Source: a virus. From it: 30,653 nucleotides of DNA. Positions 1 to 30,653 of this stretch are shown here, piece after piece. The notes below the pieces were generated by a model that saw only the letters and a program-made list of their open reading frames with translations, did not search any database and was not told the origin of the DNA. Positions within the stretch are counted from its first letter, which is position 1, and every line of letters begins with the position of its first letter. The position numbers were made by a program, and so were the translations under genes. The stretch is from positions 1 to 30,653 of IMG/VR virus record IMGVR_UViG_3300008267_000330, one strand, 5' to 3'.

Positions 1-1
1 C

Positions 2-1855
2 ATCAAGCGCCAAGGCGGCTCGGAGATTTACATCCAGCTGTCCTCAGTGAAGTGCCGCGCCGCGACGAGCTGGTTGCGTGATACCTTGTTGGGCACTGGC
101 TCTGACAAGCCGTGGAGCCTTGAGGCGACACCTGAGCCCACACTGCCCCCTGAGTTGGTCCAAGAGCTGATGGCCAGCATGCAGCAGCAGTTGCAGGCGC
201 TGATGGAGCAGGGCATGCCCATGCCAGACCCCACACAGTTGCGCGAGTCCGCAGCCCAGATGAAAGACGCAGCGATGCGCCGTCTGCGCGAGGAAGCCAA
301 CGAGCGCGTTGACCGCATGGAACTCAAGATGGAGGACCAGCTCATCGAGGGTAACTGGACCGACGCCCTGAATGCGTTCTTGGACGACATCGTGACGTTC
401 CCCTACGCCGTGCTCAAAGGCCCGGTCAAACGCAAGCGCAAAACCATGGCTTGGCAGAACGGCCAGCTGGTGCCATCCGAAGAGATTCGCAACGAGTGGG
501 AGCGGGTTGATCCGTTCATGCTCTACTGGGCACCATGGGCTTCTGACATTCAGGACGGCTTCATCGTTGAGCGCCACCGCATGACTCGTGAAGACCTGCA
601 GGCTCTGATGGGCGTGCCCGGGTACAACGACGACGCGATCCGCTCCGTGCTCAACAGCTTCGACATGGGCAACCTGAACGAGTGGCTGTGGACTGACAGC
701 GCCCAAGCTACGGCTGAAGGCAAGGACACCACGCAGACCATCTTCACAACAGACCTGATCGACGCCCTGCAGATGTGGGACAGCGTCAAGGGCAGCGACC
801 TGCTGACTTGGGGTTTGTCGAAGAAAGAGATTCCTGACCCAGACCTGAACTACCCCTGCGAGGTGTGGCTGGTCGGCTCCACGGTAATCCGCGCTGTGCT
901 GAACTACGACCCGCTGGGCCGCAAGCCGTACTATGTGACGTCGTACGAGAAAGTCCCCGGCGCTGTGGCTGGTAAGGGCGTGACTGACCTGTGCCGTGAC
1001 TCCCAGAACATGGTGAACGCCGCTGCTCGCAGCTTGGCCAACAACATGGGCATCAGCTCTGGCCCGCAGGTGGGTGTGAACGTGTCGCGCCTGCCCCCGG
1101 GCGAGGACATCACAGAGATGTACCCTTGGAAAATCTGGCAGTTTCAGAGCTCGGAGTTCAACGACGGCTCGCAGCCGCTTCAGTTCTTCCAGCCTAACAG
1201 CAACGCTCAGGAACTCATGGCCGTGTTCGAGAAGTTTTCTGCCCGTGCGGACGAGGACACCATGATCCCGCGCTACATGACTGGCGACCCCTCGGGTGGC
1301 GCTGGCCGTACATCGTCTGGTCTGTCGATGCTGATCTCCAACGCTGGCAAGGGCATCAAGCAGGTTATCAGCAACATCGACCGCAACGTGATCGTGCCGT
1401 CTATCGAGCGCCTGTACCAAGACAACCTGCGCTACAGCAAAGACCCAGACCTGATCGGTGACGTCAAGGCTGTGGCCAAGGGTGCTACCAGCTTGGTGGT
1501 CAAGGAAGCCGAAGCCGTGCGCCGCAACGAGTTCTTGCAGATCGTGCTCAACAGCCCAGTGGCCCAGCAGATTGTGGGCATGGACGGTGCAGCGGAGCTC
1601 CTGCGCGAGCAGGCCCGCAACCTGAGCGGCAACGTGAACCGCATCGTGCCAGACCGCCCAACGCTCACAGCCATGCAGACTCTGCAGCAGCAAAACGCTC
1701 AACTCCAAGAGCAGCTGGCCATGATCGCGGGCGAATTGCAAGGCGGCGCTCCGGGCATGACGCAGGGCCCAGCTCCAAAGAATATGCTGCCTGATGGTAG
1801 CCAAGTTGGGGGACGTGAGGGAAATATGATTTCTCCGCGCCCTAATGGTGTTTGA
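2..1855 (+). CDS. Portal protein (5' partial)
   Basis: The reading frame is open from the window edge, so the N-terminus is missing; 617 residues are visible. Portal proteins form the dodecameric ring at one head vertex through which DNA is packaged and released, and to which the tail attaches. The first visible residues (GGSEIYIQLSSVKCRAA) followed by SWLRDTLLG resemble the N-terminal part of large podovirus-type portals. A Gln/Met-rich helical stretch follows (about nt 155-345). A second, Gln-rich helix near the C-terminus (nt about 1663-1740, LQQQNAQLQEQLAMIAGEL) fits the crown or barrel helix of portals. The gene precedes scaffold and capsid genes, the usual order. A GTG at 47 could be read as a start, but the family-like sequence runs upstream of it. 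The TGA stop lies inside the -35 box of the next gene's promoter. Identification is by recognition of sequence style and gene order, not by a search. Confidence 0.85.
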   Translation: MKRQGGSEIYIQLSSVKCRAATSWLRDTLLGTGSDKPWSLEATPEPTLPPELVQELMASMQQQLQALMEQGMPMPDPTQLRESAAQMKDAAMRRLREEANERVDRMELKMEDQLIEGNWTDALNAFLDDIVTFPYAVLKGPVKRKRKTMAWQNGQLVPSEEIRNEWERVDPFMLYWAPWASDIQDGFIVERHRMTREDLQALMGVPGYNDDAIRSVLNSFDMGNLNEWLWTDSAQATAEGKDTTQTIFTTDLIDALQMWDSVKGSDLLTWGLSKKEIPDPDLNYPCEVWLVGSTVIRAVLNYDPLGRKPYYVTSYEKVPGAVAGKGVTDLCRDSQNMVNAAARSLANNMGISSGPQVGVNVSRLPPGEDITEMYPWKIWQFQSSEFNDGSQPLQFFQPNSNAQELMAVFEKFSARADEDTMIPRYMTGDPSGGAGRTSSGLSMLISNAGKGIKQVISNIDRNVIVPSIERLYQDNLRYSKDPDLIGDVKAVAKGATSLVVKEAEAVRRNEFLQIVLNSPVAQQIVGMDGAAELLREQARNLSGNVNRIVPDRPTLTAMQTLQQQNAQLQEQLAMIAGELQGGAPGMTQGPAPKNMLPDGSQVGGREGNMISPRPNGV

Positions 1856-1881
1856 CTTTTTTTGAATTTGTTGTATAGAAT
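1852..1881 (+). promoter_or_regulatory. Sigma70-type promoter for a leaderless mRNA (P1)
   Basis: TTGACT (1852-1857; 5 of 6 to consensus), an 18-bp spacer, then TAGAAT (1876-1881; 5 of 6). The spacer is T-rich. The ATG of the next gene begins 6 nt after the -10 box, about where transcription should start, and no SD precedes it. The same geometry recurs at 21057-21095. The -35 box overlaps the portal stop codon. Confidence 0.7.
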
Positions 1882-1887
1882 CCACAC

Positions 1888-2130
1888 ATGAAGATTTTTG
1901 TAGGCCAAAAGCCTGATCGGCAGCACATGCAAGCGTTGATTCGCTGCAAGCTGCAAGAAAACGAGCCGCTGTTGGCGCTGTTTCGGATGAAACTGGAGGA
2001 GACTAAAAACTCCTTGATGGTTGCAGAAGAGCCGCACCGCATACACCGTCTCCAAGGTCAGGCCCAAGCCTTATCAGATTTCCTCGAAGCGGTTGAAAAA
2101 TCGTCAGAGGTTTTCGACCGGATCAAATGA
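1888..2130 (+). CDS. Small protein of unknown function (80 aa), moron-like unit
   Basis: I do not recognise the function. The product is a compact, charged and probably all-helical 80-residue protein (MKIFVGQKPDRQHMQALI...). It has no signal peptide, membrane segment or cysteine cluster beyond a single Cys. The start is ATG 1888: the bases before it (CCACAC) contain no SD, but the -10 box of P1 ends 6 nt upstream, so the mRNA is probably leaderless. The TGA stop sits inside a terminator hairpin (2119-2140). The gene therefore has its own promoter and terminator, between portal and scaffold. That arrangement is known from phage morons and from small early- or separately expressed genes. A structural role cannot be excluded, because small helical proteins do occur beside portals. 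Confidence 0.75.
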   Translation: MKIFVGQKPDRQHMQALIRCKLQENEPLLALFRMKLEETKNSLMVAEEPHRIHRLQGQAQALSDFLEAVEKSSEVFDRIK

Positions 2131-2140
2131 TCCGTTTTTT
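2119..2140 (+). terminator. Intrinsic terminator overlapping the stop of the 80-aa gene
   Basis: CGGATC (2119-2124), loop AAAT, GATCCG (2129-2134), then six T (2135-2140). The 6-bp stem is perfect. The stop codon TGA (2128-2130) lies in the loop and right arm, so a terminating ribosome would cover the hairpin. The short stem suggests only partial termination of read-through from the portal gene. Confidence 0.65.
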
Positions 2141-2220
2141 GTAAATCCGCGCAAACCATTACGTAGACGGCAGACCGCAGTAGGAGCCAGAAGCAGAGTT
2201 GGAGCGACAAGGAGAATTGA

Positions 2221-3180
2221 ATGGCATTGCCAAGACAAGTAGAAGCTCAGTTACGTGAACTGGAAGCACTGGAAAAGCAGCTGACCGACGCGCAGAACCC
2301 TGCCCCCGCAGACCCTACGCCTAACCCAGCAGAGCCTCCCCAAGACCCACAGCCCGCGCCTGCAGAGCCAAAGCCTGTTGAGCCAACGCCGACACCGACT
2401 GAACCAGTCGTAGCGGAAGAGAAATGGGAGCAGAAGTACAAGACCCTCAAAGGTATGTACGACGCCGAAGTTCCTCGCTTGCATGCAGACTTGCGTGACC
2501 TCAAGGCCCAAGTGGATAACCTCCGCAAAGCCAGCGAGACCAAGCCGGTTGAGCCTGTGAAGCCCGCAGTCGCTGAGAAGTTGGTGACTGATGCTGATGT
2601 TGAAGCATTTGGTTCGGACCTGATTGAGGTCCAGCGCAAAGTTGCCCGCGAAGTGGCAGCAGAGTTTCGTGGCGAACTAGACGCCATGCGTGCCGAGAAT
2701 GAGAAGCTGCGCGAGCAGCTGACCAGCACCGGTACTCAAGTGTCTGAAGCCAGTTTTGAGCAGCGCCTGTACCGTATGGTGCCGGACTTTGAAGCAGTCA
2801 ATGCTGATCCCAAGTGGATTGCTTGGCTGAACGAAGTGGACCCGCTGCTCCGAGCTCCACGATCTTCTGTTGCACAACAAGCGTTCAACCGAGGCGACGC
2901 CGAAGGAGTAGCACACTACGTGGCGATGTTCAAAAAGAGCGTTGCGCCAGTAGAGCCCACTGCCGACAAAACCGAAGAGCTTGAGCGTCAAATTCAGCCG
3001 AATCGTAGTGCCACAAGCACACCCCCTACCTCTCAAAAAGGTAAGGTCTACACCAACGCAGACATCGAAAAGATGTTCCGCAAGGCGACTGATCTGGGTG
3101 TCAAAGGGCGCGTCGACGAGGCAAAGAAACTTGAAGCTGAAATTGATGCTGCGTTCATGGAAGGTCGCGTAACCGCGTGA
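2221..3180 (+). CDS. Scaffolding / capsid assembly protein
   Basis: 319 residues. It lies directly before the major capsid gene, as scaffolds usually do. Scaffolds guide coat subunits into a procapsid and then leave or are cleaved. The sequence fits: a short N-terminal helix (residues 1-25), a long Pro/Ala/Glu/Thr-rich linker (about 26-66), and a coiled-coil region (about 67-175, rich in E, K, L and R). A second helical part follows, then a basic C-terminal segment with YTNADIEKMFRKA and DEAKKLEAEIDAAF. Small C-terminal helical segments of scaffolds often bind coat protein. ATG 2221 has a good SD (AAGGAG) 6-7 nt upstream. The 90 bases before it hold the preceding terminator and no promoter I can defend. 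The protein has no cysteine and is strongly acidic, as expected for a scaffold. Confidence 0.8.
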   Translation: MALPRQVEAQLRELEALEKQLTDAQNPAPADPTPNPAEPPQDPQPAPAEPKPVEPTPTPTEPVVAEEKWEQKYKTLKGMYDAEVPRLHADLRDLKAQVDNLRKASETKPVEPVKPAVAEKLVTDADVEAFGSDLIEVQRKVAREVAAEFRGELDAMRAENEKLREQLTSTGTQVSEASFEQRLYRMVPDFEAVNADPKWIAWLNEVDPLLRAPRSSVAQQAFNRGDAEGVAHYVAMFKKSVAPVEPTADKTEELERQIQPNRSATSTPPTSQKGKVYTNADIEKMFRKATDLGVKGRVDEAKKLEAEIDAAFMEGRVTA

Positions 3181-3230
3181 CCAGTGACACAGCGTTGAAA
3201 CCCAACCTGTTTTATTTTTAGGAGGCCAAC

Positions 3231-4229
3231 ATGGCTGCAGTTTATCCCGTCCAATCGCCGTTCAATACGAACCCTTCGTACTCCGGCGCTTTCATCCCCA
3301 CCCTGTGGTCCGGCAAATTGCTGGCCAAGTTCTACCAGAACACCATGCTGTCGGAAATCGCTAATACCGATTACGAAGGCGAGTTGAAGAACCAAGGCGA
3401 TACCATCCGTATCCGCTTGGCCCCTTCGATCAGCATCTCCGACTACACCGTTGGCCAGAACCTGTCGTACGAAGTCCCCACTCCTATCTTCCAAGATATG
3501 CAAGTGAACAAGGGCAAGTACTTCGGCGTGCAAGTCAACGACGTGCTGGCCTATCAGTCCGACATGAACTTGATGAACATGTTCACTGAAGACGCCGCCA
3601 AGCAGTTGAAGATCGCCATCGAAAACGAAGTGTTCTTCAACAACATGGTCACTGAAGGCCCTGCCGCTGCCAACGAAGGCGCTACCGCTGGTGCTATCTC
3701 TGCTGCCTACAACTTGGGCACAGACGTTACCCCCATCGACCAAGCCACTCCTGAGAACGTCTTGAAGGCTATCCTGCGTATGTCTACAGTGTTGGACGAG
3801 CAGAACGTGCCTGAAGATGGTCGCTGGTTGGTTATCAGCCCCTTCGACCGTCATTTGCTGATGCAATCCAACATCGCTCAAGCCTACTTCACTGGCGACG
3901 CTCAGTCGACCATCCGTAGCGGCAAGATCGGTATGCTGGACCGCTTCACTGTGTACGTGTCCAACTTGCTGCCACGCGGCGCTGCTGGCAAGGCACTGGT
4001 TGCTGGTTTGACCGACCCCGCCACTGGCGGTGCTGTGTCCAACGCCAAAGCTCGTCGCACCATGGTTGCTGGCACTAAGGCAGCAATGTCTTTCGCCATG
4101 ACTGTAAACAAGACTGAGCCTCTGCGTAACCAGACTGACTTCGGCGACATCGTCCGTGGTTTGGCTGTGTACGGTCGCAAGACTGTCAAGCCAGAAGCTC
4201 TGGTCGTTGCCCAAGTCGGCACAGCCTGA
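3231..4229 (+). CDS. Major capsid protein
   Basis: 332 residues. Gene position after scaffold, and phrases such as YEGELKNQGDTIRIR, ISISDYTVGQNLSYEVPTP and KYFGVQVNDVLAYQ, match podovirus-type HK97-fold coat proteins, whose N-terminal arm and E-loop region carry this GD.I.I....I...DY pattern. Later segments (WLVISPFDRHLLMQS, about residues 200-215; GKIGMLDRFTVYVSN, about 233-247) fit the P-domain core of the same family. The start ATG 3231 follows a perfect AGGAGG SD (3220-3225) with 5-nt spacing, the strongest in the window, consistent with a very abundant product. A GC-rich terminator follows the stop within 10 nt. Codon choice is more uniform than in neighbouring genes (GGC/GCT/AAG/AAC), as expected for high expression. 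Confidence 0.93.
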   Translation: MAAVYPVQSPFNTNPSYSGAFIPTLWSGKLLAKFYQNTMLSEIANTDYEGELKNQGDTIRIRLAPSISISDYTVGQNLSYEVPTPIFQDMQVNKGKYFGVQVNDVLAYQSDMNLMNMFTEDAAKQLKIAIENEVFFNNMVTEGPAAANEGATAGAISAAYNLGTDVTPIDQATPENVLKAILRMSTVLDEQNVPEDGRWLVISPFDRHLLMQSNIAQAYFTGDAQSTIRSGKIGMLDRFTVYVSNLLPRGAAGKALVAGLTDPATGGAVSNAKARRTMVAGTKAAMSFAMTVNKTEPLRNQTDFGDIVRGLAVYGRKTVKPEALVVAQVGTA

Positions 4230-4235
4230 TGAACT

Positions 4236-4264
4236 GGGCCCCTTCGGGGGCCCTTTCTTTTTTT
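4236..4264 (+). terminator. Strong intrinsic terminator after the capsid gene
   Basis: GGGCCCC (4236-4242), TTCG tetraloop, GGGGCCC (4247-4253), then TTTCTTTTTTT to 4264. Seven G:C pairs, a stabilising loop and a T-tract make this a textbook terminator. It ends the capsid transcript and should allow only partial read-through to the next gene. Confidence 0.92.
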
Positions 4265-4282
4265 ACCCTTTTGGAGATTCTC

Positions 4283-4621
4283 ATGCCTAATACCACTTCC
4301 TTTCCCCGCAGCATTGGTGGCTACGAAGCCGTCACAGCTGGTACAACTCAAACTCAAGCCGGTGCTACCCAGCTCGCAGGCGCCATCAGCTTCGTCACAA
4401 CTGGCAATGCCAGCGACGGCGTGCGTTTGCCTGCTGACTTGGCTCTCGGCGACGTTATCTACGTCGTGAACAGCTCTGGCGTGGCTCTGAACGTGTATCC
4501 AAACACTGGTGGCAAGATCAACAACGGTTCTGCCAACGCAGCCAAAGCCTTGGCCGCTAACATGTCTGGTGCTTACATCAGCTTGGGCGGTGCTGACTGG
4601 GCCGCTGTTCTCAGCGCCTAA
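4283..4621 (+). CDS. Small head protein, possible capsid decoration protein
   Basis: 112 residues, rich in Ala, Gly, Thr and Val, with the beta-strand-prone pattern VIYVVNSSGVALNVYPNTGGKINNGSA in the middle. No signal peptide or membrane segment. The start is ATG 4283, with TTGGAG (4271-4276) 6 nt upstream. An in-frame ATG at 4229 overlaps the capsid stop, but using it would place the terminator inside the coding region and it has no SD. Small proteins of this composition are common right after phage capsid genes and may decorate the head surface. The role is inferred from position and composition only. The gene lies between two TTCG-loop terminators, which suggests that it is expressed by read-through at a lower level than coat. 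Confidence 0.75.
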   Translation: MPNTTSFPRSIGGYEAVTAGTTQTQAGATQLAGAISFVTTGNASDGVRLPADLALGDVIYVVNSSGVALNVYPNTGGKINNGSANAAKALAANMSGAYISLGGADWAAVLSA

Positions 4622-4634
4622 TCGGTGGCACAAT

Positions 4635-4660
4635 AAAGGGGCTCTTCGGAGCCCCTTTTT
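4635..4660 (+). terminator. Second intrinsic TTCG-loop terminator
   Basis: AAAGGGGCTC (4635-4644), TTCG, GAGCCCC (4649-4655) and five T to 4660. The 7-bp GC stem extends by A:T pairs. It has the same loop as the terminator at 4236, and the flanking A and T runs make it potentially active in both directions. Confidence 0.9.
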
Positions 4661-4677
4661 ACATCTTGGAGCACACT

Positions 4678-4944
4678 ATGAACGTGATCGACCTAATGGC
4701 CCGCCTGAACGGCGAAGTTCTGTCCAACAAAGCCCGCGCAACGGTAGACGGCAAAGTTGTCATCTTGGCCCGCATGAATGGCACTGAGTGGGAATACACT
4801 CCCGAAGGTCAAGAGTTGGCCAATGCACACTCCAACCAAGCCGTTGTTGAGGCTGAGACCAAAGCCACACGCACTCGCAAGGCAAAAGATGTACCAGCTG
4901 AGCCCGTTGCGGTAGAATCGGCTGATGTAAAGCCTGAACTGTGA
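4678..4944 (+). CDS. Small protein of unknown function (88 aa)
   Basis: MNVIDLMARLNGEVLSNKARATVDGKVVILARMNG...; 88 residues. The first 50 look folded, and the C-terminal third is a low-complexity Ala/Val/Glu/Pro/Lys tail. No membrane segment. The start is ATG 4678 with TTGGAG 6-7 nt upstream; a TTG at 4666 overlaps the SD and is unlikely. The gene sits between two terminators upstream and the connector gene 8 nt downstream. I do not recognise a family. Position suggests a minor head or head-tail joining component. Confidence 0.65.
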   Translation: MNVIDLMARLNGEVLSNKARATVDGKVVILARMNGTEWEYTPEGQELANAHSNQAVVEAETKATRTRKAKDVPAEPVAVESADVKPEL

Positions 4945-4952
4945 GGTAGACC

Positions 4953-5569
4953 ATGGCCACCGCAAAAGTTGTAGACCTTATCTCTCGGGCGCAGACACTG
5001 CTCCAAGATACCACATCTGTACGGTGGCCTGTGTTGGAGCTGCAGGGATGGCTCAACGACAGCTACCGAGAGGCTGTCAATCTTCGCCCAGACGCCAACA
5101 CGGCAACTGGCGAGTTCACATGCGTAGCAGGGGCACGACAAGTCGTGACCACCACGTTTGCTTCAGCGCTTCGCGTCATTGAAGTCGTGCGCAACACGGC
5201 TGCGTCTTCCGCAAAAGGCGCAGTTCGTTTGGTCAACCGCCGCATGCTCGACGACCAGCGCCGCAACTGGTACGTCTGGTGTACCCGCCAGCTACGACTG
5301 CGGCCCGCCTTGAGGTGATTTACTCGTCCGTGCCGTTGGCGCACACGTTGACTGAGGCTCAGCTGATTAACTCTGCCACAACCGAAGTCATCCGCATTGA
5401 CGACAGCTACTTCAACGCCCTGCTGGACTATGTGCTCTACCGCGCATACAGTAAGGACGCAGAATATGCAGCCAACGCGCAGCGTGCTGTGGCGCATTAC
5501 CAAGCCTTCCAGAACGCTCTGGGTGTGTCTGCTCAGACCAACGCTGCATCGCAGCCGGGAGTTGCGTAA
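4953..5569 (+). pseudogene. Head-tail connector-like gene broken by a frameshift
   Basis: The first frame (4953-5318) encodes ISRAQTLLQDTTSVRWPVLELQGWLND and then RPDANTATGEFTCVAG. This is the start of a phage structural family of roughly 200-230 residues (I recall it as DUF6682-like) found next to head-tail adaptors. After RRNW (about residue 106, nt 5259-5270) it leaves the family pattern and stops at 5318. The expected C-terminal half (VYPP..., EVIYSSVPLA, LLDYVLYRAYSKDAEY) is in another frame, open to the TAA at 5567-5569. The nominal GTG at 5279 in that frame has no SD. From memory, intact relatives have about 20 more residues between the NW and YVYPP segments, so a short out-of-frame deletion near 5265-5280 is the simplest explanation. 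It could be a real mutation or an assembly error. The stop overlaps the next ATG (TAATG). Confidence 0.7.
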
Positions 5570-6180
5570 TGGCAAAATTGTGGGCCGACTTTCTACCACT
5601 GCTGGCCCCGCATTTGCCCGGGTGCCCAGACCCCAGCTTGAAGTTGTATCTGGCCTCTACGGCTTCTGATTTCTTCGCCCGCACGTACCTGTGGCGCGAG
5701 CAGATTAGCGGTATCACCGTTGTAGCTGGCACGGTCGACTACGACCTCGACCCGGATACAGGCCTTGTGGAGAACGTCATCTCTGTGGTGTATGGAGAAG
5801 CGACTCTCACACGCACTGACCTGCGTTTGATTGGCGCTGAGAAACTGTCCGAGGTTGGCGAGCCCCGTGAGTTCTGGGTTCAGGCCGACAACAGCATCCG
5901 CATCTTCCCAATACCGGAGGAGCGCACCACGCTCAAAGTCTATGCTGTGCTCAAACCTAACCGCAACGGAACAGGTGTCGAGGACTGGATTTATGAGACA
6001 TTCGCTGACACGATCGTGAGCGGAGCGATTGCGCAACTCGCCATGATCCCCGGTAAAGAGTGGTCTGATGTGGCTCTGGCTGGTATGCACAAGGGCTTGT
6101 ATGAGCGGGCCATTACCAACGCCCGCATTCGTGATTTTCGCGGCGTCCATATGATGGTGCGCCAGCGCCCAGCGGCATAA
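5569..6180 (+). CDS. Head-tail adaptor-like structural protein
   Basis: 203 residues (MAKLWADFLPLLAPHLPGCPDP...). The pattern DFLPLLAPHLPGCP, a helical N-terminus, a central beta region (GTVDYDLDPDTGLVENVISVVYGE) and a helical C-terminus with AIAQLAMIPGKEWSD resembles small phage proteins that sit between portal and tail. I give this as family resemblance, not identification. The start overlaps the preceding stop as TAATG, so it is probably translated by re-initiation. The upstream gene being broken could therefore lower its expression. No membrane segment. Confidence 0.7.
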   Translation: MAKLWADFLPLLAPHLPGCPDPSLKLYLASTASDFFARTYLWREQISGITVVAGTVDYDLDPDTGLVENVISVVYGEATLTRTDLRLIGAEKLSEVGEPREFWVQADNSIRIFPIPEERTTLKVYAVLKPNRNGTGVEDWIYETFADTIVSGAIAQLAMIPGKEWSDVALAGMHKGLYERAITNARIRDFRGVHMMVRQRPAA

Positions 6181-6189
6181 GGAGCTCAC

Positions 6190-6522
6190 ATGGCTGAGAA
6201 GATTCGACTCGTGCAGGGCGACACCGCCCCGGCGCTCACGGTAACTCTGACTGATACCACGACAAACACAGCGATTAACGTCACTGGTGCTACTGTGCGC
6301 TTGAAGTTTAGGGCTGTGGGCTCTGAGACGCTACGCGGTACTTTGACTGGTACTGTGACCAACGGCGCAGGCGGTGTGGTGGTGTTTTTCTGGTCTGACC
6401 AACCTACAATTCTTGACGGCGACCCCGGGGACTATGAGGGCGAGATTGAGATCACGTTCGCCGACACTACGATCCAGACTGTCTACGACTTGCTGAAGTT
6501 CAAGCTCCGTCAGGACTTTTAA
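6190..6522 (+). CDS. Beta-sandwich tail or baseplate-like protein
   Basis: 110 residues. GDTAPALTVTLTDTTTNTAINVTGATVRLKFRAVG at the N-terminus is the pattern of an Ig-like module common at the start of phage baseplate and fibre-anchoring proteins (BppU N-terminal type), in which a modified-value/constraint beta sandwich attaches a fibre. The remainder (VFFWSDQPTILDGDPGDYEGEIEITFAD) continues in the same style. SD AAGGAG lies 6 nt before ATG 6190. It overlaps the next gene by TAATG. Likely a fibre-attachment or tail accessory protein; the exact partner is unknown. Confidence 0.65.
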   Translation: MAEKIRLVQGDTAPALTVTLTDTTTNTAINVTGATVRLKFRAVGSETLRGTLTGTVTNGAGGVVVFFWSDQPTILDGDPGDYEGEIEITFADTTIQTVYDLLKFKLRQDF

Positions 6523-7487
6523 TGACCAAGGCTACCGTCAGCACTGTTCAACTAGGTGCTGGCCTTAGTGTTGTTGCGCCCGTAGCTGATGCGACTGCAG
6601 TAAAGATAGGGGCGGAAGTAGCCGCAGTGTCTCCACTTGCGACGGCAAGTTATGTAGCCGCTGCAGCAACACCAAGTTTTGTAGACGCTGGGTTTACCGT
6701 TACGTACGTGGCTGCAGCCGCCATAGCTGCGCTTGACGAGCGTGGACTGAACAAACGGTTTAGGGACACTACAACTGCTGTAGACGCTACGGTACTGGTT
6801 TTTGGCAAGCCTGTGGTGGACTCCATATCCACTGCTGACGCGGCGCGGCGCACGATAACTAAACGTCTGGCAGATACGGTCTCTGCTGCTGATGTCATCA
6901 ACATTGTCAAAATTGCCATACGCACATTTACTGAGACTGTGACCATATCAGAAGCTGTGGCGCTGACGCCGGAAAAGCTGCTTCAAGAGACCGTAGCCAC
7001 AAGTGACACTGTAGGCAGGACGGTGGCCAAACTTCTAGCCGATGCGTTTGCTCTGAACGACGGCACGAGTGTAGGCGACGGCAGCACTTACACGTTTGAC
7101 AAGTACATCAACAACATCGCCTCAATCGCCGACGCTCAGTTCTTCGATGTAGCCAAGGTTCTTGTGGACTCACTGGGTGTCCCGGACGATCAGGCGATTG
7201 AGGTAGCCAAGGCGCTAGCTGACGCGTTTAGTATGTCTTCGGCGACTAGGGCTAGCTTTAGCAAGGCACTTGCGGATACACTAACGGCTGCGGATGTTAC
7301 GGCTGTAGCGTTCACAAAAATTCTGTCTGACACGGCGGGTACAGCGGATTTAGCGGTACGGTCTACCACCAAAGCAGTCGCAGATTCATTTGGTTTTACG
7401 GAGTCTGGTTCAGTTATCTCCCAAGGGTACTGTGACTTGACATATTTTGAAGCAGATTACGTCGGTGAGTACCGCACGTTCGCATAG
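6522..7487 (+). CDS. Tail-associated protein with 18-residue tandem repeats
   Basis: 321 residues. Residues 1-77 are Ala/Val-rich. From about residue 78 to 295 the chain is a tandem repeat with a period of 18: lysines at 78, 96, 114, 152, 170, 194, 212, 230, 248, 266 and 284 begin units of the form K-x-h-x-D-(S/T)-h-(S/T)-x-x-D-x6. R134 begins one more unit. Two spacings are longer (20 and 24 residues). The C-terminus (about 296-321) is different and aromatic (GYCDLTYFEADYVGEYRTF), as if it were a cap or attachment segment. Alternating hydrophobic and polar residues suggest an elongated beta-solenoid, or possibly a helical repeat fibre. It lies inside the adhesin block, so a fibre shaft or host-binding role is likely. 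It starts by overlap with the previous stop. Confidence 0.7.
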   Translation: MTKATVSTVQLGAGLSVVAPVADATAVKIGAEVAAVSPLATASYVAAAATPSFVDAGFTVTYVAAAAIAALDERGLNKRFRDTTTAVDATVLVFGKPVVDSISTADAARRTITKRLADTVSAADVINIVKIAIRTFTETVTISEAVALTPEKLLQETVATSDTVGRTVAKLLADAFALNDGTSVGDGSTYTFDKYINNIASIADAQFFDVAKVLVDSLGVPDDQAIEVAKALADAFSMSSATRASFSKALADTLTAADVTAVAFTKILSDTAGTADLAVRSTTKAVADSFGFTESGSVISQGYCDLTYFEADYVGEYRTFA

Positions 7488-7496
7488 GAGAATGAG

Positions 7497-7934
7497 ATGA
7501 TTCAAGAAACAGTCAAAGCCACAGGTAAACTGAACATCAAGTTGTTTGGTCCTGATGGCCAACTCAAGAGCGAAAAGACTGTCCCTAACTTAGTTGTTAC
7601 GGCGGGAAAGGGTTACATCGCTGCACGCATGGTTGGCACCCCCACAGCTATGAGCCACATGGCCATTGGCTCCGGCACAAATGACCCTGTTATTGGTGAC
7701 AATGTACTGGGCACTGAGCTGGGCCGTGTAGGTCTTACTTCCAGCGGCGCTTCCGGTGCTGTGGTGACTTACGTTGCATCCTTTGGCGTTGGCGTAGGTA
7801 CTGGCGCTGTGACCGAAGCTGGCATCTTTAACGCGTCTTCAGCGGGCACTATGCTGTGCCGTACTGAGTTTGCCGTGGTCAACAAAGGCGCAGATGACTC
7901 TTTGAGCATTACTTGGACAATCACAGTAAGCTAA
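7497..7934 (+). CDS. Tail-fibre-like structural protein
   Basis: 145 residues. The phrases MAIGSGTNDPVIGDNVLGTELGR, TEAGIFNASSAGTMLCRTEF and LSITWTITVS form a pattern I associate with a widespread small phage tail or fibre protein, in which conserved GTG/EAG/L.ITW blocks build a beta-rich fold. SD AGGAG lies 7 nt before ATG 7497. It stands between the repeat protein and the large fibre, 37 nt before the latter. No membrane segment or signal. A receptor-binding or fibre-tip role is an inference from neighbours. Confidence 0.7.
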   Translation: MIQETVKATGKLNIKLFGPDGQLKSEKTVPNLVVTAGKGYIAARMVGTPTAMSHMAIGSGTNDPVIGDNVLGTELGRVGLTSSGASGAVVTYVASFGVGVGTGAVTEAGIFNASSAGTMLCRTEFAVVNKGADDSLSITWTITVS

Positions 7935-7970
7935 TTTGTTCCCGCCGTTAGTAGAACAGGAAGGTAGATC

Positions 7971-9887
7971 ATGAGCACCATCGTATTGCGCAGTGTCAAG
8001 GGCTCACCCTTGACCAACACCGAGGTCGACACAAACTTCAGCAATCTGAACACGGATAAAGTTGAGAAGACCGCAGCTGCTATTACCGGTGGAACGATCA
8101 ACGGCACTTCTGTTGGTGCGACCACTGCAAGCACAGGTGCGTTTACATCGTTGACAGCAACCAGTGGTGTTGTTTCTGCAAACTCATCTACTGACGCTCT
8201 GCGAATCACGCAAACAGGTACAGGCAATGCGCTGGTGGTGGAGGACGCAACTAACCCAGACGCCTCCCCGTTTGTGGTGGACACAAGCGGTAACGTCATA
8301 AGAGGCAATGCTACGGCTCTTACTGCCCCCGGAATAGCCTCTACTGCTCAACTAACCCCCGGCGTTCAATCTCACGGTACAGGAAATTCAAGCTCCGCTG
8401 TTGCCGGGTTTGGGTGGAACGCCACGTCTACATTTTCGCCGCAGTATATTTTGGCAAGGAGCCGGGGCGCTTCAGTTGGCACATTTGGTGTTGTTGCCAG
8501 TGGCGATAACCTTGGCGGTCTGACGTTTAACGGAGATGACGGAACGGCCTTTATTCGTGCGGCAAACATCGTTGCTCAGGTAGACGGTACACCCGGCACA
8601 AACGATATGCCGGGTCGTCTGTTACTCAGCACAACCCCCGATGGCTCCGATACCCCCGTGGAGCGTGTTCGCATTACAAGCGCTGGCAAGACGGGTTTTG
8701 CTACGGCGGCTCCAGCAGCAACAGTCCATGTGGCTGGTGACACCATCCTGAGCAACGTCAACGTACTTGGTGCAAGCTACGACAGTGTGTTTTTCTCTGT
8801 TGCGGCAGAAGAGCTTACGCCTTCTGATTTGTTCTTTAGCCCTGACGGTCTGAAGATGTACATCATTGGCACAACGGGTGACGATGTCAACGAGTACAAC
8901 CTGTCTACAGCTTGGGTTGTTTCATCTGCTGTTTATTCAACTGTTTTTTCTGTGTCTTCACAAGATACAAACCCAAGTGGCATCTTTTTCCGTGCTGACG
9001 GTACAAAAATGTACGTTGTCGGCTCAACTGGCGATGCTGTTTACCAGTACACACTAAGCACTCCTTGGTCTATTGCAACAGCGTCTTACGACAATATCTC
9101 TTTTTCCGTTGCAGCAGAGGCCGCTCCCAACGGCTTATGGTTTAGGCCTAATGGTTTGTCCATGTACATGGTTGGCTCCACTGGGGATGCTGTTTACCAG
9201 TACACACTATCAACGGCTTGGAACGTATCAACTGCAACATTTTTGCAGTCGTTCTCGGTAGCTGGTCAAGAATCAATTCCTAATGCCGTAACTTTTACAG
9301 GCGATGGTTCACGGATGTTTGTAATGGGACATACGGGCGATGACGTTAACGTCTACAACCTGACAATCCCTTGGGACATTAGCACATCAGCGTTTGTTAA
9401 CGTGTTCAGTGTTGCTGGTCAAGACATAACTCCACAAGGTCTTTACATCAAGCCCGATGGCACAAAGATGTACATGGTCGGCTCGAACAACGATGCCGTC
9501 TATCAGTACACAGTACCAAGCATTGACATCCAACTAACAGGCCCGACCTCTGTTGCGTCTTTGGACGTACAGCAGGATTTGAACGTCTACGGCAACACCA
9601 CAGGCTCTTTCCGCAACAACGGTTTCAAAGAGAACATTGGCGGGCAATACTTCAACTTGGTCAGCCAAGCAGACATTGGCACAGCACCCAACGAAATTCC
9701 GCTGAATCAGTACTTGGGCGAGATGGCCTACATGAACTCTGAGTCAGTGGTCATTCAGCCGCAAGCATCAGCAGTGCCTAATGGCATTGGCGATATGGTG
9801 TTTGAGTTGGCCTCTAACACCTCGTTGCTTATCAAAGTCAAAGGCTCTGATGGTACTGTACGCTCTGCAACACTGACACTCGCATAA
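7971..9887 (+). CDS. Tail fibre with five propeller-blade-like repeats
   Basis: 638 residues. The N-terminus (RSVKGSPLTNTEVDTNFSNL) and GGTINGTSVGATTASTGAFTSL match the attachment region of fibres in aquatic tailed phages. Residues about 70-268 are fibre-like beta sequence. Residues 270-517 hold five tandem units of 51-52 residues (the last shortened to about 43), with the core PDG.KMY..GSTGDAVYQYTLSTAW. PDG followed by a hydrophobic strand and a G.TGD turn is typical of beta-propeller blades of the NHL/YVTN type. The C-terminal 120 residues are again fibre-like (ENIGGQYFNL, LNQYLGEMAYMNS). The protein probably contacts the host surface. SD GGAAGG lies before ATG 7971. A 24-nt stretch is identical in units 2 and 3. 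Confidence 0.8.
   Translation: MSTIVLRSVKGSPLTNTEVDTNFSNLNTDKVEKTAAAITGGTINGTSVGATTASTGAFTSLTATSGVVSANSSTDALRITQTGTGNALVVEDATNPDASPFVVDTSGNVIRGNATALTAPGIASTAQLTPGVQSHGTGNSSSAVAGFGWNATSTFSPQYILARSRGASVGTFGVVASGDNLGGLTFNGDDGTAFIRAANIVAQVDGTPGTNDMPGRLLLSTTPDGSDTPVERVRITSAGKTGFATAAPAATVHVAGDTILSNVNVLGASYDSVFFSVAAEELTPSDLFFSPDGLKMYIIGTTGDDVNEYNLSTAWVVSSAVYSTVFSVSSQDTNPSGIFFRADGTKMYVVGSTGDAVYQYTLSTPWSIATASYDNISFSVAAEAAPNGLWFRPNGLSMYMVGSTGDAVYQYTLSTAWNVSTATFLQSFSVAGQESIPNAVTFTGDGSRMFVMGHTGDDVNVYNLTIPWDISTSAFVNVFSVAGQDITPQGLYIKPDGTKMYMVGSNNDAVYQYTVPSIDIQLTGPTSVASLDVQQDLNVYGNTTGSFRNNGFKENIGGQYFNLVSQADIGTAPNEIPLNQYLGEMAYMNSESVVIQPQASAVPNGIGDMVFELASNTSLLIKVKGSDGTVRSATLTLA
8778..9521 (+). repeat. Five tandem 153-156-nt coding repeats (51-52 residues)
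   Basis: Five in-frame units start at codons for residues 270, 322, 373, 424 and 475 of the fibre gene. Bases 9033-9056 and 9186-9209 are identical and exactly 153 nt apart. The other unit pairs are diverged at the base level but keep the protein pattern, so the array is old with perhaps one recent exchange or duplication. Confidence 0.85.
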
Positions 9888-9896
9888 GGACGCATC

Positions 9897-11726
9897 ATGA
9901 GCATTCAAGCAAACTTTCCCGCAATCAAGCCAACGCTGCTGCTTGACTTTGCCAACACCAAAGAACTCGATTCAAGGGTCACATTCACCAGAGCCAGCAC
10001 GGCCACGTTCTATGATGGCGTGACTACTGCAAAGGCTGAAGAGAATTTGCTGTTGCAGTCGCAAGCTCTTAACACATCGCCATGGGCTGTAAGTAGTCTC
10101 ACAGCAACAAATAATACAGGCGACACGACTGCCCCTGATGGAACATCTACAGCAACAAAGATTGCGTTAAACGCAACTTCTGGTGTAGCTAAATGGGTGC
10201 GTCAAGATCAGACATCACTTTCAAATGTGGTTGTTAGTATTTTTCTAAAGGCAGGAACGCACAGCTTTGTACAAATCTATGCCGAAGGCAACTCAGGGAA
10301 TTTTTGCAATTTTGATCTAACTGGTGGAACCGTAGGAACCGCTGGTGCTAACGCTACTGGCTCGATAGTCGCTTTGGCTAATGGTTGGTATCGCTGCATT
10401 GTTGTGTTCGGTGCTACTGCTGGGGGGCGCACTTATATTGCTGCTGTGGACTCAACTTCTGCCGCTTTTGGTGCGACTACTACTGCCGTTAGCGTGGACT
10501 TTTACGCATGGGGAGCTCAAAGAGAGCAACGTAACGCAGTCACAGCCTACACAGCCACAACCACACAGACCATCACCAACTACATCCCGCAGCTTCTGAC
10601 AGCAGCATCAAACGTGGCACGGTTTGACCACAACCCAATTACGTTTGAGAGCTTGGGGCTGGAGATTGAGGAGAGCCGGACGAATTTGCTGTTGCAAAGT
10701 GAGACCTGTAATGTTTCGCCTTGGGCATCATCATCACCATACAGCGTAACTGCAAACACCGCTATTGCACCAGATGGCGCACAAACAGCAGATGCTTTAA
10801 TTGTTGAAAGCGGTCAAAGTTCTTTTAGCAACAACGTAACAAGACAAGTTGTATCAAAAGCAGCCTCTGCAATTCAGTACACCCGAAGTGGATATTTCAA
10901 GGCATTAGGCGTGACAACATCTGTGCGGTTGCAAGATATAGGCAATCTTTCGGCAAACAGCGCATCGGTCATTGTTTCACTAATTGATGGAAGTGTCGTT
11001 ACTGCTCCGTCTGTAACAGGTGCTTTTACAGGTGCTTCTGTTGCGGTATCAAATGCTGGCAACGGCTGGTGGCGTGTGGCTTTTACTTACACGACAGACG
11101 CTCACACCTCGTTAACTGTTAGGTCTTTTCCATATGCAGGAGCAAGCGCACTTACTGGAGATGGCTTTAGCGGTCTGCTTGCATGGGGCGCTCAACTGGA
11201 AGCCGGAGCCTTTGCCACCAGCTACATCCCCACAGTAGCAAGCCAAGTCACTCGTGCGGCTGATGCTGCCAGCATGACAGGGACAAACTTCAGCAGTTGG
11301 TATAACCAAGGCGAAGGGACGTTTTACGTTAGTTCCAGCTACACCTTAGTGGTGGGAGGAAACTACCGATTTGACATAACAGACGGCACATCAAGCAACC
11401 TTGTTAGATTGCGTAGTGCGCCAAGTGGAACAACCCAATCGCGTTTTGAATTGACTTCTCAAAATACTATACAAACAACCTTATCTCCAGCAACGACTAA
11501 TCAAACATTTAATCAAGACGCTGTTGCTTACAAAGTAGATTACTCAGTCGCCGTTGTAAATGCTGGAACCGTTGTCACTGACACATCCTTAGCTCCAGCC
11601 TCTGTTAATCAGATGGCGATTGGTTCTACAAGACTTGGTGCAAGTGTCTTTAACGGACACTTCCGCAAGATTGCCTACTACCCTATTGCAGTAACGTCTG
11701 CCCAACTGCAAGCATTGACAAGCTAA
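9897..11726 (+). CDS. Spike/fibre protein with two carbohydrate-binding-like domains
   Basis: 609 residues. The N-terminal segment LDFANTKELDSRVTFTRASTATFYDG is typical of phage spike proteins annotated with head-spike-fibre domains. Two similar domains follow: about residues 49-212 (ENLLLQSQALNTSPWAVSS to AWGAQREQ) and about 260-430 (NLLLQSETCNVSPWASSSP to AWGAQLEAG). Each has an NLLLQS...SPWA start, a TAPDGT/IAPDGA turn, a GWYRC/GWWRV strand and an AWGAQ end, the pattern of CBM4/9-like jelly-roll modules. The C-terminal part (about 455-609) resembles a LamG/concanavalin-like sheet domain (FYVSSSYTLVVGGNYRF, HFRKIAYYPIAVTSAQLQAL). No catalytic site is apparent. Likely role: binding host surface sugars. 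SD AAGGA lies before ATG 9897. Confidence 0.75.
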   Translation: MSIQANFPAIKPTLLLDFANTKELDSRVTFTRASTATFYDGVTTAKAEENLLLQSQALNTSPWAVSSLTATNNTGDTTAPDGTSTATKIALNATSGVAKWVRQDQTSLSNVVVSIFLKAGTHSFVQIYAEGNSGNFCNFDLTGGTVGTAGANATGSIVALANGWYRCIVVFGATAGGRTYIAAVDSTSAAFGATTTAVSVDFYAWGAQREQRNAVTAYTATTTQTITNYIPQLLTAASNVARFDHNPITFESLGLEIEESRTNLLLQSETCNVSPWASSSPYSVTANTAIAPDGAQTADALIVESGQSSFSNNVTRQVVSKAASAIQYTRSGYFKALGVTTSVRLQDIGNLSANSASVIVSLIDGSVVTAPSVTGAFTGASVAVSNAGNGWWRVAFTYTTDAHTSLTVRSFPYAGASALTGDGFSGLLAWGAQLEAGAFATSYIPTVASQVTRAADAASMTGTNFSSWYNQGEGTFYVSSSYTLVVGGNYRFDITDGTSSNLVRLRSAPSGTTQSRFELTSQNTIQTTLSPATTNQTFNQDAVAYKVDYSVAVVNAGTVVTDTSLAPASVNQMAIGSTRLGASVFNGHFRKIAYYPIAVTSAQLQALTS

Positions 11727-11735
11727 GGAACAAAC

Positions 11736-12035
11736 ATGGACTTGTATCTCAAATTTACAGACGAAGCAGCAGCCACTGCTGTCCTTTACACCCAAGAGCC
11801 AACAGCATGGGACGAGGAAGGCAACGTCACTGCCACTGAGCCACGACAGGCTTATGCCAACATCAGCACCATTGGCATCATCTACAAGCCTACAGGCGAG
11901 ACAGATGCTGAAGGCAACCCTGTGATGACTGCATTAGACGGCTGGCACGTTAACGTTCGTGTGGTTAGTGAAGACCCGACACCCCTTGAGCAATACGCTG
12001 TAACACCCGCTGCGCCTGTGCGCGTGTGGGGTTAA
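11736..12035 (+). CDS. Small protein following the spike gene (99 aa), unknown
   Basis: 99 residues (MDLYLKFTDEAAATAVLYTQ...). Soluble and acidic, with a beta-rich ending (WHVNVRVVSEDPTPLEQYAV). Small proteins with this MDLYLKF-type start commonly follow phage fibre genes, but the function is not known to me. A fibre assembly or tail accessory role would fit the position. SD AAGGA lies about 8 nt before ATG 11736. The stop is 14 nt before the first gene of the lysis block. Confidence 0.65.
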   Translation: MDLYLKFTDEAAATAVLYTQEPTAWDEEGNVTATEPRQAYANISTIGIIYKPTGETDAEGNPVMTALDGWHVNVRVVSEDPTPLEQYAVTPAAPVRVWG

Positions 12036-12049
12036 CTTTGGAGCAGTAG

Positions 12050-12256
12050 ATGAGCGAACAAATCGACGCAACGGAGGCCAGATTGACTACCCACGAACAG
12101 GTGTGTGCCCACCGTTACGAAGGCATTCAGAAAAGTTTTGAGTCAGGCTCCAAACGTATGGCTAAGATTGAATATCTGCTGTACGCCGTAATTGCTGCTG
12201 TTTTACTTGGCCCCGGTGTTGCAGCCGAGGTGGTCAAGAAAGTCTTTGGACTCTGA
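12050..12256 (+). CDS. Small one-TM membrane protein, XhlA/holin-like
   Basis: 68 residues. The N-terminal 40 residues are hydrophilic and helical (EQIDATEARLTTHEQVCAHR). A single membrane helix follows at about 42-58 (YLLYAVIAAVLLGPGVA), then a short basic tail. This layout matches XhlA-type lysis proteins and short phage holins, which help the endolysin to reach the cell wall. Family membership is inferred from topology and its place as first gene of the lysis block. SD TTGGAG lies 8 nt upstream. The next micro-ORF begins 2 nt after its stop. Confidence 0.65.
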   Translation: MSEQIDATEARLTTHEQVCAHRYEGIQKSFESGSKRMAKIEYLLYAVIAAVLLGPGVAAEVVKKVFGL

Positions 12257-12258
12257 GC

Positions 12259-12351
12259 ATGAAAGACTGGGCTGTTAGCTTTATTGCTGCGGTCCTCCTA
12301 GTTGGGCTGGTCATTTGGTGCGCCAGAGTTTTCATCATAGTGCTGTCATGA
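12259..12351 (+). CDS. Micro-ORF: 30-residue membrane peptide
   Basis: MKDWAVSFIAAVLLVGLVIW plus a further 10 residues ending VFIIVLS. Nearly the whole peptide is one membrane helix preceded by K and D. It starts 2 nt after the upstream stop and its own TGA overlaps the next ATG (ATGA), so it fits a translationally coupled chain. It has no SD of its own. The function is unknown; a lysis-modulating peptide (pinholin- or antiholin-like) is one possibility. Chance occurrence of such a short ORF is possible, but two coupled hydrophobic ORFs filling the gap exactly argue for a real gene. Confidence 0.55.
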   Translation: MKDWAVSFIAAVLLVGLVIWCARVFIIVLS

Positions 12352-12431
12352 AGGTTAAAATTGCCATCGGCATAGTTGCTGTGTGGTGGCTCCTACAAGC
12401 CGCCTTATTTGTTGTCAGGGGGCTTCAATGA
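12348..12431 (+). CDS. Micro-ORF: 27-residue membrane peptide
   Basis: MKVKIAIGIVAVWWLLQAAL then FVVRGLQ. Two N-terminal Lys, a hydrophobic helix of about 18 residues and an Arg near the end give a standard single-pass topology. The start overlaps the previous stop (ATGA) and the stop overlaps the next start (ATGA). No SD beyond coupling. Unknown function. It could alternatively be a signal-anchor leader or a translational relay for the downstream gene. Confidence 0.55.
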   Translation: MKVKIAIGIVAVWWLLQAALFVVRGLQ

Positions 12432-12916
12432 TTGATCCGATAAGCGCTATGGCCGCAGTGAGCGCAGCGGTAAACATGATTAAGAAAGCGTCGGCTACGG
12501 TTGATGATGTGGCTAGTCTCGGCCCGCTGATCGGCAAGTATTTTGACGCTAAGCACACAGCTACCAAAGCAGCGGGTGCAGCCAAGAAGGCTGGTGGCTC
12601 CAACATGGGCAAGGCCATTGAGATCGAGCTGGCGCTGAAGGCTCAAAGGGACTTTGAAGAGCAACTCAAAGGTATGTTCTTTTCCACGAACAACATGGAC
12701 GTTTGGAACTCGATCCAGCAACGTGTGATGGAGATGAACAAGGAAGATATTGCAGAGCAGCGCAGGGAAGCTGCACGGGCGCTTAACGCATCCAAGAGGC
12801 GCAAAGAGGTAATCGAGCTGACCATTGCCATCACGCTGGTATCAGTCATCGCCATCATTATTTTCTGGGGCGTGTTTGAGTTGATCTTTTACTGCGCTGA
12901 ATACGGGTGTGGTTGA
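12428..12916 (+). CDS. Tail-anchored membrane protein (162 aa), unknown
   Basis: 162 residues. It begins MIDPISAMAAVSAAVNMIKK, a start I recall from a family of unknown function in aquatic tailed phages. Residues 1-125 are soluble, helical and rich in Ala, Lys and Glu. A single membrane helix is at about 128-154 (LTIAITLVSVIAIIIFWGVF), and the chain ends in a short Cys-containing tail (YCAEYGCG). The protein is thus probably anchored by its C-terminus in the inner membrane with the bulk in the cytoplasm. The chosen start is ATG 12428, overlapping the upstream stop as ATGA. An in-frame GTG at 12383 would lie inside the upstream micro-ORF and give a poor N-terminus. Role in lysis or virion assembly unknown. 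Confidence 0.72.
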   Translation: MIDPISAMAAVSAAVNMIKKASATVDDVASLGPLIGKYFDAKHTATKAAGAAKKAGGSNMGKAIEIELALKAQRDFEEQLKGMFFSTNNMDVWNSIQQRVMEMNKEDIAEQRREAARALNASKRRKEVIELTIAITLVSVIAIIIFWGVFELIFYCAEYGCG

Positions 12917-12917
12917 T

Positions 12918-13076
12918 GTGGACAAGTGGAAAGAAGTCAAGGAAGGTTTTGACAAGTGGCTCAAAATAAACTGCTACCTTGCCTTCGTTTGGGTGGGGTT
13001 CAAGGTACTTGTGCTCTTGCCCCCAGACATTGCCAACCGGGTCATTGAAGCGTTATTGGAGAAACTAGGTATATGA
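12918..13076 (+). CDS. Small membrane-associated protein (52 aa)
   Basis: 52 residues from GTG 12918, with WKEVKEGFDKWLK at the N-terminus (amphipathic helix) and a hydrophobic segment at about 18-36 (CYLAFVWVGFKVLVLLPP), followed by a helical tail. It starts 1 nt after the upstream stop. GTG 12909 is an alternative in-frame start that adds three residues. An ATG at 12916 in another frame gives only a 17-residue product and is rejected. It is too short for typical gene callers, but the protein has a sensible topology, and its stop overlaps the next gene's ATG (ATGA). Function unknown. Confidence 0.6.
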   Translation: MDKWKEVKEGFDKWLKINCYLAFVWVGFKVLVLLPPDIANRVIEALLEKLGI

Positions 13077-13246
13077 AAACTGAGATGTACCAAAGACACC
13101 TGCAAACCCTGCAAGAGCGTTTCAGGCTGAACCACGAGCAAAACTTGAAACAGTTGCAGTCAGATACGCGGCAAACGAAAGAGCATAACGCCAAGCTAAT
13201 CGAGGCGGCTAAGCCTCAACAACACATGGTGGATGTACGCGCATGA
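13073..13246 (+). CDS. Small hydrophilic coiled-coil protein (57 aa)
   Basis: 57 residues (MKTEMYQRHLQTLQERFRLN...). Almost entirely Gln/Lys/Glu/Arg-rich, likely one long helix with no membrane segment. It is coupled on both sides by ATGA overlaps (start with the previous stop, stop with the lipoprotein start). It is the only clearly soluble member of the small-gene chain, so it may be a partner or regulator of the membrane proteins around it. Function unknown. Confidence 0.55.
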   Translation: MKTEMYQRHLQTLQERFRLNHEQNLKQLQSDTRQTKEHNAKLIEAAKPQQHMVDVRA

Positions 13247-13458
13247 AATACTTTTTGCTGGCTACTTTAATTTTGCTTGCTGGTTGCGAAGACCGATACC
13301 GGTATCCGTGCCAGAATCCTGACAACTTCCACAAGCCTGACTGCCAAAAGCCAAAATGCCTGTTCACGCAGCAGTGCCCTGAGTATTTAGTGGCCCCTAT
13401 CTTGGAGAAGCAAATTGACCAAACTAGACAACCTACTGACACCAAAGCTGACCGCTGA
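13243..13458 (+). CDS. Cys-rich lipoprotein (71 aa)
   Basis: 71 residues with a classical lipoprotein signal: MKYFLLATLILLAGC, lipobox L12-A13-G14-C15. Residue +2 is Glu, so by the usual rule it goes to the outer membrane. The mature part has four further Cys (23, 34, 39, 45), which could form two disulfides in the periplasm, and is rich in Pro and Tyr (DRYRYPCQNPDNF). It is not the o-spanin, since a separate Rz1 is nested downstream. Possible roles are superinfection exclusion by a lipoprotein, or a lysis accessory. The start overlaps the previous stop (ATGA), and the last 44 bases overlap the next gene. Confidence 0.7.
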   Translation: MKYFLLATLILLAGCEDRYRYPCQNPDNFHKPDCQKPKCLFTQQCPEYLVAPILEKQIDQTRQPTDTKADR

Positions 13459-13933
13459 AGAACTGGAAGTTCGGGTATGGGGCTTTGTAGTCGTGATGAT
13501 TACATTGATCCTTGCTGGCATCGTCTTTGCCTTGCTGTACTCGGTGACCTTTGTGACGCAGCCGATCAAGTCGATGGCCCCCATCGACCAAGCGTACACC
13601 AAGATGCTCAACGACATCGTGCTGCTGATAGTAGGTGGCATTGGCGGCATTGTTGGCAAGCGTGCAGTCAGTGGTGTAATTAACAAGCAGCCCCCGCCGA
13701 CCAACTCAGCTGTGGCTACCAACACAGCAACGCAGACCACCAATGCAGCGCCACAGGCTTACTGCGCCCCATCGACTACGGTATCAATGCCTGACTTCAA
13801 CTGGATGGGATACAAGAATCCAGAGCTGGACGAAACGTGGACACCCGGTCCACCACCTACAACGCCCCCAGATCATCAAGAGCCTGACGATGACCGCGCT
13901 GAGATCGCTGCCGCTCGTAGGGAGGGAGCATGA
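13415..13933 (+). CDS. Two-TM membrane protein, candidate holin
   Basis: 172 residues starting at TTG 13415, with GGAG at 13404-13407 (7-nt spacing). Two membrane helices are predicted at about 21-46 (VWGFVVVMITLILAGIVFAL...) and 66-82 (DIVLLIVGGIGGIVG). A Pro/Thr-rich tail and an acidic/basic end (DDDRAEIAAARREGA) follow. Two helices and a position before the spanins fit a holin, the membrane protein that times lysis. Holins are usually under 150 residues, so the long tail is unusual. The TTG start overlaps the lipoprotein gene by 44 nt. The first Met downstream lies within TM1, so the TTG (or another early near-cognate codon) is needed for the family-like N-terminus (MTKLDNLLTPKLTAEELEVR). 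Confidence 0.68.
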   Translation: MTKLDNLLTPKLTAEELEVRVWGFVVVMITLILAGIVFALLYSVTFVTQPIKSMAPIDQAYTKMLNDIVLLIVGGIGGIVGKRAVSGVINKQPPPTNSAVATNTATQTTNAAPQAYCAPSTTVSMPDFNWMGYKNPELDETWTPGPPPTTPPDHQEPDDDRAEIAAARREGA

Positions 13934-14433
13934 GCCCAATGACCCTGTACCCAACGCTGGCGCTGGTAGCCGCTCTGGCGGTGGGAGGGTTTTACAAGTA
14001 CGGCTACAGTAACGGCTGGGGTGACCGCGACGCAGAGATGCAAATCGAAATCGCCCGCAAGAACGAAGAAGCCCGAGCCAAAGAGCAAGAGATGGCTAAG
14101 GCTGTATCCGACAAAGACGCTGAACTTCGAAAGGCAAACGATGTTGTCAACAAAAAGCAAACTGACCTTAATCGCCTCATTGCTGCTGGCAGGGTGCGCC
14201 TCCCCGCCGCCAGTTGTGTACAAGCCAGCCCAAGTCCCGCCCCTGCCGCTGGAGATAGCAACCAAGCGAGAAGTGAACCTGACAGACCGGCTGACCCAGC
14301 TCCTGATGCCGAGCGAGCAACCCTCCAAGCCATCGCAGAAATAGTGGCTCAGGGTGACAAGAACACTGCCCAGCTCAACGCCTGCATCGACGCGTACGAC
14401 CAAATGAGGAGAATCGTAAATGGTAACCCCTGA
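13930..14433 (+). CDS. Rz: i-spanin (Rz)
   Basis: 167 residues. It has one N-terminal membrane helix (residues about 6-22) and a periplasmic coiled coil (about 30-90, Glu/Ala/Lys-rich: EIARKNEEARAKEQEMAKAV). A Pro/Ala-rich region and a short C-terminal helix with a Cys follow. This is the inner-membrane half of the spanin, which with Rz1 fuses inner and outer membranes in the last step of Gram-negative lysis. The nested o-spanin frame and the endolysin overlapping its end confirm the assignment. SD GGGAGG precedes ATG 13930, which overlaps the previous stop as ATGA. Confidence 0.85.
   Translation: MSPMTLYPTLALVAALAVGGFYKYGYSNGWGDRDAEMQIEIARKNEEARAKEQEMAKAVSDKDAELRKANDVVNKKQTDLNRLIAAGRVRLPAASCVQASPSPAPAAGDSNQARSEPDRPADPAPDAERATLQAIAEIVAQGDKNTAQLNACIDAYDQMRRIVNGNP
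14141..14344 (+). CDS. Rz1: o-spanin lipoprotein (Rz1), nested inside Rz
   Basis: 67 residues in a different frame, wholly inside Rz. Signal MLSTKSKLTLIASLLLAGC with lipobox L16-A17-G18-C19. The mature part begins CASPPPVVYKPAQVPPLP, the Pro-rich character typical of Rz1, and is about 49 residues long. The outer-membrane lipoprotein pairs with Rz. I chose ATG 14141: AAAGG lies about 6 nt upstream, and this start gives the signal peptide. Longer readings to 14021 add a basic, non-signal stretch. The nested arrangement is the same as in lambda and its relatives. Confidence 0.85.
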   Translation: MLSTKSKLTLIASLLLAGCASPPPVVYKPAQVPPLPLEIATKREVNLTDRLTQLLMPSEQPSKPSQK

Positions 14434-15052
14434 GCAACTTAAAAAGCTGCACATTGACCCTGTGTGGACTGACCCACTGAACGCCACGTTTGCACGGTTT
14501 AACATCCTGACGCCACGCCAGCAAGCTGCGTTTATCGGTCAGTGTGGCCATGAGAGCGCAAACTTTCGGGTACTGGAAGAAAACCTGAACTACCGTGCTG
14601 CCACGCTCCTGAAGCTGTTCCCTCGCACACCCAAGCGTTCATGGGGCTTTACGCCTGAAGAGGCTGCAGCCTACGAGCGCCAGCCTAAGAAGATCGCCAA
14701 CCGCATCTATGGCAATCGCATGAACAACCGGGATGAGGCTTCTGGTGACGGTTACCGTTTTCGTGGCCGTGGGTGCATCCAACTTACCGGCGCGGCGAAT
14801 TACCATCATGCTGGCAAAGCCCTTGGTGTGGACTTCATCATGGAGCCTGATCTGGTGGCTACACCGCAGTACGCTGCCCTGACAGCTGGCTGGTTCTGGG
14901 ATACACAAAAGCTCAACGGTCTAGCCGAATCCGGCAACAATCTGGCGCTGACAAAAAAGATCAACGGGGGCACAATCGGCCTAGACGACCGCATCAAGCA
15001 CACCAACGAGGCTCTGGCCCTACTAGGCGATCCCAACTACAATCTGGCGTAG
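14420..15052 (+). CDS. Endolysin, GH19 chitinase-like
   Basis: 210 residues, one domain. The GHESANF motif (residues 43-49) supplies the catalytic acid Glu45; the nearby Glu53/Glu54 of EENLNY is the likely second acid, as in GH19 endolysins. GRGCIQLTGAANYH further on is the conserved GRG.IQLTG substrate-site block, and the C-terminal half contains WFWDTQKLN and KINGG, also family hallmarks. The enzyme should cleave the glycan strands of peptidoglycan. There is no signal peptide, so a holin is required for release. SD GAGGAG precedes ATG 14420, which overlaps the end of Rz by 14 nt. Confidence 0.93.
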   Translation: MVTPEQLKKLHIDPVWTDPLNATFARFNILTPRQQAAFIGQCGHESANFRVLEENLNYRAATLLKLFPRTPKRSWGFTPEEAAAYERQPKKIANRIYGNRMNNRDEASGDGYRFRGRGCIQLTGAANYHHAGKALGVDFIMEPDLVATPQYAALTAGWFWDTQKLNGLAESGNNLALTKKINGGTIGLDDRIKHTNEALALLGDPNYNLA

Positions 15053-15065
15053 TGAGGAACATAGC

Positions 15066-16685
15066 ATGGCAGCACTTCAGATCAAATCGTTTGGCGGGAT
15101 TTCTCCCAAGGTGCCGCCGCGCTACCTTCAGGACGCGCAAGCGCAGACTGCGCTGAACACGGATGTGTTCCAAGGGTCACTCAAGCCCATCGCAGCTCTT
15201 GGCTCCACTGTGGCCACACTGACTAAGTCTGGCACCCCGCTGACCATCTACCGCTTTGGGCAAAACGCCATTTCGGACTCAGAGTATTGGTTCCACTGGA
15301 CCACTGATGTTGACGTGTGTCGCAGCCAGATCGCAGGGGATGTGTCCGAGTGGACGTTCTACACAGGCGACGGGGCACCAAAAGCCACGTACAACACCAT
15401 CGCACTGTCTGGTAGCAACTACCCCACTGTATCGCGCCCGCTGGGCGTTCCCGCCCCCACTACAGCGTCTACGGTATCGGTTACAGGTACACCTACAGAA
15501 GCAACTGACATCCCAGAGACTAGGGTTTATACCTATACGGTCGTCAACAAAGAGTCCGGGTTTGATTTTGAGTCTGCTCCAGCCCCAGCATCTGCTGAGG
15601 TCAGCGTGCGTATTGGCCAGAGTGTGACTGTTGGTGGATTTGCCTCAATTCCATCTGGGTACACCATCACCCACCGCCGTATTTACCGTGCGACTTCAGG
15701 TGTGTTTTTGTTCGTGGCGGAAATACCGGTAGCCAACACCTCCTACTCGGACAGCATACTGGCGGAAAATCTCGGCGAAGAGCTGCCGTCCCTGACATGG
15801 CTCCCTCCACCAGACACACTCAAGGGGCTCATCAACCTACCCGGTGGAATCATGGCTGGGTTCACTGGCCGGGACGTGTACTTCTGCGACCCATATCGCC
15901 CTCATGCTTGGCCCGTGCAGTACATGCAATCTCTGGACTTCCCCGTGGTTGGCCTTGGTCGCATGGACACAACACTGGCGGTGATGACCACAGGAACGCC
16001 CTATTTCATCCAAGGCAGCTCGCCGGACTCTATGGTGGTGATTAAGTCTGATCTGGAGCAAGCCTGCGCTTCCAAGCGCAGCATCGTGAGTTTCAACGGT
16101 GCAGTCATTTATGCCAGTCCTGACGGTCTGGTGTCTTTGTCCCCCAGCGGCTCCAAAATCATCACAGAGAAATACTTTACACGTGCCCAGTGGCAGTCGC
16201 TGTTTTCGCCCAGTACGATCTATGCGTACCAGCACGACATGAAGTATTTCGGGTTCTACAACAACGGCGTGACCTCTGGCGGCTTCATCTACGACGCGGC
16301 TACTGGCGAGTTCGTGACCCATGACATTTACGTGGCTGCAGGCTACAACGACTTGCAGGTGGACAAACTCTTCCTTGCTGGCGCTGACCGGGCGGTGAAG
16401 GTGTGGGGCGCTGGCGCTCTGAAGACTGTGACGTGGAAGTCCAAGAAATTCACCCTGCCACAAGTCATGAGTTTCTCTTGCGCACAGCTCGAAGCTGAGT
16501 CGTATCCGATGACGGCTAAAATCTACGCAGGTGGTACGCTTGTCCACACGCAAACTGTAGCAAGCCGGGACTTTTTCCGCTTGCCAGCAACCCCTAGCCG
16601 TGACTGGGAGTTCCAGTTTGAGGGCAGTGCTGAGGTATTCTCGTTTGCAATAGCGCAGTCTGTGCAGGAGTTGGCCAGTGTCTAA
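15066..16685 (+). CDS. Large tail structural protein (539 aa)
   Basis: 539 residues. It starts MAALQIKSFGGISPKVPPRYL, then AQTALNTDVFQGSLKPI, LTIYRFGQN and WFHWTTDVDVCRSQIAGD. These phrases recur in podovirus virion structural proteins at this place in the genome, where a tail tube or nozzle component is expected. There is no visible membrane segment. The middle part is beta-rich with Pro/Thr linkers. I cannot name the exact function; a tail tube/nozzle-like protein is the best fit. The stop is overlapped by the GTG start of the J-like gene (8 nt), which suggests coupled translation of the two tail proteins. Confidence 0.65.
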   Translation: MAALQIKSFGGISPKVPPRYLQDAQAQTALNTDVFQGSLKPIAALGSTVATLTKSGTPLTIYRFGQNAISDSEYWFHWTTDVDVCRSQIAGDVSEWTFYTGDGAPKATYNTIALSGSNYPTVSRPLGVPAPTTASTVSVTGTPTEATDIPETRVYTYTVVNKESGFDFESAPAPASAEVSVRIGQSVTVGGFASIPSGYTITHRRIYRATSGVFLFVAEIPVANTSYSDSILAENLGEELPSLTWLPPPDTLKGLINLPGGIMAGFTGRDVYFCDPYRPHAWPVQYMQSLDFPVVGLGRMDTTLAVMTTGTPYFIQGSSPDSMVVIKSDLEQACASKRSIVSFNGAVIYASPDGLVSLSPSGSKIITEKYFTRAQWQSLFSPSTIYAYQHDMKYFGFYNNGVTSGGFIYDAATGEFVTHDIYVAAGYNDLQVDKLFLAGADRAVKVWGAGALKTVTWKSKKFTLPQVMSFSCAQLEAESYPMTAKIYAGGTLVHTQTVASRDFFRLPATPSRDWEFQFEGSAEVFSFAIAQSVQELASV

Positions 16686-19600
16686 AAAGCTCCCATTCGT
16701 CAAGTCGGACATTCCCCGTGACCTGCGTACGTTTCTTGATCGCGTGCGTGAGCTCGTGTCGGGCTCCGGCGCTGACCGGCTCATCAGTCTTGACGACCTG
16801 ACTTCTGCTGGTCTTGCGAGTAGTGATTCATCGGGCTCTTTGGTCGCACCGGCACAGCCCTTCGTGGCTCCGCCACCGGCACCGACCAACGTCACTGCTA
16901 CTGCCGCAATTCGCAATATCATCGTAGCTTGGGACGCTCCGGCCTACCCCGGACATGCGTATGCTGAAGTGTGGGGGGCAAGTACAAACTCGTTGGCCGC
17001 TGCTGTCTTGCTGGGTATGACCCCCGGAGCCATCTACGTGGATGAGACGGGTCCAAGCACTACACGCTTTTACTGGGCACGGTTCGTCAACACCAACGAC
17101 GTCAAAGGTCCGTACAACGCCACCAGTGGCACTTCAGCTACTACAGGCCCAGAGGTTGACTACCTGCTCGATCAGCTCGCAGGTGAGATTACAACGGCGG
17201 AGCTCAGTACATCCCTGAACAGCCGTATCAATTTGATTGACGGGCCAGCGACAACGATTGGCACAATTCCCAACCAGCTAGCCTTCTTGCAGGGGCAGGT
17301 GGACGCCATCACGTCGTACCCAGACTACGACAACGCGACGACCTATGCAGCAGAGGACATTGTCAAGTACGACGGTGGCCTCTATAAAGCGATCAGCACT
17401 ACCACTGGCAACCTGCCAACTAACGCCACATACTGGCTCAAGATTGGCGACTACTCGTCGATTGCTGACACAGTTGCTGCCCACACAGCAGAGATTGCTA
17501 CGCTGACAACGGACCTCGGTGGAGAAGTCACAGCTCGGGAAACTCTGGCCACGCAGATGCGTGGTGCCTACACCGGTACTGACTTGGCGTCAGTTACGTC
17601 TGGCCTGATTTTTTCCGAGCGCACGGCGCGTACTACGGCTGATGAGGGCTTGGCGACTAGCATTTCGACCGTGAGCGCCACCGCTGCTGGCAAGAACCGT
17701 ATCTTTCGCCAGCCTACAGCACCGTCGTCACCACAGGTCAACGACATCTGGGTAGACACGAAGATCAGCTACGCCGAGACTTACTTTGAGGGTGAATACT
17801 CTAAGGTAAAAAACAAACAGTTTCAGTGGGATGGCGCTTCGTGGCTGGACATAACAGACATTGACATCCAAGAAAACTACGCCTTGCTCGTGCTTGAGCA
17901 AACAGCCAGAGCCACAGCTGATGATGCTCTTGCCCAAGAAATTGTGACCCTTAACGCAGGTGTCAACGCCAATGATGTAGCCATCCGTGCAGCCTTGCAA
18001 GTTGAGTCCACCACACGGGCCAGCGCTGATGGTGCGTTGTCTTCGCTTATTACAACGCTGGACTCGCAGGTCAACAACCCCACCACAGGCTTATCTGCGA
18101 CCCGGGCTACGCTCGTCAACGATTATTCGACGACAGCTACAGTAGATGGGGCCATCGCGTCTAGCACCACAACGCTCAAGGCATACACCAACACCACGGC
18201 ATCCCGTACGTTCAGGCAGAACGACGCGCCCACTAGGCGCGGCGTAGACGAAGGAACGGACATCCCCTTGCAGACTGGCGATGTGTGGGTGGACATCAAT
18301 GACCAGAACAAGATTTACCAGTGGGACGGTACTGAGTGGGTGTATTCGCCAGATGGCTCTATTGTTGAGTCGATTACAAACCTTGGCGCTACGCTGACGA
18401 ACGACTACCTGACACAGACTGACACTGAGAACGCCATCGCCCAGAGCAGCACATTCTTGCGTGCGTATGCAGACATTCAGTCCAAGGTGTTTCGCACAGC
18501 TGACGCTCCTACTAAGCGTGGTGTGGACCCAGAAACTTCCGATGATGTGCCATTGGAAGTAGGAGATGTTTGGTACGACACTAACGATGGAAACAAACTG
18601 TACTTGTGGTCTGGTGCAGAGTGGTTGTACTCACCCGACGCCGACATTACAAACTCTGTGACGGCAGTAGACGCCCGTGTCACAACGGTTGAGACCACAC
18701 AAATTGGATACTGCACGATTGGCGGCATTGCATCTGATAATACAAACCGCGCTGACTGCCAAGCCGCAGGTGGTGTGTGGAACGTAGGCATTCCACTGGC
18801 TACAGCGGTCAAACAAGTATCAGTTAGTGACGGCGCGGACTCGGCCACGCTGGAGCAGCGCTTTACAGCACAGAAGACTCTGAACGATGGGCTCAAAGCT
18901 GAGTACACCATCAAGCTCGATATCAACGGCAACGTGGCTGGTTACGGTATTTATGGAGACGAAGGTGGCTCTGAGTTCGTTGCCAACGTGGATCGGTTTG
19001 CAGTCACAACACCACAGTCTTCCATCCAGCTGCGAGCCAACAGCACGGTATACGCTGTAGGGGCCATTGCTCGTGTTGCGGGTGCAGACGATAGAACACT
19101 GGTGTGTAAGGTTGGAGGCACGACAGGGGTCTCTGCGCCCACCATTGGTGCTATTGGCACCATAGTCACAGACGGCCCTGTCCGCTGGCAAGTAGCCAGC
19201 CGCGTCCCGTTCGCAGTCCAAGCCGTGCCCACGCAGATCAACGGCCAAAACGTCCCCGCTGGTGTGTATGTCGATGCAGCATACATCTTGAACGCCACTA
19301 TTCAGAACGCACAGATTGCTGACTTGGCAGTGGACGACAACAAAATTGCCAGCTTAGATGTTGGCAAACTTACTGCGGGTTCTATTGCTGTAGGTCAGTA
19401 CATCCAATCAACTAACTACATTGCTGGCACCCAAGGTTGGAAAATTAACGGCGACGGCACTGCTGAATTTGGCGCTGGGGATGTTCGCGGGAAACTGACG
19501 GCTGCACAGATCGACGCTCGTGGGCTGAGTATCTTGGACGCCGCTGGCAGCGTTATTCTGAACGCAGGCACTGGAAACTTCACTGGTTTAGTAGACGGCA

Positions 19601-20034
19601 CTACTGCGAATACCCTAGTAACCACTGCCAACAACGCAGCATCCGCAGCCAGCAGCGCAGCGACCGCAGCCTCTACAGCTCAGAGTACAGCTGACGCAGC
19701 AGCAGCAGCGGTCGCTACTAAAATGGCGACTGATAGCCGTAATGTGCTGTCTAGCACAGGCGGTATCGCGCTGGGCTCCCTTAACTGGGATAACAACGGC
19801 AACCGGACTAGCGGCTACGGCGTTGGCTTAACACGAGCTGGTTTTGCGGCGTTTAACTCAGCTGGCACGCCTACATTTACGCTGAGCGCTGCAGATGGTA
19901 GCGCCAACTTTGCTGGTACATTGAACGTAGCAAGCGCAACTTCCGGTGCTCGCATGGAGATTAAAAATAACGTCATTAAAGTATTTGACGAAAATAACGT
20001 ATTGCGAGTTCAAATAGGAAATTTATCGGTATGA
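16678..20034 (+). CDS. Tail-tip host-specificity protein, J-like (1118 aa)
   Basis: 1118 residues from GTG 16678 (GGAG 6 nt upstream). The domains, in order, begin with an N-terminal region and an FN3-like segment with a Pro-rich hinge (about 60-160; PAPTNVTATAAIRNIIVAWDAP). A carbohydrate-binding-like module follows at about 215-262 (YDNATTYAAEDIVKYDGGLYKA, in the style of CBM5/12). Three GDVW-type modules start near residues 341, 510 and 602; the two best have TFRQNDAPTRRG...GDVWVD...WDG and VFRTADAPTKRG...GDVWYD...WSG. The next region, about 742-790, resembles the C-terminal domain of lambda-J-like tip proteins (DINGNVAGYGIYGDEGG, SEFVANVDRF). An Ala-rich helix and beta end follow. J-like proteins set host range by contacting the receptor. 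The last about 25 codons are AT-rich, like the two genes that follow. Confidence 0.8.
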   Translation: MSKKLPFVKSDIPRDLRTFLDRVRELVSGSGADRLISLDDLTSAGLASSDSSGSLVAPAQPFVAPPPAPTNVTATAAIRNIIVAWDAPAYPGHAYAEVWGASTNSLAAAVLLGMTPGAIYVDETGPSTTRFYWARFVNTNDVKGPYNATSGTSATTGPEVDYLLDQLAGEITTAELSTSLNSRINLIDGPATTIGTIPNQLAFLQGQVDAITSYPDYDNATTYAAEDIVKYDGGLYKAISTTTGNLPTNATYWLKIGDYSSIADTVAAHTAEIATLTTDLGGEVTARETLATQMRGAYTGTDLASVTSGLIFSERTARTTADEGLATSISTVSATAAGKNRIFRQPTAPSSPQVNDIWVDTKISYAETYFEGEYSKVKNKQFQWDGASWLDITDIDIQENYALLVLEQTARATADDALAQEIVTLNAGVNANDVAIRAALQVESTTRASADGALSSLITTLDSQVNNPTTGLSATRATLVNDYSTTATVDGAIASSTTTLKAYTNTTASRTFRQNDAPTRRGVDEGTDIPLQTGDVWVDINDQNKIYQWDGTEWVYSPDGSIVESITNLGATLTNDYLTQTDTENAIAQSSTFLRAYADIQSKVFRTADAPTKRGVDPETSDDVPLEVGDVWYDTNDGNKLYLWSGAEWLYSPDADITNSVTAVDARVTTVETTQIGYCTIGGIASDNTNRADCQAAGGVWNVGIPLATAVKQVSVSDGADSATLEQRFTAQKTLNDGLKAEYTIKLDINGNVAGYGIYGDEGGSEFVANVDRFAVTTPQSSIQLRANSTVYAVGAIARVAGADDRTLVCKVGGTTGVSAPTIGAIGTIVTDGPVRWQVASRVPFAVQAVPTQINGQNVPAGVYVDAAYILNATIQNAQIADLAVDDNKIASLDVGKLTAGSIAVGQYIQSTNYIAGTQGWKINGDGTAEFGAGDVRGKLTAAQIDARGLSILDAAGSVILNAGTGNFTGLVDGTTANTLVTTANNAASAASSAATAASTAQSTADAAAAAVATKMATDSRNVLSSTGGIALGSLNWDNNGNRTSGYGVGLTRAGFAAFNSAGTPTFTLSAADGSANFAGTLNVASATSGARMEIKNNVIKVFDENNVLRVQIGNLSV

Positions 20035-20327
20035 GCTTTGGATATAAATTATTTGATGGCGCTGGTCAAGTCATACTTGATGTTTCAGACAGGCTAATAA
20101 GATTTCACAGCTTACATCAGGTTACTCAACTGGACCCAAACGGTCCCGGTACAGGCTTTGTTTATGTTTTGGGCATGGCTAGGGATAGCAACTGGTTTGT
20201 TGCGGCGGGATCAACTGGAGACCCATACACTTTTTTACATTGCACCGTTCAAAATGGAGGGTTTAGATGGAATGTTGTTGCGTCTGGACCTATTGTTAAT
20301 TGCACAGTTTCAGTATTTAGATTATGA
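20031..20327 (+). CDS. Small tail-tip protein, MSFG type (98 aa)
   Basis: 98 residues (MSFGYKLFDGAGQVILDVSDRLIRF...). The start MSFG.K.....G..V.D resembles short proteins found after J-like genes in other phages (possibly DUF6453-like; from memory, low certainty). It is soluble with beta-strand alternation, no signal and three aromatic clusters. The start overlaps the J stop as ATGA. The first 12 bases are the same as those of the next gene. The gene is AT-rich relative to the surroundings. Confidence 0.62.
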   Translation: MSFGYKLFDGAGQVILDVSDRLIRFHSLHQVTQLDPNGPGTGFVYVLGMARDSNWFVAAGSTGDPYTFLHCTVQNGGFRWNVVASGPIVNCTVSVFRL

Positions 20328-21052
20328 GCTTTGGAATAAAAATTGTAGGTAATCAAAATAATATTGTTATTGACGACAATTTTAAAAATTTATTAAAAAT
20401 TGGAGAGGGGAGTTCGTCACAACCAATAGTAACAATTACGTTGCCAAGCCAAGGGGCATCCAACCCACAAATTTTTGTACGCCCTTGGTTTGATGAAAGC
20501 TATATAGGAGCGTTTGAAATTGTAAACGATACAACGATAAAAATGCGCACAAATAGATTTATACGAACTGGAACTTTTACGTTGCAAGATACTGGCGCTG
20601 GTTTTGATTGGGTTGCTTTTGGAGTTAATGGAGCAATTCCTATGGATAATACTAATTATGGTGTGCGCGTGTTAAATAACCAAAGTGAAAGAATTTATGA
20701 TAGTAGATTCGAGTGCCCTAGGGTGCAGCAGGTTATATATGCGGGTCCGGCAGGGCAAAGTTATTTCGATCAACAGTGGCCTCAATCTTATAACTTTAGT
20801 GGGTGGGGAAAAAGACCTTGGATTTGCATAAATACTTTTGGGATGGCTATTGGCGCTGAAACTGACGAAAATCATTTTTATGTAACTACAACAGGCACAT
20901 CAATTGTAAAAGCCAGACAAGCTAAAGTTTCTGACATTTCATCGATTGGGCAATTTGCAATTGAATATGTAGACAATAATTTTAGCGGTGTTGCGGTTCC
21001 GTTTCCCGGATTAGAAGCAGACATTTCAGTCTTAAAAAGATATAACGACTAA
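20324..21052 (+). CDS. Tail-tip protein, MSFG type (242 aa)
   Basis: 242 residues (MSFGIKIVGNQNNIVIDDNF...). The N-terminus parallels the previous gene: MSFG, a lysine two residues on, then VIDD at the place of VILD. The C-terminal 200 residues differ and are beta-rich with many Asn, Asp and Tyr (NQSERIYDSRFE, NFSGWGKRPWICI). Base composition is clearly AT-rich: bases 20341-20400 have 9 G/C out of 60, while 21121-21180 have 37 of 60. It is coupled to the previous stop by ATGA, with no SD. I regard it as an accessory tail-tip protein, probably acquired with the previous gene. The exact role is unknown. Confidence 0.65.
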   Translation: MSFGIKIVGNQNNIVIDDNFKNLLKIGEGSSSQPIVTITLPSQGASNPQIFVRPWFDESYIGAFEIVNDTTIKMRTNRFIRTGTFTLQDTGAGFDWVAFGVNGAIPMDNTNYGVRVLNNQSERIYDSRFECPRVQQVIYAGPAGQSYFDQQWPQSYNFSGWGKRPWICINTFGMAIGAETDENHFYVTTTGTSIVKARQAKVSDISSIGQFAIEYVDNNFSGVAVPFPGLEADISVLKRYND

Positions 21053-21056
21053 AAAG

Positions 21057-21086
21057 TTGCAGTGACCGACTGACATAAGCCATAAT
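21057..21086 (+). promoter_or_regulatory. Sigma70-type promoter for a leaderless mRNA (P2)
   Basis: TTGCAG (21057-21062; only 3 of 6), 18-bp spacer, CATAAT (21081-21086; 5 of 6). The next ATG lies 6 nt later with no SD. Spacing and the AATCCAC.CATG region are nearly identical to the promoter at 1852-1881. The weak -35 may be compensated by an activator or phage factor. Confidence 0.62.
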
Positions 21087-21092
21087 CCACCC

Positions 21093-21509
21093 ATGCCCCA
21101 CCTCGTCTACGACCAGAAAGAACGCATCGGCGCATGGGTCGCTGAGCAGGTCAACCAGAACGCTGACTGGGGCAGCTTCTACGCCATCGGCGTTGTGAGT
21201 GGTGAAGATGTCTTGGCTGGTGTGGTCATCAACAACTACAACGGGGCCAACGCCACATGCCACATTGCCATCGTCAGGCAGACCAAACAGATCATCCCGC
21301 TGCTCCAAGCGGTGTGTGACTACGCGTTCAGGCATTGCGGTCTGAAAAGATTGACTGGCATGGTTCCCTCAAATGAGCCTAAAATACTGGCATTTGACAA
21401 ACACCTCGGTTTTGAGGAAGAGTTCGTTATGAAAGACGGCGCACCCGGTGCCGACATGCACGTTTTGGTAATGCGGCCTGACACCTGTCGGTGGCTGCGC
21501 AAGGAGTAA
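21093..21509 (+). CDS. GNAT-like N-acetyltransferase
   Basis: 138 residues. The C-terminal half (LLQAVCDYAFRHCGLKRLTGMVPSNEPKILAFDKHLGFEEE, residues about 70-110, given here as segments) carries the helix-strand-Asn-LGF arrangement of the acetyl-CoA-binding core of GNAT enzymes. The Q/R-rich VRQTKQIIP segment before it occupies the position of motif A, but a standard R/Q-x-x-G-x-G/A is not obvious, so cofactor binding is not certain. Small GNAT-like proteins between tail and ejection genes are known in podoviruses; the substrate is unknown. The start is the leaderless ATG 21093 after P2. The AT-rich cassette ends just before it and GC returns to normal. Confidence 0.7.
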   Translation: MPHLVYDQKERIGAWVAEQVNQNADWGSFYAIGVVSGEDVLAGVVINNYNGANATCHIAIVRQTKQIIPLLQAVCDYAFRHCGLKRLTGMVPSNEPKILAFDKHLGFEEEFVMKDGAPGADMHVLVMRPDTCRWLRKE

Positions 21510-21512
21510 ATT

Positions 21513-22457
21513 ATGGGCGGTAAATCTAGTCCTCCACCACCAGACTATTCTGGCATGGAAGCTCTCGCACGGGAGCAGCTCGACTTCTCCCGGCAGCAGT
21601 ATGCAGACATCATGCCATTGGCTCGGCGCGTCGCAGAGCAACAGATGGCTACGCAGAACGAACTCATGCAGATGGGGCGAGAAGACCGCCAGTATCAGAT
21701 GGAAACTTTCCGTCCACTGGAGCAAGGGCTAGTGCGAGATGCTGAACGGTTCAGCACTGAAGGGTTCCGTGAGCAACAAGCCCGTGATGCCGCCGCTGCA
21801 ACGGGTCGTGCCTTTGGTGTGATGCAAGACGCTTCGGCTCGTGCAGCCGCTTCGCGTGGTGTGAACCCGAACTCCGGCGCTGGTATGGCGCTGCAGTCTC
21901 AGAACATGCTGGGTCTATCCGCACAACGTGCCAATGCCATGACAGGCGCTCGCAACCAAGCAGAACAGATGGGTTTTGCCCGACGTATGGACGTTACTGG
22001 CCTTGGTCGTGGGTTAGGCGGTGCGGCTCAAGGCGCGTATGGCGCTGCTACTGGCGCAGGTTCTGCGGGCATCAACACATCCATGGCCCCCGGCGCACAG
22101 CAGATGCAAGGTATGCAGCAGGCTGGTCAGACCATGGGCAATATCGCTACAGGCCAAGCTGGTATGTACAACGCTGCGCAAAACCGCAGAGGCGAAATGT
22201 TTGGTGCTGTGCTTGGCGCTGGTGCGACAATTTTCTCAGACCGCCGCCTGAAGCAGAACATTGAGTTGGTTGGCCGTGATGAGCGCACCATGTTGCCACT
22301 GTACGAGTTCGAGTACATCAACGGTTCCGGTCGCCGCTTCCTTGGCGTGATGGCGCAAGACGTTGTAGAGTCGCACCCTGATATGGTCTTCACGATGCCT
22401 GACGGCTTCATGGCAGTAAATTACGCCGGTCTCGGTTTAGAAATGGTGGAGGTCTGA
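21513..22457 (+). CDS. Internal virion protein with S74 intramolecular chaperone domain
   Basis: 314 residues. The first 240 are Gly/Ala/Gln/Met-rich with long helical runs (MGGKSSPPPPDYSGMEALAR, QQYADIMPLARRVAEQQMAT), in the style of small internal virion/ejection proteins such as the T7 gp14 class. Residues 242-314 form a C-terminal S74-type chaperone: SDRRLKQNIELVG, LYEFEYING, RFLGVMAQDVVESHPDMV. In endosialidase-type chaperones a Ser and Lys pair drives self-cleavage. Here Ser242 and Lys247 are the likely pair, so the mature protein would be about 241 residues. S74 domains normally end tail fibres and help them trimerise, so their presence on an internal-virion-like protein is noteworthy. 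SD AAGGAG lies about 7 nt before ATG 21513. Confidence 0.75.
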   Translation: MGGKSSPPPPDYSGMEALAREQLDFSRQQYADIMPLARRVAEQQMATQNELMQMGREDRQYQMETFRPLEQGLVRDAERFSTEGFREQQARDAAAATGRAFGVMQDASARAAASRGVNPNSGAGMALQSQNMLGLSAQRANAMTGARNQAEQMGFARRMDVTGLGRGLGGAAQGAYGAATGAGSAGINTSMAPGAQQMQGMQQAGQTMGNIATGQAGMYNAAQNRRGEMFGAVLGAGATIFSDRRLKQNIELVGRDERTMLPLYEFEYINGSGRRFLGVMAQDVVESHPDMVFTMPDGFMAVNYAGLGLEMVEV

Positions 22458-22458
22458 T

Positions 22459-24192
22459 ATGAGCATAGCCGCAGGATTTCAATCGGGGATAGCCCTTGGC
22501 CGGGCTTTTAACGAAGGCAGAGAACGACGTCGTATTGAAGGCATTCGCACTGCAACGCCTGAGACTTCTCAAGGGTACACAGCCGAACAAGGCCAGCAGC
22601 TGGAGGCCATGGCCAGCGCCATTAACCCAGAAACTGGTCGCCCGTACTACAACGTGCAAGCTGGTCAAGGCGGTAACTACACCATTACTCCAGACTTCAC
22701 CGAAGCGCAAATTCCACGCACAGGCATGGGCACAGACGTAGTCGGAATCGACCGCACTCAGCTCCAGCCAGTAGCGTTTAACCAGCAACGCGTCACTAAC
22801 TTCTTGGGCCGTAGGGTTGAGGGTGAGCTGACCCCTGATCGCATCGAAGCCATGCGCAGTCGCGCTATGGCTGAAGGCCTGTCCGATCCTCGCCAACGGT
22901 TGGCCGCTATTGCAGAAGCTACTCGCCTAGAGCGTGAAGCTGAAGAAGCCCCACTGCGTCGTCAAGCGCTGGAAACCCAAGTTGAAGCCGGAAAGCTCGG
23001 TCTTGACAGAACTAGGCAAGAGTTGACCGCTGGGGAACGCACCGCTGCCGCTGCTAAGCGCATGGACGACTTTAACGCATGGCGCTCACAAAATCCGCAA
23101 GCTGGCTTTGCAGAAATTAACGCCGAAGTGCAGCGACTGGGCATGGGTGTAGACGAACAGTTTAAAGTTGCCTCGTCCCTGACTGGCATTAAAGAGCAGG
23201 AGTTCAAGAACTCGCAGATGCGTATCCGCGACTTGGTAAAGAATCAAGGGCTGGATGGTTTGCTCAAAGCCCACAAAGAAAGCAATGACCTCGACCCCGG
23301 CTCTCATTTTGAAGTCATCCGTGGCAAAGGCGGCACTCTATCTCTGAACCGTGTGGATACAGCTACAGGCAAGGTCATCCAGCCGAACGTGTTCTCTGGT
23401 AGCGAAGCTGAGACTACTGCGTACCTCAACAAAGCTGCTATGGACCCAGCCACCATCATCGACTTCACGATGAATTTGGCGAAGAACAAATCTGCCATTG
23501 CTGCGCAAGAAGCACAGATTCGCGCAAGTGACTCCGCTGTTGGGCTCCGTAACGAGCAGATGCGAATGCTCAGGACACAAGCTGCTGGCAACGCCGAAGC
23601 GCAGGACATCCGTGCTCGTTACGAAGCGCTTACACCGGAAGAACAAACTGGCCCTGCTGGTCAAGGTTTGATTCGCCAGTTCAACATGGCAAACGCCAAA
23701 GCTGGCACGCCAATCCCGTTGGGTGCAGCACCACGCGCTGCTACTGGTCCAGCACGTGAGCTCTCAGACCTCGACAAAGAGAACCTCAGATACTACCGCG
23801 ACTGGGTCAAAGACCCAAAGAACGCCAAACTGCCACAGGGGCAGAAAGACGCGTACGCTGCAGAGCTAGGCGTCACAGAGTTTATCAAGCGAGACACTGC
23901 GGGTCCGACAACTGGTGTTGGATCAAATCCTTATGCTGCGCCACAGCAAGGTATCAATACTACTCGCCCACCAGCTGCCGCTGCTCCTGCCGCTGCTCCT
24001 GCCCCCGCAGCATTGACTACGGAAAACACAAAGTTGCTGAACCGTGCTGGCAACGTGGGCTACAACGTACAATTACCAGATGGCACGACACGAGTAATGT
24101 CGATCTCGGAGCTCAACAGGGTAGGCTACCAGTTCCCGGGTGGTACTGGGCTACAGCGGGCATGGTACGAAGATTTGCTGCCACGTCGCTAA
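22459..24192 (+). CDS. Internal virion protein, helical (577 aa)
   Basis: 577 residues, Ala/Gln/Glu/Arg-rich and mostly helical. The N-terminal 70 residues are GFQSGIALGRAFNEGRERRR and similar; coiled-coil-prone stretches lie at about 130-230 and 340-420. A Pro/Ala-rich linker (about 485-520) precedes a short C-terminal domain (VQLPDGTTRVMSISELNRVGYQ). Position between the S74 protein and the giant ejection protein corresponds to the second internal virion protein of T7-like phages, part of the periplasmic conduit for DNA. Similarity is by position and composition only. SD GGTGGAGG (22445-22452) lies before ATG 22459, 1 nt after the preceding stop. Confidence 0.65.
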   Translation: MSIAAGFQSGIALGRAFNEGRERRRIEGIRTATPETSQGYTAEQGQQLEAMASAINPETGRPYYNVQAGQGGNYTITPDFTEAQIPRTGMGTDVVGIDRTQLQPVAFNQQRVTNFLGRRVEGELTPDRIEAMRSRAMAEGLSDPRQRLAAIAEATRLEREAEEAPLRRQALETQVEAGKLGLDRTRQELTAGERTAAAAKRMDDFNAWRSQNPQAGFAEINAEVQRLGMGVDEQFKVASSLTGIKEQEFKNSQMRIRDLVKNQGLDGLLKAHKESNDLDPGSHFEVIRGKGGTLSLNRVDTATGKVIQPNVFSGSEAETTAYLNKAAMDPATIIDFTMNLAKNKSAIAAQEAQIRASDSAVGLRNEQMRMLRTQAAGNAEAQDIRARYEALTPEEQTGPAGQGLIRQFNMANAKAGTPIPLGAAPRAATGPARELSDLDKENLRYYRDWVKDPKNAKLPQGQKDAYAAELGVTEFIKRDTAGPTTGVGSNPYAAPQQGINTTRPPAAAAPAAAPAPAALTTENTKLLNRAGNVGYNVQLPDGTTRVMSISELNRVGYQFPGGTGLQRAWYEDLLPRR

Positions 24193-24208
24193 TGAACACG
24201 GAGTAAAA

Positions 24209-27200
24209 ATGGCTATCTACACCCTCCAAGACCTACGCAACGCTGTACCGCAGGACATGAAAGGGTTGGCGGATGATGCCCTCGTCCGTGACTATAGCCA
24301 ACGTATCGGCAAGTCTTTTGAAGAAACAGCGGACTACCTCGGGTTAAAAGCACGCGGCACCGTTGCTGAGATGGGCCGTCAAGCTCTAGGTGGTGCTGTC
24401 GTAGACCTGCCAAAGATGGTAGGCCAAGGCTTGCAGTACACAGGCATTGCCCCTGAGTTTGGGCGTGAGCTGGCTGAAAGCGCCGAAGCACGTGCGCCAG
24501 AGTATGCCCCTGACATGCGTGGTCGTGGTTTGCTCGGCCAAGCTGGTGTCTTGGGTGCCCGTGGTCTTGCTCCAGTTGCAGCTACGCTGCCGTTTGCATT
24601 TGTTCCCGGTGGCCAAGTTGCCGCACCGTTGGCGGCGGCTACGCTGTTCGGCACCTCCTCAGCCCAAGAAACCTACGACAAGTTAATTTCCCAAGGTGCG
24701 TCTGAGCAAGACGCCACTGATGCAGCTCGCCGTGTTGGCTTGATCCAAGGCCCGCTGGAAGGTGTTGCTACGGCTGTTGGCCTACGCGCTGCCCGTCCTC
24801 TGGCAACTGCGCTCGGCGCTGCCCCTCGCACAACAGCAGGCATTGCTGGTGCATTAACTGAGACCGCTGTCGCTAAACCGTTCCTCAAAGGCATGGGCGT
24901 TAACTTGGCTGTGCAGCCGGGTACTGAAGTCGCCCAAGACGTGGGTAGTTCGTTGGTGGAGCAAGCCTATGGCGCAGCCCCTGAAGACCTTGGTGAGATA
25001 GCTAAACAGTCTGCTCTTGGTGGTGTTGGCTTGACGCTTTTGCTTGGCCCACTCGCAGGCGGCGCAGCAATCACCCGCGCTCGCCGTGCACAGTCGCTCA
25101 AAGACGCTCTGTACAACCCTGACACCCCTGTCGAGACCCGCGCTAAGGCCATGGACTTGGTTATGGGCGAAGCACGTCGCCAAGGCGTTGCTGAGCAGGA
25201 TGTGGACACTTGGTTCAACCAGCAACTGGAGCTCGAAGACGCTCGTACTGCCGCCCTCCAAGCCGCCGAGCAGCAAGAAAAGACCAAGCAGCTCAATTTG
25301 CTTGGCGAGAAAGCTCAGGAGCTGGAAGGCCTGCAAGGCGGTATGTTTTCGTCGCTCGACCAACAGCGTGCGTTTGAGCAAGGCTTGGCTGGTGTTCAGG
25401 TTGATACTCCTTTTTCGTCGCTCGACCAACAGCGTGCGTTTACGCAAGGCCTTGAGACTGCACGCGACAACAGCATCGCCCGCGTAGGCCAGCAATTCCA
25501 AGACTTGATGGGCGACCGGGCCAGCACGTTGATGCAAGCCCAAGACATTGGCCAACAAGCCCAGAGTATTCTGGAGCCACAGCAACGTGGCTTAGCTGCG
25601 GCTACACAGGCCGGAGAACAGTGGCAAGAGGTTCGTGCTGGTCAGTACCGCACCATGATGGACATTGACGACATGGGTCAAGAGTGGCAAAAGCTGGCCA
25701 AAGACTTGCCGCAGCCTATCACTGGTGAACTCAGCCGTGCACAGAAGGCCGCTCTTCGTGGCCCAGAGGGCAAACGCTTTAAGCCAACTTCTTCTCCGTT
25801 TGTACCTACTGGCCAAGGCCCTGCATCCACAACACTGTTGGAGCCAGTCCAAAACACATTACCGGTTCAAGTCCCAGCCGCTGCACCAGCTCCAAGCAGT
25901 TTGCTCTCCGAGCGCCCTGCGGAACCCATTACTCCTGTCGGCGCATCAGAAGCAGTTGCCGCCGCTTTGCCCGCTGCACAACCTGCAGCGGGCGTTTCTT
26001 CTATCGCAACTCCCGGAGCACCAAGTGGCACTCAAGCCCCTCAAGCCAAGCAAGCAAAAACGCAGCGAGCGAAAGCACCAGCAGCCCCTGCAGCCCCAGT
26101 CGTAGAAGAAGACAAGCCGCTGCTCAAGCTGATCGAAGACGCTGACAACACGGACGTTGGTAACCCCTTGCCTGCTTCTGTGCGTGGCGCTGAGACAGTG
26201 CGTGCGCCCGGTCGTGCGTCGATGACCACTGAAATGCTCAAGAAGGTCCGTGACGCCCTGCTGCGCCCAAGTGGCAAAGTGGGCACCAAGGCTGGACCCA
26301 AAGAGCAGCGCATCGTCGATGCACTGGGCAACTTCGCCTCTGCGTATAAGACGTACCTTGACCAAGGCGGGCAAGCGTTGTCACGACGCAACAAAATTCC
26401 AAAAGCCAAAACCGCAGCCCAGTTTGCAGAAGAGCAAGTTGCAGGCGTGCAAGTTCAAGCTGCCAACGTCCAAGCCGCTTTGGCCGAGCTCGGTGAAGCT
26501 GTTGGTGGCAACGCCAAGGACATCGAAGCTGTGGTTCGCCTTGTCAAAGACATGGTGCAGGGCAAGATTGTTGCCCCCGGTAGGACTCGCGCTGAAGTAA
26601 TTCAGGCTGGCAAGAAGCTAGACACAATGCTGTCTCAGGCATGGGCCGCTGCCAAGCGCGAAGCCTTCATGCAAGCTCAGCCTGACACAGCGGACATCCG
26701 TGGCGGCGCAGTGCGCGTTGCCCGCGAACAGGCTGGTGAGGTATCACCTCTGGAAAAAGCAGCCACTGAAGGTGTGACTAGCCCGAATCCATTGGGTAAA
26801 AGCGAAACGCTCACTGGTTTGCAAGGTGTCCTGCAGTACATCCGCAACTCTGGCACCCCGTTTGAGCGCATGCTCGCAGCCACGCTGCGCGATGTCATTG
26901 GTGACCAGATGAGCGATGTGAAGCTGGAGTTCATCGCTGAGGGCGACCCACGCTTTGACCCCAAAACCAACACTGTCTACCTGCGCAAGAACGAGTCGCC
27001 AGAGGTGGCGTTGCACGAGGCGCTGCACGCAGCCTTGCAGTCGTTCATCTACAAGAACCCCAAAGACCCCATGGTCATGCAGCTCAAGCGTTCGCTCAAG
27101 GCTGTCGTCGGGTACAAGGGTGAGCTGACTGGCAAAGCCAAAGAAGTGCAAGACCTGCTCAAGAAGTTGGTGGCTGAGAAGAACGAGCTCGACGCTGTTC

Positions 27201-30169
27201 TCGAACTGGTGTCCTACGGCACCACGCTCAACGAGTTCCGCAAGGCGCTTGAGGCCATGCCGTCCAAGGGTGTACCTCAGACATTCCGCGAGTCGGTCAA
27301 CAGCGTATGGCGCTACATCAAAGCCGCCATGGCTCGCATGCTGAACAAACCCAACACTGTTGCAGCCGATGTGCTGGACAGCAGCCTCGCACTGCTCGAA
27401 AAAGCCAGCAAGGTCACGCCTGAGAAGAATGCTGGCAACATCCTTGAAGCTGCTGTACAGACTACCAAGCCAATCAGCAACGCCAAGATCGCTGAATCTT
27501 TGGGTATGTCCGAGGTCGACTACACACGCTTTGCTGAGAAGAACCTTGTCAACGTGCTCAGCACTCAACGCCTGTTTGAAGCTGTCGGCTGGAGCCAGCA
27601 AAACGCTGAGAAGCTCGGCGAGAAGTTGGCCAAGTGGGGCCGCGATACAGCCAAGAAGTACCCCGGTGCTGAGATCGTTGCTGGCCTGCTGAACTCACGC
27701 TATCACGGTAACCGTGACGTGTCTACGATCCAAGACAACTACAAGTTCGACAAGAACGTAGGCTACCAAGTGGCTGAGCGCATCGCCAACTACATCACCA
27801 GCCAGCCTGCAGCGCAGGTCAATGCTGTGTTCGCCTACCTTGACGGCAACACTCGCGCACTGGATGGTGTCAACGACGGCGGCAAGCTCAAAGGCCTCGC
27901 TGACAACATGAAGAAGTGGTTCGACCTGTATGTGTCTGAGCTGTCTCCAGTTGAGCAGCAGTTCTTCCGCACTCGCAAGTTCTCTGAGAACCTGTTGTTC
28001 CCCAGCAAGACTGAAGAAGTTGCACGCAACCAGTTCGGCCTCGGCAAGATCAACGAAGTGCTCGGCAAGAAGTCTGTATTTGAGGCAAACATCGACGAGA
28101 ACTGGTTTACAAAAACCCCTGCTGGCGATGTCATTTTGGACGGCGATTTCTACCAAGTTTTCAAGACTACTGGTACGCTCAAAGACGCCAAAGAGCCCGC
28201 TGGGTTCATGTCCGCTAGTCGCTTTGCAGAGATGAATAGCAAAGACCCGCTCGGCTACGCTGTCGACACCACGCGCAAGTGGATCATGGAGAAAGGCGAC
28301 GTTGACAAAGGCAAGTTCAAGTTCACCACGAACACGACAGCCCGCGAAAAGATCGCCGACGAAAAGGCTGACGACCTCGCCAACGCACTGCGCAACACCA
28401 TGGCTGCGCTGGCCAACAACTACGCCAGCAAGAACTTCATCAGCGCCATGGCCAAGATGGGCTCCGAGGATAGCCCTGCGCCGCGTGTAGCCTTTGACAG
28501 TGTTGCGCAGATCAACAAAGAGTACGGCATCAATGTGCAGGACGACCAAGTTCTGAAGGTGTCGCTTGAGATGGCACGCTCTGAGAAGACAAAGGACTTG
28601 TATCGCATGTCTGGCACTTGGGTCCAGCTGCCGAAGTATGACGTCTATGGAGCACTCTCCGAGAAGTTTATCCCCGGCCCTGTGTGGAACTCGATGATTG
28701 ATATGTTTGACCGACAGCCAGTCGTCAACGTACGCGCCTTGAACACCACAATGCGCTGGTTCAAGAAGTCGAAGACCATCTACAACTTCGGCACGCACGT
28801 CACCAACGCCGCGTCAAACATCACCATGGGCATGATGCACGACATCTCGTTCAAAACGATGCGCGATGCTACCAGCCTGTTGTTCCGCTACGAGGTTCGT
28901 CCACAGACCTTGAGCAAATCAGAACGCGAGATGGTCGAAGCCTTTATCAACTCCGGTGCCATGCTGGGTGACTTCTCCAGCGCTGAAGTGAAAGAGGCTA
29001 TTTACGCTGCACACGAAAGCAATTTGCGAGGCGGCAACGACGACTCTTTGTCTAAGCGCGTAGCTGGCTGGATGGGCATCGAGAAGAGCAAAGCTGAGGC
29101 AATCGACCGCGTCGTGCAAAAGGGCAAGGCTGCTGGCCTGAAGGCTGACGATGTTCTTTCTCAAATTTACGCGTTTGAGGATAACGCCTTCCGCATGGCA
29201 GCGTTCATGAAAAAGACTGGCGAACGCCAGATGGACAAAGGCCTCAAAGCACCTACGGACGAAGTGTTCCGCGAAGCAGGCCAGTTTGCGCTCAAGGCTT
29301 TCGGCGACTACGACATCGACGCCAAGGCAGTGAAGGCTCTGCGCCAGACAGTCATGCCGTTCATCTCATGGGGTTACGCCATGGGGCCAGTGATTGCTCG
29401 CATTGTGCTGACACAGCCTTGGAAGATCGCCAACATCATGATGGCGTACTACCTGCTTGAAGCTGCGATGAGCAGTTCTGCCGATGGCGAAGACGAGGAA
29501 CTTCGTCAGGCTGGCCCTGCGTATGTACGCGAGCGCATGTTCTTCGGTGCCGTAGGCCCATACATGCACATTCGTATCCCTTTTATGGGTGACGCAGAAA
29601 ATCCCGTGTACTACAAGCTGGGTGACTATTTCCCGCTGGCATCCATGACCAAGGGTTTGCCTAACGGTTTTATGGGGCAATCGTGGTTCCCAAGCATGCT
29701 CACACCCAGCGGTCCATTTGTGTCGGCTATCGCAGGGTTTGTGCTGGGTGTCGACCCCTACACTGGCAAGTCAATCCACCAGCCGACCGACACAGAGTGG
29801 CAAAAGCTGTGGAACACCACCAAGTTTGGCTACGACATCATTGCTCCACCAAGCATCAACAGCCGTCAGATCACTCGCGCAGACGACTTCTTTGAGGGTA
29901 AGACTGGCATCACTGGCTCTGAGCCTTCAGGCCTCGTGTTTGCCCGTGCGTTTGGCCTCAAGATGTACGACTACAATGTGGTCGAGTCAGAAGCTATCCA
30001 AGAAATTGCAGCCAAGAAAATCCAGCGTGAGTTCAAGACTGCTATGAATAAAGCCAAGCAGAACGAATACCGCAAGGGTTCACCAGACTACGATGAACTT
30101 GACCGTACGCTCGCAGATTTGCAAGAGCGCATGGAAAAGGAAATGGCCAAGGCCCAAGGAGAAGAGTAA
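24209..30169 (+). CDS. Giant ejection/internal virion protein with zincin motif (1986 aa)
   Basis: 1986 residues from ATG 24209 (GGAG 6 nt before). The open frame continues to a TTG or GTG at 24140, but that overlaps the previous gene and lacks an SD. The N-terminus (LADDALVRDYSQRIGKSFEETADYLG) is typical of giant podovirus internal proteins. Hydrophobic parts are at about 107-150, 268-288 and 1717-1755 and may insert in membranes. At residues 936-940, HEALH in VALHEALHAALQSF is the HExxH zinc site of a metalloprotease, with Glu999 (LELVSYG) a plausible third ligand. Two 22-residue repeats (SSLDQQRAF) are at 380-423, and an Ala/Pro/Lys linker at about 615-650. Such proteins are injected ahead of DNA in T7 (gp16, with a transglycosylase instead). 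A protease could open the cell wall or modify host proteins. The function of the remaining 1000 residues is unknown. Confidence 0.75.
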   Translation: MAIYTLQDLRNAVPQDMKGLADDALVRDYSQRIGKSFEETADYLGLKARGTVAEMGRQALGGAVVDLPKMVGQGLQYTGIAPEFGRELAESAEARAPEYAPDMRGRGLLGQAGVLGARGLAPVAATLPFAFVPGGQVAAPLAAATLFGTSSAQETYDKLISQGASEQDATDAARRVGLIQGPLEGVATAVGLRAARPLATALGAAPRTTAGIAGALTETAVAKPFLKGMGVNLAVQPGTEVAQDVGSSLVEQAYGAAPEDLGEIAKQSALGGVGLTLLLGPLAGGAAITRARRAQSLKDALYNPDTPVETRAKAMDLVMGEARRQGVAEQDVDTWFNQQLELEDARTAALQAAEQQEKTKQLNLLGEKAQELEGLQGGMFSSLDQQRAFEQGLAGVQVDTPFSSLDQQRAFTQGLETARDNSIARVGQQFQDLMGDRASTLMQAQDIGQQAQSILEPQQRGLAAATQAGEQWQEVRAGQYRTMMDIDDMGQEWQKLAKDLPQPITGELSRAQKAALRGPEGKRFKPTSSPFVPTGQGPASTTLLEPVQNTLPVQVPAAAPAPSSLLSERPAEPITPVGASEAVAAALPAAQPAAGVSSIATPGAPSGTQAPQAKQAKTQRAKAPAAPAAPVVEEDKPLLKLIEDADNTDVGNPLPASVRGAETVRAPGRASMTTEMLKKVRDALLRPSGKVGTKAGPKEQRIVDALGNFASAYKTYLDQGGQALSRRNKIPKAKTAAQFAEEQVAGVQVQAANVQAALAELGEAVGGNAKDIEAVVRLVKDMVQGKIVAPGRTRAEVIQAGKKLDTMLSQAWAAAKREAFMQAQPDTADIRGGAVRVAREQAGEVSPLEKAATEGVTSPNPLGKSETLTGLQGVLQYIRNSGTPFERMLAATLRDVIGDQMSDVKLEFIAEGDPRFDPKTNTVYLRKNESPEVALHEALHAALQSFIYKNPKDPMVMQLKRSLKAVVGYKGELTGKAKEVQDLLKKLVAEKNELDAVLELVSYGTTLNEFRKALEAMPSKGVPQTFRESVNSVWRYIKAAMARMLNKPNTVAADVLDSSLALLEKASKVTPEKNAGNILEAAVQTTKPISNAKIAESLGMSEVDYTRFAEKNLVNVLSTQRLFEAVGWSQQNAEKLGEKLAKWGRDTAKKYPGAEIVAGLLNSRYHGNRDVSTIQDNYKFDKNVGYQVAERIANYITSQPAAQVNAVFAYLDGNTRALDGVNDGGKLKGLADNMKKWFDLYVSELSPVEQQFFRTRKFSENLLFPSKTEEVARNQFGLGKINEVLGKKSVFEANIDENWFTKTPAGDVILDGDFYQVFKTTGTLKDAKEPAGFMSASRFAEMNSKDPLGYAVDTTRKWIMEKGDVDKGKFKFTTNTTAREKIADEKADDLANALRNTMAALANNYASKNFISAMAKMGSEDSPAPRVAFDSVAQINKEYGINVQDDQVLKVSLEMARSEKTKDLYRMSGTWVQLPKYDVYGALSEKFIPGPVWNSMIDMFDRQPVVNVRALNTTMRWFKKSKTIYNFGTHVTNAASNITMGMMHDISFKTMRDATSLLFRYEVRPQTLSKSEREMVEAFINSGAMLGDFSSAEVKEAIYAAHESNLRGGNDDSLSKRVAGWMGIEKSKAEAIDRVVQKGKAAGLKADDVLSQIYAFEDNAFRMAAFMKKTGERQMDKGLKAPTDEVFREAGQFALKAFGDYDIDAKAVKALRQTVMPFISWGYAMGPVIARIVLTQPWKIANIMMAYYLLEAAMSSSADGEDEELRQAGPAYVRERMFFGAVGPYMHIRIPFMGDAENPVYYKLGDYFPLASMTKGLPNGFMGQSWFPSMLTPSGPFVSAIAGFVLGVDPYTGKSIHQPTDTEWQKLWNTTKFGYDIIAPPSINSRQITRADDFFEGKTGITGSEPSGLVFARAFGLKMYDYNVVESEAIQEIAAKKIQREFKTAMNKAKQNEYRKGSPDYDELDRTLADLQERMEKEMAKAQGEE
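25346..25441 (+). repeat. Two exact 30-nt direct repeats within the ejection gene
   Basis: Bases 25346-25375 and 25412-25441 are identical over 30 nt and 66 nt apart (22 codons, in frame). They encode FSSLDQQRAF twice. Exact base identity, including wobble positions, points to a recent duplication or to gene conversion within the protein. Confidence 0.9.
25969..25993 (+). other. Perfect 10-bp hairpin inside the ejection-protein gene
   Basis: GCCCGCTGCA (25969-25978), 5-nt loop CAACC, TGCAGCGGGC (25984-25993), followed by GTTTCTT. This is terminator-like in shape, but the T-tract is interrupted and it lies within coding sequence (the Ala/Pro linker). Possible pausing, RNA-processing or partial-termination site; it may also be chance from Ala/Pro codons. 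Confidence 0.5.
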
Positions 30170-30423
30170 TGGCAAAGACACCTGCATGGCAACGCAAGGA
30201 GGGCAAGTCCGAAAAGGGCGGGCTCAACGCCAAGGGGCGTGCGTCGTACAACAAGGCGAACCCCGGCAAGCCGGGGCTCAAGGCTCCTCAACCCGAGGGT
30301 GGCCCACGACGTGACTCGTTCTGTGCCCGCATGGAGGGTATGAAAGAGAAGCTGACCAGCGCCAAGACTGCCAAAGACCCCAACAGCCGCATCAACAAGT
30401 CGTTGCGTGCATGGAAGTGCTGA
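30169..30423 (+). CDS. Small basic protein, DUF6321-like (84 aa)
   Basis: 84 residues. GGLNAKGRASYNK at the start and SFCARMEGMKEKL...NSRINKSLRAWKC at the end are the pattern I recall as DUF6321 in tailed phages of aquatic bacteria. It is very basic and Gly/Pro-rich, with two Cys (FCARM and the C-terminal residue), and may bind nucleic acid. The start overlaps the ejection-gene stop as TAATG. Function unknown. Confidence 0.72.
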   Translation: MAKTPAWQRKEGKSEKGGLNAKGRASYNKANPGKPGLKAPQPEGGPRRDSFCARMEGMKEKLTSAKTAKDPNSRINKSLRAWKC

Positions 30424-30424
30424 C

Positions 30425-30613
30425 ATGGCTACCAAGGCAAAATCCACAGTAAACGCTGCTGGCAACTACACCAAGCCCGAGCTGCGCAAGCGGATCGTGT
30501 CACAGGTCAAAGCTGCTGCTACCCAAGGCACTGGTGCTGGCCAATGGTCAGCTCGCAAGGCGCAGCTTGTAGCCAAGAAGTACAAGGCCGCTGGCGGGGG
30601 TTATCGTGACTAA
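30425..30613 (+). CDS. Small basic protein (62 aa)
   Basis: 62 residues from ATG 30425: MATKAKSTVNAAGNYTKPEL, then RKRIVSQVKAAATQ, QWSARKAQLVAKKYKAAGGGY. The pattern YTKP.LR....Q.K.....G.GAGQWSARKAQL.AKKY is known from small phage proteins of unknown function (possibly DUF5872-like; from memory). It is strongly basic, so DNA or RNA binding is likely. It starts 1 nt after the preceding stop. A GTG at 30407 in frame would overlap the previous gene and is not needed. It is followed by an overlapping start for another gene. Confidence 0.7.
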   Translation: MATKAKSTVNAAGNYTKPELRKRIVSQVKAAATQGTGAGQWSARKAQLVAKKYKAAGGGYRD

Positions 30614-30653
30614 GGGGCACGCGACAATGTTCGCGACACCGTTGCATGAGACG
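30606..30653 (+). CDS. Start of a further gene (3' cut by window)
   Basis: GTG 30606 overlaps the previous stop by 8 nt and the frame is open to the window end (16 codons, VTKGHATMFATPLHET). The GTG start and tight coupling repeat the pattern of other genes here, but too little is visible to identify it. Confidence 0.35.
   Translation, partial: MTKGHATMFATPLHET

Follow-up and report, generated by a model that had tools for sequence, protein, structure and literature searches.

Two predicted leaderless gene starts in an uncultured short-tailed phage, one of them kept whichever enzyme gene follows

Results

The window (the whole stretch of DNA analysed, an IMG/VR record of 30.7 kb) belongs to an uncultured short-tailed phage and carries structural genes, including those for the portal, a putative scaffold, the major capsid protein and the tail (Table 1). 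The nearest named phages are remote (capsid 43% identical, Rhizobium phage RHph_TM3_14A), and the GNAT-type acetyltransferase of the window is 32% identical to that of Lessievirus phages; close uncultured relatives number in the dozens. In the search for a host, which is probably proteobacterial, bacterial genomes were scanned twice and yielded no relative. A temperate lifestyle was considered and set aside, as a tyrosine integrase (PF00589) is absent from the 12 relatives searched. A 2009-aa ORF (window 24140-30169) has no Pfam match; Lessievirus-like relatives have giant DarB-like proteins at this place.

Table 1. Genes and sequence elements at the two predicted leaderless starts of the window
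Feature	Position	Strand	Remarks
Portal gene	2-1855		
-35 box TTGACT, gene 1888	1852..1857	+	Overlaps portal stop codon (1853-1855); TTGAC[A/T] in all relatives
-10 region TATAGAAT, gene 1888	1874..1881	+	TATAGA (1874-1879) overlaps TAGAAT (1876-1881)
80-aa gene "1888"	1888..2130	+	Predicted leaderless; small helical protein
Intrinsic terminator CGGATCAAATGATCCG followed by TTTTTT	2119..2140	+	Stop codon of gene 1888 inside hairpin; compensatory changes in relatives
Putative scaffold gene	2221-3180		
Major capsid protein gene	3231-4229		
TTGCAG, proposed -35, GNAT gene	21057..21062	+	3/6; not conserved; probably not functional
-10 region of GNAT gene, TAAGC and CATAAT (21081-21086)	21076..21086	+	T(-17), A(-16), G(-14) kept in relatives
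GNAT-type acetyltransferase gene, phrog_4470	21093..21509	+	Predicted leaderless; SET-domain gene in slot of other relatives
Shine-Dalgarno sequence AAGGAG of gene 21513, next after GNAT	21501..21506	+	Kept in relatives; internal contrast
Virion protein gene with S74 chaperone domain	21513-22457		Large genes further on

No Shine-Dalgarno sequence (SD) precedes gene 1888 or the GNAT gene, whether in the window or in relatives. The initial annotation had read both starts as one geometry of -35 box, 18-nt spacer, -10 box and 6 nt to ATG, and the letters are indeed in place (TTGACT, 18 nt, TAGAAT, CCACAC and ATG at 1888; TTGCAG, 18 nt, CATAAT, CCACCC and ATG at 21093). Its claim that all remaining genes have an SD or are coupled to an upstream gene also holds, as the other starts of the window have an SD or overlap or abut an upstream ORF (coupling being judged by inspection). 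AATCCACNCATG occurs without mismatch in two places of the window, both of them these starts, and a -10 box (at least 5/6) lies 6-7 nt before ATG at 2 of the 28 gene starts, again these two, compared with a background of 4 such cases among about 885 other ATGs (binomial P = 0.007). A mere chance likeness of the two starts could point to the fact that the window alone gives no smaller P than this, and that the 12-mer is no commoner than in shuffles when up to 2 mismatches are allowed. However, as described below, the starts are conserved in dozens of relatives although the flanks change, and the distances show a sharp peak, which makes chance scarcely credible.

The region upstream of gene 1888 was compared among relatives (50 distinct sequences, plus a more divergent set), with 70 capsid loci reaching this far. 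Each of these loci (70/70) has TTGAC[A/T] and, 6-9 nt ahead of the start codon, a box of the form TATA[A/G]A or TANAAT, and lacks an SD. The hexamers of the window match sigma70 at 10/12 positions, and those of relatives converge on the consensus. In several lineages the spacers are unrelated (e.g. L172, L188, L220, L231, L066, L077, L082), and selection on the elements, rather than mere block descent, is the simplest reading of promoter elements that are kept amid such spacers. The majority of the divergent relatives have the spacing TTGAC[AT]-17-TATA[AG]A, the clade of the window has 16 nt to TATAGA or 18 nt to TAGAAT, and two lineages (L172/L003 and L231) fit TANAAT with a spacer of 19 only; save for these two, hexamers 16-18 nt apart, as in a sigma70 -35/-10 promoter, are found throughout. 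Because the majority of the divergent relatives keep the TATA[AG]A form, the working register at gene 1888 may be TTGACT-16-TATAGA, with 8 nt to ATG. Transcription is expected to start about 7 nt after a -10 box. The predicted leader in the window is 0-2 nt under either register, and for every register among the relatives the expected start is the A of ATG or lies within about 3 nt of it.

Operator-like inverted repeats, noticed by eye in the spacer of some relatives, did not go beyond shuffles and did not recur elsewhere in the same genomes, and were rejected. Promoters of a T7-type phage RNA polymerase were likewise dismissed, as the hexamers fit sigma70; a search for RNA_pol gave no match in 12 relatives, a weak result, as the control search was equally without match. 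It might be argued that transcription comes from farther upstream, that the boxes are incidental or serve another regulator and that an SD-independent leader is used; leadered genes without an SD do occur in bacteria. Yet no other conserved promoter element lies just upstream, and at gene 1888 hexamers, spacing and distance converge on the sigma70 consensus in unrelated contexts, which makes such an origin very unlikely.

In relatives, the hairpin of the gene 1888 terminator carries paired substitutions that compensate each other (GGATC/GATCC to GAATC/GATTC in L032 and L225; GCGGTT/AACCGC in L231), and its T-tract is kept, although short in some. With its own promoter and its own terminator, gene 1888 fits the earlier suggestion of independence from late read-through, which we retain for this gene; its mRNA would be little more than the ORF and the terminator. 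Purifying selection acts on the reading frame (dN/dS about 0.12), and the structure model of the 80-aa protein is small and helical (pLDDT 83). The protein has no Pfam match and only marginal PHROG matches, a fold search gave no clear match apart from one uncharacterised phage protein, and a profile comparison with the 80-aa protein that Rhizobium phage RHph_TM3_14A encodes at the corresponding place showed no similarity. Promoter and terminator of its own would suit a moron, but the gene is present in 70/70 capsid loci and is thus a core gene.

Between the terminator and the scaffold gene lies a strongly conserved non-coding block (window 2141-2200), GTAAATCC.GCAAACCATTA.GT..ACGGCAGACC, in which no good sigma70 promoter was seen. 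A further terminator-like hairpin, GGGGCTCTTCGGAGCCCC followed by TTTTT (window 4638-4660), stands 3' of gene 4229-4621; it is clear by eye and was missed by the terminator scan.

At the GNAT gene, 54/64 distinct upstream sequences have CATAAT at exactly 6 or 7 nt from the ATG, many relatives being closely akin, so that such counts overstate independence. Among the other sequences, CATAAT stands 8 nt from the ATG in one, and L093, where the context differs, has TAGAAT at 6 nt. Any -35 and the flanking tail gene vary freely; the hexamer, T(-17), R(-16) and G(-14) alone are kept. These positions resemble an extended -10 element (TG at -15/-14 or TRTG from -17 to -14), but -15 is A and not T. No conserved -35 hexamer was found among the relatives at this gene, and hence no sigma70 -35/-10 pair. 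Of the paired -35 boxes in the initial annotation, that of gene 1888 is real, whereas TTGCAG has no such standing (Table 1). Because the -35 of gene 21093 is not conserved, the two promoters do not form one class, and a single promoter rule for both had to be given up: gene 1888 has a -35/-10 promoter, and that of gene 21093 is -35-less. Nor can the shared CCAC or the 12-mer serve as a signature, since most GNAT relatives read ACGCAC(C) there; the stretch from box to ATG is variable at GNAT, and AATCCACNCATG was for this reason discarded as a conserved motif. The scan of relatives, proposed at the outset as a check, did show conservation of the -10 box and of its spacing from ATG, and mostly also of a C just before the A of ATG.

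One could accept gene 1888 alone as leaderless and have the GNAT gene expressed mainly by read-through and reinitiation after the upstream tail gene, CATAAT acting as a weak internal promoter or marking a conserved boundary of recombination. Besides the lack of a conserved -35, the replacement of the upstream tail gene right up to the conserved block agrees with this, and so do relatives without the box, most of whose GNAT copies begin 2-8 nt past the upstream stop codon, close enough for translational coupling (L159, an exception, has no box, starts 18 nt past the upstream stop and shows no close coupling). However, CATAAT and its distance of 6-7 nt persist while the stop-to-start gap ranges from 14 to 40 nt, the TAGAAT that replaces it in L093 still lies at 6 nt, and a different gene keeps the start of the GNAT slot. 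We therefore regard the restriction to gene 1888 as unlikely, if not to be dismissed lightly.

This different gene encodes a SET-domain protein (PF00856), found at the GNAT position before a related virion-protein gene in G006, G004 and others from a further scan. CATAAT lies 6 or 7 nt before its ATG in 8/8 records that cover the start (L287 being read from the upstream stretch). Two unrelated enzymes thus have a common predicted leaderless start, and the start appears to belong to the position and not to the gene, whichever enzyme is encoded. The virion protein encoded next differs in its N-terminus according to the slot enzyme, MGGKSSPPPPDYS standing with GNAT and MSAVVS... or MSAIAA... with SET (L279-L287 versus window 21093-21513), hinting that the slot enzyme and the neighbouring virion protein were swapped together.

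Distances between a -10 box (at least 5/6) and ATG were collected for 932 predicted genes of the window and 12 near-complete relatives. They peak at 6 nt (17 genes) and 7 nt (3 genes), as compared to about 1.3 genes per nearby distance, orthologues not being independent. Seventeen of these 20 genes belong to the families of gene 1888 and GNAT, and an eighteenth is the SET gene of the GNAT slot; further leaderless candidates in the relatives, this SET gene aside, were singletons only. A second peak near 22-23 nt stems from another promoter, TTGACC-16-TACAAT, which lies upstream of the portal region in 12/12 relatives (L243-L278), gives leaders 22-38 nt long, most of which carry an SD, and is likely the structural operon promoter. 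The same genomes would accordingly hold leaderless and leadered starts in sharp contrast, as also illustrated by the SD of the gene that follows GNAT.

Discussion

Box, distance and absence of an SD are kept in many relatives despite replacement of spacers and upstream genes, and the original proposal that both mRNAs are leaderless, or have a leader of at most about 3 nt, is upheld on these grounds. That most GNAT copies lacking the box lie close behind the upstream stop also agrees with it. We infer from these features the 5' ends, the polymerase and the translation route, as well as any benefit. Both genes are, with good probability, transcribed from -10 boxes near the start codon, most likely by the sigma70-type RNA polymerase of the host, such that the mRNA would begin at the AUG or 1-3 nt before it. 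Messages without an SD leader would then take the leaderless route, in which ribosomes bind the 5'-terminal AUG. Gene 1888 would be a self-contained unit, with a -35/-10 promoter that begins in the stop codon of the portal gene, an ORF read from a leaderless message and a terminator that takes in the stop codon of this ORF. The slot of gene 21093, between exchangeable tail genes and internal-virion-protein genes, would be served by a -35-less leaderless promoter for either an acetyltransferase or a SET-domain protein, an entry point independent of the variable upstream gene. Against this explanation stand the GNAT promoter itself, which has no recognisable -35 and a hexamer starting with C, and L159, in which both the box and close coupling are absent. 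A more far-reaching idea, that leaderless initiation is a second translation channel for certain genes and that the slot enzyme (acetyltransferase or SET) modifies the ribosome or the adjacent virion protein, the slot keeping the start, strikes us as improbable.

Both leaderless mRNAs of phages and -10 boxes placed 6-7 nt ahead of ORFs have precedents in kind, and a general remark on the former has been made (PMC5312081). Limited open-access literature was covered, in which we found no description of these two starts, of their conservation or of the gene-independent slot. The comparison of sequences indicates that, in a phage family otherwise using SDs, leaderless starts have been retained through long divergence at only two positions, and at one of these regardless of which enzyme gene occupies the slot. 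Why a phage should preserve leaderless initiation for particular genes thereby becomes a testable question. Moreover, predictions of start codons and operons that rely on the SD will misread such loci.

A repressor gene offers one precedent: the mRNA of lambda cI made from PRM, a sigma70 promoter, begins at the AUG. There leaderless expression belongs to strict autoregulation, whereas no such role is indicated for the phage genes studied here. In Deinococcus, -10-like motifs are typically found 6-7 bp before ORFs that lack a ribosome binding site, and a -35 is not needed (PMC12340547). These Deinococcus-Thermus genes with a '-10 region adjacent to ORF' are like GNAT in requiring no -35, but make up about a third of the genes of the bacterium, as against two positions in an SD-using phage genome (PMC12340547). 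Middle and late mRNAs of Thermus phage phiYS40 are leaderless (PMC3594737), and the middle and late promoters of Thermus phage P23-45 belong to the extended -10 class and suffer less from the block that phage gp39 imposes on -35 recognition (PMC7403470). Both cases are alike in that phage genes are expressed from leaderless mRNAs (phiYS40) or from promoters not reliant on a -35, and differ in concerning most middle and late genes in a host rich in leaderless genes, unlike the two isolated starts described here, in a probably proteobacterial host. That the GNAT promoter might be used in the manner of the P23-45 extended -10 promoters under gp39 is speculation by analogy. In the betaproteobacterium Burkholderia cenocepacia, 72 genes have a transcription start site that coincides exactly with the start codon and is directly preceded by a promoter motif (PMC4603805); these are chromosomal and experimentally mapped, whereas the phage starts are predicted from sequence.

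The closest comparison is with the GNAT 'moron' of Lessievirus phages (JC1, PMC9144972; DC1, BcepMigl), which is of the same GNAT family and likewise stands before a virion-protein gene. A -10-like box is found upstream there too (TAGAAT in DC1 and BcepMigl), but 25-29 nt before the ATG, so that a leader of about 20 nt is expected, as compared to the 6-7 nt between box and ATG in the group of the window. This comparison suggests that the leader may have been lost at GNAT in the window's group. In Parlo, Itty13 and ZX1 (L236, L238, L242) a short inverted repeat of the GTTTGC..GCAAAC type directly follows the -10-like box of GNAT, about 10-30 nt before the start.
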